A stretch of 62,952 nt of DNA, taken from Limnothrix sp. RL_2_0. Lineage in GTDB: Bacteria > Cyanobacteriota > Cyanobacteriia > Cyanobacteriales > MRBY01. The position numbers and the translations under genes are program-made. Where the stretch lies: NCBI GenBank assembly GCA_012033055.1, contig JAAUPR010000001.1, positions 55,701 to 118,652 on the forward strand, given 5' to 3'. Shown piece after piece: positions 1 to 62,952 of the stretch (position 1 is the stretch's first letter; each line of letters opens with the position of its first letter). The notes under the pieces were generated by a model. It had not been told where the DNA came from. It did no database searches and saw nothing but the letters and a program-made list of their open reading frames with translations.

Positions 1-2
1 CC

Positions 3-770
3 GAAGAGTCTTTTGTGATGCGATATCAGCCTATTTTCGACCTCAGTAAGGGAGCAATTGCCGGGGTTACAGCACAAATTCATTGGTATCACCGGAAAGA
101 TGGTTGGATTGCGCCGTCATCTTTTTTTGCGATCGCCGAGGAGACTGATTTAATTAATCCCCTTAGTCGCTGGTTGATCCATTCAGCTTGCGAAGACTTA
201 AAGCAATTACAAAATCAAGGATCTGGTACACCGCTACGATTACATTTAGGGATTTCAGCGCGACAGTTACGGGGCGTTTATTTAATGGATTTGTTGGAAG
301 TCTTACCGACCCAACATGATTTCCCCCTCGAGCAACTGGTGCTAGAGTTTCGCGAAACATTATTCACCAATGAAGAACAGGAAGTACGCCAAAAATTTAT
401 TCAGTTGCGCCAGTTGGGCCTCAATATCTATCTTGATGGTTTTGGCACAAGCAATATGTCCCTCAGCTCCATCTATCATCAGCTTGTCCATGGTCTGATC
501 TTAGAACCGGAGATCCTTAAGGAGGCTTGGCAGGAAATAATTGGCGATCGCCCCGAAGTCTTAGAGGCCATGATTGGTTTGGCGAGCAGTCTAAATTTAA
601 CTGTTTTGGCGCGGGGCATCCAAACCCAAGAGCAGTGGCAAGTTTTAGAAAAATTGCATTGTCAGTTCGGCCAATTGAGTCCCCTCGATCAATGGCAATC
701 TATCGACAATATTGCGGCATTACTACACCAAAAATCCGTGCCATTCTCCTATACCAAAGCCTCCCGTTAA
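3..770 (+). CDS. Degenerate EAL-domain protein, 5' end outside the window
   Basis: The reading frame is open from the first bases and the EAL fold already begins there (ESFVMRYQPIFDL), so the GTG at 15 is not the true start. This is the C-terminal part of a longer protein, probably carrying sensory, receiver or GGDEF domains upstream. EAL domains normally hydrolyse cyclic di-GMP. Here the signature E-A-L-x-R reads T-A-Q-I-H, the metal-binding Asn of the NxS segment is Gly (LGISARQL), and the DDFG segment reads DGFG. The Glu of LEFRET is kept. Catalysis is therefore unlikely, and a c-di-GMP-binding or protein-interaction role is inferred. It converges on leuA across about 90 bp. Confidence 0.8.
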   Translation, partial: EESFVMRYQPIFDLSKGAIAGVTAQIHWYHRKDGWIAPSSFFAIAEETDLINPLSRWLIHSACEDLKQLQNQGSGTPLRLHLGISARQLRGVYLMDLLEVLPTQHDFPLEQLVLEFRETLFTNEEQEVRQKFIQLRQLGLNIYLDGFGTSNMSLSSIYHQLVHGLILEPEILKEAWQEIIGDRPEVLEAMIGLASSLNLTVLARGIQTQEQWQVLEKLHCQFGQLSPLDQWQSIDNIAALLHQKSVPFSYTKASR

Positions 771-863
771 ACCACAAAAAAGCCCCTGAATGTCGTTAAT
801 CCAGAAGCTTCTTTTTCGTTGGGATGTTTAATTAAATTGATGGGTCAATGAAATGGCGATCGC

Positions 864-2477
864 CTAAAGAGCAACCGTTTCCACAGAACTGACCACAGCA
901 TCCTCAGTCAAACCATTCGTTGACGCATAAAGACGATTGAGCGCATTGACATAAGCCCGCGCCGACGCGACGATAATATCCGTATTTGCCGCATGACCCG
1001 AATAGATTTTGCCATCATGGCGGAGGCGAATCGTTACCTCACCAATCGCATCAATACCCGCCGTCACCGACTGCACCGAATACTCGATTAACTCATTAGG
1101 CACATCAGCCACCCGATTAATCGCCTTGTAGATGGCATCCACTGGGCCAGTCCCGATCGCCGCATCCGTTAGCTCTTGGCCGTCGGGAGTACGGATCCGA
1201 ATCGTCGCTGTCGGTTGAGCATTATCACCGCAGGAAACCTGAATTAACTCCAGACGGAATAGCTCTGGCGGTTGCTGGGTCTCATCCTTAACGATCGCCT
1301 CTAGATCCCAATCAGTAATCTCCTTCTTTTTATCAGCGAGATCCTTAAACCGGAGAAAAGCCTTATTCAAGTCATTATCCGAGAGATCAAAACCCAACTC
1401 AGAGAGGCGAGTACGGAAGGCATTGCGGCCAGAATGCTTGCCGAGAATAATTTGGTTGTCGGTTAAACCAATGGATTTTGCATCCATAATCTCGTAGGTG
1501 AGCTTATTTTTTAGCACACCATCTTGGTGAATGCCGGACTCATGGGCGAAAGCATTAATGCCAACGATCGCCTTATTAGCCTGTACCGAAAGCCCCGTCA
1601 AATTGGAAACCAAACGGGAGGTTTTATAGATCTCTTTGGTGTTGATATTGGTGAGGGGTTTCTCCGAATCCGCCGGACGACCGAGGAACGGATTGTAGTA
1701 CTGTCGCCGCACATGGAGTGCCATCACCAACTCTTCGAGGGCTGCATTGCCAGCTCGCTCACCGATGCCATTGATCGTACATTCCAGTTGCCGCGCCCCA
1801 TGCTTAACTGCTTCGAGGAAATTTGCGACGGCTAAACCAAGGTCGTTGTGACCATGGACGGAAATGATCGCTTGGTTGATGTTGGGCACATTTTCTTTAA
1901 TGCCTTTAATCAACCCACCGAATTCTGCGGGAGTTGTGTAGCCCACCGTATCGGGAATGTTGACGGTTGTCGCGCCAGCATCGATGACCGCTTCGAGGAT
2001 TTGGTAGAGAAATTCGGGGTCAGATCGTCCGGCATCCTCTGGGGAAAATTCGACGTTGTCCGTAAATGTTTTCGCGTAAGCCACCATCTCCGGGGCGATC
2101 GCCAACACATCCTTGCGGCTCTTACGGAGTTTGTACTCAAGGTGAATATCCGAGGTCGCGATAAACGTATGAATGCGGGGATTGAAAGCCGGAGCCAAAG
2201 CCTTACCTGCTGCTTCGATATCCCCTTTCATGGCGCGGGCTAAACCGCAAATGGAGGGGCCACCTTCGATGCCCACTTCTCCAGCAATACGTTGCACTGC
2301 CTCAAAATCCCCACGGCTGGCAATGGGAAAACCGGCCTCAATCACATCAACACCCAGTCGAGCAAGGGCACGGGCGATCGCCAGCTTCTCATCCCCATTC
2401 AGGGTCGCCCCCGGAGATTGTTCACCATCCCGTAACGTCGTGTCAAAAATGAGAATGCGATCGTCTTGATTAGTCAT
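864..2477 (-). CDS. leuA: 2-isopropylmalate synthase
   Basis: Condenses acetyl-CoA with 2-oxoisovalerate, the first committed step of leucine synthesis, in the cytosol. At 537 aa it has the usual length of long LeuA enzymes. Visible motifs are RDGEQSPG near the N-terminus, the metal-binding HGHNDLG segment, NGIGERAGN, and a C-terminal LeuA dimer/allosteric domain (about residues 390-520) that binds leucine for feedback inhibition. The ATG at 2477 is preceded by a purine-rich GGGAGCGGGA ribosome-binding site, which fixes the start. No other leu gene is nearby, as is usual in cyanobacteria, where the pathway genes are scattered. Confidence 0.97.
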
Positions 2478-2690
2478 AATTTCCCGCTCCCTTAGCGTGA
2501 AAATACTGTGTGCCTTGTTGCCCTTACTAATTACTTAGTTACCTAATGATTGAGCAAAAATACAAGTGAAAAAGAAAAATCAACCCAATGCCTGATTGCC
2601 AGACTAAGGTTAATGATCATCTCCTTAGGATAAACTACTTTTTTGGGAATTTGGCATCACACCGACAAACTGTCCGGAGAAAGCAATTTC

Positions 2691-3209
2691 CTAAGGCTCC
2701 TTCTTCTCAATTTTTGGGCGCAAATCATTGAGGTCGATATAACAATCCGTCGCATTTCTCAACTCGCGGGCAATCATCCCTTCAGTAGAAACCACCGTAA
2801 TGTGAGTACTTTTAGAACGCAATAATTCAATCGCCCGTTCAAAATCCCCATCGCCACTAAATAGAATCACTTGGTCATATTGTTCAACGGTATTAAACAT
2901 ATCTACGACTATTTCAATATCGAGATTTGCCTTATGGGAATAACGCCCAGACACGTCGTCATAATATTCTTTTAAAATTTTGGTGCGTACAGTGTAGCCA
3001 AGGCTAATAAGCGCATCCCGAAAACCCCGTTGATCCTGGGAATCTTTAAGCCCCGTATACCAAAAAGCATTAACCAAGCGAATGGTGGGATCACAGGTGA
3101 AATAGTCGATTATCCGGCGAGGATCAAAGAACCAATTATTTTTTTGCTGTGCATAAAACATATTATTCCCATCTATAAAAATAGATAGGCGGGTCTTATG
3201 AAAATTCAT
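2691..3209 (-). CDS. LabA-like NYN domain protein
   Basis: A 172-aa protein filled by one NYN (PIN-like) nuclease fold. Acidic residues expected to bind metal are seen in IFIDGNNMFY at the N-terminus, NLDIEIVVDMF mid-protein and LFSGDGDFERAI after it. The family includes LabA of Synechococcus elongatus, which acts in circadian output from KaiC, and many uncharacterised NYN ribonucleases. At this length it has only the NYN domain, without the LabA/OST-HTH extension of larger relatives. The ATG at 3209 begins MNFHKTRLSIFIDGNN. The neighbours are unrelated. The family call is firm; a clock role is only a possibility. Confidence 0.85.
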   Translation of the reverse strand: MNFHKTRLSIFIDGNNMFYAQQKNNWFFDPRRIIDYFTCDPTIRLVNAFWYTGLKDSQDQRGFRDALISLGYTVRTKILKEYYDDVSGRYSHKANLDIEIVVDMFNTVEQYDQVILFSGDGDFERAIELLRSKSTHITVVSTEGMIARELRNATDCYIDLNDLRPKIEKKEP

Positions 3210-3470
3210 ACTAAAGTTAGCCCTAAAAAATAGGGTTTCTTGTTTTTTATAGAAGTTTTATCTTGACAGTTTAAATAGTGAGATATCGCTAATCAAAAAT
3301 AAGTAAAAATACAATGTGGATTTAACGGCTAGATAGGCCCAGCGTTTGCACCACAAATTAAGAAATAAAAATAAGTCTATCGGGTTATTGTAGAGGGAAA
3401 GTGATCCATTCGGCAATCTAGGATACAGGCGATCGCCGGGCTATAAATCGAAGCAGAAATAGCAACAGCT

Positions 3471-3977
3471 ATGAATTTTTTACAGAAAAGAAAACTCCAG
3501 CAACAGCTCCGGCAAGATCCCTACTATCGCTTCCAATCCCTCGAAGAAGTTGCCATTGGCGTGACGGTCGGCATCAGCATTGATGTTAATCGCGCCACCA
3601 TAGACGATTGGCTCCGCCTACCTGGTTTATCAATCCACCAAGCCCGTTCCCTTGTCGCCCTCACAGAACAAGGCGTTCAATTTCTCACCATTGAGGATGT
3701 CGCCGCAGCCTTAGGCTTGTCCGCACAACGTTTACAACCCCTTGTGCCCATCCTAAATTTTTCCTATTACACCCCAGCCCTTACTCCACAGCCAATCAAT
3801 ATCAATACAGCTACGCCCCAAGCATTAGCCGAATTGGCGATCGCCCCAGAGTTAGCTCAGCGATTAATAGCAGAGAGACAAAACGGCATTTATTGTGATT
3901 TTGCCGACCTTCAGCGACGGTTGAATTTGTCTAGCACAATCGTCATGGACTTACTGCCATGGTTACGGTTTTCTTGA
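3471..3977 (+). CDS. ComEA-like helix-hairpin-helix protein
   Basis: A 168-aa soluble protein with two helix-hairpin-helix units of the ComEA/DUF655 type. The first is around residues 38-75 (INVNRATIDDWLRLPGLS) and the second around 103-150 (ININTATPQALAELAIAP). Such pairs bind the DNA backbone without base specificity. No signal peptide is seen: the N-terminus is MNFLQKRKLQQQLRQD. It is therefore unlike exported competence ComEA and resembles the cytoplasmic single-copy versions common in cyanobacteria. It stands alone between the divergently transcribed NYN gene and the rhomboid gene. Its role in DNA metabolism is inferred from the fold only. Confidence 0.8.
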   Translation: MNFLQKRKLQQQLRQDPYYRFQSLEEVAIGVTVGISIDVNRATIDDWLRLPGLSIHQARSLVALTEQGVQFLTIEDVAAALGLSAQRLQPLVPILNFSYYTPALTPQPININTATPQALAELAIAPELAQRLIAERQNGIYCDFADLQRRLNLSSTIVMDLLPWLRFS

Positions 3978-4042
3978 TGAACACCATTGCCACAAAAAAA
4001 TTGTTACTGTGAAGAAAATACCTTCATTTCTATCCTGCCGCC

Positions 4043-4645
4043 ATGGTCCGCAATAGTAAAAAAGAGTCTGAAAAAATAGCCACAGAACTTAAACAGCAGA
4101 TTTTAATTCTAGGTGTTTTTTTAGCGACGTTTTGGATCCTAGAAATTAGTGATCAATTTGTTTTTCAAAGGCTCTGGCGGGGTGGCTTAGATATTTTTGG
4201 TATTGTCCCTCGATCGCCGATTGGTCTGCGGGGAATTGTGCTTGCTCCGTTTTTACATGGTGATTTTCAGCACCTCATCGCTAATTCTTTTCCCTTTATC
4301 ATTTTGGGATTTCTAGTGATGTTTGATAGCATCAAAAATTTCTTTACCGTCACCTTGATTACCTGCTTTATTGGCGGACTAGGGGTGTGGCTATTTGGGG
4401 CGCCTCACTCAGTACATATTGGTGCCAGTATTTTAATTTTTGGTTACCTCGGATTTCTCTTATTCCGGGGGTATTTCAAGCGTGATATTCCTTCTATTGC
4501 CCTGTCCCTCGTTGTGTTCTTTTTCTACGGGGGAGTGCTGTGGGGGGTTTTGCCGACGACTCCCGGTGTATCTTGGGAAGGACATTTGTTTGGGTTCTTG
4601 GGTGGGGTTGTGTCGGCCCGGCTACTGAGTCAGTCTGCTGAGTGA
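4043..4645 (+). CDS. Rhomboid family intramembrane serine protease
   Basis: A 200-aa integral membrane protein with about six hydrophobic segments. The rhomboid signatures are present: HLIANS (His77, Asn81) in the second transmembrane segment, the nucleophile in GASI (Ser129, where GASG is usual) and the catalytic His in GHLFGFLGG (His181). It should therefore be an active Ser-His dyad protease cleaving membrane-anchored substrates. The N-terminal cytoplasmic tail is about 18 residues and lysine-rich. The ATG at 4043 follows a weak ribosome-binding region. It converges with the downstream hypothetical gene. The substrate is unknown. A second, larger rhomboid occurs at 13.1-14.8 kb. Confidence 0.88.
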   Translation: MVRNSKKESEKIATELKQQILILGVFLATFWILEISDQFVFQRLWRGGLDIFGIVPRSPIGLRGIVLAPFLHGDFQHLIANSFPFIILGFLVMFDSIKNFFTVTLITCFIGGLGVWLFGAPHSVHIGASILIFGYLGFLLFRGYFKRDIPSIALSLVVFFFYGGVLWGVLPTTPGVSWEGHLFGFLGGVVSARLLSQSAE

Positions 4646-4698
4646 CACTTCCCTGCATGGCTCTAGGTTTTGAGCTGTTGCCAACGGATTGTGTGGGT

Positions 4699-5130
4699 TT
4701 AAATTTCTTGAATATTTTCGACTGGGGATTGTTGGGATGAGGATTGGAGGTGGGGCTGTTGGGTGAGTACGAAACCGGATATGGCAATCAAAATAAGGGA
4801 GGCGATCGCCGCGCCACCGATGGCAATCCGTTCTTCTAGCTTCCAAATTTTCCAGAGTTTTTCGGGTAGGGGCAATAGCTTCACTGCATGCTGTTCATTC
4901 GCGGTGAGAACTTTGATTTTGCCGCCTTCGAGACGGATGAGTTGTAATTGCAGGAGGCGCACGAAAGCGCGATCAATTTCTTTGGTTGTCAACTGTTTTT
5001 CAAAGAACTCCTCTGTCCACGCTTGAAAATGCCCTAAGTTTAGAGCGGTATCGGCAGTATTATCGTGGGCTTGCAGCCAGTGATAAAGGAGGGTGGTGCA
5101 GGGAGTGAGGCGTTCTTTTAAAATAGTCAT
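4699..5130 (-). CDS. Hypothetical protein with one C-terminal membrane segment
   Basis: Not recognised as a named family. From the ATG at 5130, preceded by GGATGAG, it is 143 aa; an ATG nine bases further upstream and the frame's first ATG at 5163 are less likely. Residues 1-95 form a soluble, probably winged-helix-like region rich in Leu and Gln (FEKQLTTKEIDRAFVRLLQL). A hydrophobic helix follows at about 104-123 (IAIGGAAIASLILIAISGFV), then a short polar Gln/Ser tail. This is a tail-anchored topology. It converges on the rhomboid gene with only about 50 bp between stops. The protein composition looks genuinely coding. Confidence 0.6.
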   Translation of the reverse strand: MTILKERLTPCTTLLYHWLQAHDNTADTALNLGHFQAWTEEFFEKQLTTKEIDRAFVRLLQLQLIRLEGGKIKVLTANEQHAVKLLPLPEKLWKIWKLEERIAIGGAAIASLILIAISGFVLTQQPHLQSSSQQSPVENIQEI

Positions 5131-5359
5131 CGATCTCATCCAAAAAAATATATAAAGTAGCAATTTATACTGAATATTTTACGCGGTGCATTTTTGCTTG
5201 TCTGGATTTCTTTTGCGTTTATTGATATTTATTCACGAAAAACTGTTAGTGATAGATCTTTTTTCTGCGCGGATGGGGCTGTTTCAGGATGGTGACAAAA
5301 GTGGCGATCGCCATCCTACTTAACGTGAGTTCGAGTTCAGAATTTAAAAAATTTTTCAG

Positions 5360-5525
5360 AGAAAGGGAGACTTGGAAATAGAGAGACGCGGAGAAGTAGA
5401 GACATGGGGACACGGGGAAACGGAGATTTGCTATCAGCCGAAATCTTTATTATCTAAACATTCCCCCATCACCCACTTTTTTCATCACCAACTCTCCCCG
5501 TCTCCGCTCACCCTCTCTCAAACTC
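5360..5525. repeat. Purine-rich/pyrimidine-rich quasi-palindromic intergenic element
   Basis: The 369-bp gap between the hypothetical gene and moaA holds no gene. Its right part has a strongly G/A-rich half (about 5360-5425) built from repeats of GGAGAC, GGGGACAC and GAGAGACG, then a short AT-rich loop, then a C/T-rich half (about 5463-5520) with CTCCCCGTCTCCGC. The halves are roughly complementary and could form a long imperfect hairpin. Similar GGAGAC-rich elements are dispersed in many cyanobacterial genomes. It lies just downstream of moaA and could also act as a terminator. Confidence 0.5.
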
Positions 5526-5532
5526 AAGTTAC

Positions 5533-6520
5533 TCAGCCGCCAATTTGAGACATAGTGCGACCGTAGGTGCCGGAGTCGCTGCCCATTTCTCGCATTTTGA
5601 AATTAATATCTGGTTTTCGCTGGAGCAGATGCTCTACTTGTTGGCGAAGAATAGCGGTACTGGTGTGGCTACGGAGAGCGGCTTTGAGGTTAATCTGTTC
5701 CGACTCATTGAGGAGACAGGGGCGCAACCAACCATCGGCAGACAAACGCATCCGGTTACAGCGATCGCAGAAACATTCAGACATTTGCGAGATAAAACCA
5801 AGGGTTCCCTTTGCACCGGGGATCTGAAAAATATCGGCGGGGCCATTGCCCTGAATCACCGCTTCCTCTAGCCCCCATTTCGCACGAATCCGTTGTCGCA
5901 ATTCCTCCGAAGGGATCCATGCCCGTTGATCAAAAAGTTCACCATTGCCGATGGGCATAAATTCGATAAATCGTACGTGCCAGTGCGATCGCGGAGAGGG
6001 CAGCCAGTTCGAGAATTTCGCCATCATTTACCCCCGGTATCACTACCACATTGAGTTTCAGCGGATTGAACCCCACAGCGTAGGCCGTTTGAATCCCGTT
6101 CCATGTTTGCTGCCAGCGGCTCCGACCACCGTTCCCGATAATTTGATCAAAGGTCTGGGGATTAAGGGAGTCAAGGCTGATATTGAGACGATTTAGGCCC
6201 GCATCATATAGATCAGCGGCTAAAGTTTCTAATAGATAGGCATTAGTGGTCATCGAGAGATCTTCTACTTCCGGCAAGGCGGCGATCGCCCGCACTAGAT
6301 CCACCAAACCCGGACGCAGTAGCGGTTCCCCCCCCGTGAGCCGAAATTTCCGAAACCCCACCGGAATGAACACATCCCGCAGCAGAGTCATAATTTCATC
6401 ATTACTTAGAAGTTCTGGCGTGAGGAGATACTTTAATTCTGCATCGTCTGGGACACAGTAATTACAACGAAAATTACAGCGATCAATGAGGCTAATGCGC
6501 AGGTAATCCACTATATTCAT
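5533..6520 (-). pseudogene. moaA: GTP 3',8-cyclase MoaA, frameshifted
   Basis: MoaA is the radical SAM enzyme that starts molybdenum cofactor synthesis from GTP. The N-terminal half (6520 to about 5985) has the 4Fe4S loop C-NFR-C-NY-C (RCNFRCNYC) and [11 protein letters not shown]. The C-terminal half (to 5533) has [15 protein letters not shown], the second cluster's Cys residues ([11 protein letters not shown]) and the essential C-terminal Gly-Gly. The halves are in different frames. The junction is a HIP1 octamer at 5985-5992. Adding one C on each side of it (gene strand) gives LSRDRHWHVRF, matching the family's DRxWHVRF spacing, and a 329-aa protein of normal length. The lesion is thus two missing bases or a genuine knockout. 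It is transcribed divergently from guaA. Confidence 0.85.
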
Positions 6521-6727
6521 GCCAGCGTCTCATCTCACCATTAATTCAAGAATCTACTTCAAGGATACAGAAAATAATAATTGCTTGCCTTGTTCAGATC
6601 CGACTTTCTAAAAAAATCGATCTGTGTTATTTTGTTCGGAATATTTAACTTTTTTATATCTCTTTTTTAAACGCTCTTCAGCAAAGCTATTTTCTTAAAA
6701 ACTGTGCGAACAACCATCTTCGCAGTG

Positions 6728-6757
6728 TTGTCAAGGTTTTTTGATGGCTTCTTTTAT
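6728..6757 (+). promoter_or_regulatory. Candidate sigma70-type promoter for guaA
   Basis: TTGTCA at 6728-6733 and TTTTAT at 6752-6757, with an 18-bp spacer, lie about 45 bp before the guaA start in the AT-rich 281-bp divergent region between moaA and guaA. This is a pattern match only. Confidence 0.3.
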
Positions 6758-6801
6758 CCTGCCGTATTATTGTTAACTTTTCCGAGGGATTTCTGCTGAC
6801 C

Positions 6802-8415
6802 GTGACTACTACGCCTCTCAACAAACCGACCAATACAGACTCTCAAGAAAACGAATTACAACGACAAATGCTCGTAATTTTGGATTTTGGCTCCCAATAT
6901 TCTGAACTCATCGCCCGCCGTATTCGGGAAACGGAAGTTTATTCAGAAGTTATTTCCTATCGCACGACGGCGGCACAGCTCCGCCAACTAAATCCGAAGG
7001 GCATTATTTTGTCCGGTGGCCCTAATTCTGTCTATGACGATAATGCGCCTGCCTGCGACCCAGAAATTTGGAATCTTGGTATTCCTGTTTTTGGGGTGTG
7101 CTACGGCATGCAGATCATGGTGCAGCAGTTGGGAGGAGAGGTTGAACGGGCTAAACATGCTGAGTATGGCAAGGCGGCGATCGCCATCGATGATCCCACC
7201 GACCTCCTAACCAACGTGGAGGAAGGCTCTACGATGTGGATGAGTCACGGCGACTCTTGCGTCACTCTACCTGACGGCTTCGAAGTTCTTGCCCATACCG
7301 ACAATACTCCCTGTGCGGCGATCGCCCACCACGAGCGACAACTATACGGCGTGCAATTCCATCCAGAAGTTGTCCATTCTAAAGATGGCATGGCGTTAAT
7401 CCGCAATTTTGTTTATCACATCTGTAAATGTGAACCCACTTGGACGACGGAAGCCTTTGTCGAAGAAGCCATTCGCGAAATCCGTGCCCGCATCGGTGAC
7501 CAAAAAGTTTTACTCGCCCTTTCCGGTGGTGTGGACTCTTCTACCCTCGCTTTTCTTCTATCTCGGGCAATCGGGGATCAGTTGACCTGTATGTTCATCG
7601 ACCAAGGCTTTATGCGCAAAGGTGAACCAGAACGCCTCGTAGAAATCTTTGACCATCAGTTTAAAATCAACGTCGAATATATCAATGCCCGCGATCGCTT
7701 TATCAATTTACTAGAAGGGGTCACGGATCCAGAGAAAAAGCGCCATCTGATTGGCCACGAATTTATTGCCGTTTTTGAAGAAGAATCTAAGCGCCTCGGC
7801 CCCTTCGATTACCTTGCCCAAGGCACATTGTACCCAGACGTAATCGAGTCCGCAGATACTAATGTGGATCCCAAAACTGGGGAACGAGTTGCTGTCAAAA
7901 TCAAGAGTCACCACAACGTCGGCGGTTTACCAAAAGACTTACGGTTTAAACTAGTCGAGCCGCTTCGCAAACTCTTCAAAGACGAAGTGCGCAAAGTGGC
8001 TGCAAATATTGGCTTACCCGCAGAAATTATTCGTCGTCATCCTTTTCCCGGCCCCGGCCTAGCGATTCGTATTATCGGGGAAGTGACCTCCGAGCGACTC
8101 AATATCCTCCGGGATGCAGATTGGGTTGTGCGGGATGAAATCAAAAAGCAAAATATTTACAGCGATTTCTGGCAAGCTTTCGCTGTGTTGCTACCAATTC
8201 GTAGTGTTGGCGTGATGGGTGACAAACGCACCTATGCCCACCCAGTTGTACTCCGCATGATTACGAGTGAGGATGGCATGACCGCTGATTGGGCCAGACC
8301 TCCCTACGAGTTGCTAGAGACTATTTCGAATCGTATTGTCAATGAGGTGGAAGGGGTTAATCGGGTTGTGTATGACATTACTTCTAAGCCGCCCGGAACC
8401 ATCGAGTGGGAATGA
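6802..8415 (+). CDS. guaA: GMP synthase (glutamine-hydrolysing)
   Basis: Converts XMP to GMP using glutamine and ATP, the last step of guanine nucleotide synthesis. The 537-aa protein has a class I glutamine amidotransferase domain first ([18 protein letters not shown], nucleophile in GVCYGMQ, catalytic His in [11 protein letters not shown]). The ATP pyrophosphatase domain follows with the P-loop LSGGVDSS. The C-terminal dimerisation domain contains [16 protein letters not shown] and ends KPPGTIEWE. The start is GTG at 6802, with GAGGGA about 12 bases upstream. A later ATG at codon 29 would also keep the domain whole, but the upstream 28 residues are typical for cyanobacterial GuaA. It is monocistronic. 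Confidence 0.97.
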
Positions 8416-8536
8416 TCCTAGAACATTGATTTACTTGCCACAACTGAAATATGGGTGGGTTGATAACTAAAGAAGAAAGGGGGCGATCGCTCCTCTTTCC
8501 TCTTTTATCGTCATGCCAAATCATTATCAGACACAT

Positions 8537-8632
8537 ATCCTTCCTAGGAGAAGTTGCCCAAAGGGCGGAAGAGGTTGTCCGTTGGTTACGCATCCCACCG
8601 AAATCCCCCCCTTAGTCCCCTCCCAAAAGGAA
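8537..8632 (+). repeat. Dispersed intergenic repeat, copy A
   Basis: The 313-bp space between guaA and the guanidine hydrolase gene has no gene. It holds a module reading ATCCTTCCTAGGAGAAG, then GGGCGGAAGAGGTT, followed about 25 bp later by CCCACCGAAATCC and CCCCTTAGTCCCC. The same modules in the same order occur at 11730-11830 on the other strand, and the first module recurs at 26004-26045. Confidence 0.5.
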
Positions 8633-8728
8633 AACATCTCAGCCTTAATTGAAATAACTATAGTTTTGCTAAATGCCCATCTCTAGTTTCTCGATTGTCT
8701 AGAGACTGTGAATGTATTCAATTGCTTA

Positions 8729-9902
8729 TTACTCCCAAGGCTCATCCACATTCATGTTCGCTTCTTCATGGATATAATCAGGCTTCTCAGTGCGAGGCAA
8801 CTGACCAGATAGAACCAGATGCGCCATCGTATCGCAAATGACACGGGTTGCCATAAGTGAAGTCATATCACTCACATCATAGGGCGGCGAAACTTCGACC
8901 ACTTCCATGCCACATACTGGTACTCGTTGGACAATTTTGCCGAGGAGAGCCAAAGCCTCGCGGGGGAGCAATCCACCCGGTTCTGGCCAACCTGTACCCG
9001 GTACAAACCCTGCATCGATGCAATCAATATCAAAACTAATCCAAACACAATCGGTCCCGTCCATGGCGCGTTCGATGGCAAACTCTGCCGCTGCATCAAT
9101 GCCCATTTCCGTAATATCAGTCACCGTTAAAATATTCGTAGCTCGTTCGCGGCAAACCTTTACCCCTTGGCGAGGCACTTGCCAGCCCCCAATGCCTAAT
9201 TGCACTAAGTTTTTCGCCGGAGCATTCGCCATATTGGTCGCATGGAACCAAGGACAAGTGTGCATCCGTTCGTCGAGGTCTGTTTCTTGGGTATCTACGT
9301 GGCGGTCAAAGTGAATAATGCCAACTTTTTTTATCGCCTAAATGACGGCAAATGCCGCGTACTGTGGGGAAACCGATGGAGTGGTCTCCACCCAAAATAA
9401 TGGGAAAAGCGCCAGAGCTAAAGACATGGGCAACCCCTTTAGAAATCTGGTCAAAAGATTTTTCGTTATTCGCCGGAATGGTGAACACATCGCCCACATC
9501 ACAGAGTTTGATTTGCTCCCGGAGATCGATACCCATCTCGAAGTTGTAGGGGGTATACAACGCGGAAATACGCCGGATACCTTGGGGGCCGAAGCGAGTG
9601 CCCGGACGATAGGTTGTGCCGGAATCGTGGGGTACACCCATAATGGCGATGTCATATTCGCCAACTTTGCGGACATCCTCGACGTAGGGTGCTTTCATGA
9701 AGGTATTGATGCCGGCATAGTGGGGCAATTCTCCCCGTGAGAAGGTGGGAATGCTGCGATCTTTAATGCTTGCGGCACCTTCTAGACCGTATTCTAAGCC
9801 TTGGTCAACTTCTTGTTGCCAGCCTGTGAGGGGGAGGCGGGATTCTTTGTCTAGTGCTTGTTGGGCTTCGCTTGGCGGACGGAAATCGGGTTGATTACTC
9901 AT
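8729..9902 (-). pseudogene. gdmH: Guanidine hydrolase/agmatinase-family ureohydrolase, frameshifted
   Basis: An arginase-fold metalloenzyme. The N-terminal part (9902 to about 9326) has GVPHDSGTTYRPGTRFGPQG and GGDHSIGFPTVRG. The C-terminal part has WISFDIDCIDAGFVPGTGWP and GMEVVEVSPP, which carry the second set of metal ligands. The frame breaks at a run of seven T (gene strand A7) at 9326-9332. Removing one base gives DKKVGIIHFDRHVDTQ and a continuous 390-aa protein. Length and the HFDRHVDTQ segment (rather than HFDAHxD) resemble Synechocystis Sll1077, the nickel-dependent guanidine hydrolase GdmH, more than classic SpeB; this is from memory. The start is the ATG at 9902, not the frame's first ATG. 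Slippage, sequencing error and true loss are all possible. Confidence 0.75.
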
Positions 9903-9987
9903 GGGGTAAAACGATGCTTTTCTTATTTTTTGGGTGAGGCGCAATAAAATTAGACCACAGAAATCCTAAATCTAGAGATTGTTAATT

Positions 9988-11616
9988 TTAGTCAATCCGA
10001 ACGAGTCGAATTTCAGTGCGTTGTTGGCGGGGATCTTCGGGGTTAATTTGGGATAGGGGCAAGTCAAAGCCTTTGCCTTCTGCTTGGATATTATGCTGTA
10101 GTCCTTGCTTTCGTAAAGCATCAACGACTACTTGGGCACGTTGTTGGGATAGTTTTTGGTTGAATTGGCGATCGCCGGTTTTGGAAGTATGCCCGATCAC
10201 GCGGATGGCAACGGTGCTGGGATTGAATTCTGCAATCTGCTGGGCTAACTGTTGGAGGGTTTGTTGGCTCGTTTGGTTGAGGTTAGCGGAACCAGAGCTA
10301 AAGTTCACTTCGCCGCGCACTTGCAGATTACCGATATCAGGCGCTTCGCTAATTTGTTTTTTGCTAACAGTCGGTGTGATGGAGATGGTTTCGCCTTCTC
10401 CTCTTAAGCGTTTAGCCAGTTCGGGATTGTCGAGATTAATTAGTTCGATCAGAATTTTGGTATTTTGGGCGGCTTCGCTAATGTATGTGTCGGTGTACAA
10501 GCTGGTCACATCTTCCGGCACTTGGCTGAGTTTACCGGAGAGGGTAAGGACAGCAGCGGTAGAGTTGATGCGTTTTTCGAGGGTTCCGTCTTTAATCCAA
10601 TTTTGGGCTTCGATGGAGGTGAAAAAGTCGATTCCTGCGATCACGGCACTGGCTTCGTCGGTCGAAAGGCCACCGTCAGCGGCGATTTGAGTTTTTAGTT
10701 TTGAGGGGTCGCGGGTGTTGGCGTCAATGTGGCGATAGTAGGTTTCTAAAAATTGACTCACAAGGCCTGGACGGACTTCGAGTAAGCGGTCTGAAGCGAC
10801 AATGACATCGAGGATTGCAGTCGGTGCATCTTTGCTAGATAGAACAACCGTGTAACCTTGTTTTTTGGCTTGGGTAACAAAGGGTTCCCAGAGGACGGCG
10901 ATCGCCACATTTTGATCCATATCCTGTAGATCTGCCCAAGCTTCCGAGGCATCCACAACTTCCTTTTTCTCAAAATCACCGAGATTAAAACTTGCAAAAC
11001 TAGTACTGAGCACTAACGCCAAATATTCACTAGGTGTATCCACCGCATAGCTAATGCTGAGGGGGCCTTGGGACTGGAGCACTTGTAAATCGTTGAGGGA
11101 TTTGAGCGATGGATATTTTTTCGTATTGAGTACCACCGCATCTGCACCAATCGTCCGGTCAATCAAACCCACAATTTTGCCATTGGGTTGCTGCTTCAAA
11201 AATTGATCCAGAGTCGTGACGTAGAGATCTGCCTCTCCCCGGGCGATCGCCGCCGACCGTGCAGCCTGATCAAACTCATTCTCGTAGCTGAGCTTGATAC
11301 CCGCATCCAACAACATCTCCTGAAAAATAGAATCCCGAAACGTGCTGTAACCACTAAAAGTATCACCGAGGAGCTTCACCTGCCCCTGCTCAAGCTTCCA
11401 TGTACCTTCCGTTCGGCAAATTTTAGCCCATCAGGATTAGCAAAGCTTCACCTGCCCCTGCTCAAGCTTCCATGTACCTTCCGTAATACTTCCACCCCCA
11501 CCTTGATTAAAAATGCGGGGCGAAATTCGATTAAAAACAAAAAGCCCCCCACCCATTAGTCCTAACGTCAAGAGGGCAGCAAACCCTAAAATAACCGGAT
11601 TATCATTTTTGCTCAT
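9988..11616 (-). pseudogene. ABC-type substrate-binding/OmpA fusion protein, interrupted near the N-terminus
   Basis: The ancestral start is the ATG at 11616 (MSKNDNPVILGF), giving a cytoplasmic tip and one membrane anchor (about residues 8-30). The frame then meets TAA at 11437 and TGA shortly after, and resumes in the same frame (GTG at 11379) for 463 aa. That body has an NMT1/ThiY-like periplasmic solute-binding domain (about residues 1-330; LLGDTFSGYSTFRD, DADLYVTTLDQF-type pattern) and a C-terminal OmpA peptidoglycan-binding domain (about 350-463; VRVIGHTSKTGDR-like region, then GKG and RRTEI-like end). The stops lie in a 72-bp in-frame insertion that duplicates 41 bp. Without it the protein would be about 519 aa. 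It lies 85 bp upstream of the guanidine hydrolase gene on the same strand, so the two may have been co-transcribed. Confidence 0.7.
11372..11484. repeat. 41-bp direct repeat, 72-bp period, inside the OmpA-fusion gene
   Basis: Bases 11372-11412 and 11444-11484 are identical (both start AGCTTCACCTGCCCCTGCTC), separated by 31 unrelated bases. The period of 72 keeps the frame, but the 31-bp spacer brings TAA and TGA into the gene frame. This looks like a duplication with filler DNA. Confidence 0.85.
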
Positions 11617-11729
11617 ACTGGCTTAGTCAATTGAAATTCAAGAAGCGCAAGAACAGAAGCGCGGCTAGGCTCAAATCTTAGTGATATCAGTGTAACGAAT
11701 GATCTCTATTAGACCTCTTGCCTAAGTCT

Positions 11730-11830
11730 AAATTTCCCTCTCTTTGAAGGGGCTAGGGGTGGGTTCCCAGTCAGTGGCGACACCTATCAAAACCCCTTTC
11801 GACCTTCGATCACCTTCCCCAAGGAAGGAT
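11730..11830 (-). repeat. Dispersed intergenic repeat, copy B
   Basis: The 387-bp gap between the OmpA-fusion gene and the glycosylase gene holds this element and AT-rich DNA but no gene. Read on the minus strand it has ATCCTTCCTTGGGGAAGGTG, then CGAAAGGGGTTTTG, then about 35 bp later CCCACCCCTAGCCCC. It is the same bipartite order as copy A at 8537-8632. Confidence 0.5.
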
Positions 11831-12003
11831 ATTTATTACTAGATCTATGGGCTTTTGCAAGAACTCTATTGTTATACCAAGCTAGAAAAAGTCGTATGCG
11901 GCCTCGCAATTTGCAAAAATAGAATTTTAGGCATTCGTTATAAATTGCCAAGTAATTATCGAAAAATACTACATACTGGTTACTTTTTTACTGGAGAAGT
12001 CTA

Positions 12004-12639
12004 ATGTCGTGGCCGATTGAAGCAGCGCAACAACAGTTCAAAAAAAGTGATCCAGCGTTATATCAATTAACGCAATTAATGGAGTTTGTTTATGCTGGCA
12101 ATGATGAGCTGTTAGACAAAAGTGTGTTTTATAACGTTGCGACGGCGATCGTCTATCAGTCCATCTCAATTCATGCTGCCAATGCGGTACATGGTCGTTT
12201 AATGGGTTTGTATGGAAACAAGCTTTCACCAGAAAAAATCTTGCAAACTGCTGACGAAACGCTACGAGAAATTGGCTTACCCTATCGAAAAATTGCGTAT
12301 CTGCAAGATTTAGCCCAAAGGGTGCTGGCGGGGTTGCCGACGACTGAAGCATTAGAACTGCTAGACGATCAACAAATTACAAGAATTTTGACTGAAGTGA
12401 AGGGGGTTGGCCCTTGGACAGCGCAGATGTTTTTGATGTTTACGTTGCAGCGGCCTGATGTGCTGCCAACCAATGATGTGGGGTTACAAATCGCGGCGGG
12501 AAAGTTGTATGGACTGGAGCGCAAAATGTCGGTGCAGGAGTTGGCGGCAAGGGGTGAAATGTGGCGGCCTTATCGAACGATCGCCGCTTTATATTTGTGG
12601 CAGAGTAGAGGAGAAAAACATGTTGAGCTTCTGGAGTAG
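12004..12639 (+). CDS. DNA-3-methyladenine glycosylase, HhH-GPD (AlkA) family
   Basis: Removes alkylated bases to start base-excision repair. The 211-aa protein is the glycosylase core only, lacking the N-terminal domain of E. coli AlkA. The helix-hairpin-helix is at about residues 128-147 (LTEVKGVGPWTAQMFLMF), followed by the catalytic Asp in PTNDVGLQ. The C-terminal WRPYRTIAALYLW matches the family's WRPYRSVAAWYLW end. There is no FeS cluster. The ATG at 12004 has CTGGAGAAG seven bases upstream. It is followed 51 bp later by the VOC gene on the same strand. Specificity (3-methyladenine or broader) cannot be read from sequence. Confidence 0.88.
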   Translation: MSWPIEAAQQQFKKSDPALYQLTQLMEFVYAGNDELLDKSVFYNVATAIVYQSISIHAANAVHGRLMGLYGNKLSPEKILQTADETLREIGLPYRKIAYLQDLAQRVLAGLPTTEALELLDDQQITRILTEVKGVGPWTAQMFLMFTLQRPDVLPTNDVGLQIAAGKLYGLERKMSVQELAARGEMWRPYRTIAALYLWQSRGEKHVELLE

Positions 12640-12690
12640 TTAGCTTAAGGGTTTTATCTATGCAGAGATCACTTTATCAGGGTAAAAATT

Positions 12691-13131
12691 ATGGGCGATC
12701 GCCTGTTATTTCATTTAGCGATTCCGATTACGAATATTGATCAGGCTATGGATTTTTACGCGAAAGCCCTAGGTTGTAGAGTGGGGCGGTCAAATCCGGG
12801 TGCAATCATTTTCGAGTTTTATGGTCATCAGCTTGTGGCCCACATGACGAAGATAGAGTTACAACCTCAGGTCGGTGTTTATCCGCGCCATTTTGGGATG
12901 GTTTTTTTGGATGAACAGGATTGGGACATGACCTTAGAGCGGGCGAAGAAACACCATTTAACTTTTCGGCATCAACCCCGCGTTCGCTTTCCCGGAATGT
13001 TAACGGAGCACAAAACCTTCTTTCTTGAAGATCCGTTTTATAATCTGCTGGAATTTAAGTGGTATTGCCACCAAGAGGCGATTTTTTCGGGCACAGAGAT
13101 TACTGAGATTGGCGATCGCCCAGAAGCATGA
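12691..13131 (+). CDS. VOC (glyoxalase/bleomycin resistance) family protein
   Basis: A 146-aa protein of the vicinal oxygen chelate fold with two beta-alpha-beta3 modules. The first begins FHLAIPITNIDQAMDFYAK and the second begins around residue 67 (PRHFGMVFLDEQDW). Candidate metal ligands are His in FHLAIP, His in RHFGMVF and Glu in NLLEFKWY. The ending (FFLEDPFYNLLEFKWY) matches the cyanobacterial group usually annotated as a glyoxalase-like dioxygenase superfamily protein. The start ATG at 12691 gives MGDRLLFHLAIP. It probably shares a transcript with the upstream glycosylase. The substrate is unknown. Confidence 0.82.
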   Translation: MGDRLLFHLAIPITNIDQAMDFYAKALGCRVGRSNPGAIIFEFYGHQLVAHMTKIELQPQVGVYPRHFGMVFLDEQDWDMTLERAKKHHLTFRHQPRVRFPGMLTEHKTFFLEDPFYNLLEFKWYCHQEAIFSGTEITEIGDRPEA

Positions 13132-13140
13132 CGGAGAAAT

Positions 13141-14804
13141 TTAACGGGACAGTTTAGGAGCTGTTTGGGGTATTTTGTGGGTGAGTAAAAGGGTGAGGGA
13201 TGCGCCCAAAATTAGACCTAGAAAGTGACTGTAAAAGCTCACATTAGTCGAACTCAAATCGACGGAAAATTGGATCACGATAATCAACAACACTAGCCGA
13301 AATTGTCGCAGTGCGAGTTTAGATTCGTCCCGTTGCCAACCGCGAAATAGTACGGCGGCGATCGCCCCGATCATGCCCATAATTGACCCCGAAGCCCCGA
13401 CCCACAGCCGATAGGAATAACGAATTTCGTCCGTGAGAAATTGGAACCAGCGGGGAAAAACGTTGAAGTCGATCCCTTGGGTGATAGTCACCAACCCCAG
13501 TAAAATCACCATCGCCCCGACACCGCTTACGAGATAAATAAACAGATATCGCCATTTCCCCAAGTGCTTTTCCACAAAGCCCCCCAGCAGATATAGCGTA
13601 AAAATATTGGTCAGCAGATGCCCCCAGTTGACATGGATAAAAGTTGCCGTAAACAGCCGCCACCATTCGCCAGCCCACACGGCATTAGGGGTAAAGCCGC
13701 CAAGGTCGAGCAGAGCATCACGACCAATTTTAAAATTCATCACAATACCCACCAAAAACACCACACAGTTCAGCACGACAAGCACCGTATTGACGGACAA
13801 ACCCTGTTGAAAAAAGGCACGACGCTCGATTAATGATTGGTAGGAACGTTCAATATTTTCTTGACGAATATCGCGACTGAGCTGGGCAATGAGTGGGTAG
13901 GATTCAGATTTGAGTATGGGTTGTGCTGGTTGGGGGGGGGACTGGATCCGGGCTTGGATCGCGGCTGTAAAATCTTGGTCGGGTTGATCGAGTAAGGTTT
14001 TGAGTTGTTTTTCGCCCACTCGTTTTTCGCCAGCGCAGTACCAGGCGATCGCCACCCAGAATTTTTTGATGTCGTCGGGGTAAAAGGCGAGGCAACCGGA
14101 CAATAAGGCTTCGGTTAATTTCACTTCGCCACAAAAGGCACTAGCAAAAAGTTGTACTAAATGAAAGGTGCGGCGATCGCCTACTTTGAGCAAGATTTTT
14201 TTCGATGGTTGCATTGCCAACAACAGCTCGTGGAGATGCCCCGTTTCCCCCAAGGCGCGACAATAATACATCCGCAATAATGGATCCCGTGAAGGGGTCG
14301 ATTTCGTCCCTAGCCACCCAAGCAATCCAGACCAATCAAATCGCATGGCATAATACATGGCGATCGCCTGCTGGGCCACAAACCCCGGTCGCTCCCCATA
14401 ATGATCCAAAATAGCCTTTGCTTTGGCAAACTCTCCCTGTTGCCCCAGTCGTAGGGCCTGAATGATTTTCGGCTGTTCCCACCAAGTATCAAACGGGTGA
14501 AAAAAGCGCAGTACCAGTGACCAATAATAAGCTTGCCGAAATTGCTGCCCGTAGAGCAATGCCTGAATTCGCCGCACTCCGAGGGACGGAATCACAATCA
14601 AAATCCCCCAAGCCATCAACCCCACAATTGCCGCCCATTGCATCGAGATGAAATTTGCCCCCCACATCATTCCCAGTACCACAATTGCTTTATAGAGCCA
14701 TCCCTTGGGGCGAGGCGACGCGATCGCATGGTTCGAAAAATGAGGAGGCTACAGGATAAAGAAATACCGTAAAAAATCAGGAAATACCAATTGAGAAATG
14801 CCAT
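13141..14804 (-). pseudogene. Large rhomboid-family protease, frameshifted near the N-terminus
   Basis: The 3' frame (GTG at 14682) encodes 513 aa. It has membrane segments near its start, a soluble alpha-helical TPR-like middle (about 60-270), then a six-helix rhomboid core with HVNWGHLLTNIFTLYLLGG, the nucleophile in VGASGSIMGMIGA and the catalytic His in SHFLGLILG. Upstream, another frame from the ATG at 14804 gives a credible N-terminus (MAFLNWYFLIFYGISLSCSL, a membrane helix) that ends after 45 codons. Adding one base to the G4 run at 14707-14710 joins them as RSRRLAPKGWLYKAIVV, giving 554 aa. It is either a consensus error or a recent lesion. If real, the catalytic part may still be translated from GTG. 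Confidence 0.75.
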
Positions 14805-14891
14805 TGGGCGGGGTGTAGGAGTGAAGGGGCTTTACTGATATCTTAAATGAACGTAATTTTAAAATTCCTGAATTTCTGCTGAATCGCCCCC

Positions 14892-15830
14892 ATGAAAAAG
14901 CTTCTACTTTCTGCCCTCTGCGCTGCGTCCCTCAGTTTGTTTAGTTGTTCAACTCCAGAACAGCCTACTGCCACTGACGAGTCCGCGACGAATGCTACCC
15001 CAGAAGTTGAGGCGGTACAACCCTTGGCGGTGGGAGCAATTCCCGATCAAGACCCCGAAAAATTATTGCGACTCTATGATCTATTGGCCGATTATTTGGC
15101 GGTGGAATTAGCGGTTCCTGTGGAATATGTCCCCGTCACGGATTACACGGCGGCGGTCACAGCGTTCAAAGTAGGAGATCTGGATCTCGTTTGGTTTGGC
15201 GGTTTGACTGGCGTACAGGCGCGGCTACAGCTGGAAGGGGCACAGGCGATCGCCCAGCGGGATATTGATGCAGAATTCCACTCAGTGCTGATTGCGAATG
15301 TGAATAGTGGTTTAGATGAATTGGCGAGCGATGCGGATTTAACTCAGCTCAAGGGCAAAACCCTCACCTTTGGCAGCGAATCCTCCACCTCTGGGCGTTT
15401 GATGCCGCAATATTATTTAGAGCAGGCTGGCGTGACCCTCGAAGACATTAAAGGCGAAGTGGGTTTTTCTGGCTCCCATGATGTGACGATTCAGCTCGTT
15501 GAAGCCGGAACCTATGATGTGGGCATGCTTAACGAACAGGTCTGGACTAGTCGTGTCGAGGAAGGTGAAGTAGATACCGACAAAGTGAAAGTGATCTGGC
15601 GATCGCCAGCTTATTACGATTACCACTGGGTCATTTCCCCCGCAGTCGATGAACGATACGGCGAAGGCTTTAGTGAAAAAGTTCAGCAAGCATTGTTAAA
15701 ACTTGACCCGGCTAACCCTGAGCAAAAAGAAATTCTTGATCTTTTCGGTGCCACCAATTTCATTGCCACTGAAAATAAAAACTACGCAGAAATCGAAGCT
15801 GTTGGTCGTGAAATCGGCAAAATTCAATAA
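14892..15830 (+). CDS. PhnD-like ABC transporter substrate-binding lipoprotein
   Basis: A 312-aa periplasmic binding protein with a lipoprotein signal (SLSLFSCS lipobox, Cys19), then an acidic Thr/Ala linker and a type 2 periplasmic-binding fold. GAIPDQDPEKLLRLYDLLAD and DLDLVWFGGLTGVQARLQ are characteristic of the PhnD/PtxB group. One branch is named in databases as a putative selenate-binding protein. No permease or ATPase gene is adjacent, so the ligand cannot be deduced from context; phosphonate, phosphite and selenate-like oxyanions are options. The ATG at 14892 starts MKKLLLSALCAASL. It is transcribed divergently from the rhomboid gene. Confidence 0.82.
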   Translation: MKKLLLSALCAASLSLFSCSTPEQPTATDESATNATPEVEAVQPLAVGAIPDQDPEKLLRLYDLLADYLAVELAVPVEYVPVTDYTAAVTAFKVGDLDLVWFGGLTGVQARLQLEGAQAIAQRDIDAEFHSVLIANVNSGLDELASDADLTQLKGKTLTFGSESSTSGRLMPQYYLEQAGVTLEDIKGEVGFSGSHDVTIQLVEAGTYDVGMLNEQVWTSRVEEGEVDTDKVKVIWRSPAYYDYHWVISPAVDERYGEGFSEKVQQALLKLDPANPEQKEILDLFGATNFIATENKNYAEIEAVGREIGKIQ

Positions 15831-16074
15831 ACTTCAAGGGGCAAATAATCGCAGGCGATCGCCGTTAAGCCAATAGCCAGCCAAAAAGCTTGGTGATCGT
15901 TAGCGAAACCCGATTGCGAAAATCTAGAACTCGTATTTCTGCTTCTTTCTACCTCAGCACCATCGACTGTACTTAGAACTTTAGTATCCAGAAGAAAACC
16001 GATGGGCATTGGGGTTTCGACAGAGGTTCACGGTAAACTAGCAAAGTTAATTTATAGCCCTTTGTTCCTTTCCC

Positions 16075-18216
16075 ATGGCAACCTACCTTATTGAAGTTGG
16101 TACAGAAGAACTCCCTGCTGATTTTGTCGCGGCGGCGATCGCCCAATTAAAAAATTGTGTGGCGCAGACTTTAGGAGAAAATTTTCTGCAACCAGAGGCA
16201 ATGGAAGTCTATGGCACACCCCGACGGTTAGCGGTGTTATTAAAAGGATTGCCGGATAAACAGGGCGATCGCGAAGAAGAAATTAAAGGTCCCCCCGCCT
16301 CAGCCGCCTTTAAAGATGGCACACCCACAAAAGCAGCGGAAGGTTTTGCACGGAAACAAGGCGTTGCAGTGGCGGATTTAGAAGTGCGCCCTACCGAAAA
16401 AGGCGATTTTGTCTTTGTCCAGAAAACAACCCTCGGTCGCGAAACCAAAGGCATTATCCAAGAATTAGTCCTCAGTTGGTTCACCGGTCTCGAAGGTCGT
16501 CGCTTTATGCGCTGGGCAGATGGCGATATGCGTTTTCCTCGGCCATGGCGGTGGTTAGTTTCCCTGTGGGATGGCGAAATTTTGCCCCTAGAAGTGGTGA
16601 ATGGTTCAGGCAAATTGGAGGCCGGACGCACCTCGCGGGGGCATCGTATTTTGCATAAAGAAGAGGTGGTCATTGCCGCAGCCGGTGATTATGTCGAGAC
16701 ACTCCGGGATGCATTTGTAGAAGTGGATTCGGAGTTGCGCAAGGAAATTATCACCAAGTCCGTAGAGCAATCTGCGGCTAGTATTGGGGGCGCTGCCGAT
16801 GTGCCAGAAGATCTATTGGCGGAAGTTGTGAATCTCGTGGAATATCCCACCGCTGTGGTCGGTAATATTGAGGCGGAATTTTTAGGGTTGCCAGTGGAAG
16901 TAATCACGACGGTTATGGTGACCCACCAGCGTTATTTTGCGGTAAAAAATGCGGATGATCCCAGTACTTTGTTGCCGAAATTTATCACCATTTCTAACGG
17001 TGATCCGAGTAAAGGGGACATTATTTCTGCGGGTAATGAGCGGGTGATTCGGGCACGTTTGGCTGATGGTCAATTTTTCTACAAAGCTGACTGTAGCGAG
17101 CATTTAGACACCTATTTGCCTGCGCTGGAAATGATGACGTTCCAAGAAGAGCTGGGCACGATGCGGGACAAAGTGGATCGCATTATGGAAACCTGCCAAC
17201 AGATTTGTGAGCAACTGGATTTGTCGGAGGCAGAACGGGAGGCGATCGCCAGTACAGCGATGTTATGTAAAGCCGATTTGATGACGCAGATGGTCTATGA
17301 GTTTCCCGAATTGCAGGGCATTATGGGGCAAAAATATGCGATCGCCAGCGGTGAATCCAAAGCAGTGGCCGACGGTATTTTCGATCATTATCTTCCCCGT
17401 GGTGCAGATGACGTTATGCCCCAAACCCTGACTGGACAAGTGGTCGGCATGGGCGATCGCCTTGATACTTTGGTCAGTATTTTCGGGCTGGGTATGATTC
17501 CGACCGGTTCCTCAGATCCTTTTGCCCTGCGGCGGGCGGCGAATGCCATCGTGAGTGTAGCGTGGGATGCGGGTTTAGAAATCAATCTCGCGGAATTGTT
17601 GGGACAAGGATCGAACGCTTTTGTGTCGGCTCACTCTGATAAAGAATCGCCCCTCCCGGCCTTGCAAAAGTTCTTTATTCAACGCATCCAAACCTTACTC
17701 CAAGACGAAAAAGGCATTGACTACGACCTTGTAAATGCTGTCCTCGGCGATGATGCGGAGTATACCGAGCGGGCTTTAACTGATGTGCTCGATGTCGGCG
17801 ATCGCGCAGCATTTTTACAGAGTATTCGCAATGATGGACAACTCGAAACAATCTATGCCACAGTGAATCGTTCTGCCAAGTTGGCGAAAAAAGGAGACCT
17901 CGATCAAACCAGTCTCGACCCCAAAGATTACGTTAACCCCGATAAATTCGAGCAAAAATCTGAGCAGGAATTGTACGACGGACTCATTGCTCTCGTGCCC
18001 ACGACGGAAGCAGCACAAGCAGAACGAGATTATCAAAAATTGGTAGACGGCCTTACAAAACTTGCACCGACAGTGGAGCGTTTCTTTGATGGCGAAGATA
18101 GTGTTTTAGTGATGGCAGAGGATGCCGCAGTGAAACAAAACCGTCTAAATTTGTTGGGTTTATTACGCAACCATGCCCGTGTGTTGGCAGATTTTGGGGC
18201 GATCGTCAAACAATAA
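16075..18216 (+). CDS. glyS: Glycyl-tRNA synthetase beta subunit
   Basis: The beta subunit of the bacterial alpha2beta2 glycyl-tRNA synthetase, which recognises and positions tRNA-Gly. The alpha subunit (glyQ) is not in the window. The 713-aa length and the opening [18 protein letters not shown] are family-typical. [23 protein letters not shown] and [13 protein letters not shown] follow, then an HD-like region and a C-terminal DALR anticodon-binding domain (about 580-700). The ATG at 16075 overlaps an NcoI-like CCATGG context. A 243-bp gap upstream carries its promoter. The gene is intact, with HIP1 sites in frame. Confidence 0.97.
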
Positions 18217-18221
18217 GAACC

Positions 18222-18300
18222 GTAGGATACTAGGGAGACGGCAGCAATCTATCCCACTCCACAGACAAAGCCTAATCCGTCGTAACGCATCTTTATGGGG
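18222..18300 (+). repeat. Small inverted-repeat element related to the 23.5-kb repeats
   Basis: Just after glyS, GTAGGATACTAGGGAGACGG and, about 35 bp later, ATCCGTCGTAACGCATCTTT match the ends of the two 107-bp repeats at 23460-23716, while the middle differs. The two ends are imperfect inverted repeats of each other, the architecture of a miniature inverted-repeat element. The rest of the 269-bp gap before nth shows no gene. Confidence 0.5.
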
Positions 18301-18485
18301 ATGGCGGAAAATTACAATGCGAAAAAGTTGATGAGTTCCACTCGATTGAATCATTTCCTGTGAATGAATAAATTGATCAGTTCACTTGTCCTAGGCGATC
18401 GCCACCTTACCTTCATCCAGACTTCAAGATTTTTTGACCAAAGCTCATTACAATACGAAATCTTGAACGCTTACCTGCAAACCCT

Positions 18486-19139
18486 ATGGCCATCACCTAC
18501 CCTCGCAGCAAAAAGAAACGGGCGATCGCCGTCCTCGAAAAACTCCACGAACTCTACCCCGATGCCACCTGTAGCCTCGACTATGAAACCCCGGTGCAAT
18601 TGATGGTTGCAACAATTTTGTCTGCCCAATGCACAGACGAGCGCGTGAATAAAGTTACCCCAGCCCTTTTCGCACGATTTCCCGATGCCCCAGCCTTTGC
18701 CGCCGCCAACATCGAAGAACTAGAACAACTCGTCCGTTCCACAGGTTTTTATCGCAATAAAGCAAAAAATATTCAGGGCGCTTGCCAAAGAATTATGGCG
18801 GAGTACGGCGGTGAAGTGCCCCAGACCATGGAAGAACTATTAACCCTGTCCGGTGTTGCCCGCAAAACTGCAAACGTTGTCCTTGCCCATGCCTTCGGTA
18901 TACTCTCTGGCGTAACAGTTGATACCCATGTGAAGCGATTGAGTCATCGCCTGAAACTAACAAAACATGATAATCCCGTCAAAATCGAGCAGGACTTAAT
19001 GAAACTCATTCCCCACCTAGAATGGGAAAACTGGTCTATTCGCTTGATCTACCACGGACGCGCCGTTTGCAATGCCCGTAAACCACAATGCCTAGATTGT
19101 GCGATCGCCGATTTTTGTCCATCCGCTGACAAGCAGTAA
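18486..19139 (+). CDS. nth: Endonuclease III
   Basis: A bifunctional DNA glycosylase/AP lyase removing oxidised pyrimidines. The 217-aa protein has the helix-hairpin-helix with the catalytic Lys (LSGVARKTANVVLAHAFG), the catalytic Asp in VTVDTHVKR, and a C-terminal 4Fe4S cluster with the exact C-x6-C-x2-C-x5-C spacing (CNARKPQCLDCAIADFC). The ATG at 18486 is chosen because it gives MAITYPRSKKKRAIAV, the usual basic start. An overlapping frame at 18364 is spurious. It is a second base-excision repair enzyme in the window besides the AlkA-type glycosylase. Confidence 0.96.
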   Translation: MAITYPRSKKKRAIAVLEKLHELYPDATCSLDYETPVQLMVATILSAQCTDERVNKVTPALFARFPDAPAFAAANIEELEQLVRSTGFYRNKAKNIQGACQRIMAEYGGEVPQTMEELLTLSGVARKTANVVLAHAFGILSGVTVDTHVKRLSHRLKLTKHDNPVKIEQDLMKLIPHLEWENWSIRLIYHGRAVCNARKPQCLDCAIADFCPSADKQ

Positions 19140-19143
19140 AGAA

Positions 19144-19347
19144 TTACGCAAGGAAACGACTGGGCACAAGACTGATTCGTCCCGCATCCATTTCAGACAT
19201 GAGCAATTCCAACGCCTCATAATCCTCCGGAGACACATGACCCAAACGAGTCAGCTCCGAGTTAATCGCATTTTCAATTTCTGGTGTCATTTGTTTAATA
19301 AAGAGGGCTTTCTCTACTAAACGACGAATCATAAATGGAGTATTCAT
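19144..19347 (-). CDS. Small conserved hypothetical protein, 67 aa
   Basis: Convergent with nth, only four bases between stops. The sequence is regular, helical and charged (FIKQMTPEIENAINSELTR, SPEDYEALELLMSEMDAGR), with no Cys and no membrane segment. It looks like the short single-copy cyanobacterial proteins of unknown function. The ATG at 19347 gives MNTPFMIRRLVEKALF; a CRP-like palindrome lies about 100 bp upstream. No function is proposed. Confidence 0.65.
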   Translation of the reverse strand: MNTPFMIRRLVEKALFIKQMTPEIENAINSELTRLGHVSPEDYEALELLMSEMDAGRISLVPSRFLA

Positions 19348-19444
19348 AATAGCAACAGTGAAATCTAGGAATACATTTTAAAGACCCACTCTCATAGTCT
19401 CATTCTTTTGAACTTAGTTTCAAGTGATAAAGAGGGAGGTGAAC

Positions 19445-19460
19445 AGTGATTTTGATCACA
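19445..19460. promoter_or_regulatory. CRP-type palindrome
   Basis: AGTGATTTTGATCACA fits the cyanobacterial cAMP receptor protein consensus TGTGA-N6-TCACA, with a perfect GTGA-N6-TCAC core. It lies in the 465-bp AT-rich divergent gap, about 100 bp upstream of the 67-aa gene and about 350 bp upstream of the STAS gene. The rest of that gap shows no gene. Confidence 0.45.
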
Positions 19461-19812
19461 TATATGCAGCCTTATTCCTTGCCTTCCCTGTAGGATCCGG
19501 ATATTTTCTAAACCTATGTAAACCCGGAAAGAAAGTATTAAAAATCTTCTAAATTTGTAAAAAAACATACATTTTTTGCTGCAAATAACAGAATCAATCT
19601 ATAAATCATTTTTTTGTTCAGGATTAATTATCTACTACACAGATGGCTCTATCGTAAGGCATACTAGAGCTTTGAGATTTTTAAAGATTGTGTAAACCCT
19701 CCAATTTTTTTCGTCTTGAGCTTTACCTAATGTTTTTATTTCGGCTTAATTTATAGTTAAATCCTCGGATAGAATTAGTTCATTAGGAAAATTCCTACTG
19801 GAGAATAAATCC

Positions 19813-20154
19813 ATGACTTTCAGCCAACAATTTTCGACTCTATATTTGCAAGATCCATTAAATGCATCTAATGTATCTGAGCTACGCCGTTCATTGTGTG
19901 ATGCAATTAATAACAAACAAGTATCTGAAATTCTCGTCAATCTAGAAAATGTTGAGCTAATCGATAGCGCAGCAATGGTCGCTTTGGTACAGGCAACACG
20001 CTTGGCTGACTCTAAAGGGAAGTATCTTGGTTTGTGCGGTGCAAATTCTCAAGTCCGCATGGTGCTAGAGCTCACTCAACTGGAACGTTTTGTGAATATG
20101 TTTGCCGATGAGTCTGATTTTGCTGCCCGTGGTTACCAATTGATGGCTGCTTAA
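19813..20154 (+). CDS. STAS domain protein (anti-sigma factor antagonist)
   Basis: A 113-aa single STAS domain, like SpoIIAA/RsbV. The loop around the phosphorylatable Ser is intact (VELIDSAAMVALVQATRLA, Ser at about residue 57), so control by a partner-switching serine kinase and a PP2C phosphatase is expected. Neither partner is nearby. The ATG at 19813 has CTGGAG upstream. The long AT-rich upstream region suggests its own regulated promoter. Cyanobacterial homologues act in stress or sigma-factor networks; the exact partner cannot be told. Confidence 0.88.
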   Translation: MTFSQQFSTLYLQDPLNASNVSELRRSLCDAINNKQVSEILVNLENVELIDSAAMVALVQATRLADSKGKYLGLCGANSQVRMVLELTQLERFVNMFADESDFAARGYQLMAA

Positions 20155-20234
20155 TCTGAACTTAGAATTGATACAAGTCTCTCCGCTATAATTTAAGGCT
20201 GTATGTAACCTCGATTTATTGGAGATAGACCTCT

Positions 20235-22859
20235 GTGGCGATCGCCCCTATTTTTCCCAGTCCTGTTGATTACGAAGCGCTAATTACAACAGATGTTTTT
20301 AAGCCTGCGCGCTATCTAGGGAACGAGCTTGGGGCGATCCATAAGCCTTGGGATGAGGCTGTAATCCGATGGGTGTTGACCTATCCGGAAGTGTACGAGG
20401 TGGGTTCGTCAAATCTTGGGCATATCTTGCTCTACAACGTGATCAATGCCCAACCGCGTCAATTGTGTGACCGGACATATCTCCCGGCGAGTGATCTATG
20501 CGAAAAGTTAAAAGAAAAAAACTTTCCGTTATTTGCCTTGGAATCACGGCGATCGCTGCAAGAATTTGACATTCTTGGTTTTAGTCTGAGTTACGAGCTT
20601 GGGGCAACAAATATTCTCGAAATGCTCTCCCTCGCCCAGATTCCGCTGACATGGCAAGAACGGCAAAATGGCGATTATCCATTTATTTTTGCAGGGGGAC
20701 AGACCGCAACCTCTAACCCTGAACCCTATGCAGACTTTTTCGATTTTATTGTGCTCGGTGATGGCGAAGAGCTTTTGCCAGAAGTGGGCTTTGTTCTCGA
20801 AGAAGCCAAAGTTAACAGCCTAAGCAAAAAAGAAACCCTTTTAGATCTAGCGCAAATTCCGGGCGTTTACGTACCCCAGTTTTACGAAATGGCAGAGGCA
20901 GATGGTTCTGTGCATCCCATTCGTGAAGATGTGCCAAGGCGAATTTTGCGACGGGTAGCGACACCAATTCCAGCCTATTCCATTGGTTTAGTGCCTTATA
21001 TTGAGACCGTTCACGATCGCCTGACCGTAGAAATTCGTCGAGGTTGTACGCGGGGTTGTCGTTTTTGTCAGCCGGGAATGTTAACGCGCCCTGCCACTGA
21101 TGTGGAGCCGGAGAAGGTGGTTGATGCCATCGAAAAAGGGATGCGAGCGACGGGTTATAACGAGTTTTCGTTGTTGTCGCTGAGTTGTTCGGATTATTTG
21201 GCGTTGCCTGCGGTGGGGATCGAAATTCGGAATCGCCTTAAGGATGAAAATGTTTCTTTGTCGTTGCCGAGTCAGCGGGTAGATCGTTTTGATGAAAATA
21301 TTGCCAACGTGATTGGCGGGACACGGAAAGCGGGTTTAACTTTTGCGCCGGAAGCTGGAACCCAACGGATGCGCGATGTGATTAATAAGGGTTTAACTAA
21401 CGAAGAACTCTTGCGCGGTATTCAAACGGCGGTGAAAGAAGGCTGGGATAAGGTCAAACTGTATTTCATGATTGGGCTGCCCGGTGAGACGGATATGGAT
21501 GTGCTCGGCATTGCGGAAACGTTGCGCTGGTTGCGGCAGGAATGTTCTCACCTCAGTAATAAGCGACTGAATTTTAATATCACGATTTCTAATTTCACTC
21601 CAAAACCCCACACGCCATTTCAGTGGCATTCGGTTTCTACGTCGGAATTTCAGCGAAAACAATCTTTGTTGCGGGAAGAACTGCGTAAGATTAAGGGGTT
21701 GAAAGTTAATTATACGGACTACCGGATTTCGGCGATGGAGGATTTTGTCGGACGGGGCGATCGCCGTCTCTCTTCTGTTGTCCGTCGGGCGTGGGAATTG
21801 GGTGCGGGCATGGATTCTTGGTGGGAAAATCTGGATAAGGCTTATGGGGCATGGGAACAGGCGATCGCCGAATCAGATCTCACTTGGAAATATCGCAAAG
21901 TTGAAAGTGGCGAATGGAATATTTTCGAGAACTTTGAAGCAAAAGATCCACTAGATGCACCGTTGCCGTGGGATCACATTAATACAGGCATCGATAAACA
22001 GTGGCTCAAGGATGATTTGCAACGAGCTTTGGAAGCGGCGACCGTTCCCGATTGCGCCTTTGATGGTTGCTCCCACTGCGGTATTTGCGGCACAGATTTT
22101 GGTCACAACATCGTTTATCAGCAGCCCGAAATCCCTGAATTTGTCGGCGAATTTCAGCGAGATCAGCAGCGATTGCAGCGGGTGCGGGTACGATTTGGCA
22201 AAAAAGGTGATATGCGTCTTGTCAGTCATCTTGATTTGGTACGACTGTTTGATCGGGTGGTGCGCCGAGCCTCAATTCCCGTTGCTTTTACCAATGGTTT
22301 TCATCCCAGCGGTCGAATTTCTATCGCCAATGCTTTAACGCTTGGGGCGACCAGCGAAGGGGAAATTATTGATTTTGAACTCAAAGAAGTACTAGAACTC
22401 GAAGATTTTCGGGCGCGATTGGCGGAACAACTTCCCGCTGATATTCCAGTTTTTGCAGTGGAGGAAGTCCCTGTAAAATCTAAGGCGGCAACGGCTTTGA
22501 TCACCGAGGCGGAATATTTGATCGATGTGGCAATCGATGAGGTAACTACTGAGGAAACTTGGGAAGGCTGGCTACAACAGGTGCGGGATGCGGCGGAAAT
22601 TTTATTTGAGAAGAAAACGAAAAAGGGCAAAATTCGGCAAATTAATCTCGGCGATCGCCTGACTTCTATTTCCCTCGAAAAGTTTGTTAATGTGAACCGC
22701 GTCCAAATTCGTTATCAAGGCAGTTGTTGTAATGATGGCACAGTGCTACAGGCGCACCATGTCGTGTTTATGCTCGAACAGATTAGCGGCAAAACACCTG
22801 AATTGCTCCATACCCATCGCTTGCAAATGATTTTTGCGGAACCGGATTTGTCGAATTAG
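20235..22859 (+). CDS. TIGR03960 family radical SAM protein with DUF2344 domain
   Basis: An 874-aa fusion of an N-terminal B12-binding-like region (about 40-220), a radical SAM barrel (about 250-520) and a C-terminal TIGR03936/DUF2344 domain (about 640-860). The SAM cluster motif is C-x3-C-x2-C (RRGCTRGCRFCQPG, near residue 270), followed by the FAPEAGTQRMRDVINKG segment of this family. A Cys group (CSHCGICG) near 615 may bind another metal. The C-terminal part starts VRVRFGKKGDMRLVSHLD. The start is GTG at 20235, after TTGGAGATAGACCTCT. In many bacteria the homologue neighbours rne/rng, which is not so here. The reaction is unknown. Confidence 0.92.
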   Translation: MAIAPIFPSPVDYEALITTDVFKPARYLGNELGAIHKPWDEAVIRWVLTYPEVYEVGSSNLGHILLYNVINAQPRQLCDRTYLPASDLCEKLKEKNFPLFALESRRSLQEFDILGFSLSYELGATNILEMLSLAQIPLTWQERQNGDYPFIFAGGQTATSNPEPYADFFDFIVLGDGEELLPEVGFVLEEAKVNSLSKKETLLDLAQIPGVYVPQFYEMAEADGSVHPIREDVPRRILRRVATPIPAYSIGLVPYIETVHDRLTVEIRRGCTRGCRFCQPGMLTRPATDVEPEKVVDAIEKGMRATGYNEFSLLSLSCSDYLALPAVGIEIRNRLKDENVSLSLPSQRVDRFDENIANVIGGTRKAGLTFAPEAGTQRMRDVINKGLTNEELLRGIQTAVKEGWDKVKLYFMIGLPGETDMDVLGIAETLRWLRQECSHLSNKRLNFNITISNFTPKPHTPFQWHSVSTSEFQRKQSLLREELRKIKGLKVNYTDYRISAMEDFVGRGDRRLSSVVRRAWELGAGMDSWWENLDKAYGAWEQAIAESDLTWKYRKVESGEWNIFENFEAKDPLDAPLPWDHINTGIDKQWLKDDLQRALEAATVPDCAFDGCSHCGICGTDFGHNIVYQQPEIPEFVGEFQRDQQRLQRVRVRFGKKGDMRLVSHLDLVRLFDRVVRRASIPVAFTNGFHPSGRISIANALTLGATSEGEIIDFELKEVLELEDFRARLAEQLPADIPVFAVEEVPVKSKAATALITEAEYLIDVAIDEVTTEETWEGWLQQVRDAAEILFEKKTKKGKIRQINLGDRLTSISLEKFVNVNRVQIRYQGSCCNDGTVLQAHHVVFMLEQISGKTPELLHTHRLQMIFAEPDLSN

Positions 22860-23055
22860 TCAGCGCCCAAAAAACAAAGTTCTCTGAGGAGGGGCTAGCG
22901 ATTGTCTTAACTGTCAAGTGTTGCGGGCAATCTTCATGTTGGAAAGTTGCGTATCATTCATTAAATTTTTCTCGGCAGTTTTCTGTTTCACTAAAGCATG
23001 AAGAATCTCCAGTAGCCTACGTGTACATGTAAGAGATCTAGTGTGTAATTTCTAG

Positions 23056-23519
23056 GCGATCGCCGACGATGTAATTAATTATTTTAGGATTCCAACGAGT
23101 AAGATCACGCCCATTTCCCTCGCTTATGATGCCAAACATTTTCGGGTGATGGAAAATTCACCCCAACAGAAAAAGCCTTATTTTCTAGATCTTGGTCGCC
23201 ACAATCCCCATAAAAATGTGTTGCGAATGATTCGAGCTTTTGTGCAATTACCAAACTATCAAGATTCTGAATTTTGGCTAATTGACTCCGAGGATAAACG
23301 TTATACGCCATAGGTGAAATTATTAATTCCTGAGTTGGATTTAGGAAAAAATATTCGGCTAAAAGATTATGTTTCTCAGCAGGATTTACCCGAAATAATT
23401 AATCAGGTGATCGCCTTCGTTTTCACCCCGCTCTGAAAGCCATGGCTTGTGGTACACCTGCGATCGCCTCTCAAAATTTTCCTGATGTAGGATGCCGTGG
23501 AGACGGTACAAATCATTGA
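23056..23519 (+). pseudogene. Glycosyltransferase family 4 remnant
   Basis: A decayed C-terminal half of a GT4 glycosyltransferase, with no start codon left. The first frame reads PTSKITPISLAYDAKHF, PYFLDLGRHNPHKN and FWLIDSEDKRYTP, then hits TAG at 23311. It continues in the same frame through SQQDLPEIINQVIAFVFTP to TGA at 23434. A different frame then gives ALKAMACGTPAIASQNFPDV. About eight residues (the WEGFGLP segment that should precede this) are missing. One nonsense mutation, one deletion and one frame change mark genuine decay rather than a sequencing slip. The 240 bp before it hold nothing recognisable. Confidence 0.75.
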
Positions 23520-23716
23520 TTTTATTTGAATTTAATACCCGTCGTAACGCATCTTTTGAGGTGTACTACGAAAACGCCATTTTTGAAAATTAACAGGAAG
23601 AATAAATCGGCGATCGCCTCTCAAAATTTTTCTGATGTAGGATGCCGTGGAGACGGTAAAAATCATTGATTTTATTTGGATTTAATATCCGTCGTAACGC
23701 ATCTTTTGATGTGTAC
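23460..23716 (+). repeat. Two 107-bp direct repeats, 150-bp period
   Basis: Bases 23460-23566 and 23610-23716 match at 102 of 107 positions by eye. Each unit starts with a HIP1 octamer, carries GTAGGATGCCGTGGAGACGG, an AT-rich middle and CCGTCGTAACGCATCTTTTG; the last two form an imperfect inverted repeat. The left unit contains the tail of the glycosyltransferase remnant, so a segment of the decaying gene was duplicated. The stretch from 23717 to 23792 holds nothing else. Confidence 0.85.
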
Positions 23717-23792
23717 GTAAATTTAAAACGATGGGTTTTGGTGGAATGTAATTACTCGAAAATAATAATGATTGTCGCCACCGCCACCCATC

Positions 23793-25943
23793 CTACTTTT
23801 CGGGAGCTGTTTCGTACCAATCTTTTAGGGCTTCGATGACAAAGCTTGCTTCTGGGCGATCTAACCAAGAATCTAGGGCTGCGACACTGCCTGTTTTTAG
23901 GGCGCGGTAAATTCTCTGGGCTAGGTTGGGGTTGGCTTTGATTTCTCGAATAACTTCTTGGGCAACGGTCATTTTTTCGATGGTGGTTTGGTTGCCGTGT
24001 TGGGATTCTAGTTTGCGGAGTAATGCCTGAATTTCGGTGGCGGCTTCAGCGAGAGTTTGTTTCTGGGCGGCATTGTATTGTCCTGCGACAACTGCACCGC
24101 TTTCGATTGCGCCTTTGTTTACGCCAACACCAATATTGCTGCCTTGCATATTGAAGGTGTCACCTTGTTTTTCAGTCATCGTATTTTCTTGAGTAACGTT
24201 TTGGGTTTGGGTGATGGGTCGGGAAAGGGAATTATCGACGAAGCCTTTCAGCATACTAATGGTTTCTTTTTGGGATTCGACCTGAGCCATCAGAGCTGCG
24301 ATTTCGGTGGGGGGTAAACTTTGGAGGCGATCGTATTCGTCGAAGTGGGCGATGTGGAGTTGGCTGGGATTGGCTTTGGGGTTAATGTTGGCGCGAACCA
24401 TTATGTCTTCGCCGTTTTTGCCGCGTCGCTCCCAAGAAATTGGGTCAATGTTGGCTTCGGGGTGTTTGGTTTGGAGTTTCTTTAGGGCGAGGGAAACGGT
24501 GCGGGGATCTTTGACTTGGCGGTGATAGAGATCAAGGGTATCGACGAGAGGTTTGATGAATTCGACAAATTCTCCTTCAGCAAAATTACTGTCCTCGCCA
24601 TCGGGTTTGCGGCGGCGTTTGTCGCCATCGATAAAGCGCATGTACACGTAATCGCAATAAATGCCATTGAGGATTGTGTAAATAGTGATGCCCCAATCTT
24701 CGATGCAGGCTCCGGTAAGGGTTGCTCCGGTTAAATCAGCGTTATCGAGTTGGGTTTGAACGAGTTTGGCGCGGGTGAGATCAGCATCTTTTAAATCGAC
24801 ATCGTTGAGATTGGCAGTAATCAGGTTGGCATCGGCTAGGTTTGCACCAGAAAGATTGGCGTTGCTGAGATTTGAACCAGAAAAATTAGCGCCAACGAGA
24901 TTTGCTGCGGCTAAATTCAAACCACGCAGATTGACTAAATCGTTATATTGTTCGTCGGGATTTACTTTTTTTGTAAGGAGTAATTCGCGAATTTTTTTGA
25001 TAGCAAGATAACTTTTGCCGGGGCGGACTTGATCGAGTTTGATGGTGTCTTTAAAGATTGTGCGAACCAAGGTTGCTTCGCGGAAATCGGTACTTTTTAG
25101 CCTTGCACCAGTGAAGTCAGCACCAGTAAGATCTGCGCCCCGGAAACAAGTGCCCCCAATTGGGCCATAGGCAACAGCAAAACTACGCACCCAAGCATCA
25201 CGGGGATCGCCCCGCCAAGCCCGCCACCCAATCCAAGCCCAAAAGACTACGACTGCTCCTTCTTTTACTACTACTCCTGTGACTACGACTACGACTACTG
25301 CTATAACTTTTCCTGCCCCTGCTATTGCTTCTGCTCCTGCGACTGCGACGGCTCCTGCTCCTACTCCTGCTCCTACAATTACAACAGCGACTGCAACCGC
25401 GACGGCTCCTGCTCCTACTCCAGCGATGGACTTTGCAACGGCTCTTGTCGGTATTCCTCCTAAGGATGCTGTTACTATGACGGCTACACCTCCTAGGACA
25501 GCGACAGCCCCTGCGAATGTTGTTGTTCCTGCAACAATACCTTGACGCCATGCCAACAAGATTAAGATTAGGTAAATAGTTAACCCAACAATTCCCATCA
25601 CAAAAGTTCCGGTTGGATCGTCTCTATGACTTGTCTGACTTGACGGATCAAATACATATACAGCAAATAAACCGACAAAAAGATTAAATAATCCAGCTAA
25701 ACTACTTGCGATTATGGAGGCAAGCAGCAACGAGAAATACCATCTTTTTTGTAGCCCTCCCTTTGTTTTGATGAAGTTAGTTTTTTTGAGAGTTGCCCCA
25801 CGAAAGTTTGTGCCGCAGATATTGCATTCACTAAAGTCTGCACCCGACAGATCTACCTTTTTAAAGTTCATACCCCGCAGATTTAGCCGCTGGAAATTCC
25901 GTTCCCCAGCTTCGTAGCGTTCAATGATGTGCTTTGCTTTCAT
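23793..25943 (-). CDS. Pentapeptide-repeat membrane protein with effector-associated-like C-terminus
   Basis: A 716-aa mosaic protein. Residues about 18-60 form a first pentapeptide block (LRGMNFKKVDLSGADF). About 68-90 and 110-135 are membrane helices. About 140-240 is a very low-complexity Ala/Val/Gly hydrophobic region (AVAVAVVIVGAG) ending WAWIGWRAWRGD. About 265-300 and 340-410 are further pentapeptide blocks (LSNANLSGANLADANL). The rest is soluble: a region ending near 550, a TQTQNVTQENTMTEKQGDTF linker, NMQGSNIGVGVNKG, and a C-terminal helical domain (about 630-712). That domain resembles C-termini shared by cyanobacterial conflict-type proteins. The ATG at 25943 gives MKAKHIIERYEAGERNF, a common start for this group. 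The function is unknown. Confidence 0.75.
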   Translation of the reverse strand: MKAKHIIERYEAGERNFQRLNLRGMNFKKVDLSGADFSECNICGTNFRGATLKKTNFIKTKGGLQKRWYFSLLLASIIASSLAGLFNLFVGLFAVYVFDPSSQTSHRDDPTGTFVMGIVGLTIYLILILLAWRQGIVAGTTTFAGAVAVLGGVAVIVTASLGGIPTRAVAKSIAGVGAGAVAVAVAVVIVGAGVGAGAVAVAGAEAIAGAGKVIAVVVVVVTGVVVKEGAVVVFWAWIGWRAWRGDPRDAWVRSFAVAYGPIGGTCFRGADLTGADFTGARLKSTDFREATLVRTIFKDTIKLDQVRPGKSYLAIKKIRELLLTKKVNPDEQYNDLVNLRGLNLAAANLVGANFSGSNLSNANLSGANLADANLITANLNDVDLKDADLTRAKLVQTQLDNADLTGATLTGACIEDWGITIYTILNGIYCDYVYMRFIDGDKRRRKPDGEDSNFAEGEFVEFIKPLVDTLDLYHRQVKDPRTVSLALKKLQTKHPEANIDPISWERRGKNGEDIMVRANINPKANPSQLHIAHFDEYDRLQSLPPTEIAALMAQVESQKETISMLKGFVDNSLSRPITQTQNVTQENTMTEKQGDTFNMQGSNIGVGVNKGAIESGAVVAGQYNAAQKQTLAEAATEIQALLRKLESQHGNQTTIEKMTVAQEVIREIKANPNLAQRIYRALKTGSVAALDSWLDRPEASFVIEALKDWYETAPEK

Positions 25944-26003
25944 CTCTTAGGCTTGTTCTGTTGCCGTTCATTGTATGCCCAGATCTCTGACTCTGCTGCA
26001 TTT

Positions 26004-26045
26004 ATCCTTCCTTGGGGAAGGTGCCGTAGGCGGAAGGGGTTTGAT
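26004..26045 (+). repeat. Dispersed intergenic repeat, copy C (first module only)
   Basis: ATCCTTCCTTGGGGAAGGTG followed by GGCGGAAGGGGTTTG matches the first module of copies A and B. It lies in the 135-bp gap between futB's stop and the pentapeptide gene's start. Confidence 0.5.
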
Positions 26046-26078
26046 CGCTTTCGCAACCTACCGAGAATTCACAACTCA

Positions 26079-27782
26079 TTATTCGTCACGGGCATGGGCG
26101 ATCTGCCAACTCAGAAAAATCACTGGAATCAACCCCACAATCAAAATTGCCAAAGCCGGAACCGAAGCCTCCACCAATCTTTCATCCGACGCATATTGAT
26201 AAACCTTCACCGCTAACGTATCGAAATTAAACGGACGAATCACAAGTGTTGCCGGAAGCTCTTTCATTACATCCACAAAGACCAACATCGCCGCCGTCAG
26301 CAAACCACTCCACATCAATGGTGTATGCACCTGAATTAGGGTTTTGATCGGCGAATTACCGAGACTCCGAGAAGCATCATCAAGGGTGGGTTTAATCTTG
26401 CCGAGACTCGTTTCCACTGCCCCAAACGACACCGCCAAAAATCGCACTAAATACGCAAACACCAAAGCGAAAATTGTGCCACTGAGCAGTAAACCTGTAG
26501 AGAGGCCAAACTGCGCTTTCATAAAATTGGCGATCGCATTATCCAGCTTCCCAATCGGAATTAGAATGCCCACCGCAATCACCGAACCCGGTATCGCATA
26601 ACCCAGCGCCGCCACCCGAATGCCGAAACGCATCAGTAATGTCTGGTTTAGCCGTTGTCCATACGCCAAAATTAAGGCGATCGCCACTGCAAGGGTAGCC
26701 GTCAAACTCGCCAATAAAAAACTATGTTGCGCAAACTCCCAAAATTCCACCCGAAACTTCGCTTGGGGACGATTGAACGCCATATTGAGCAGCACTCCCA
26801 CAGGCAGCACGAAACCAAAGAAAATCGGTATTGCACAAGTAAAAATCGATAAAACTGATGACCACAAATTCAATTTATAAAGATTTGGTTTCGCGTAATT
26901 ATTGCTCGTTTGATAATATTTTGCCTGCTGTCGTGACCATTTTTCTAGAAGTAGTAACCCGGCAATAAAAAGCATTAAAATTGCGGCTAATTGCGCCGCT
27001 GCCTGCGGTTCTCCTAACCCAAACCATGTGCGATAAATACCCGTCGTAAACGTTTCTACCCCGAAAAATTGCACCGTCCCAAAATCATTGAGAGTCTCCA
27101 TTAGTGCTAGGGCTAAACCGGCGGTAATCGCTGGACGGGCTAAGGGTAAGGCGATCGCCCAAAAACTTTTCCATGGACTACAACCCAATGAGCGACTGGC
27201 TTCTAATGTTGTTGCCGACTGCTCTAAAAACGACACCCGCGCCAATAAATAGACATAGGGATACAGCACCAAAATCAACATGGCGATCGCCCCACCGAGG
27301 GATCGCACATCCGGAAACCAATAATCCTGAGCCGACTGCCAACCAAAAATCCCCCGCAACGTGCGCTGTACCCAACCGTAATAATCCAGCAAATCCGTGT
27401 AAATATACGCCAAAAGATAAGCCGGAGTAGCAAGGGGCAACAACAAAGCCACCTCCCAAAACTTTTTCCCCGGAAAGCGGCACATCGTCACCAGCCATGC
27501 CGTCGCAATACCCAGCGTGCTCACCCCAACAGCCACCCCCACCATCAGCCACAGCGAATTTGTAATGTAGCGCCCCAAAACCGTCTCCACCAGATGGCTC
27601 CACACCTCCCCAGAATCCGTAAAAATGCTACTCAGCACAAACAAAATCGGAATCGCGATGAGGGTGGCGATCGCCAGAGTGATAGGAGTCCAGAGATTAA
27701 ATGAGAGACGTTTCAACAGTAAAAACCATAAGGATGCCGACAGAGTTCCATTGTGGTCTGAAGGGCGATCGATGTGCAACAT
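26079..27782 (-). CDS. futB: Ferric iron ABC transporter permease, FutB type
   Basis: Inner-membrane permease for Fe3+ uptake. At 567 aa with about 12 membrane segments it is a double-length permease, with two fused binding-protein-dependent transport domains (about 75-280 and 365-560). Each ends in an EAA-type loop for the ATPase (EASRSLGCSPWKSFWAIALP and DDASRSLGNSPIKTLIQVHTP). This two-domain layout is the FutB/SfuB/FbpB group. The binding protein (futA) and ATPase (futC) genes are not adjacent, as in Synechocystis where fut genes are dispersed. The ATG at 27782 follows a 476-bp gap that could hold a Fur-regulated promoter, though no clear Fur box was found. Confidence 0.88.
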   Translation of the reverse strand: MLHIDRPSDHNGTLSASLWFLLLKRLSFNLWTPITLAIATLIAIPILFVLSSIFTDSGEVWSHLVETVLGRYITNSLWLMVGVAVGVSTLGIATAWLVTMCRFPGKKFWEVALLLPLATPAYLLAYIYTDLLDYYGWVQRTLRGIFGWQSAQDYWFPDVRSLGGAIAMLILVLYPYVYLLARVSFLEQSATTLEASRSLGCSPWKSFWAIALPLARPAITAGLALALMETLNDFGTVQFFGVETFTTGIYRTWFGLGEPQAAAQLAAILMLFIAGLLLLEKWSRQQAKYYQTSNNYAKPNLYKLNLWSSVLSIFTCAIPIFFGFVLPVGVLLNMAFNRPQAKFRVEFWEFAQHSFLLASLTATLAVAIALILAYGQRLNQTLLMRFGIRVAALGYAIPGSVIAVGILIPIGKLDNAIANFMKAQFGLSTGLLLSGTIFALVFAYLVRFLAVSFGAVETSLGKIKPTLDDASRSLGNSPIKTLIQVHTPLMWSGLLTAAMLVFVDVMKELPATLVIRPFNFDTLAVKVYQYASDERLVEASVPALAILIVGLIPVIFLSWQIAHARDE

Positions 27783-27879
27783 TCCCCCAAATCTACAACG
27801 AAGGGGGCCAAAATCAAAAACCTTCCGGAAACATTGCCCGCCCCATCGTAGGAACTAGATTACAACTTTTACAAACTGG

Positions 27880-28044
27880 TCAGCGGCGATCGCCTTTACT
27901 CATGACAAACTCATCCGTAAGTGTTGATTTTACCTGTTCGATTAATGCCGAAAAAAGTAAATCTTTAGCGAGCAAAATTTCCTGAATAGCAAATTTCTGA
28001 TGGTCAATAGAAACATACCCATAGTTCGTACTTTGAGCTTCTAC
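27880..28044 (-). pseudogene. Unidentified coding fragment, no start codon
   Basis: In the 476-bp gap between futB and the 80-aa gene, the minus strand is open for 54 codons with protein-like composition (STNYGYVSIDHQKFAIQEIL, DEFVMSKGDRR then TGA) but has no ATG or GTG start and follows a stop. It may be the 3' end of a lost gene. No family is recognised. The rest of the gap is AT-rich and featureless. Confidence 0.25.
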
Positions 28045-28258
28045 CTACAGAGCAAAATTTTTCTTGGCCTGACTATTTTAAAAATATAAGCGACGATCAA
28101 AACCTTCTGAAGATCAAGATAAATCTCTATTTATTTCATAGAAATATTTTGTGATCTCTTATCATTTTTTAAGAAAAAATATATAACTTAAGTCAGTGGC
28201 GATCGCCGCTAATTTATTGCTATAACCAAAGTACGATAACTTTCACTTTCTACCAATA

Positions 28259-28501
28259 ATGAATCAGCCCCAATTTTTGACAACAGAAGAATCGTTGAGT
28301 GTCGATGCATCACTTCTAACGAGTCCCGAGAAATTCCTTGCCCGACTCACCATTTCCTCCCAACGCCTGCTGGTGATGATTGCCAAAGACTTAGATTGCC
28401 AAGTCGAAGACCTCAGTTATCAACAGATCATTGAATGGTTTGAAAAAGATAGCAAAGTCCGTCGCGAAGAAGGACGCGAAGCCGCAGTGCTTAAATGGTA
28501 A
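28259..28501 (+). CDS. Small conserved hypothetical protein, 80 aa
   Basis: Not a named family. It is soluble, Leu/Glu-rich and probably all-helical (LTISSQRLLVMIAKDLDCQV, YQQIIEWFEKDSKVRREEGR). The C-terminal arginine/glutamate-rich helix could dimerise or bind nucleic acid. The ATG at 28259 follows an AT-rich promoter-like region. It precedes the DUF3754 gene by 44 bp on the same strand, so the two are probably co-transcribed, the only hint to its role. Confidence 0.6.
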   Translation: MNQPQFLTTEESLSVDASLLTSPEKFLARLTISSQRLLVMIAKDLDCQVEDLSYQQIIEWFEKDSKVRREEGREAAVLKW

Positions 28502-28545
28502 AGTTGAGAGGCATTTCAAGATGTTGAGTCCCTAGACAAATACCC

Positions 28546-29808
28546 ATGGCCGCCCGCGAATCCTTCATCCCTCTCCCACGACATGTTCTGCTGGAAGCCT
28601 GTTTATCAGAAAAAAAACTCCTTCCAGCCCAAGGGCAAGCATTCCAAAATTTTTGTCAAAGTTTATCAATTTATTACCACCTCAAATATCACAGTCAAAA
28701 TGAACGATTGAAAGAGTATTTTCTACTCCTAGATCCAGAAGAAACGAGCTATTCCAACACCGATTTAGATACTGCCAAACAATTTATTCAAGGATTTAGT
28801 CAGTTACTAGAAAATGCCAACTTTTTTCCACTATCAAAGGAAATTCTCCAAAAAGCCTTTGCAACAGAATCATTAATTGCTCTCAGAACAGAAGTAAATT
28901 TCGAAGATTTTGCCGAAGTTATCTGTTATTGCCAAGGGGATATTTTTCAGGACATCGAAGAAAAAAAGTTTTTTCGGACAGTCACGAGACAAATCGACAT
29001 TTATGAACGAGTCGCCCTGCTGGTGCAATTCAAGTCAGCCGATTACTTTAAAGCAAACAAAATTGATCCGCAGAAACTTTCTTTTAAGCCGGGCAAAATC
29101 TATATTTCTCTCTACAAAAACATCCCCAAAAAAGATGTAGAATTTATTTTTCCTAATGTGGAAGTGAATATGCTGCGCCGGGATAAATTGCTGTTCTGGA
29201 TTCCGGCGATCGCCGCAGGTATTCCCACTGTACTCAGGGTAGTGCCGCAGTTACTATTAATTGCTGGGGTGACTTTATTTATTGTCTTTAAATACTTGAA
29301 TATTGAGGTTAACTTGCCTCAAGTTCAGCCAGAAGAAGTGCAAGATGTTATGCCAGTGCTAGTGGCCATGCTCTCCATTATTCTCGGCTGTGGCGGCTTT
29401 GCAGCGAAACAATATAGTAACTACAAATTTAAATATATTAAATTCCAGAAAGAGGTCACCGATACCTTATTTTTTCGGAATTTAGCCAGTAATTTTAGTG
29501 TGATTCAATTACTTATAGATGCAGCGGAGGAAGAGCAATGCAAAGAAATCATTCTAGTTTATTACTTTCTGCTTCAACAAAACCAACCGATTGATCCACA
29601 AACCCTCGATCAACAGATTGAAATTTGGGTACTCGAAAGATTTGCCACGACCATCGATTTTGATATTACCAGTACCCTTAAAGCCATGGAAAAATTTGAT
29701 GGCGATCGCCCCATTGTCACAAAAGACGAAACAGGGAAATATCAAGCTGTCCCCCTCGAAATGAGTCAGGCTATGCTCCGGGAATTATTAACCCAAAGCT
29801 TTACCTAA
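28546..29808 (+). CDS. DUF3754 (TMEM143-like) membrane protein
   Basis: A 420-aa protein with a large soluble N-terminal part, starting RESFIPLPRHVLLEACL as in the TMEM143/DUF3754 group. Two adjacent membrane helices follow: about 224-247 (IPTVLRVVPQLLLIAGVTLF) and about 265-288 (VMPVLVAMLSIILGCGGFAA). The soluble C-terminal region has FFRNLASNFSVIQLLIDAAEEE-type sequence. Human TMEM143 is mitochondrial and uncharacterised; the cyanobacterial members are also of unknown function. The ATG at 28546 is in CCATGG context. Its 3' end converges on the subtilase gene, leaving 16 bp. Confidence 0.82.
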   Translation: MAARESFIPLPRHVLLEACLSEKKLLPAQGQAFQNFCQSLSIYYHLKYHSQNERLKEYFLLLDPEETSYSNTDLDTAKQFIQGFSQLLENANFFPLSKEILQKAFATESLIALRTEVNFEDFAEVICYCQGDIFQDIEEKKFFRTVTRQIDIYERVALLVQFKSADYFKANKIDPQKLSFKPGKIYISLYKNIPKKDVEFIFPNVEVNMLRRDKLLFWIPAIAAGIPTVLRVVPQLLLIAGVTLFIVFKYLNIEVNLPQVQPEEVQDVMPVLVAMLSIILGCGGFAAKQYSNYKFKYIKFQKEVTDTLFFRNLASNFSVIQLLIDAAEEEQCKEIILVYYFLLQQNQPIDPQTLDQQIEIWVLERFATTIDFDITSTLKAMEKFDGDRPIVTKDETGKYQAVPLEMSQAMLRELLTQSFT

Positions 29809-29824
29809 CCCATTACTTTGAGAA

Positions 29825-31618
29825 CTATGCAGTGACGGGATCCTTAAGCATTAATTTGGCGAGGGCAAAACAGAGGATCGCGTTAACAATTAAAAATCCT
29901 TGGGCAAGCACCCCAGAACCTAATCCCCAGACCATCGGTGACAAGATTGCATTCACCGCCAAACAGGACGCCACACCGAGGCTAAGACCCACGCCAAATC
30001 GTTTACCCACTTCCGTTCCAGCGATCAAAAGCATTAAGCCCAAAGGAATCAGTACGCTGGCAAAAAGAGGGTTTAAGGCCGCACTGCCATTAAGCGCATT
30101 GCCCATTTCCGGTAGGGAGCTACCCATAATTCTGAAGGGTGCTTGGGAGAGATCGAAAATATAAAATCCTTTAAGGAAAAATAAACCCGAACTCCCCATA
30201 ATTAGACCGCTGCTGAGAGACCAACTCCAACCGAATGGGAAGTAATTGCGCAGGAAAAAGGCGAGTAGATAAGAACCCAGCACCATGGCAACTTTGGGGA
30301 GGATGGCGATCGTGCCACCATCAATCCAAAAACGAGGATTGAGATAGCCGTTATCACGCACCCAGCGAAAGAAATCTTTGACTGTAATTTTGCCCTTGAC
30401 CGCTTCCCGCACCGCTTCCCCCGCATTGAGATAACCTGCACCGTAATGGTTGAAAGGATCTTCTTTAATAGTTTGTGCTGACTGTTTGAGCACTTGGAGA
30501 ATCTCGGCTGGTTCTTTAACGCCGGTAGCTTTGACTAGGGCGGCAACGCCAGCAACGTGGGGGGCAGCCATACTCGTACCTTTATAGTCTGCGAAGATAG
30601 CTTGACCAGACTCTGGATCAATCGTTTCCTGAAGAATACCGCCGGACTCTGCACCGCCGGGAGCCGCAATATCAACCCCTGCACCGAAGTTGGAATAGGG
30701 TGCTTTTGCCCCAGCTGAATCAATGGCGGAAACCCCAATCACTTTGGGATAACGGGCGGGATAGGAGGCGGAATTTTGGCTGGCATTTCCTGCTGCGGCA
30801 ATAATTACTACGTCTTTTTTGTAGGCGTAATCAATGGCTTCTTGCATTAGACGGCTCTCGCCACCGCCCCCCAAACTCATGTTGATCACATCTGCGCCAT
30901 TATCTGCAGCAAAACGAATTCCTTCGGCAATGTCGGCGATCGTCCCGCCACCGTTAGCTGCCAACACTTTAATCGGCATAATTTTGGCGTTGTAAGCGAT
31001 GCCTGCCACTCCGTAACCGTTATTCGTCGATTGGGCGATCGTGCCTGCCACATGGGTTCCATGGCCTACATCGTCGTTAGCTTCTGGGCGATCGCCGACA
31101 AAATCATACCCTTTGACAAATTCTGTTTTTTCGAGGTCTGGCACGAGGCTGACACCAGTATCGATCACCGCGACTGTAATGCCTTCACCTCGATTTTCTG
31201 TCCATGCCTGCTCCACATTGATGCTGCGAAGATTCCACTGCTTACTGTAATCCGGGTCATTGGGAACCCCGTAAGCTTGGTAAATATAGTTCGGTTCGAT
31301 ATATTCCGTCGCTTTCGTCAGGTCAGATTTTTTGAGCTGCTCCAACAACCGGGAATCCCCTTCCACCACATACACATGGTCGCCGAGGGAAAATTCACTG
31401 TTGAGCCTTGCCTCCGTTTGGAATTGCGCCGCTAGCTCACCCACGCGCTGGGTAATTTCCGTTTCACTCAAATTTTCTCGAAAATCAACCACCACCGAAT
31501 CGTAGGTTCCTTGGGTAGCCAAGCTAGGCATATTGAGTAGAGCAAAGCCCAAACCGACAATAAAGAGTAAAGAAACGAGGAATTTCCGCATGAATTTCAT
31601 CCCAAACCGATGCTTCAC
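29825..31618 (-). CDS. Membrane-anchored subtilisin-like serine protease (S8)
   Basis: A 597-aa secreted protease. It has a signal peptide (RKFLVSLLFIVGLGFALL, about 10-33), an inhibitor-like propeptide (about 35-105) and a peptidase S8 domain (about 115-395). The catalytic triad is complete: Asp in VAVIDTGVS, His in GHGTHVAGT and Ser in GTSMAAPHVAG. The oxyanion Asn is in AAAGNASQNS. After it, about residues 425-595 form four to five membrane helices, unusual for a subtilase and suggesting anchorage in the plasma or thylakoid membrane with the protease outside. The ATG at 31618 is used; in-frame Met at 7 or 10 would fit the signal peptide equally well. Confidence 0.9.
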   Translation of the reverse strand: MKHRFGMKFMRKFLVSLLFIVGLGFALLNMPSLATQGTYDSVVVDFRENLSETEITQRVGELAAQFQTEARLNSEFSLGDHVYVVEGDSRLLEQLKKSDLTKATEYIEPNYIYQAYGVPNDPDYSKQWNLRSINVEQAWTENRGEGITVAVIDTGVSLVPDLEKTEFVKGYDFVGDRPEANDDVGHGTHVAGTIAQSTNNGYGVAGIAYNAKIMPIKVLAANGGGTIADIAEGIRFAADNGADVINMSLGGGGESRLMQEAIDYAYKKDVVIIAAAGNASQNSASYPARYPKVIGVSAIDSAGAKAPYSNFGAGVDIAAPGGAESGGILQETIDPESGQAIFADYKGTSMAAPHVAGVAALVKATGVKEPAEILQVLKQSAQTIKEDPFNHYGAGYLNAGEAVREAVKGKITVKDFFRWVRDNGYLNPRFWIDGGTIAILPKVAMVLGSYLLAFFLRNYFPFGWSWSLSSGLIMGSSGLFFLKGFYIFDLSQAPFRIMGSSLPEMGNALNGSAALNPLFASVLIPLGLMLLIAGTEVGKRFGVGLSLGVASCLAVNAILSPMVWGLGSGVLAQGFLIVNAILCFALAKLMLKDPVTA

Positions 31619-31893
31619 TTTAACTTATTTTTTTGACCTCGATAGATGTTGCTAATTTCGTAACCAATGGCAGGACTCACTTGGTCAGCTATCAGATTAT
31701 GGGCAGAGCAATGGGGCGTTTTTTGTCCAAATTCGAAAATTAATGGACAATAGCGAATATTAAGCAGCAGAACGAGATATTACGGATGAATTGCTTGAAA
31801 ATATAGCTTCAATTTTTCCCTTAACCTTCAAGTTCCTTAAAGATCAACACTGCAAAACAGTAATACGACTACCCCAATATCAGGAAGACAACA

Positions 31894-32886
31894 ATGATTG
31901 CGTCGGCAACTTTAGCACAACAACTTCAACTCGTTTATTTATTAGAAAAAGAAGATTTAGCAGAGACTGGAAAACAATTTTTAGCAGGATTACGACAAAC
32001 CCCAAAAACTATCTCACCTCGGTATTTTTATGATGCGGTGGGTTCAGATCTATTTGAAAAAATTTGCGATCTGCCTGAATATTATCCGACGCGCACTGAG
32101 GCCAGTATTCTTAAACAATTTGCGCCAGAAATTGCTGCGATTACGGGCAATGCAGAATTAATTGAATTAGGTAGTGGCAGTTCAACGAAGACACGCTTTT
32201 TGTTAGATGCTTACCAAACATTTGGACAGCTAGATTATGTGCCTGTAGATGTGAGTGCCAGCATTGTGGAATTGGCTGCCGCCAGCCTCCTCAAGGAATA
32301 TCAAAATCTCACGGTCACGGGATTAATTGGCACTTATGAACAGGCGATCGCCCATTTGCCAGATCCCCACGATTTACCCCGTATGTTGATTTTCTTGGGG
32401 AGTACCTTAGGGAATTTTTCACCTTCGGAATGTGATCAGTTTTTTGCCCACACCCGGCGATCGCTGCGCATGGGAGATTATTTTTTACTAGGGGTAGATC
32501 GCCACAAATCGACTGAAATTCTTGAAGCGGCCTACAACGATCGCCAAGGCATCACAGCGGCATTTAATTTGAATATGTTGACCCATCTAAACCAACGTTA
32601 TGGCGGTAATTTTGACGTGAAAAATTTTGCTCACCGCGCCATTTACAACACCGAAAAATGTCAGATTGAAATGTATTTAGATTGTAAAAAATCCCAATCG
32701 GTGCATTTCGCTGCGCTGGACACCACCATTGAATTTGCCGCCGGGGAAAGTATTTTGACGGAGATTTCCCGCAAATTTCATGTGGATCAACTCCAAACCT
32801 ACCTCGTCCAACAGGGTCTAAAAACGGTCAAAATGTGGGGCGATCGCCAAGACTATTTCGGCCTAGTTTTGACACAGGCGATCTAG
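31894..32886 (+). CDS. egtD: L-histidine N(alpha)-methyltransferase
   Basis: Trimethylates histidine to hercynine with SAM, the first step of ergothioneine synthesis. The 330-aa protein has the family's opening RYFYDAVGSDLFEKICDLPE, with YYPTRTEASIL next. The SAM-binding site is ELGSGSSTKTRFLLDA, with the Asp of VPVDVSASIVE. FLGSTLGNFSPSE and the C-terminal TEISRKF follow. The ATG at 31894 has CAGGAAGACAACA upstream. An ORF in another frame overlapping the start is spurious. No egtB sulfoxide synthase gene is in the window. It converges with the next gene, leaving 16 bp. Confidence 0.93.
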   Translation: MIASATLAQQLQLVYLLEKEDLAETGKQFLAGLRQTPKTISPRYFYDAVGSDLFEKICDLPEYYPTRTEASILKQFAPEIAAITGNAELIELGSGSSTKTRFLLDAYQTFGQLDYVPVDVSASIVELAAASLLKEYQNLTVTGLIGTYEQAIAHLPDPHDLPRMLIFLGSTLGNFSPSECDQFFAHTRRSLRMGDYFLLGVDRHKSTEILEAAYNDRQGITAAFNLNMLTHLNQRYGGNFDVKNFAHRAIYNTEKCQIEMYLDCKKSQSVHFAALDTTIEFAAGESILTEISRKFHVDQLQTYLVQQGLKTVKMWGDRQDYFGLVLTQAI

Positions 32887-32902
32887 GAAAACTATCACCA
32901 AA

Positions 32903-33736
32903 CTAAATCTCTTGCCATGCTGCTTCTTCACGGGTGAGGCGAATCTGGGCGATGGTGATAATCGTGGGGATCACTCTGCCATAGTTAGTGGAAATTGCCC
33001 GCCAACCTAAATCAGCGAGAAACCAGCCCCACAACATGGGAACCACCATGCCAAACGCGCTACGCATTGCCCCATAGCGGATTGCGGTGCTAGCCATCCC
33101 TTTTTTCGCAGCCTGTGCCGACAGGATTGAAGCGAGTTTCCCCGTGCCACTTTTTACCGCCACTTTTGCCACTTGATAGGAGGTGAAATGGATCGCAAAT
33201 TGTCGCGCAATGGTTTTGAGCAATGTCGACTTCAACACAGTGCTGATGGCGATCGTACTACCGCCTTTGAGGAAAATGGCAAAGGGATTGTGCTGGAGCT
33301 GGACGGGTAAGGCTTCTGGGAGATCGTGCTTCGCTAGGGACTTTTGGACTTTATCGAGGAGGGATTTTTTGTCGGCTTTGGGGAGTTTATGCCAAGCTTT
33401 CCCAGTTAAATGGAGAAAAATTTCTGCTTCTAAATCGGTGGTGGACATGCCAACCCCGCTGGGCAATTTTAAAAACTGACACACTTGGAGCAAAATTTGG
33501 CGGTAGCTCAGGGCATCACTTTTTTGACGCAAAACCGTCACACCATCGGCGGCAAGGTAGCGAAAACGGTGATCGATGCATTCAATTTGGCGATCGCGGT
33601 GTTGGCTATGGATATAAATCGGTTCTGGGGTCTGGAGATAATCAAGGGGATTAAACTTCCGACTGAACAAAATCTGTGCTAAATGTTGTAGCTCTTCGTC
33701 CGTGGCTAATTGAAGTGCGGTCTGTAACTCGTCCAC
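32903..33736 (-). CDS. YaaW-like (UPF0174) family protein
   Basis: A protein of about 277 aa resembling the E. coli YaaW/UPF0174 group, whose role is unknown. It has an N-terminal helical region (ATDEELQHLAQILFSRKFNP), a basic middle, and two weakly hydrophobic stretches near the C-terminus (AIRYGAMRSAFGMVVPMLWG and WGWFLADLGWRAISTNYG), then VIPTIITIAQIRLTR. The start is uncertain: a TTG at 33757 is open, but GTG at 33736 begins the usual DELQTALQLATDEEL and has GGAGA about 12 bases upstream, so I use that. It lies downstream of the histidine kinase on the same strand. Confidence 0.6.
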   Translation of the reverse strand: MDELQTALQLATDEELQHLAQILFSRKFNPLDYLQTPEPIYIHSQHRDRQIECIDHRFRYLAADGVTVLRQKSDALSYRQILLQVCQFLKLPSGVGMSTTDLEAEIFLHLTGKAWHKLPKADKKSLLDKVQKSLAKHDLPEALPVQLQHNPFAIFLKGGSTIAISTVLKSTLLKTIARQFAIHFTSYQVAKVAVKSGTGKLASILSAQAAKKGMASTAIRYGAMRSAFGMVVPMLWGWFLADLGWRAISTNYGRVIPTIITIAQIRLTREEAAWQEI

Positions 33737-33830
33737 AGCAATGACTATCTCCAGCAAAATTCATGTCTATTCTAGACCAGCTTGCTCGGATTGTTGGCGG
33801 ATGGGCTTTGGGAATAATGCTGTTTTAGGC

Positions 33831-35864
33831 CTATTTTTTCGCTCTGGTGGTCTTACGGCGAGGTCTGCGTTTTCGAGGTAAGCCGACTTTTGGAGCTGAG
33901 GGGGTAAGGGAAGCGATGGGACTCGTTTCATCAAAAATGGGTACGGTAAAAGAAAAGATACAGCCTTGGTCTTTGCCTGCTGATTCAGCCCAGATTTTTC
34001 CCTCCCAACCTGCGACAATTTGGCGACAAATAGCGAGTCCTAAACCTGTGCCGCCAGCACTTCTGCGCAGGGAACCTTCTTCTTGATGAAACAAATCAAA
34101 AACAGTTTCTAAGCGACTAGGTTCGATCCCTCGCCCATTATCGATTACGCTGACGGTGAGCTGGGTTTCGGTTTGATCGGTAACGGCGATCGCCACTTCA
34201 CCATCATTGTCAGAAAATTTGCAGGCATTGTCTAATAATTTAGCGATCACTTCCACAAGCCATTCCCCATCAGCTTTGACTAGGGGCAAATCATCAGCAA
34301 TGTTATTGGCTAGTTTCGGCAGAGATTGGCCACCGCTTTGGAGGCGCCGGGCTCGAAGATGGCTGAGGGCTAATTCGGCACATTCCCCTAACAGTAGCGG
34401 TTCAATTGTCCAGTCGATGCGACCACTTTCTAGTCGGGAAAGGGTTAAAAAGTCTTGTACCAAAGTCCGCAACCGTTCGGCATCTTGGAGGGCGGTATCG
34501 AGCATGATTTTCCGCAACTCTTCCGGCATATCCGGCTCGCTGGCAAGGCTTTCGAGGCACACTTGGATCGTCGAGAGAGGTGTACGCAATTCATGGCCGG
34601 TAATGGCGACAAGGTTGGAGCGGGTACGGTCTAGAGCTGCCAATTGTTCGTTTAGGGCTTCGAGGTTGGTATAGGCTTCCGCTTGGATTAGGGCCACACC
34701 CACCTGCACGGCGATCGCCCCCACTAGGGCAATATCTTCATCCCGCCAATGGATAGCCGTCCCTTCGCAATGGTGCAACTCGATCATCCCCAAGAGGCGA
34801 CCCTGATAAATAATGGGCACAAGTAACCACGACACGATGGAGCAATTTTCCGCCAACTCTTTAATATGACCCTTAACGAAATAAGGATCCCTTGCTGTTT
34901 CGTCAATACCGAGGGGTTCCCCCAGAGCGACAACTTCCTGAAATAGAGGGTTTTCCTTCAGTGGCCATTTTTGACCTTTAACCGAGATTTGCTCGCCATT
35001 GAGAAATTCTTGACTGACGTTCGCCTGTTCCGATCCCTCCTCACAACGATAAATAATGCAGCGGCACACATCCAGACCTTCCCCCAGTTTCTCCACCGCC
35101 AGTTGCAAAATATCTTCTGTATCCAGCGATCGCCGAATCGCCGCCGTAATTGTATTAATTAGCCGCTCTTTACGCCCCTTATTCGTGAGAGAACGGTTTG
35201 CCTTAATGATTTTGTACTGACTCGCTTGGAGATAATTCACCAGTCGCTGTACAAAAGGATCCGCCGTTGAATGGGGTTCATGGTCAAGCAAAATTTTCGC
35301 AGGCGGTTCACTAAAATAAAATGCTTTGGCGATCGCCGTTTTGTCCTGCAATTCCGGTCGGTATAGGAGCACCCGATCAAGAAGAATATCGGCAACCTTT
35401 TCTGTAATCAGCCGATCCTCTGTCCACAATCCCTCAAAACGTCGGGCATTATCCGCAATAAAATTATCGACTTTTCCCGGTGGATTTGCCTTTTCCCGGC
35501 ACACCAAACAACTCGCAAAATTTTTGCTGAGCACAATTAAATGCCACTCTTCAGACAAAGCATCTTCGGGAGTGAACGCAATCGTTTCATAGTCACCAGA
35601 AGCATTTTTAAACTCTGTTTCCGGCGCGGAAAAAACATAAACTTGGTCGGATTTTTCGGCAATCCGACGATAGCGGTTGGCCTCTTGGCGGTAATATCTT
35701 TCCTGCTGGAAACTGGCAATGACTAAGGGTGCCTCCGCCTCCGCAAGGACCTGATCTTCCATGGCATGGGACAACGCCGTCAAAGAGGCTTTGAAGTATA
35801 GTTGCGATCGCCCTTGGGGAACAGCTTCAAATAATTGATCGACGATCGAGAGATTAATGCTCAT
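33831..35864 (-). CDS. DICT-GAF sensor histidine kinase
   Basis: A 677-aa soluble kinase with no membrane helix. The DICT sensory domain is at about 30-135 (QERYYRQEANRYRRIAEKSD), a GAF domain at about 235-395 (DVCRCIIYRCEEG to DIALVGAIAVQVGVALIQ), and a HisKA domain with the phospho-acceptor His in ITGHELRTPLSTIQ (about 425). The HATPase domain has the N box KLLDNACKFSDNDGE, the G1 box VIDNGRGI and the G2 box GTGLGLAICRQIV. A Lys/Arg-rich tail ends the protein (RKRRPRRKTTRAKK). DICT domains are linked to light or redox/cyclic-nucleotide sensing. No response regulator gene is adjacent. It follows the 738-aa sensory protein by 82 bp on the same strand, likely one transcript. Confidence 0.9.
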   Translation of the reverse strand: MSINLSIVDQLFEAVPQGRSQLYFKASLTALSHAMEDQVLAEAEAPLVIASFQQERYYRQEANRYRRIAEKSDQVYVFSAPETEFKNASGDYETIAFTPEDALSEEWHLIVLSKNFASCLVCREKANPPGKVDNFIADNARRFEGLWTEDRLITEKVADILLDRVLLYRPELQDKTAIAKAFYFSEPPAKILLDHEPHSTADPFVQRLVNYLQASQYKIIKANRSLTNKGRKERLINTITAAIRRSLDTEDILQLAVEKLGEGLDVCRCIIYRCEEGSEQANVSQEFLNGEQISVKGQKWPLKENPLFQEVVALGEPLGIDETARDPYFVKGHIKELAENCSIVSWLLVPIIYQGRLLGMIELHHCEGTAIHWRDEDIALVGAIAVQVGVALIQAEAYTNLEALNEQLAALDRTRSNLVAITGHELRTPLSTIQVCLESLASEPDMPEELRKIMLDTALQDAERLRTLVQDFLTLSRLESGRIDWTIEPLLLGECAELALSHLRARRLQSGGQSLPKLANNIADDLPLVKADGEWLVEVIAKLLDNACKFSDNDGEVAIAVTDQTETQLTVSVIDNGRGIEPSRLETVFDLFHQEEGSLRRSAGGTGLGLAICRQIVAGWEGKIWAESAGKDQGCIFSFTVPIFDETSPIASLTPSAPKVGLPRKRRPRRKTTRAKK

Positions 35865-35946
35865 TGAAAAATGCTTTGATCCTTAGGGGGAATCGTCGCG
35901 TCTCAGGCACTACGGCGTAGGAATCTCTCCGATTATCCTTGATTCT

Positions 35947-38163
35947 CTACGATTGATCAATTGTTTCCATGGGGATCTTGGTCGGGGGCGATTCTGGCAA
36001 TACACGAATACGGGCAAATTTCAAACCGGTTACGCCCTGCAATGGTTCCACTGTGCCTGATTCGAGGGTGGAGTCCAGCCAACCTTCCCGTTGGAGATAA
36101 TACACATATTGCCGGTACTCATGCAACTCGTCATCGCTGGAATAGACAATGGTTACCATGCCCGGCTGGGTGATACGGTTTTTGGTGTGGAGATCCCGGC
36201 CTTTGTCGATGCGCTTTTTGACAATTTCGTAGCGGGTATCGCGGCTACCCCGCACATCAAAGTTTTTCTCGGTTTGTTCGTCGTGGTAGATGTCAATGGT
36301 GATGTCTTGGACGAGGACAAGGTGGGTCACTTCGATGGTGGTGTCGTAATCATTTTTTAGATTCAGGCAGGTACGGGCACAGTCGCATACGGCTCGGATC
36401 TGTTCGTAGCGGAGGGCATGGAGTTGGAAGGGCGAAAATTTGTGATGGATGGATTTACCGCAATAGATCATATGATCGATGCCATCGGTGACTTCCACAT
36501 CGCAATAGTGGGGAATGATCGCTTGCATTTTCTTTTGCCACCGATCCCATGTTGCCCGTAGGCGGGTAGTGATGTCGAGGATCATGTAATCGTAATGTTC
36601 GCGGGCGGTGCAGGCAGAGCCATGGGGATTGTCACAGGCTGCACGGTAATGGGCGATCGCCTGAGCAATGGGTTCATCCAGCGTTTGGAAATAGTCAAAA
36701 TAAATCTCAAGGTGTTGGCGAAGATATTCGATGGCGGTGACCTCATCCTCCACATGCACCTCGCTGGCGAGACGGTGACTTTTTTCCTCAAGGTTTAGCT
36801 GGAGTTGCTGCAAAAAGGGGATCTCTTGGTGCTTGATCACAGCCTGAATCACGGCGATCGCCAACCCATACTGCTCCAGCAAATCCTTCTGTACCGAATG
36901 GTTACGCTCCTCCGAAGATCCTCGAATATCAGAGATGCCATAGATCGGATAAACCTTTTCAAAAATAATCGGAGCCGGGGCCAGTCCCCAACTACGGCGT
37001 TCCGCCTCTTCCCGAAACCGCCATTCCACAGCCGGGTGAATACTATTAAACGGCAACTGGTTAGCCGTGCGCAGCGCTGTACGTAAAGCCGGAATCAGTT
37101 TCTTGCCGTGACTGATATCAAGGTGGTCAAAATTATTGCGGCGATCGCTAAGCATAGCCACCATCCCCATCAATTGTGACGATGGCGACCCCACATTATC
37201 CTGCTGATATTCCAGCACCAAAGGAATCAACAACATCGAACGCGTCCCTTGAGAGACTAGCTTTCGCTCAAAATTCGTTGGACAATCCTGTTGCAGATCA
37301 GGAATATTCAACACATCATTTCGGGATGCCGCTCGCAAAAAATGAGACGATTCAAGGGCATCAAGAGAAGCTATCGTCGTTTGCTTAATCTGATGATTTT
37401 TAACCCGGTAAAGCTGAATTTTTTCGTGCTGTACACTCAACAAAATCCCTCCATGGGAACGGAACAGAGACTTCATCTGTTGAGTTAAACCCTGAAACTT
37501 TTGCTCCTCAAAAATAGACTCCCGATCCACAAGGGAACCGATCAATCGCTGCAACAATTCCCGATTCGTGACATCTAGGCCTTCCCAGAGCCATTGCCCA
37601 GTCACCTGATAATTATCGAGGTTTAATCGTTGCTCCCACTCCGGATGGAGTACGAGATTTTCTGGATCAATATCATGCAATTTAAAATCTGCAAACTCAT
37701 CAAATTCCGGGTTGATCCGCTGTACGTGGAGATGCTGCGATCGCAGCCAAAATTGGATATGCCGGGGCTCAGTGGTGAAAGAAGAATGGAACGTAGCCAC
37801 AAGGGGTTCATCAAGAAAACGCCAGCGATTGTGGGAAAGACCATACACATCCCGCAACACTAATGGCAATAAATGGCGGCGATACAACTGATCAGGAAAA
37901 CTAGACTCCACATCAGCAAGGAGGTCGAACAAACTAATGTTTTGGTGATGGATCGGCACTGATTGGGAGTTAATGCCGGTCAGCTCTTCAAAAGCATGGT
38001 TAATGCGCTTAAGCAAAAAAGTCTTGGGCTCTAAGATCGCCATCAACAGCTTGCTGTGATTATTCAGTAAGTCCTGCCAAGATAAACTGGAATCTTCTCT
38101 GTCGAGCACATTAAAAGGATCGCTGAGGGGATTATCGACGAAGAGTAAAGGCTGATTTTCCAT
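35947..38163 (-). CDS. GAF-domain-like sensory protein, 738 aa
   Basis: From the ATG at 38163 (MENQPLLFVDNPLSDPF, with GGAAA upstream) it is 738 aa; a longer frame to 38229 is less likely. An N-terminal PAS-like region (about 25-190; LLMAILEPKTFLLKRINHAF) is followed by a GAF-like region (about 225-385; SRNDVLNIPDLQQDCP, GTRSMLLIPLVLEYQ). A long all-alpha C-terminal half with Cys/His residues (CDCARTCLN) contains no kinase or DNA-binding domain. The block YPIYGISDIRGSSEERN is shared with GAF proteins of Bacteroidetes as I recall them. It is probably a signal-input partner for the DICT kinase encoded next. Confidence 0.65.
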   Translation of the reverse strand: MENQPLLFVDNPLSDPFNVLDREDSSLSWQDLLNNHSKLLMAILEPKTFLLKRINHAFEELTGINSQSVPIHHQNISLFDLLADVESSFPDQLYRRHLLPLVLRDVYGLSHNRWRFLDEPLVATFHSSFTTEPRHIQFWLRSQHLHVQRINPEFDEFADFKLHDIDPENLVLHPEWEQRLNLDNYQVTGQWLWEGLDVTNRELLQRLIGSLVDRESIFEEQKFQGLTQQMKSLFRSHGGILLSVQHEKIQLYRVKNHQIKQTTIASLDALESSHFLRAASRNDVLNIPDLQQDCPTNFERKLVSQGTRSMLLIPLVLEYQQDNVGSPSSQLMGMVAMLSDRRNNFDHLDISHGKKLIPALRTALRTANQLPFNSIHPAVEWRFREEAERRSWGLAPAPIIFEKVYPIYGISDIRGSSEERNHSVQKDLLEQYGLAIAVIQAVIKHQEIPFLQQLQLNLEEKSHRLASEVHVEDEVTAIEYLRQHLEIYFDYFQTLDEPIAQAIAHYRAACDNPHGSACTAREHYDYMILDITTRLRATWDRWQKKMQAIIPHYCDVEVTDGIDHMIYCGKSIHHKFSPFQLHALRYEQIRAVCDCARTCLNLKNDYDTTIEVTHLVLVQDITIDIYHDEQTEKNFDVRGSRDTRYEIVKKRIDKGRDLHTKNRITQPGMVTIVYSSDDELHEYRQYVYYLQREGWLDSTLESGTVEPLQGVTGLKFARIRVLPESPPTKIPMETIDQS

Positions 38164-38407
38164 AGATTTTTTTCCGCAAAGATGCCACGTAGATCCGGCT
38201 AGGCTTGACCATTGCGAATTTCCCCCCAAAAAAGCCCCGGATTGTCACTTGTATCACCACCTTAATCAAGGAATTTGGAAATGTCTCTTTTTCAGCTAAA
38301 TCTGTAGGAAGTTAATGGTCAAAAAATTTGTCGGTATTATTGGGCTTAAAAAGGAAATTAGCGATGGTTAAATGGGCGCAAATTCTAAGGGGGGTTCGCG
38401 TCACGCC

Positions 38408-38494
38408 TCTGTATCGGGAGGTTCTGTATCGGGAGGTAATGCCTGGGTTCTTCGCCAAGTTCAATCCTCCCAAGTAAATCCCCCCAAGTAAATC
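38408..38494. repeat. Short tandem repeats in an intergenic region
   Basis: TCTGTATCGGGAGGT occurs twice in perfect tandem (38408-38422, 38423-38437). About 30 bp on, CCCAAGTAAATC occurs twice with a 14-bp period (38469-38480, 38483-38494). GGGAGG and CCTCCC between them can pair into a hairpin. The 350-bp gap upstream of the GAF-like gene shows no gene otherwise; the element may terminate or attenuate transcription. Confidence 0.6.
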
Positions 38495-38515
38495 ACTCTA
38501 GTTCGTGGCTGTCAG

Positions 38516-39178
38516 TTAGGAGGCGGTTAATTCTGCAAACAGTTCTGGGTATGGTTTTTCTGGGGCCTCGGCATCCACTACTGCTTCGATGATTTGTTTG
38601 TATGTGGTGGTTTCGCCCACTGCGGCTACACAGATTTCTGCGACGAGTTGTCGGGGAATGCGTCCTTCAAATAGGGTATCTGCGCCGGACAGTACTACGG
38701 GGGCGATCGCCTCACTATTAAGACCACCGGGACGGACAATCGTGTAATTCAGCATGCTGCCGATGAGGTAATCTTCTGCTTGCTTTTTCCAGAACAAGAC
38801 CAGGCCGAAGAGGTTGAGGGGATGGAAAAATTTAGAGACACAGAGGGAGGTCACGAGAATGAATTGCTGAACTCCTTTTGCCTCGGCAATATCCATGAGA
38901 TTTTTTGTGCCGACATAATCCACTTGGTAAAATGCCGCCACATTCCAGCTGGGACGCGCTGCTGCTGCCGAAATCACATAATCACAGTCGGCGATCGCCG
39001 CTTCGAGGGTCTCTTTTTGCTGTAAATCTGCGACGACCAACTCCGCAGCCCCTGGCAACATTTCCTTAGCCTTCGCTAGATCACGCACCATGGCCCGTAC
39101 AGGAATATTTTTTTCAACTAGAGTTTTAACAATGCGACTTCCAGTAGCTCCGGTAGCTCCGGCGACGAGTACTTTCAT
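38516..39178 (-). CDS. Atypical SDR family NAD(P)-binding protein
   Basis: A 220-aa Rossmann-fold protein of the NmrA/atypical short-chain dehydrogenase type. The dinucleotide-binding loop is GATGATGSRIVKTLV (residues 7-21) and the basic MVRDLAKAK after beta-2 suggests NADPH preference. ADCDYVISAAAARPS and the IVRPGGLNSEA segment near 150-160 are typical. The YxxxK active site of classic SDRs is not evident, so it may be a regulator or have an altered reaction, as in Ycf39/Tic62-like relatives. The ATG at 39178 gives MKVLVAGATGATG. It is transcribed divergently from the DUF1997 gene. Confidence 0.85.
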   Translation of the reverse strand: MKVLVAGATGATGSRIVKTLVEKNIPVRAMVRDLAKAKEMLPGAAELVVADLQQKETLEAAIADCDYVISAAAARPSWNVAAFYQVDYVGTKNLMDIAEAKGVQQFILVTSLCVSKFFHPLNLFGLVLFWKKQAEDYLIGSMLNYTIVRPGGLNSEAIAPVVLSGADTLFEGRIPRQLVAEICVAAVGETTTYKQIIEAVVDAEAPEKPYPELFAELTAS

Positions 39179-39316
39179 AAAATTAGTGATTCTGTTACAA
39201 AACTTTGGATAAAATCTATATAAATTATGGACGATCCGTATAACTTGGGATGCAACTTTACAGAAAAGCAGTCATGATTTCAGTTACAACAAGGGTATTC
39301 CCAGTCAATTGATTCT

Positions 39317-40078
39317 ATGAATTTTAAGGAATCGTCTCAAAATTTTGCGGAATTCAGTGCATCCAGCGCAGATTATCCACCGCTTCACTTCCAAACTCGC
39401 TACGAGGGGGCCATGGTTATGTATGCGTCCTCAGAGGTGGTGGCCAATTATCTCAACAGCCACGGTGGTTGGTTCCATCGTTGTGCCCAGCCGATGAAGG
39501 TCGAGCCTTTCACGGAACAGGGATACATCTTGACGGTCGGGAAATTTGGTTCTTTTGGGTATGAGGTAGAACCGAAAATCGCGGTACTTTTTGACCCACC
39601 AGAGGACAGTCTCTATCGGATGTATAACGTCCCCGTCCCGAATGATCCGACCCAAGGATATGCGGTGGACTATAAAGCGGATATGACTTTGGGGGATATT
39701 ACTTGGGATGATGCGGCCATAAAGGGCAAGGAACAGCTCATCAAAAAATTTGGCGATCGCCCAGTACCGGAGTCACTCACCCAAGTGCAATGGCAACTGC
39801 ATTTACAAGTAATGGTGCAATTCCCCAAATTTATCTACAAACTCCCCCAAAACCTACTGCGTTCTACCGGCGATCGCCTACTTTCCAGCATTGTTGCCCA
39901 AATTTCTCCCCGCCTCACCAGCAAAATCCAACAGGACTTCCACTCCGGTCACGATTTGCCATTGCCCCCCAAAGGCGGTAGCCACTTCAAAGCAGTCGAT
40001 ATCCACGCATCCCCTAACCCAGATCTCGCCGAAGAAAAAAAAGAGGACATTGACATGTCCCCCATTAAAGCAGCCTAA
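39317..40078 (+). CDS. DUF1997 family protein
   Basis: A 253-aa protein of the DUF1997 family, found in cyanobacteria and plastids. The domain fills about residues 20-200, with SEVVANYLNSHGGWFHRCAQ, MKVEPFTEQGYILTVGKFGS and GYEVEPKIAVLFDPP. The fold is thought to be START/SRPBCC-like with a ligand cavity. The C-terminal 50 residues are Lys/Pro-rich and look disordered, ending DIDMSPIKAA. The ATG at 39317 is the only credible start. It ends nine bases from the convergent DUF4079 stop. The ligand is unknown. Confidence 0.88.
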   Translation: MNFKESSQNFAEFSASSADYPPLHFQTRYEGAMVMYASSEVVANYLNSHGGWFHRCAQPMKVEPFTEQGYILTVGKFGSFGYEVEPKIAVLFDPPEDSLYRMYNVPVPNDPTQGYAVDYKADMTLGDITWDDAAIKGKEQLIKKFGDRPVPESLTQVQWQLHLQVMVQFPKFIYKLPQNLLRSTGDRLLSSIVAQISPRLTSKIQQDFHSGHDLPLPPKGGSHFKAVDIHASPNPDLAEEKKEDIDMSPIKAA

Positions 40079-40087
40079 CCCCAAGCC

Positions 40088-40558
40088 CTAGAGACGACCA
40101 ATAATCTTCGTGACGATGTCCATCCCAGAAATAGCCTGCCAACCAAACAAACCCACAAGGGCCGTATTCAAACCGATATGAGTAATACGAGCGGCCTCAT
40201 TACCCCGTTGCATGTAGGGAACCATGGCAGAAGAAACCGCGATAATCCCAGTCATGCCTAAGCCAACCAGTAAATGGGGGCCAAAAAAAAGCTTGCCATT
40301 GTTGATATAAGTGACGGCCATACCACCCAAAGTCCCCAACACCATAAAGGCAAGGAGTACAGAGCCAATCTGATGGTGCTTAAAGTTGAATTTCTTTTTA
40401 ACTAATTCCTTACGGACTTCAGCCTCAGCATTACGAGTACGACGAATTTGGAAGCCGAGATACATCGCGTAAATACAAAGCCCAAACAAGACCCACATCA
40501 TGGCTGGGTGACCAAACTGAGACCACACCTTGACTGATTCTGGAATTTCAAAGGCCAT
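40088..40558 (-). CDS. DUF4079 family membrane protein
   Basis: A 156-aa membrane protein with about four helices: near 13-37 (PAMMWVLFGLCIYAMYLGF), about 63-85 (HHQIGSVLLAFMVLGTLGG), about 95-117 and about 125-150. A basic cytoplasmic loop (QIRRTRNAEAEVRKELVKKK) lies between the first two. The His in the HHQIG segment and other conserved His recall b-type haem-binding four-helix proteins, but no haem ligand pair can be proved here. The start is the ATG at 40558, preceded by AAGGAAGGAAA, rather than the frame's first ATG at 40633. DUF4079 is widespread in cyanobacteria and of unknown function. Confidence 0.85.
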   Translation of the reverse strand: MAFEIPESVKVWSQFGHPAMMWVLFGLCIYAMYLGFQIRRTRNAEAEVRKELVKKKFNFKHHQIGSVLLAFMVLGTLGGMAVTYINNGKLFFGPHLLVGLGMTGIIAVSSAMVPYMQRGNEAARITHIGLNTALVGLFGWQAISGMDIVTKIIGRL

Positions 40559-40738
40559 AACTATATTTCCTTCCTTAATAATTATCATGTAGTAAATCTT
40601 TATAAAAGTTAACCGATTCTTACGTAAATGCAAATGTTTACTTTATAGATCTTGTGGTTTTGTCTAGACGTAGCAAAGGTTTCAGCAAAACTTTATACAA
40701 TAAGCAGCAATTCTTAAAAAAAGATTAAAACCATTGTC

Positions 40739-42199
40739 ATGGCTGCATCTGATCGAACTCAATTATTTCAGGCAATTCAAGAACAAGATTTTGAGTCGGT
40801 GGCTCGATTGTTCCAAGAAGGTGTGCCTGTGGATAGTTTTAAGGATGATCGCACGACGCCTTTGATGCTCGGTAGTCGTTTTGGCTCATTGGATCTAGTT
40901 AATCTCTGTTTGCTTCATGGGGCAGATCCGGACTTGCAGGGGAAGTATGGGCTAACGGCTTTGATGGTGGCGGCAGCGGCAAATCAGACTTCGGTTGTGG
41001 AGACGCTCTTGCAGTCGGGAGCGCAGGTGAATGTCGCTAATGAGGACGGAACAACTGCTTTGATGGTGGCGGCTTATAAGGGCGCATTGTCGGTGGTTGA
41101 GCAATTGGTGGTGGCTGGGGCACAGTTAAATTTAGAAGACCACGATGGCGATACGGCGCTGAATTTAGCGATCCAAGGGGATTATCAGTCAGTGGTCGTT
41201 TTTTTGTTGCGTCAGGGGGCTGATCCCTATCAAGGTCATGGAAGTCTCGGGATAGCGGTGGCGGAACGGGCGATCGCCGCCCTTGATGAACTATTACGAT
41301 TTGGGGTGAATGTGAACTTACCCTGTGCTGACGGACGGACACCATTGATGCATGCGGTGATTTCGGGTTACGGCGAAATGGTCGAAAAATTATTAGCAGC
41401 TGGAGCCAAGCCTAATTTGCAGGATTTAGACGGTGATACGGCATTGATTTTGGCAGTGGAGCAGGGTTACCTCGATATTGTGCAGCAACTCATGGCTGCG
41501 GGAGCAAGCCTCACCCAGCAGGAAAATCTGTTAACCCTTGCGGCGATCGCCGGCAATTTTGATCTACTGCAATTTTTGTTAGCGCAAGGCATTCCCATTG
41601 ATACTCAGGACGAATCTGGGGACACAGCGCTCCACGGAGCAACCCTTGAAGGCAAAGACGAAACAGTGCAATATCTACTTACCCAAGGCGCAAATCCCAA
41701 CATAGCCAATACCCAAGGGGATACACCACTGCTCATCGCAGCCTACCAAGGATATCCGGCGATCGCCACCCAACTGCTCGATCATGGCGCAGATATTAAC
41801 CACAGCCATGGCGGAGAAAATGCCGTACACATTGCCTTTAACGAAGGAAAAATGGATATCCTCAAAATCCTACTTCAGCGGGGAGGCAATCCCGACGAAC
41901 GCCTAGCCAAAGGCAAAACCCTCCTGATGCAAGCAGCAGATCGCGGTTACATCGCAGTAATGCAGCTCCTTCTAGATGCCAAAGCCGACCCAAATGCCCA
42001 AGATGATCACCATGCCACGCCTTTAATGTGGGCAGCCCATCGGTGCTATACCCAAGTCGTTAAATTCCTCATAGAAAATGCCCCGAATTTAGACATTAAT
42101 GCCAAAAATAAGCGGGGCGATACGGTACTGAAACTCGTGAAATATAATAACTGTCAAGAAATTGTAGCTTTGTTGCTCCAAGCAGGGGCTACCGAGTAG
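40739..42199 (+). CDS. Ankyrin repeat protein
   Basis: A 486-aa protein almost wholly built of about 14 ankyrin repeats of some 33 residues. Typical units are GTTALMVAAYKGALSVVEQL, DGDTALNLAIQGDYQSVVVF and GDTPLLIAAYQGYPAIATQL. There is no signal peptide, membrane helix or catalytic domain, so it is a cytoplasmic protein-binding scaffold. The first repeat starts near residue 5. Close homologues occur as single-copy genes in unicellular cyanobacteria. The ATG at 40739 follows AAAGATTAAAACCATTGTC, with no strong ribosome-binding site. It converges with the nucleotidyltransferase gene, 15 bp between stops. The partner is unknown. Confidence 0.92.
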   Translation: MAASDRTQLFQAIQEQDFESVARLFQEGVPVDSFKDDRTTPLMLGSRFGSLDLVNLCLLHGADPDLQGKYGLTALMVAAAANQTSVVETLLQSGAQVNVANEDGTTALMVAAYKGALSVVEQLVVAGAQLNLEDHDGDTALNLAIQGDYQSVVVFLLRQGADPYQGHGSLGIAVAERAIAALDELLRFGVNVNLPCADGRTPLMHAVISGYGEMVEKLLAAGAKPNLQDLDGDTALILAVEQGYLDIVQQLMAAGASLTQQENLLTLAAIAGNFDLLQFLLAQGIPIDTQDESGDTALHGATLEGKDETVQYLLTQGANPNIANTQGDTPLLIAAYQGYPAIATQLLDHGADINHSHGGENAVHIAFNEGKMDILKILLQRGGNPDERLAKGKTLLMQAADRGYIAVMQLLLDAKADPNAQDDHHATPLMWAAHRCYTQVVKFLIENAPNLDINAKNKRGDTVLKLVKYNNCQEIVALLLQAGATE

Positions 42200-42214
42200 T
42201 TTTTGTCGTTGGGG

Positions 42215-43411
42215 CTAAACATCCATGTTGACAGAAGTGTTGAGAAATTCCTCAATTTCAATGGACTCAGCAATGTGGGGATTTGTATTTACCGGCGCTG
42301 CAGGCAAGTTGGCGTAGCGAGCATCAGTAATCCACCAATCTAGTGCTGCTTCTTGTAGATCGATGGTTGCCCCAGTTTTATCGACGCAATAGCGACCAAA
42401 TACCAGTTTGTCTTTGAGACGTACGCCGGAGCCAAGACGAGAATATTCAAAAATGACACTACTTTCGACGGTCGCCCCGGAGCAAATCCAGCAACTAGGG
42501 CCAATCATCGTGGGGCCAATAATTTTCGCGCCGTCCTCAATGCGGGTCATACCACCGATATAAACTGGGCCTTGGATATCGACTTTATCCAGATTGACAG
42601 CAACATTTAAGCCGGTGTAAATGCCGGGGGCAACTTCGATACCGGGGATCGGCACATTTTTGATTTTCCCTTCGAGGACGCTCTGGATCGCCTGCCAATA
42701 GTCGGGGACTTTACCGATATCTACCCACTCAAAGTCCATGTCGAGGGCGTAGAAGGGGGCTTTGGCTTCAACCAATTTCGGGAAGAGTTCGCCACCGATA
42801 TCGAATTCACATTTGGGGGGAATGAAGTCGATAACTTCTGGTTCGAAGATGTAGATACCTGTGTTGATTTTGGTGCTGAGGGCTTCTTCGACGGAGGGTT
42901 TTTCTTGGAAGCTGAGGATGCGGTCTTCGTCATCGGTCACAACTACGCCGTAGCTGGTCACGTCTTCTTTGGGGACGGATTTGGTAATGACTGTGGCGAT
43001 CGCCCCTTTTTCCTTATGCCATTTCACCGCAGCAGTGAGGTCGAGGTCAATGAGAGCATCCCCGCAGAGTACGACAAAAGTATCGTCAAAAAATGGGTTG
43101 AAATCTTGAATTTTACGGATGCCCCCCGCAGATCCCAACGCATCCCCTTGGAGATCACCATCCTCAATGCTGCCCTCAAAGGAATAGGCGAGGTGTACGC
43201 CGTATCGCTGACCATCTTTGAAGTAGCCTTCAATTTCGTGGGCGAGGTGACTGACATTGACCATGATTTGGTCGAAACCATGTTGAGCAAGGAGATCTAG
43301 CAAAAATTCCATGACAGGCTTTTGCAAAATCGGAATTAAAGGCTTAGGAATGGTGTATGTGATGGGGCGTACCCTTGTTCCCCGACCCGCTGCCAGAATC
43401 ATGGCTTTCAT
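42215..43411 (-). CDS. Sugar-phosphate nucleotidyltransferase (mannose-1-phosphate guanylyltransferase-like)
   Basis: A 398-aa enzyme. The N-terminal nucleotidyltransferase domain (about 1-235) has MKAMILAAGRGTRVRPITYT, the PKPLIPI substrate loop and the catalytic VLCGDALIDLDL. A left-handed beta-helix follows (about 255-365; hexapeptide repeats such as IGPTMIGPSCWICSG). This layout fits GDP-mannose or glucose-1-phosphate transferases; the cyanobacterial homologue (Synechocystis Sll1558) is annotated as mannose-1-phosphate guanylyltransferase. It probably supplies activated sugar for envelope polysaccharides, like the sugar transferase and glycosyltransferase at 54-56 kb. The ATG at 43411 is clear. 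Confidence 0.85.
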   Translation of the reverse strand: MKAMILAAGRGTRVRPITYTIPKPLIPILQKPVMEFLLDLLAQHGFDQIMVNVSHLAHEIEGYFKDGQRYGVHLAYSFEGSIEDGDLQGDALGSAGGIRKIQDFNPFFDDTFVVLCGDALIDLDLTAAVKWHKEKGAIATVITKSVPKEDVTSYGVVVTDDEDRILSFQEKPSVEEALSTKINTGIYIFEPEVIDFIPPKCEFDIGGELFPKLVEAKAPFYALDMDFEWVDIGKVPDYWQAIQSVLEGKIKNVPIPGIEVAPGIYTGLNVAVNLDKVDIQGPVYIGGMTRIEDGAKIIGPTMIGPSCWICSGATVESSVIFEYSRLGSGVRLKDKLVFGRYCVDKTGATIDLQEAALDWWITDARYANLPAAPVNTNPHIAESIEIEEFLNTSVNMDV

Positions 43412-43626
43412 GAATATTTTTGTCCTCGAACAATGATGTTTACTAACGGAAACTGCGCCTAGACCCTAGGTAGATTGGCTTTTATTTTACCTAAAGGAAC
43501 CCGTTTCTAAGGTTGTTTCCTAGGAGAAACCGCTTGGATCAGGATGGTGTTCTCCGGGGGGCGATCGCCAAGATCCCCAAAGATTCAGTTTAGGATGTGA
43601 AAACTAATTGTTTAATTTAAACAGCG

Positions 43627-44727
43627 ATGGCGATTAAGCGTAGCCAAGGCAATGATAAACCGACTAAAAAAAATATGCCAAAAGGAGCGGCGCGGGATCC
43701 ACTGACCAATAGCCAAGCCCTCCCCGATGAACAGGATTCACAGATTGCCGAAGACAGGATTCGTCCCCAGCACCTCGCGGATTATTTAGGGCAAAAGGAT
43801 CTCAAAGAAGTACTCGGCATTGCGATCGCCGCCGCGAAAGCCAGACAAGAACCATTGGATCACATGCTGCTCTATGGCCCCCCGGGCTTAGGGAAAACCA
43901 CCATGTCTTTGATCCTCGCTACAGAGATGGGCGTAACCTGCAAAATCACTGCGGCTCCGGCTTTAGAACGACCGAGGGATATTAGTGGCTTGTTGGTCAG
44001 TTTAGAGGCGGGAGATATTTTATTTATCGACGAAATCCACCGTTTAAATCGCATGGCGGAAGAATTACTCTACCCGGCAATGGAAGATGGACGACTCGAT
44101 ATCACCATCGGCAAAGGGGTTAGCGCCCGCACTCGGAGTATCCCGCTCAAACCGTTTACCCTCATTGGTGCAACGACAAAAGTGGGTTCCTTGACCTCTC
44201 CATTACGCGATCGCTTCGGTCTAATCCAGCGGTTGAGATTCTATGAGGTAGATGAATTGGTGGCGATCGCCCAGCGCAGTGCGAAAATCTTGAGTCAACC
44301 CCTCACCCTTGAAGGTGCGACCGAAATTGCCCGTCGTTCTAGGGGAACCCCCCGCATTGCCAACCGTTTACTGCGTCGCATCCGGGATTATGCAGAAGTA
44401 AAAGGGTTTGCAGAAATCGATCAAGAAGTTGCCGCCACAGCCATGGATCTCTACAATGTCGATCCCTTGGGATTAGATTGGACAGACCGCCTTGTGCTGG
44501 AAACGATGGTGAAACATTTTAGCGGGGGGCCAGTGGGTTTAGAGGCGATCGCCGCCGCTACGGGTGAAGACAGCAAAACCATCGAAGAAGTATACGAACC
44601 ATACCTATTGCAAATCGGCTTTCTCAATCGCACCCCAAGGGGACGTGTGGTCACTAAAACGGCCCGTAAACATTTAGGTTTAACCAGTCCAGACGACGAT
44701 CAACCCACCCAGCTCGATTTGCTCTAA
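43627..44727 (+). CDS. ruvB: Holliday junction branch-migration ATPase RuvB
   Basis: The hexameric motor that, with RuvA, drives Holliday-junction branch migration. The 366-aa length is normal. It has Walker [11 protein letters not shown], Walker [11 protein letters not shown], sensor 1 [19 protein letters not shown] with the Arg finger, sensor 2 [19 protein letters not shown], and a C-terminal winged helix (about 290-355; [17 protein letters not shown]). The first 30 residues are a basic Lys/Asn extension usual in cyanobacteria. The ATG at 43627 is used. ruvA and ruvC are not nearby, typical of cyanobacteria. Confidence 0.97.
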
Positions 44728-44893
44728 TAACCGCCCCAGACCTTCAATAAATAATCAAGCCAAAGCCAATTACCCCAACCAGTCGTTCGCTGCCCAGTGA
44801 GTCCTGTGGAGAGTTTCCCCGAAATCTTTCTTCAGCAAATCCCTTTAGAATATGTAAAACATTTGAAATTCCGATAATTAAAGCAAATTTATT

Positions 44894-46389
44894 ATGGTTC
44901 TTTCTCCAGAAACCTCGACATTAATTTTTCTAGCTGTCGCTGCCCTAGGCATGGTTTTGTGGGGATACCAGCGATCGCAAAAAATGGGTCGCATTGGACT
45001 TTTGGCCTGGGGTCAATCCCTCTCCCTCACCGCACCATGGCTCGTTTTTGTAGGGTGTGTTTTGTTGCGAATCAACCTCGATCTCATCGGTATTGTGATG
45101 CTCCTTGTCGCTTCAGCGGGGGCCTATATTTATTTGGGTCGGCTACGGCGAGAGGCGGGTGAAGAAGAGAAACTTCGGCAAAAGGCGCTGGAACGTTTAC
45201 AGGATGAGCAGGCAACAGAGCAAGCCCAGCAAGTTAAGGCCAAGAGTCAGGCACAGGAAATTGTCGTTGACCCCATTGACACCGAAGATTTACAGGAAAT
45301 TAAAGGTATTTTTGGCATTGATACTTTTTTTTCGACTCAATCTGTTCCCTATCAAGATGGGGTGATTTTCAAGGGGAATTTACGGGGCAAACCAGAGGAA
45401 ACTCATCAGCGATTGACGGCAAAATTGGGCGATCGCCTCGGCGATAAATACCGTCTTTTCCTCGTCGAAGATCCAGAGGGAAAACCTGTGGTGATCGTTT
45501 TGCCCAGTACCAACGATCCGAAGCCCAGCACTCTGGTGCAGAAAAATTTAGCCGTCGTCTTACTCCTTGCAACCCTTGCTACCACATTAGAGGCGATCGG
45601 CATTCTGAAAGGCTTTGATCTGTCCAGTAATTTCAGTCGTTATCAGGAAGTGTTGCCGCTCAGTTTGGGCATGTGGACAATTCTCGGAGTCCATGAGTTG
45701 GCTCATCGGGTTACGAGCGAAAAATACAACGTTAAACTTAGCATTCCCTTCTTTTTACCCAATTGGCAAATTGCGTCTTTTGGCTCCATTACGCGCTTTG
45801 AATCTTTGTTACCGAACCGTACCGCCCTCTTCGATATTGCCTTTGCGGGGCCAGCAGCAGGGGGGATTTTTTCAATTTTGATCTTGATTACGGGTCTGAT
45901 TTTGTCCCACCCCGGTAGTGCCTTTCAAATTCCTAGTCAATTTTTCCAAGGTTCCATCCTCGTGGGGCGATCGCCCGTATTTTTCTTGGGGACGCGATCC
46001 ATAGCGCCGTTGTGGATATTCACCCCTTCACGATTCTCGGTTGGCTCGGCTTAGTGATCACCGCCTTGAATTTGATGCCAGCAGGATGCCTTGATGGAGG
46101 TCGTATTATTCAATCCATCTATGGCCGCAAAATTGCCCGCCGCACCACCTTAGCGACCCTCGTTATTTTGGGCATTGTGTCGCTATTTAACCCCACCAAT
46201 CCCATTCCCCTCTACTGGGCGCTCATCATTGCCTTCATCCAGCGGGATGCCGAACGACCCAGCCTTAACGAATTGTTAGAACCCGACGATACCCGTGCCG
46301 TACTGGCGTTAGTGGCGTTATTTCTGATGTTGATCACCCTGATTCCTTTCAGCCCCAGCTTGGCGGGACAACTAGGCATCGGTGCGTAA
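44894..46389 (+). pseudogene. EGY-like site-2 protease (M50), frameshifted
   Basis: An intramembrane zinc metalloprotease of the cyanobacterial/plastid EGY type. The 5' frame has two membrane helices near the N-terminus, a soluble domain (about 70-215), then the zinc motif GVHELAHRVTSEKYN (HExxH) and IPFFLPNWQIASFGSITRF. The 3' frame has the third zinc ligand in NLMPAGCLDGGRI. The join is at a G4 run (45964-45967) that is part of a HIP1 site. With one more G the frame reads VGAIARIFLGDAIHSAVVDI and the protein is 498 aa. All motifs are otherwise intact. It is either a consensus error or a recent inactivation. The DUF6391-like gene follows by 48 bp. Confidence 0.82.
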
Positions 46390-46437
46390 TCGCTACAATC
46401 GAAAGTAACGTTCCAGAAAAAGAGGATTTAGATCCCC

Positions 46438-47055
46438 ATGAATGCCCAAAAGATGTCTTGGGAAAGTGAATGGTTTTATCCCCAAGTGACCCTTGATCAA
46501 CAGCTCGTTGAACAGCTCAATTTTGTCCCCGGTCTCCAAGAAGTCCTAAAGGTGCGACAGGTTCATGCCCTCGAACATGCCACCGTTTGGATGTTGACGG
46601 AAATTGCCGAGCAGCACCCGACCGAATGGCGACAAAATTATGCGGAGTTGGGGGGAATGTCCACGGATCAGGGTTTTCATCTCTATGGCAAAGTGGACAA
46701 AACAGATTTATATCGTGCAGTCAGTCAAGCTGGCGATCGCCTCCGATCTGGAGAATGGAATTTAGCCGTTCATCCCCGCTGTGGCACAAACTTTTCCGTA
46801 ACCGTAATGTTGACCGCTGGACTAGCCGGAGTCGCTTCTTGGCTCCTGCCCAAAGATCCCCTGACCCAAATTTTAGGCATGGGAACCGCCGCCGCTACCG
46901 CCATGGCGATCGCCCCAGAGATGGGACAATATGCCCAGCAATACATCACCACCGCCATCCCCTTTAACCTCGCCCTTGGAACCATCGAAGAAACAACAGA
47001 CATGCTCGGAAACACCAGCCACTTTGTCCGTACCCACTGGCAAAACGCGCAATAA
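46438..47055 (+). CDS. DUF6391-like membrane-associated protein
   Basis: A 205-aa protein. The first half is soluble, with VRQVHALEHATVWMLTEIAE and HLYGKVDKTDLYRAV, and a conserved-looking HPRCGTN before the hydrophobic stretch. Two membrane helices follow at about 118-137 and 145-165 (FSVTVMLTAGLAGVASWLLP; ILGMGTAAATAMAIA). It resembles proteins annotated as DUF6391 in cyanobacteria, recalled rather than searched. The HALEHA and HPRCGTN elements could bind metal, but this is inference. It lies 48 bp after the M50 protease and is probably co-transcribed with it. No function is proposed. Confidence 0.6.
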   Translation: MNAQKMSWESEWFYPQVTLDQQLVEQLNFVPGLQEVLKVRQVHALEHATVWMLTEIAEQHPTEWRQNYAELGGMSTDQGFHLYGKVDKTDLYRAVSQAGDRLRSGEWNLAVHPRCGTNFSVTVMLTAGLAGVASWLLPKDPLTQILGMGTAAATAMAIAPEMGQYAQQYITTAIPFNLALGTIEETTDMLGNTSHFVRTHWQNAQ

Positions 47056-47140
47056 AACTTAAACTCCAGAATGCCAGAAAATTCCGATCCGATAGTAGGC
47101 TGTTATCTAAGTCTAATTACTTGTTTAGCATTCGTTTTAA

Positions 47141-47365
<225 letters not shown>

Positions 47366-47398
47366 AATACGACTTTTTTACATCAAACTCAATGATCG

Positions 47399-47431
47399 AC
47401 ATCGTCCCATGGGGGGCGATGTTTTGTTTTT
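47399..47431 (+). terminator. Rho-independent terminator of psaE
   Basis: ACATCGTCCC pairs with GGGGCGATGT across a short ATGG loop, followed by TTTTGTTTTT. The stem is ten base pairs with at most one wobble. Confidence 0.8.
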
Positions 47432-47503
47432 GCTTCAAATTCCCAAAAGACAATGGGAAAATGGCAGACTTAGTACACACTTCATAAGATAAGGATTAAC
47501 CCC

Positions 47504-48952
47504 GTGACCGTCCGCGTTCGTATTGCCCCCAGCCCCACCGGAAACCTCCACATCGGTACAGCCAGAACCGCCGTATTTAACTGGCTCTTTGCCCGTAACC
47601 AAGAGGGCACATTTATCCTCCGCATCGAAGACACCGACACCGAACGCTCACGCCCCGAATATACCGACAACATCAAATCCGGCTTAGAGTGGCTCGGACT
47701 CACATGGGATGAAGGCCCTTTTTTCCAAACCCAGCGTCTAGATCAATACAAGGCCGCCATCCAAACGCTTCTTGATCAAGGACTAGCCTACCGCTGTTAT
47801 TGCACTCCTGAAGAACTGGATGCCATGCGGGAAAAGCAAAAAGCAAATAATCAGGCTCCCCGCTACGATAATCGTCACCGCAATCTGACTGACGAAGAAA
47901 AAGCAGCTTTTGAGGCAGAGGGTCGCACCTCTGTTATTCGGTTCAAAATTGACGATCGCCAACAAATTATTTGGCAAGATCTGGTGCGGGGCAATATGTC
48001 TTGGCAGGGCAGTGATCTAGGGGGCGATATGGTGATCGCCAGAACTCCCGAAGGTGACGAAGCTTTTGGGCAGCCGCTCTACAACCTTGCTGTGGTAGTG
48101 GACGATATCGATATGCAGATTTCCCACGTCATTCGCGGTGAAGATCATATTGCCAATACGGCGAAGCAAATTCTTTTGTATGAAGCCCTTGGGGCGATGG
48201 TTCCTAAATTTGCCCATACTCCTCTCATTCTCAATGAAGAGGGTCGCAAACTTTCTAAGCGCGATGGTGTGACTTCTATCGATGACTTTAGAAAAATGGG
48301 CTTTGTGCCAGAGGCTTTGGCGAACTATATGACGTTGTTAGGTTGGACTGCGCCGGATTCTACCCAAGAAATTTTCACCCTTGACGAGGCGGCAAAGGAA
48401 TTTTCCTTAGAGCGGGTCAATAAGGCGGGGGCAAAATTCGATTGGGATAAGCTTGATTGGATTAATTCTCAGTACCTCCACGACATGCCTGCGGCACAGT
48501 TAGCGGATCTTTTGATTCCGTATTTGGAGGAGGCTGGCTATGGGGATTATCTCGGCGATCGCCCTTGGTTAGAATCCATCACAGAGTTAGTTGCCCCCAG
48601 TCTGACCCGACTGACCGATGTCACCGAAGAAACTCGTTTGCTCTTTGGCAACAGCATTTCCCTAGACGAAAAAGCCACAACACAACTGCAAATCGATGGC
48701 GTAGGAGCTGTCCTCAAGGATGTATTGGCGGCAATTCAGGAAACCCCAGAACTCGATGCGGCGAAAGGCAAAGAGATTATCAATCAAGTCACCAAAGCCC
48801 ACGGTGTTAAGAAGGGGCTAGTCATGAAGTCCTTGCGGGCAGGCTTGATGGGTGAACTACAGGGGCCAGATCTGATGCAATCTTGGGTCTTACTGCACCA
48901 AAAAGGGTGGGACGGCGATCGCCTCACACAGGCATTGCAAACAGTCAGCTAA
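47504..48952 (+). CDS. gltX: Glutamyl-tRNA synthetase
   Basis: Charges tRNA-Glu, feeding both translation and tetrapyrrole (chlorophyll, haem) synthesis. The 482-aa class I synthetase has the ATP motifs HIGT ([15 protein letters not shown]) and KLSKRDG, the IEDTDTERS segment and the C-terminal all-helical anticodon-binding domain (about 330-480). As most cyanobacteria lack GlnRS, it is probably non-discriminating, also charging tRNA-Gln for the amidotransferase; this is inferred. The start is GTG at 47504, with AAGGA about 11 bases upstream. The downstream neighbour is a convergent small gene. Confidence 0.97.
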
Positions 48953-49011
48953 GCAAAACATGGTTTGTGGCCGCCGAGTTTAGCCGTCAAAATTTGGCAA
49001 AGATACGAAGC

Positions 49012-49209
49012 TTAACTATCTATCTGGGCAATCCGAAAACCCATCTGACATTGATAAGTAGGCACATCCGCCAGATTATTTTGGATCGCACGGCCACATT
49101 TCAACTTGCCATGGCGCATACGCGGCGCACCACTCTGATCAGCCATCAAACATCCTTGACACACTTGTTCTGTCGATAAAATCTGCTCATTAGTCAGGAT
49201 TACAAACAT
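49012..49209 (-). CDS. Small four-cysteine conserved cyanobacterial protein, 65 aa
   Basis: The longer open frame begins at 49332, but the ATG at 49209 has an excellent GGAGAGGA site seven bases upstream and starts MFVILTNEQILSTEQVCQG, so I use it. The 65-aa product has CQGCLMA, then GAPRMRHGKLKCGRAI, then YQCQMGFRIA. The four Cys are spaced like a zinc ribbon or small metal site. I recall short homologues throughout cyanobacteria without a function. It converges on gltX and is divergent from glyA, 242 bp away. Confidence 0.65.
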   Translation of the reverse strand: MFVILTNEQILSTEQVCQGCLMADQSGAPRMRHGKLKCGRAIQNNLADVPTYQCQMGFRIAQIDS

Positions 49210-49451
49210 CTTTAATCCTCTCCTCCAGCGCGATCCAGCAGCACAGGCTTTACATAATATTGTAGTGGGAAGTTCTAACAAATTAGTCAACCCTGCTACA
49301 CTGCTTAACTCCCAGCGTCTTTTTTCAGACATCTATCGGACATCTAAGGGAGAAGGATTTGTTAGAATCCTAGCTGTATTAAGGGTGTAATCATCCATCT
49401 GTTAGATATATTTTTAGTTTTTATCTGCTACTGCAAAAGGGAGACCGAACT

Positions 49452-50735
49452 GTGACCCAAACAAACCTTGATTTCTTGGCGCAAACCGATGATGTGGTGG
49501 CTGGCATGATCGCCAGTGAGCTAAATCGTCAGCGCGTCCACCTCGAACTCATCGCGAGCGAAAACTTCACTTCTGCCGCTGTTATGGCAGCTCAGGGATC
49601 TGTGTTGACGAATAAGTATGCCGAGGGTCTTCCGAAGAAACGGTATTATGGCGGCTGCGAATTTGTAGATCAGGTGGAACAGGTCGCCATTGATCGCGTG
49701 AAGGAATTGTTTGGGGCCGCCCACGCTAATGTCCAACCCCACTCTGGGGCTCAGGCGAATTTTGCGGTATTTCTCACGCTGCTAGAACCCGGCGACAAGA
49801 TTATGGGGATGGATTTATCCCATGGGGGTCACCTTACCCACGGTTCTCCGGTCAATGTGTCGGGTAAGTGGTTTGAAGTGGTGCAGTACGGTGTGAATAA
49901 AGAGACCGAACGCCTTGACTACGACGAAATTAGAGAAATTGCCCTCCGGGAAAAACCGAAGATGATTATCTGTGGTTATTCGGCTTATCCTCGCATTATT
50001 GAGTTTGATAAGTTCCGGGCGATCGCCGACGAAATTGGTGCATATCTAATGGCTGACATTGCCCATATTGCTGGCCTTGTGGCGACCGGACACCACCCCA
50101 ATCCCCTCCCCCATTGCCACGTGGTTACCACCACCACCCATAAAACCTTGCGCGGTCCCCGTGGCGGTTTGATCATGACCAACGATGTGGAGCTGGGTAA
50201 AAAATTTGATAAAGCGGTCTTTCCCGGCACTCAGGGAGGCCCCCTAGAGCATGTGATCGCGGGTAAAGCTGTTGCCTTTGGGGAAGCTCTAAAGCCAGAA
50301 TTCAAGGCTTATTCGGCACAGGTGATCGCTAACGCCCAAGCAATGGCGAATACTCTTGTGGCTCGTGGTTTTAAGCTGGTGTCCAATGGCACAGATAATC
50401 ACTTGATGTTGGTAGATATGCGTTCCATCGGCATGAATGGCAAGCGTGCTGACCAGTTAATTAGTGAGATCAACATCACTGCTAATAAAAATACTGTGCC
50501 GTTTGATCCCGAAAAGCCTTGGGTCGGTAGCGGTATTCGCCTCGGTTCTCCAGCCATGACCACCCGTGGCCTGAAGGAAACTGATTTTGCGGAGATCGCC
50601 AATATCATCGCTGATCGCCTACTCAATCCAGATGATGAGGCCGTTAAGCAAGATTGCCTAGGTCGCATTGTAGATTTGTGTGAAAAATTCCCGTTATACC
50701 CCCATCTCCACATTCCTGTTGCGGCGATCGCCTAA
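49452..50735 (+). CDS. glyA: Serine hydroxymethyltransferase
   Basis: A PLP enzyme interconverting serine and glycine with tetrahydrofolate, the main one-carbon source and part of photorespiratory metabolism. The 427-aa length is standard. It has [35 protein letters not shown], the Asp of [12 protein letters not shown] and the PLP lysine in [15 protein letters not shown]. The start is GTG at 49452, after GGGAGACCGAACT. A strong terminator follows. The 5-formyl-THF cyclo-ligase homologue lies two genes downstream. Confidence 0.97.
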
Positions 50736-50755
50736 AATTTTGCGACATTATAAAG

Positions 50756-50795
50756 AAGCTTAGGTTTAATGGAGACAGAGCCTAGGCTTTTTTTT
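50756..50795 (+). terminator. Rho-independent terminator of glyA
   Basis: AAGCTTAGG pairs with CCTAGGCTT (one G-T wobble) around a 17-base loop, followed by a run of eight T. Confidence 0.8.
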
Positions 50796-50832
50796 ACTTC
50801 AAATTTTTTTGCCCACTCTGTCGATCAACCCC

Positions 50833-51891
50833 ATGCCAACGGAATTTTTTTACCCTATCACTTTCTTTTCTGCCCTCGTTGTAGTGCTCACTGCTACGCC
50901 AATTGTCAAAAATATTGCCTTAAAAAATGGCTTATTTGATCAACCTGATGAACGTAAGGTACACAGTCTCCCCATGGTTCGTTTGGGGGGAGTCGCTATT
51001 TTTAGCGGGACAATGGTTGCCTTGGCGATCGCCTACTTTATTGGTGGGTTTGCAAGTTTAGAAACAGCAAGATTCTGGCCTGTGATCGGTGTCATTGGCG
51101 GCAGTATTGCCTTTTTCGCTATTGGCCTAGCCGATGATATTTTTGAACTCAGTGCTATTTCTCGCCTCATTTTGCAGTTTATCGTGGCAGGCATCGCTTG
51201 GATATTGGGGGTACGCATTGAATATCTAGCGATTCCTTTTGGCGATCTGTTTTCTGTGGGTCTGTTGAGCTTGCCTATGACCCTCGTTTGGTTAGTCGGT
51301 CTGGTGAACGCGATCAACTGGATCGATGGCTTGGATGGTTTAGCGGCAGGGGTATCGGGCATTGTCACGACGATGCTATTTGTGACGATTTTGCTGACGG
51401 GACAACCGGCGATCGCCCTGATTGCGGTGGCTCTGGCAGGAAGTGTTTTAGGATTTTTGCGGTATAACTTCAACCCAGCTCAGTTATTTATGGGGGATGG
51501 CGGTTCCTATTTTTTAGGTTTTCTCATTGCGGGAATCAGTGTGGTGGGCTTGATTAAAACCGAGACAACCGCAACGGTGCTGCTGCCCTACCTCATCTTG
51601 TCAGTGCCCGTGATTGATATGACTAACGTCGTATTTTCCCGTCTCAGCAGCGGTGTGTCACCTTTTAAACCAGATAAACGCCACCTCCACCACCAACTAT
51701 TAGCCATTGGTTTTTCCCACCGTATGGTCGTGCTCTTTATTTACACTTTGACCCTGTGGACGGGAAGTTTAGCCTTGGCCTGTACTGGTTTACCTAGTGG
51801 GGGCATCTATGTGGCGATCGCCTCGGTGGGCTTAGGGGCGATCGCTTGGCAATTTTGGAATAGACGGACAATCCCCACGACCCAAGACTAG
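50833..51891 (+). CDS. WecA/TagO-type undecaprenyl-phosphate sugar-1-phosphate transferase
   Basis: An integral membrane enzyme of the MraY/WecA family that loads a HexNAc-1-phosphate onto undecaprenyl phosphate to begin polysaccharide synthesis. With the ATG at 50833 it is 352 aa; a TTG eight codons earlier is in frame but has no ribosome-binding site. About ten membrane helices are visible. Active-site motifs are LADDIFELS (Asp-Asp), NAINWIDGLDGLAAG, FMGDGGSYFLGF and the HLHHQLL histidine loop. It abuts the cyclo-ligase homologue (11 bp) on the same strand, so the two are co-transcribed. The substrate is probably UDP-GlcNAc, by family. Confidence 0.9.
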   Translation: MPTEFFYPITFFSALVVVLTATPIVKNIALKNGLFDQPDERKVHSLPMVRLGGVAIFSGTMVALAIAYFIGGFASLETARFWPVIGVIGGSIAFFAIGLADDIFELSAISRLILQFIVAGIAWILGVRIEYLAIPFGDLFSVGLLSLPMTLVWLVGLVNAINWIDGLDGLAAGVSGIVTTMLFVTILLTGQPAIALIAVALAGSVLGFLRYNFNPAQLFMGDGGSYFLGFLIAGISVVGLIKTETTATVLLPYLILSVPVIDMTNVVFSRLSSGVSPFKPDKRHLHHQLLAIGFSHRMVVLFIYTLTLWTGSLALACTGLPSGGIYVAIASVGLGAIAWQFWNRRTIPTTQD

Positions 51892-51902
51892 GGAAAAGAC
51901 TT

Positions 51903-52673
51903 GTGAGAGAAACTATCTGGAAACAATACAGCCCAGCGAAGCAATGGCTCCGTCAACAGATTTGGGACTCTTTGCATACATCTAATGCAGTATTCCATCA
52001 ACCCCACGGACATATTCCTCATTTTGTGGGGGCAATTCAGGCGGCACGACAATTAGCAGCCCTCGACATTTGGCAAAAAGCCACGGTGATTAAGTGCAAC
52101 CCCGATAAACCTCAAACTCCAGTGCGGGCGGCAAGTTTAGCGGCGGAAAAAACCTTATACATGGCTGTACCACGCTTAATTAATGATTGCTGTTTCGTGG
52201 AATTGCGGCGGGAGTGGTTACCCCATCCAGATTTTGATTTGGCGAAAGCCGCTCACAAAGATATTGTGCTGAAATTTGGTCGGCCTGTACCGTTTGAAAA
52301 AATGCAGCCCATTGATATCGCGGTGGTGGGTTGCGTCGCGGCGACAAAAGCTGGGGGGCGCACGGGTAAAGGGGCCGGGTTTGCCGATTTGGAATTGGCG
52401 ATGTTGCAAATGTTTGGACTCATTCAAGCCAGCACCAAAATTATCACTACCATTCACCCCCTACAACTCGTCACTGCTGAAAATCTTCCCCTCGAAAGTC
52501 ATGATTGGCCGTTGGACTGGATTTGTACTCCCGACAAGGCGATCGCCACCCAGCATCAGCATCAGCATCCCCACCCCCAAGGTTTAGACTGGAGAAAAAT
52601 TCAGCCCCACCAATGGAACTCGATCCCTATCTTGAAACACCTATATGCAGAACATCAACAAGGGGAATTTTGA
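51903..52673 (+). CDS. 5-formyltetrahydrofolate cyclo-ligase family (MTHFSD-like) protein
   Basis: A 256-aa protein of the cyclo-ligase superfamily, which returns 5-formyl-THF to the active folate pool using ATP. The signature GGRTGKGAGFADLELAML is near residue 155. KTLYMAVPRL and PIDIAVVGCVAATKAG match the longer branch containing human MTHFSD rather than short bacterial YgfA. The start is GTG at 51903, 11 bp after the WecA-like gene. A His/Gln-rich stretch (ATQHQHQHPHPQ) near 220 is unusual. Serine hydroxymethyltransferase makes 5-formyl-THF as a by-product, so the nearby glyA gives a sensible metabolic link. Confidence 0.78.
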   Translation: MRETIWKQYSPAKQWLRQQIWDSLHTSNAVFHQPHGHIPHFVGAIQAARQLAALDIWQKATVIKCNPDKPQTPVRAASLAAEKTLYMAVPRLINDCCFVELRREWLPHPDFDLAKAAHKDIVLKFGRPVPFEKMQPIDIAVVGCVAATKAGGRTGKGAGFADLELAMLQMFGLIQASTKIITTIHPLQLVTAENLPLESHDWPLDWICTPDKAIATQHQHQHPHPQGLDWRKIQPHQWNSIPILKHLYAEHQQGEF

Positions 52674-52676
52674 TCA

Positions 52677-54028
52677 TTAGTTTTCGTTGCTGAGAGCCAG
52701 ATCATTAAGTTGTTCTTGGGTTTTCAGAGTGCTAGCAAGATAGGCCGCAATTAATAGAAAAGCCCCCCCTAACATCACTGCTGAGAGGCGATCGCCACCG
52801 AGAAAATACCGCATTACCCAGCCCAACCCCAGCGCCGCAATAATCTGGGGAATGACAATAAACCCGTTAAAAATACCCATGTAAAGGCCGAGATTTCTAC
52901 CCGGCAGACTGTCGGACAACATCGCATAAGGAATCGACAAAGTACTCGCCCAAGCCATCCCAAAACCGACCATGGGTAACAGCAATACATATTGATTGTG
53001 AATGCTGCCAAGGGACAAAATACTCAGGCCGCCACAGGCCAAACACATCCCATGTACGAGCGGACGACCCCATTCCCGCGTCAACATTGGCAAAATCCAA
53101 GAGAAGGCAAAACACACGGCATTATACGCAGCGATACAGATTCCCGCCCATTCGATGCCCTTGTTATACAGTTCTGAATGTTTTTCCACTGCGCCAAAAA
53201 TGCTGTAGGCGATCGCCGGTGGAAAGTAGAGAAACACGCAAAAAATGCCAAGCCAAGTAAAAAACTGTACCCCAGCTAAATTTTGCATCCGGTCAGGCAT
53301 TAAACGAATCCTAGTGGAAATTTCCGTGAGCATCCCCGTAAATCCTGATTCGGTGCGATCGCCTGACGTTTTTCCAGCGTCGCAAAATCCTTCGGGAGCG
53401 GTTCCACCGTAGTAAAGACAGTCCAGAGCACCGTACCCAGAAAAATGGCCGACCCCAGATAAAAAGAAAATTTAACCGACGGGGGAATCGCCGCCTCTTG
53501 ATCCAGCGCCTGAGTAAATCTGAACACATGGCTCAACGTCCAAGGTGAGAGGGCCGCCAACACCGAACCCGCCCCGATAAAACAGCTTTGTAACGTAAAC
53601 CCTTGGGTCTGTTGTTTTGATGGTAAAAGATCCGCGACAAACGCCCGAAACGGTTCCATACTGACATTTACAGAAGTATCGAGCATCCAGAGTAAACCCG
53701 CCGCCATCCACAAACTAGAAGAATTCGGCATTAAAATCAGCGCCACCGAACTACAAATGGCTCCCACGAGAAAAAATGGTCGCCGCCGTCCCAAAGAAGT
53801 CCAAGTGCGATCGCTGACATAACCAATCAACGGTTGGGCAATTAAGCCACTAAGGGGAGCTGCCAGCCAAAAAATAGGGATTTGTTCAACGCTTGCCCCC
53901 AAATATTCATAAATGGCGCTGGTGTTGGCGATTTGCAGTGTCCAGCCATATTGAATACCAAGGAAACCGATACTCATATTCCAGAGTTGCCAGAAGCCAA
54001 ATGTCTCTTGGGGATGTTGTTCGTCCAT
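52677..54028 (-). pseudogene. MFS (GPH/SLC45-like) sugar transporter, frameshifted
   Basis: A twelve-helix major facilitator of the glycoside-pentoside-hexuronide/SLC45 kind. The N-terminal half (from the ATG at 54028) has FLGIQYGWTLQIANTSAIYE and the loop 2-3 motif GYVSDRTWTSLGRRRPFF. The second half (to 52677) has FFTWLGIFCVFLYFPP and SIPYAMLSDSLPGRNLG. The frame breaks at a C4 run at 53334-53337. One more base gives NQDLRGMLTEISTRIRLMPD and a 450-aa protein. Helices and motifs are otherwise intact. It converges with the cyclo-ligase homologue, only three bases between stops. The transported sugar is unknown. Confidence 0.8.
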
Positions 54029-54184
54029 AAATTAAATTCCTGTGGCGATCGCTCTAGGGCAGTCCTCCTCTAAATGCTTTGATCAAATTCAGTTTTATTC
54101 TAACGAAGTGGAAACTTGTGATTAAGCTTGCCGATATCACACGTCCAGTTCCCACAAATTTTCCATGACATCTAGCCCTAAAAT

Positions 54185-54237
54185 AATGCACATTTTCCAC
54201 GAGTCAATCACCATCGACATTGCCAATGGTGTGCATT
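54185..54237. promoter_or_regulatory. Inverted repeat between the MFS and sugar transferase genes
   Basis: AATGCACA (54185-54192) and TGTGCATT (54230-54237) are exact inverted repeats 37 bp apart, in the 282-bp gap upstream of the MFS gene and downstream of the sugar transferase. No T-run follows closely, so it could be a hairpin or paired operator half-sites. Nothing else is seen in the gap. Confidence 0.35.
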
Positions 54238-54310
54238 GATTTTATAGAGCAATCAGCCCAAAGCGATCATCGTCGCAATTATTCAGCAAGAGGCTTGTAT
54301 CGTACCCTGA

Positions 54311-55042
54311 TTAGTAAGCGCCGTTATCTTTTGGAAATAACATCACAAATACAGTTTTGCTGACAATCCACAGATCCATAAACCAGTGACGGTGGTGGAC
54401 GTAATAGGAATCCATACGGACGCGGGTAGCGTAGGGAATATCATTGCGTCCAGATACTTGCCATAAACCAGTGAGACCGGGGCGAATAGTCAACACTTTG
54501 TCCATATGCCGACCATATTTATAGATTTCTTTGGGGACGAGGGGACGGGGACCAACAATACTCATGTCGCCTTTGAGGACATTCCAAAATTGCGGAAATT
54601 CGTCGAGACTGGTGAGGCGCAGAAAACGACCGATTGAGGTAATTCGAGGGTCTTTTTTGAGTTTGAAATCCTGTTCAAATTCACGGCGTAATTCGGGCGA
54701 TCGCCGGAGCATCTCATCGAGCACAGTATCGGCATTGAGTACCATCGTCCGAAATTTAATACAACCAAAAGGGCGATAATTTTTGCCGACCCGGCGCTGC
54801 ACATAAAAAACAGGCCCCGGTGAACTGAACTTAATAATGCAGGCGATCATCAGATACACAGGGGCGAGGAAAACGAGGACACCGAGGGAAAAACAAATAT
54901 CAAATGTCCGTTTGGCAACCGCTCCATTCAGAAGTTGCTGGATGGCAGATGATCGCCGTTCAGGCGTAAGCACCACCTCAGAACTTTGCCGCACAAAGGC
55001 AGCAACAAACTTCAAAGCATCAAATTGCCGATAGACTGTCAT
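54311..55042 (-). CDS. Bacterial sugar transferase (undecaprenyl-phosphate glycosylphosphotransferase)
   Basis: A polyprenyl-phosphate hexose-1-phosphate transferase (WcaJ/RfbP C-terminal domain) starting exopolysaccharide or O-antigen units. From the ATG at 55042, preceded by AGAGGA, it is 243 aa. One membrane anchor lies at about 48-70 (FDICFSLGVLVFLAPVYLMI). Then come GPVFYVQRRVGKNYRPF, the catalytic FRTM, LRLTSLDEFPQFWNVLKGD and VGPRPLVP, ending with GLTGLWQVSGRNDI. It lacks the N-terminal membrane and CoA-binding-like region of full WcaJ. It lies about 100 bp downstream of the glycosyltransferase on the same strand, consistent with one polysaccharide unit. Confidence 0.92.
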   Translation of the reverse strand: MTVYRQFDALKFVAAFVRQSSEVVLTPERRSSAIQQLLNGAVAKRTFDICFSLGVLVFLAPVYLMIACIIKFSSPGPVFYVQRRVGKNYRPFGCIKFRTMVLNADTVLDEMLRRSPELRREFEQDFKLKKDPRITSIGRFLRLTSLDEFPQFWNVLKGDMSIVGPRPLVPKEIYKYGRHMDKVLTIRPGLTGLWQVSGRNDIPYATRVRMDSYYVHHRHWFMDLWIVSKTVFVMLFPKDNGAY

Positions 55043-55143
55043 ACTCGTCCTCTCATCTCCACACACCAAAACCGTCGTTATCGGGCAGGCTATTAGCTAG
55101 CCCAGTAAGCCTTAAAAAAAGAAAGTTGTGGGGGGTCACAATT

Positions 55144-56265
55144 TCATCTTTCTTGACAGTTGTTTACAAATTCTACATAGCTTTGTCCAAAAATGTCAGA
55201 GGAAAACGATTTTGCTTGATTTAAACAGGCGATCGCCAGAATATTCTTCCGTTCCTCTTCAAAGCTTTGAATTGCTTCCATCAAAGACATAGCAGATTGT
55301 TCTTTAAAAAGAATACCCGTTCCGGAAGTCTGCCAACGTACATCACGGACAATTTCCGTAGCTCCCCCCTGCCCAAAAGCAATTACGGGCGTACCACAAG
55401 CCTGCGCTTCCACCAAAACAATGCCAAAATCCTCACATCCCGCATAAACATAAGCCTTAGCTCGCGACAGATAATCTTCCACCACCCCATCCGATTGCCG
55501 CCCAAGAATTTGCACATTCGGTTTCGCAATACTCCGCAGATAATCCAGCTCACCACCGCCACCAATAACCACCAAATTGTGACCCGAACGATTGAACGCC
55601 TCCACAATCAGCGACACTTTTTTATAAGGAACAAGACGAGAAACCGTCACATAAAAATCATCCTTCTCTTCCCGATAGGTAAAACGATTCACATTAACTG
55701 GCGGATAAATAACCTCAGCTTTCCGACGATAACAACGCCAAATTCTTTGGGCTGTCCATTGGGAATTAGCAATAAAATAATCCACCTGATTTGCCGAAAT
55801 TACATCCCATTGCCGAATACGATGTAAAAAATATCGTGCAATTAAACCTTTAACACCATTGCCTAACCCAGAATTATTCAAATAATCAAAAGTCAGATCC
55901 CACGCATAACGCATCGGAGTATGACAGTAACAAATGTGCAATTGCTGCGGTCGAGTGATCACGCCTTTCGCAACGGCATGGGAAGAGGACAGAATAACAT
56001 CATAATTTTCAAGATTGATCTGCTCGATCGCCAAGGGCATCAGGGGCAAATAATTTTGTAAACCGTATTGAGCGCGGGGAAATTTTTGTAAAAAACTTGT
56101 GCCAATCTCGCGTCCATAGAGATAGCTATCGGGATTGGTTGACTCAAAATCAATGAGCGCATGGACATCGGCATCAATATGTTCAAGGATTTGCTCAACG
56201 ACAAGTTCTGAGCCTCCGGTGGCGTGGGGAGTTAGCCATTCGTGGACAAGGGCATAACGGGTCAT
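55144..56265 (-). CDS. Glycosyltransferase family 4 protein
   Basis: A 373-aa cytosolic GT-B retaining glycosyltransferase. The N-terminal half begins RYALVHEWLTPHATGGSELV, an acceptor-binding Gly-Gly loop, and has CYCHTPMRYAWDL. The C-terminal domain has the sugar-nucleotide site VSRLVPYKKVSLIVEAF, the region around YVYAGCEDFGIVLVEAQACG (the E-x7-E motif) and GTPVIAFGQGGATEIV. The ATG at 56265 begins MTRYALVHEWL. It probably extends the lipid-linked sugar placed by the sugar transferase encoded just downstream. The pseudogene at 23 kb belongs to the same superfamily. Confidence 0.92.
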   Translation of the reverse strand: MTRYALVHEWLTPHATGGSELVVEQILEHIDADVHALIDFESTNPDSYLYGREIGTSFLQKFPRAQYGLQNYLPLMPLAIEQINLENYDVILSSSHAVAKGVITRPQQLHICYCHTPMRYAWDLTFDYLNNSGLGNGVKGLIARYFLHRIRQWDVISANQVDYFIANSQWTAQRIWRCYRRKAEVIYPPVNVNRFTYREEKDDFYVTVSRLVPYKKVSLIVEAFNRSGHNLVVIGGGGELDYLRSIAKPNVQILGRQSDGVVEDYLSRAKAYVYAGCEDFGIVLVEAQACGTPVIAFGQGGATEIVRDVRWQTSGTGILFKEQSAMSLMEAIQSFEEERKNILAIACLNQAKSFSSDIFGQSYVEFVNNCQER

Positions 56266-56377
56266 GGATAGAGCAGCTCAAAAACACCTTGGCTATCTTA
56301 CTTCACTGGTAAATTTTCTGGAGAGGTGACAAAGAGATGGGGAGATTCAGAAAATTCGCTCGGTGTTAGTCGCTTGT

Positions 56378-57292
56378 TTAATTGTTAATTTCTAAAATTG
56401 CTGGGGCAGGGGAGAAAAAGTCCATTGTTTTGCTGCTACGGGGATGGGCAAATTGCAAATGGTGGGCGTGGAGATGATATCCACATTCGCCGGGTAGGGA
56501 GGTGTCGGTGGGGTTCTCGGCGATGAGGGGCAAGCCATCGGTTCCGTACAATGGATCGCCGACTAAGGGATAACCAATGGATGCTAAATGGATGCGTATT
56601 TGATGGGGTCTGCCGGTGAGAATATCCATTTCGATAATGCTGGTTTCTGGCGATCGCCACACAACACTCATTTCACTTTGGGAGAATTTTCCGTCGGGGT
56701 GGGCGGCGTGGATTGTACCGAGGATCGGGTGGGGCACTTTGCCGATGGGAGTTGTAATAGTGAGGTGGTCGGGGTAATCTCCGGCTGGAATCAGAGCGCG
56801 ATAAACTTTGGTGATTTGATGTTGTCGTAATTGCTGACTGAGGTTGGTTTTTGCTAGTGGCGATCGCGCCAAAATCATTAGCCCTGATGTCCCACGACCC
56901 AGACGATGAATGGGTATCGGCGTTTCGTTGGGAAATTCTCGACGCAATTGGTGGAGCAAGGTATTTTCGAGAAAAAAGCCCCCGGGCAAGACGGGCAATC
57001 CCGACGGTTTATTAATGATCAGAAAGTCATTTTCTTTGTGCAAAATCTCATAATCTAAAGGCGCATCTGGCTCTACCCATGGCGCTCGGTGATATTCTAA
57101 ACGCTGATTTTTTTTGAGAATCTGATCGGGTTTTGCTGGCTCCCCATCCACAAAAATTTGCTGGGATAACAGGCGATCGCCCCATTCAGCACGGGTAGAG
57201 TGGCGATAAATTTGCGTATAAAAATCCCACACCGTCAACCCAGCATAGCTCGGTCGCACCCGGTCATAATAGACCCAACCTTGATTGAGCAT
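56378..57292 (-). CDS. RluA-family pseudouridine synthase with altered active-site motif
   Basis: A 304-aa protein of the RluA family, which isomerises uridine in rRNA or tRNA. It has an S4-like N-terminal segment (about 20-70), NDFLIINKPSGLPVLPGG, the core strand IPIHRLGRGTSGLM, YRALIPAGDY and the C-terminal GRPHQIRIHLASIGYPLVGD. The motif usually reads HRLDxxTSG with the catalytic Asp. Here residue 132 is Gly (HRLGRGTSG), so catalysis as normally understood is not possible unless another Asp substitutes. Some cyanobacterial and plant relatives may share this, by recollection. Its ATG directly abuts the dnaJ stop codon (TAAATG), implying translational coupling. Confidence 0.85.
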   Translation of the reverse strand: MLNQGWVYYDRVRPSYAGLTVWDFYTQIYRHSTRAEWGDRLLSQQIFVDGEPAKPDQILKKNQRLEYHRAPWVEPDAPLDYEILHKENDFLIINKPSGLPVLPGGFFLENTLLHQLRREFPNETPIPIHRLGRGTSGLMILARSPLAKTNLSQQLRQHQITKVYRALIPAGDYPDHLTITTPIGKVPHPILGTIHAAHPDGKFSQSEMSVVWRSPETSIIEMDILTGRPHQIRIHLASIGYPLVGDPLYGTDGLPLIAENPTDTSLPGECGYHLHAHHLQFAHPRSSKTMDFFSPAPAILEINN

Positions 57293-58255
57293 TTACGAAT
57301 ACTGATAAATATCTTTGCGCGGATTAAAGCTCTCGATGTCCCGGATTTTTTCGTATAACGCTTTTTCTTCGTTCGTTATATCCATCGGTAACACAATTTG
57401 CACTTCCACCAACTGATCACCCCGATTACCAGAACTGCGGGGATAGCCTTTATTTGCCAAACGCAATCTCTGGCCTGCTTTCACCCCTTTCGGTACAGTC
57501 ATTTTTACAAGGCCATCAATGGTCGGAATCTCGATGGAACCGCCCAAAATTGCTTCGGTGGGACTCAGGGGAATTTGACAATAAATATCAACCCCTTGAA
57601 TATCAAAAAATGGGTGGCGGGCAACAGTGATTTTCAGATACAAATCGCCGCCGTTAATGCCTTGATTGCGCAATCGGATACGCTGACCATCGACCATGTG
57701 GGGGGGCATCTCTACTTCCAGCGATCGCCCATCTTCGAGACGAATTCTTTCCCGACCACCCCGATACGCCTTTTCGAGGGGCAACGTTAAACGGGCTTCC
57801 ACATCGCGCTTCGATGGAGATTTAGGTGTCGCAACCTTCGTGGTTTTCGTTGTGCCCGGACGGTAATCGTCATAATTGTCGCTGCGGACACGGGTTTGGG
57901 TCTGCTGGGAGGCTGCGCGTGGCTTTTCCGCGAAGGGATTGACACTACCAATGTTTGCAAACTGGCTAAAATCGTTCCGCTTATTATTGCGATTGGCGTT
58001 GCGATTAAAACCGGGACGACTATATTTATTGCCTACAGCCCGGCTGAACTGGTCATATTGTGCCCGACGGCCATCATCAGACAAAATTTCGTAGGCTTCG
58101 TTAATGTCCTTAAATTTTTCCTCCGCCACCTTATCCCCCGGATTTACATCAGGGTGATAGCGACGAGCCAAGCGACGAAAAGCCTGTTTTATCTCATCCC
58201 CAGAGGCATTCCGAGGAACACCCAAAATTTCATAGTGGTTGCGCAAATTGTTCAT
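57293..58255 (-). CDS. dnaJ: DnaJ (CbpA-like, type II) co-chaperone
   Basis: The J-protein partner of the DnaK encoded just upstream. The 320-aa protein has a J domain (1-70) with the HPD tripeptide at 34-36 (RRYHPDVNPG), a Gly/Asn/Arg-rich linker (about 75-155), then two beta-barrel C-terminal substrate domains (about 155-310; LPLEKAYRGGRERIRLEDG, VDIYCQIPLSPTEAILGG). There is no zinc-finger region, so it is CbpA/type II. The ATG at 58255 is used. The gene order dnaK-dnaJ matches Synechocystis sll1932-sll1933 (dnaK3 locus). It lies 98 bp after dnaK. Confidence 0.92.
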   Translation of the reverse strand: MNNLRNHYEILGVPRNASGDEIKQAFRRLARRYHPDVNPGDKVAEEKFKDINEAYEILSDDGRRAQYDQFSRAVGNKYSRPGFNRNANRNNKRNDFSQFANIGSVNPFAEKPRAASQQTQTRVRSDNYDDYRPGTTKTTKVATPKSPSKRDVEARLTLPLEKAYRGGRERIRLEDGRSLEVEMPPHMVDGQRIRLRNQGINGGDLYLKITVARHPFFDIQGVDIYCQIPLSPTEAILGGSIEIPTIDGLVKMTVPKGVKAGQRLRLANKGYPRSSGNRGDQLVEVQIVLPMDITNEEKALYEKIRDIESFNPRKDIYQYS

Positions 58256-58353
58256 ATTTAGGCGACGGGGGAGAGATGACTCTCCTTAGATAATGACGCA
58301 GGATCAAGATATGTGTTGTTAATTATGCCGGAATTGACCCCGAATACAAGGGT

Positions 58354-60660
58354 TTAGAACCACTCGTCATCTTCATCCCAGTCGTTTTCGTAGGGAATAT
58401 TGCGTCCTTTGCCTTCGCTGTAATACTTGCGGGAGACGTTGCGCTGTTCGTAGGGATCTCTTGTGGATGGACGGGGGCGGCGATCGCCAGAAGGTTCTGG
58501 GGGTCTTCTCCGGGGCGGCATACCATTCATTGCCCCGTTACCATTACCGGGTCGTCGCTCTGGTGTGGGACGGTTACCGCTGTAGTCTTGGCGGGGTGGT
58601 TGGGCTGCACCATAGTCATACCCACGACTCGGGGGAGCTGCTTGTCTCTGGGGAGGCCGTGGATCGTAATCATAATTGCGCCCTGATTGAGGCTGACGAG
58701 GCGCATCATAGCCCCGCTGGGGAGGATAGCCCGCTGCACCGGGACGGGATGATTGACGAGAATCATAGTAATAATCATCGTCTTCGTCATCGCCGATCAA
58801 GGTCTTCTTAATCGTGCTAAAGAAAGAGTCGTCGCGGCCGTCATCATACTGCATCCGCACTTCACGGTTTAGCTCGTACAGGGCATCCTGTAAATCCGCT
58901 TGGGCACGATCAAGGCGGCGATCGTCATTCTGCTTCAAACTCTCAAGGATTTCCTGAGACAAACTTTCGATGCGGCGGCGGTAATAACTCGCAAATTGGC
59001 TACCAAAATCAAGGGTCACTTCCTTTAAACGCCGTTGAGATTGATCTGTTAATGCCTTCGCTTTATTACGCTTTTCGACCTTTTCCCGACGTTCCCGATC
59101 CTCTTGGGCAAACTTCTCCGCATCCTGCATCATCCGGTTCACTTCCATGTCCGACAGCGTCGAAGAACCTTGAATTGTGATGCTCTGCTCCCGACCAGTG
59201 GTCTTATCCCGCGCCGATACCTGCAAGATACCATTAGCATCGATATCAAAAGATACTTGTACCTGTGGCACACCCCGTGGCGCTGGGGGAATTCCCGTCA
59301 GCTTAAAGCGACCCAATGATTTATTGCCCGGAGCCATTTCCCGCTCCCCTTGCATCACATGGATTTCGACAACAGTTTGATTATTTTCCCCCGTGGAAAA
59401 GATATCCGATCGCCGCACGGGAATGGTCGTATTTCTGGGGATGAGCTTTTTCATCACACCGCCAATAGTTTCCAAACCAAGGGACAAAGGCGTAACATCC
59501 AACAGCAAAATATCCTTAACCTCACCGCCAAGGATTCCCGCTTGAATCGCTGCACCAACCGCCACAACTTCGTCAGGGTTAACATTTTGATTCGGTTCGC
59601 GGTCAATAAAGCTCCGCACCAAGCCTTGAACAATGGGAATACGGGTCGATCCACCAACCAAGACCACCTCACGGATTTGCACGGGGCTAATCCCTGCATC
59701 TTGGAGAGCGCGTTTAATAGGACGACGGAGACGGCTGATCAATTCACCGCTTAGACTTTCAAAGGTGGCACGGTCAAGCTGAGTTTCGAGGTGTTTGGGG
59801 CCGTCTTCGGTGGCGGTAATGAAAGGCAGATTAATTTCGGTGGTGGTCACACCGGACAATTCAATTTTTGCTTTTTCGGCGGCTTCGGTCAGGCGTTGGA
59901 GAGATTGACGGTCTTTACGCAGATCAATGCCTTCGTCTTCGAGAAACTTTTCGGCGAGCCAGTCCACAATTTTTCGGTCAAAGTCGTTGCCGCCTAGTTG
60001 GGTATCGCCACTGGTGGATTTTACTTCAAAGATGCCATCACCAACTTCAAGAACAGACACGTCGAATGTTCCCCCCCCAAGGTCAAATACGAGAATGGAG
60101 GAACTGCCTTTTTGCTCTAGGCCGTAGGCAAGGGCGGCGGCGGTGGGTTCGTTAATGATGCGGAGTACTTCTAGTCCGGCAATGCGTCCGGCATCACGGG
60201 TGGCTTGGCGCTGGGAATCGTTAAAATAGGCGGGAACGGTGATTACGGCTCCGGTTACTTCTTCGCCAAGGTAGCGTTCGGCTTCATCGGCTAGACGACG
60301 AATAATTTTTGCAGAAATTTCTTCGGGGGCAAATTCTTGGCGCAATCGGGGACAGCGAATTTTGATGGCGTCTTCTTCGGTACGACGGATGGTGTAGGGA
60401 ACTTGTTTGGATTCGGGATTTAGTTCTGCATACCGACGACCAAGGAATCGCTTCACACCGTAGTAGGTGTTTTGGGGGTTCAGTACGGATTGTCGCCGAG
60501 CCATTTGCCCGACAAGGAGTTCGCCATCTTTGTTGAAACCAACGACGGAAGGGGTGGTTCTGTTACCTTCGGAATTGGCAATGACAAGGGGTTTACTGCC
60601 TTCCATCACTGCAACGACGGAATTGGTGGTTCCTAGATCGATGCCGACTACTCTTCCCAT
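58354..60660 (-). CDS. dnaK3: Hsp70 chaperone, DnaK3 type
   Basis: An ATP-dependent chaperone of 768 aa, about 130 longer than standard DnaK. The nucleotide-binding domain (1-385) has [36 protein letters not shown] and [14 protein letters not shown]. The linker [20 protein letters not shown] leads into the substrate-binding domain and helical lid. A distinctive tail (about 630-768) is disordered and rich in Tyr/Arg/Pro/Gly/Asp ([17 protein letters not shown]), ending DEDDEWF. Length, tail and the following dnaJ fit DnaK3, which in other cyanobacteria associates with thylakoid membranes and polysomes. A promoter is visible upstream. The assignment over DnaK1/2 rests on these traits. Confidence 0.92.
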
Positions 60661-60702
60661 GCGTTTTTCTGTTCTCCTTCGGTGTGGCTCGACAATCTCT
60701 AT

Positions 60703-60732
60703 ATATTAGGCCGCGCCTCGATTGTTCACAAT
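60703..60732 (-). promoter_or_regulatory. Promoter and palindrome upstream of dnaK3
   Basis: On the minus strand TTGTGA (60731-60726) and TAATAT (60708-60703) are separated by exactly 17 bp, about 43 bp before the dnaK3 ATG. The -35 box sits inside ATTGTTCACAAT (60721-60732), a palindrome of two five-base arms around TC. It could be an operator, but it is not a CIRCE element. Confidence 0.55.
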
Positions 60733-60774
60733 GTTCCTTTTATATTTTATCTGAGGGTCACAGAAATTTTGGGG

Positions 60775-61698
60775 TTAGGGTTGCAATGAATCGAGAATTT
60801 CGAGGGCTTGGGCTTGGTTTTCGATTTGGTTTTTTTCGGCGAAGATCTGGGCGGCTTGTTGGAAATCGGCGATCGCCTGTTCTGTTTGATCTAGTTTGTA
60901 GTGGGTGATGCCCCGGTTAAAGTAGGCTTCGGCAAATTGGCTATTACGCTCGATGCTGGCGGTGTAGTCGGCGATGGCGGCGGTATTGTTCCCAAGGCGG
61001 TTATGGGCTAGGGCGCGGTTGTAATAAGCTTTGGCGTGGTCGGGTCTGAGTTCGATGGCAGCATCGTAATCGGCGATCGCCTTCTCGTGATATTCCTGTG
61101 CGAGTTCTTGGTCAGCATCGGCTGAAGCAATCACAGCGAGGTCATCGTAGGCATTGCCGCGATTGATCAAAAAGTCTGGGTTGTCGTCTTTGAGGGCGAT
61201 CGCCGCTTCACAGTCAGCGAGGGCTTGTTCATAATTTTTGAGCAAATAGGCTGCGTAACAACGGTTCCCGTAGGCATCGGCAAATTCGGGATTAAGTTCG
61301 ATGGCGCTCCCGTAGTCGTTCAAGGCGGCTTCATATTGACCGAGGACATGGTAGCTATAGCCGCGATTATAAAAAGTATCGGCATCACCGGGGTCAAACC
61401 CTAGGGCTGCAGTAAACTCAGCGATCGCCCCGGCAAAATCCCCAGCAGTGAGTTTATCGACTCCGGCGTTATAGCGTTCGATGGCTTTAAGGCGATCAAC
61501 ATCGGCAAGAATGGGCATGATCATTTCACCCGTTTCTACCGTTTCTGTCTCCACGACGACGGGGGAGGCTGCTGGTTCAGCCTGAGCAATGGTAAGGGCA
61601 CTAGATTGGTGCTGATGGCCGGGATTGGCGATCGCCTGCCCCTGAGAGAGAAATAATGCTGTACCGAGAATGACCCAATGATGAACGCCGAATGTCAT
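60775..61698 (-). CDS. Exported TPR repeat protein
   Basis: A 307-aa protein with an N-terminal signal (WVILGTALFLSQGQAIANPG, cleavage near residue 26 inferred), a short Ala/Glu/Thr linker, and about six to seven tetratricopeptide repeats from residue 70 to the end. Repeats resemble ADTFYNRGYSYHVLGQYEAA and AEAYFNRGITHYKLDQTEQA. It is probably periplasmic or thylakoid-lumenal and binds proteins. There is no other domain. The ATG at 61698 (MTFGVHHWVILG) is used. It lies upstream of dnaK3 on the same strand, with a promoter for dnaK3 in between, so the two are probably separate units. Confidence 0.88.
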   Translation of the reverse strand: MTFGVHHWVILGTALFLSQGQAIANPGHQHQSSALTIAQAEPAASPVVVETETVETGEMIMPILADVDRLKAIERYNAGVDKLTAGDFAGAIAEFTAALGFDPGDADTFYNRGYSYHVLGQYEAALNDYGSAIELNPEFADAYGNRCYAAYLLKNYEQALADCEAAIALKDDNPDFLINRGNAYDDLAVIASADADQELAQEYHEKAIADYDAAIELRPDHAKAYYNRALAHNRLGNNTAAIADYTASIERNSQFAEAYFNRGITHYKLDQTEQAIADFQQAAQIFAEKNQIENQAQALEILDSLQP

Positions 61699-61786
61699 GA
61701 CTATGTCCGTATCGTGATTACACGCGAGCTGCTAAATCTTGCGCAATATCTATTGTAAAAGGCCGTTGGGTTTTGAGTCCTAGACC

Positions 61787-61987
61787 TTAAGACTTTGCAT
61801 CAGTTTTAGATTCTGGAATGTCCTTAGTTTGGAATTTGGGGATAATCCCTTTGTCGTAATTGGAGGCGATCGCCAAGAATGCTCCGGCGAGAATGTAGAT
61901 AGGTAGCGGCACAAAAAAGCCTTTAATCGACTGAAAAATTTGTACAGCAACAAATAGGATGACAACGCTGGTTAACCAGACTTTCAT
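61787..61987 (-). CDS. Small membrane protein, 66 aa
   Basis: From the ATG at 61987 it encodes 66 aa with two hydrophobic segments: VWLTSVVILFVAVQIFQSIK (about 3-22) and FVPLPIYILAGAFLAIASNY (about 24-43). A charged tail rich in Lys/Asp/Thr follows. An upstream ATG at 62014 is also in frame (nine residues more). I know no family name; short proteins of this shape are common in cyanobacteria. It may share a transcript with the TPR gene downstream (about 90 bp apart). No function is proposed. Confidence 0.55.
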   Translation of the reverse strand: MKVWLTSVVILFVAVQIFQSIKGFFVPLPIYILAGAFLAIASNYDKGIIPKFQTKDIPESKTDAKS

Positions 61988-62128
61988 AGAAACTCTCGAC
62001 GTGAATTTAGCCAATTTGTAGCGTATCTAGGGCGGCGATCGCCACTTTCCAGCTCTCACCACATCCAACGGCGATAAAAGTGAATAATGAGGATTAATAA
62101 TGCGTACAATTTATATGGTTAGGTTTGT

Positions 62129-62407
62129 ATGAGTGCCACTTTCGAGTGGGATAGTCAAAAAGAGGCTAAAAATACGGCTAAACACGGTGTGGACTTTGAG
62201 ACTGCTCAATACGCATTTTTCGACCCACTTCGTTTGATTGTCCATGATGCTGAACATAGTGAATTAGAGGAACGCTGGTTTTGTATTGGCAAAGTGGAAG
62301 ATCGTGTTTTAACAGTGCGTTTTACTTATCGTGATGGAGTGATTCGTATATTTGGTGCTGCTCAATGGAGAAAATGGAGGAAATTTTATGAACAACACAA
62401 TGCCTGA
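62129..62407 (+). CDS. brnT: BrnT family toxin
   Basis: The toxin of a type II toxin-antitoxin pair; BrnT proteins are RelE-like ribonucleases that halt translation. The 92-aa protein has the family opening FEWDSQKEAKNTAKHGVDFE, FDPLRLIVHDAEHSELEERW and VLTVRFTYRDGVIRIFGA. The C-terminal AQWRKWRKFYEQ takes the place of the usual RRATRKERRRYE, so some catalytic arginines may differ. The ATG at 62129 is used. The antitoxin gene overlaps its last 20 bases. Confidence 0.88.
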   Translation: MSATFEWDSQKEAKNTAKHGVDFETAQYAFFDPLRLIVHDAEHSELEERWFCIGKVEDRVLTVRFTYRDGVIRIFGAAQWRKWRKFYEQHNA

Positions 62408-62624
62408 TCCTGCTAAGCCAATTGGTGATGTCACTATTGTTCAAGATTTTTTGCCACCTGTGAATGAGTTGATTCCAAGGGGGCAAACTGTTACAGTTAC
62501 GATGGAGTTTACTCAAGAAAGTATTGAGTTCTTTAAGCGTGAAGCTCAACGTCGTAATTCTTCGTATCAAGATATTATTCGCAGTCTCGTGGATGCTTAT
62601 GTTGCACAGGGAAAGATATCTTAA
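62388..62624 (+). CDS. brnA: BrnA family antitoxin
   Basis: From the ATG at 62388, with a near-perfect GGAGGAAATTTT site, it encodes 78 aa; the open frame's earlier ATG at 62352 is not needed. The N-terminal part is acidic/Pro-rich (toxin-neutralising by family) and the C-terminal part is a ribbon-helix-helix DNA-binding domain (VTVTMEFTQESIEFFKREAQ, SYQDIIRSLVDAYVAQ). It overlaps brnT, so it is translationally coupled and presumably autoregulates the pair. Confidence 0.85.
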   Translation: MNNTMPDPAKPIGDVTIVQDFLPPVNELIPRGQTVTVTMEFTQESIEFFKREAQRRNSSYQDIIRSLVDAYVAQGKIS

Positions 62625-62674
62625 ATGGCGATCGCCACATCTTCACTATGCGTAGTTGATTTTCAAAAGCTTGA

Positions 62675-62952
62675 TCACGATGCATAAATCACCTCGGCTG
62701 TCTCGAAAATATGCTGGCGACGAATCCAATTTTCACTTCTTTCGAGATCGTTCTTGAAAATGATATCGACATCTCGTTTTACTAGATTTTTCAATTGCTC
62801 TTCTAAGTCTAAAAAATCCGAGAAACTGAGCAGGAAGTCATCGTTCAATACCACCAAAAATCAATATCGCTATCTGCTCTAAAATCATCACGAAAGCACC
62901 GAGCCAAAAAACAGCGATCTGGTCAATGTGCCACTTTTTGACAAAAGCTTTT
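62675..62952 (-). pseudogene. MntA-type nucleotidyltransferase antitoxin, multiply frameshifted, partial
   Basis: A minimal nucleotidyltransferase of MntA/HepT-like modules, running off the right edge. Its parts lie in three frames on the minus strand: KAFVKKWHIDQIAVF, then GSV, then RDDFRADSDIDF, then VVLNDDFLLSFSDFLDLEEQ to the stop at 62675. Joined, they give the GS-x10-DxD catalytic motif and the usual RSENWIRRQHIFETAEVIY end. The slips coincide with A-runs on the plus strand (62906-62911, 62893-62895, 62856-62860). Three lesions in about 90 bp argue for decay, though homopolymer miscalls are possible. No HepT gene follows downstream. Confidence 0.65.

What the first reader, a model, noticed from the sequence alone, without database searches (positions are those of the whole stretch)
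5985..5992. moaA frameshift flanks a HIP1 site on both sides
The moaA break is a GCGATCGC octamer. Adding one C on each side (gene strand) restores LSRDRHWHVRF with correct family spacing. CGATCG inside HIP1 is cytosine-methylated in cyanobacteria (M.Ssp6803I in Synechocystis), and GATC is also a Dam-type target. Methylated motifs cause systematic nanopore base-calling errors. A second break (M50 protease) also touches HIP1. If real, the cell cannot make molybdenum cofactor.
Basis: partly seen in the sequence, partly recalled or inferred. Interest (0 to 1): 0.55.

Follow-up and report, generated by a model that had tools for sequence, protein, structure and literature searches.

The report
HIP1-linked false frameshifts in cyanobacterial assembly
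The broken cofactor gene is most likely not broken in the living cell: this draft genome has lost single bases beside a very common cyanobacterial 8-letter motif in many genes, including one the cell should not be able to live without, so the break is probably a sequencing or assembly error.

Summary
moaA (window 6520-5536, minus strand) changes frame at GCGATCGC 5985-5992, net -2 against G001 and G005; all five same-genus genomes have an unbroken moaA. It is one case of an assembly-wide class. Against relatives' proteins (161 genes, 141 kb), 14 of 16 break calls are credible and 12 of those 14 lie at HIP1, where about 3% would by chance; each is a one-base loss except moaA. A reference-free scan shows the same excess here (23 of 69 frame switches near HIP1, 11.8% expected) and none in two relatives (19 of 168, 11 of 113). 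The only pheS, an essential gene, is split the same way, as are moaC, moeA and an FdhF-type gene. Selection on the Moco proteins does not look relaxed. So: a systematic sequencing or assembly artefact, not Moco loss. The nanopore-methylation mechanism is not supported: no break at 741 other GATC sites, and a cytosine methyltransferase found in 36 of 39 other genomes was not found here. The platform is unresolved; contig features suggest short reads. An excess of breaks in Moco genes (p 0.003) remains unexplained.

The parts
5536..6520 (-). moaA (GTP 3',8-cyclase, first step of Moco synthesis), in two frames; the only moaA-grade match in the genome
   Evidence: TIGR02666 profile 9-180 and 183-336 in two frames; the other two of the four G000 matches were too weak to be listed; PF04055 and PF06463
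5985..5992 (.). HIP1 octamer GCGATCGC at the moaA frame break; net -2 against G001 and G005
45967..45974 (+). HIP1 at the frame break in a peptidase M50 gene (44882-46389)
   Evidence: frame switch; PF02163 on both sides; frames
53355..53362 (-). HIP1 at the frame break in an MFS transporter gene (54031-52680)
   Evidence: frame switch; PF07690 2-179 and 203-346, the second half below Pfam's cut-off
14720..14727 (-). HIP1 at a probable frame break near the N-terminus of a rhomboid-domain gene (13141-14682 plus upstream); the weakest of the HIP1 cases
   Evidence: frameshift-aware alignment, step at 14719; PF01694; position
9326..9332 (-). A7 run at the frame break in an arginase-family gene (9944-8729); not HIP1
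   Evidence: PF00491 2-110 and 135-277 in two frames

Best explanation
The moaA break is a consensus error of this draft assembly. Reads or assembler dropped a base at the edge of the HIP1 palindrome (mostly written GGCGATCGCC in this genus) at about 2-5% of HIP1 sites; at moaA two bases are missing. The cell very probably has an intact moaA and makes Moco. Shown: HIP1-bound frame losses across the sampled genome, their absence in two relatives, and the same lesion in the only pheS. Inferred: that the loss arises in sequencing or assembly, and that the reads were short reads prone to indels in C/G doublets (ion semiconductor type) rather than nanopore.
For: 12 of 14 credible reference-based breaks lie at HIP1, 11 one-base losses plus moaA -2. 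Five more HIP1 breaks have the same family on both sides: M50, MFS, SurE, HetZ-related, PheS. Reference-free scan: G000 23 of 69 switches near HIP1 (11.8% expected, p 2e-6), 20 of the 23 in the -1 sense; G001 19 of 168 and G005 11 of 113, both at expectation. pheS is split at HIP1 on C137, with no other match but a 75-nt piece at the start of C196; in 5 of 5 relatives it is open. Private residue changes G000 vs G005: MoaA 13/19, MoaC 7/10, NarB 20/33, MoeA 35/27. 4 of 45 gap and contig edges examined abut HIP1 (p 0.008; one, C150, starts inside it). Ion Torrent: strand-asymmetric high-frequency indels, 82% in homopolymers of 2-3, dominated by deletions of C and G (PMC3623719, passages).
Against: No reads and no record of the platform were available. 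Moco-linked genes are hit more than others: with moaA left out, 4 of 13 breaks fall in 4.8% of the aligned sequence (p 0.003). thrC, also broken at HIP1, has a second intact copy. MoeA has slightly more private changes in G000 than in G005. One of 8 break calls in the control genomes (G001, near an N-terminus) touches HIP1. Extended-HIP1 flanks are not depleted, though a few per cent of loss would hardly show.
Confidence: 0.92

Rival explanations
1. The artefact comes from nanopore base-calling at methylated HIP1: m5C in CGATCG or m6A in GATC makes the caller drop a neighbouring base.
For: Losses sit beside a motif methylated in other cyanobacteria (PMC4390886, passages). A D12-type adenine methyltransferase is present. 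DNA methylation is listed as a nanopore error source (PMC11649196, passage).
Against: 0 breaks at 741 non-HIP1 GATC sites against 12 at 233 HIP1 sites. The C5 methyltransferase strongly matched in 36 of 39 other genomes was not found in G000. 200 contigs, 100-N gaps and an implied 127-base contig overlap do not look like a long-read assembly.
Confidence: 0.12
2. Real loss of molybdenum cofactor synthesis and nitrate reduction in this strain.
For: moaA, moaC, moeA, narB and an FdhF-type gene are all frameshifted, more than the general rate predicts. Some genomes of the order (G007, G011, G028) have no TIGR02666 match over the cut-off.
Against: The lesion is the one found in unrelated genes, among them the only pheS. 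moaE is intact. Private changes are not raised in MoaA, MoaC and NarB.
Confidence: 0.04
3. Real, recent single-base deletions at HIP1 edges in the living genome, for example a mutator state after loss of the CGATCG methyltransferase.
For: The C5 methyltransferase was not found here while HIP1 density is normal, 1.74 per kb.
Against: The only pheS is broken, which should be lethal. In the 12 cases the octamer itself stays intact, unlike damage from a cut inside it. Some 170-350 sites would be hit genome-wide by extrapolation.
Confidence: 0.03

Closest known systems
Ion Torrent high-frequency indel (HFI) errors (PMC3623719, passages seen)
   Same: Recurrent single-base indels; the strand-asymmetric ones mostly deletions of C or G in homopolymers of 2-3
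   Different: Not tied to one motif in the passages seen; the platform of G000 is unknown and strand asymmetry needs reads
Methylation-linked nanopore consensus errors (named as an error source in PMC11649196, passage; details recalled)
   Same: Losses beside a motif that is methylated in other cyanobacteria
   Different: No breaks at other GATC sites, methyltransferase not found, assembly does not look long-read
False frameshifts in the older Synechococcus elongatus PCC 6301 sequence (PMC9239245, passages seen)
   Same: Apparent frameshift or nonsense changes in essential genes that vanished on resequencing
   Different: No HIP1 link stated in the passages seen

Membership tests
MoaA (TIGR02666) | N-terminal radical SAM domain with CxxxCxxC | tested here: met
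   PF04055 5e-31; CNFRCNYC in the upstream frame (motif recalled)
MoaA (TIGR02666) | C-terminal Mob_synth_C domain with a second cysteine set and a GG tail | tested here: met
   PF06463 3e-37; [20 protein letters not shown] and final GG in the downstream frame (motif recalled)
MoaA (TIGR02666) | one continuous reading frame over the family cut-off | tested here: not met
   two frames, 199.4 and 113.4 bits against a cut-off of 284.05; held here to be an artefact
Ion Torrent-type high-frequency indel | single-base deletions of C/G in doublets or triplets | tested here: inconclusive
   11 of 12 HIP1 breaks are one-base losses; their position at the edge of GGCGATCGCC fits a C/G doublet, but the missing letter is inferred by hand from relatives
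Ion Torrent-type high-frequency indel | strand-asymmetric support in reads | not testable with these tools
   no reads held
Nanopore methylation error | errors at sites of the methylated motif in general (GATC, CGATCG) | tested here: not met
   0 at 741 non-HIP1 GATC sites; 0 at 43 non-HIP1 CGATCG sites, the latter uninformative
Nanopore methylation error | cognate CGATCG methyltransferase in the genome | tested here: inconclusive
   G001 query: best G000 match 45% over residues 2-175 only, 108 bits, while G002-G005 give about 350 bits over the full length; the assembly is incomplete, and that the query is the CGATCG enzyme is inferred from its spread and PMC4390886
Decaying Moco pathway | relaxed selection and lesions of several kinds | tested here: not met
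   private changes not raised except slightly in MoeA; three of the four other Moco-linked breaks are at HIP1, one at an A run

The most novel reading that the evidence does not exclude
HIP1 edges are a true indel hot spot in this strain, linked to loss of the CGATCG methyltransferase, and the cell tolerates the breaks (pheS included) by frameshifting at HIP1 during translation or by keeping a mixture of intact and broken chromosome copies.
Probability: 0.03. Interest if true: 0.85.

Novelty: not a real feature. Interest (0 to 1): 0.25.

Why it matters
It warns that gene loss read off this assembly is unreliable: by extrapolation about 170-350 HIP1 sites are affected genome-wide, enough to fake loss of Moco synthesis, of glycogen breakdown or of a tRNA synthetase. 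HIP1 is very frequent in many cyanobacteria, so a count of HIP1-edge frameshifts is a cheap quality check for other draft genomes.

Tried and rejected
An essential-gene argument from thrC was dropped: a second intact copy exists. Depletion of extended flanks was looked for and not seen (both flanks G..C: 70.2% of HIP1 in G000, 68.3% in G001, 71.9% in G005). A shared break point in other genomes: G053 moaA breaks near the same residues, not at HIP1; G048 and G015 moaA break elsewhere, and whether those touch HIP1 was not checked. Naming the organism: Oscillatoria/Limnothrix rosea (4.0 Mb, Illumina; PMC5334580, whole text; PMC6256058, passages) is a possible match for G000 or for G005, so no platform was taken from it. 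The first frame scan was too strict (1 call in 370 kb) and was retuned after looking at moaA and guaA. A first reference comparison with fewer proteins was replaced. Two of 16 reference-based calls were dropped as spurious by my judgement (window 6687 and 49237, both +1, outside credible coding sequence). Of the 29 HIP1-near switches listed, nine outside the window were sent to NCBIfam as pairs: three had the same family on both sides, six were inconclusive.

Paper searches for HIP1 with nanopore, sequencing error or Ion Torrent listed no title or abstract start that reports HIP1-linked assembly errors; most listed papers were not opened.

Full report
Setting. The window is G000:C64:55701-118652, part of a 4.13 Mb draft in 200 contigs, 97.45% complete, with five same-genus genomes held. 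HIP1 (GCGATCGC) occurs 6835 times, about one per 600 bases; the reversed control pattern occurs 28 times.

The observation. moaA lies in two frames: TIGR02666 positions 9-180 and 183-336, each below the cut-off. Of 60 genomes searched, 53 have a match over the cut-off, all five same-genus relatives among them; two further G000 matches were too weak to be listed. The frame step is at GCGATCGC 5985-5992. G001 and G005 have the spacing implied by a net -2, and G001 has GGCGATCGCC at the same codons; the other three relatives were not aligned at the break.

Other Moco genes. MoeA, MoaC, MoaE and two molybdopterin oxidoreductases are present. moaE is intact; moeA, moaC and narB are each split into two frames. 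moeA and moaC break at a HIP1 edge, narB at an A run. The FdhF-type gene breaks at HIP1 as well.

Genome-wide test with references. Open frames from 1.21 Mb of G001 and 0.73 Mb of G005 were compared with the G000 stretches; 161 genes and 141.4 kb were covered. Sixteen break calls were scored by a frameshift-aware alignment; two (window 6687, 49237) were dropped as spurious. Of the 14 left, 12 lie at HIP1: moaA, moaC, moeA, FdhF-type, glycogen phosphorylase (twice), 4-alpha-glucanotransferase, an oligopeptidase A-like gene, threonine synthase, NblB, an Opp/Dpp-type permease, and a rhomboid-domain gene (the weakest case). The other two are narB and 6-phosphogluconolactonase. In these cases the octamer is intact, and the alignments fit a base missing at its edge. 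The covered sequence holds 233 HIP1, so 5.2% are hit. The binomial p is 1e-16 for 12 of 14, and 3e-15 if the two dropped calls are counted. Controls: 4 break calls in 154 genes (152 kb) of G005 and 4 in 168 genes (168 kb) of G001; one of these eight, near the N-terminus of a G001 gene, touches HIP1.

Reference-free test. Frame switches were called from composition, with a model trained on each genome. G000: 69 switches, 23 within 30 nt of HIP1 (11.8% expected). G001: 19 of 168 (12.2% expected). G005: 11 of 113 (11.1% expected). Many switches are ordinary gene junctions, which dilutes the signal: of the 69, 37 look like junctions by a simple rule, 15 of them near HIP1.

An essential gene. One HIP1 switch on C137 splits pheS: both frames match TIGR00468. 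The only other match in the genome is 75 nt at the start of C196; the five relatives each have pheS in one open frame. The break is at a HIP1 edge. A growing cell cannot lack PheS (established knowledge), so the sequence as given cannot be that of the living genome at this site unless translation is rescued or an intact copy is missing from the assembly. SurE and a HetZ-related gene are split at HIP1 in the same way, and in the window an M50 and an MFS gene.

Selection. Counting residues where G000 alone differs, against G005 alone, gives 13 and 19 (MoaA), 7 and 10 (MoaC), 20 and 33 (NarB), 35 and 27 (MoeA). Only MoeA leans the other way.

What kind of error. Ten gaps in 370 kb of G000 are all exactly 100 N; the G001 stretches counted have none and the G005 stretches one. 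Of 45 gap and contig edges looked at, 4 abut HIP1 (p 0.008; one starts inside it), and 8 abut an A or T run of five or more (counted by eye, no control). The C196 piece of pheS begins where position 126 of C137 lies, which implies a contig overlap of 127 bases, a usual k-mer length (inference from the coordinates; the letters of C196 were not read). No other overlap was found among 27 sampled contig ends. This points to a short-read de Bruijn assembly. High-frequency indels of Ion Torrent data (PMC3623719, passages) resemble the lesion, but the platform of G000 is not known. Methylation is a weak cause: the 14 breaks include none at a non-HIP1 GATC site (741 sites). A C5 methyltransferase of G001 has a match with E below 1e-50 in 36 of the 39 other genomes searched (not in G012, G034 and G035), but in G000 only a 45% match over residues 2-175 (108 bits), in a frame that resembles other methyltransferases. 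A D12 adenine methyltransferase is present.

What does not fit. Moco-linked genes are hit more often than others: with moaA left out, 4 of 13 breaks lie in 4.8% of the aligned sequence (p 0.003); per HIP1 site, 3 of 19 against 8 of 211 (p 0.05). This was seen after the fact, and several of these genes were fetched because they are Moco genes; it is kept as an unexplained observation.

Verdict. Ordinary in kind (an assembly artefact) but systematic and motif-bound, with an estimated 170 (scan) to 350 (references) affected sites genome-wide.

Noticed in passing
G000 whole genome: A C5 cytosine methyltransferase with a strong match in 36 of 39 other genomes (probably the CGATCG enzyme) was not found in this assembly, while HIP1 density is normal; real loss or missing sequence.
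   Followed up: partly
window 8729-9944, minus strand: An arginase-family gene is split at an A7 run, not at HIP1; probably a homopolymer error.
   Followed up: partly
L142 (G053:C363) 2546-2606: moaA of a genome from another family is also frameshifted near the same residues, not at HIP1.
   Followed up: partly
window 5536-6520; L149, L116, L131, L163: Five of six Moco-linked genes of G000 are frameshifted, more than the general rate predicts even with moaA left out.
   Followed up: partly
L136 15601-15700: A 100-N gap lies directly before window position 1.
   Followed up: no
G001, L168 13134-14375: The G001 methyltransferase is closer to copies in other families (about 50-55%) than to those of its own genus (44-46%), which suggests replacement by transfer.
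   Followed up: no
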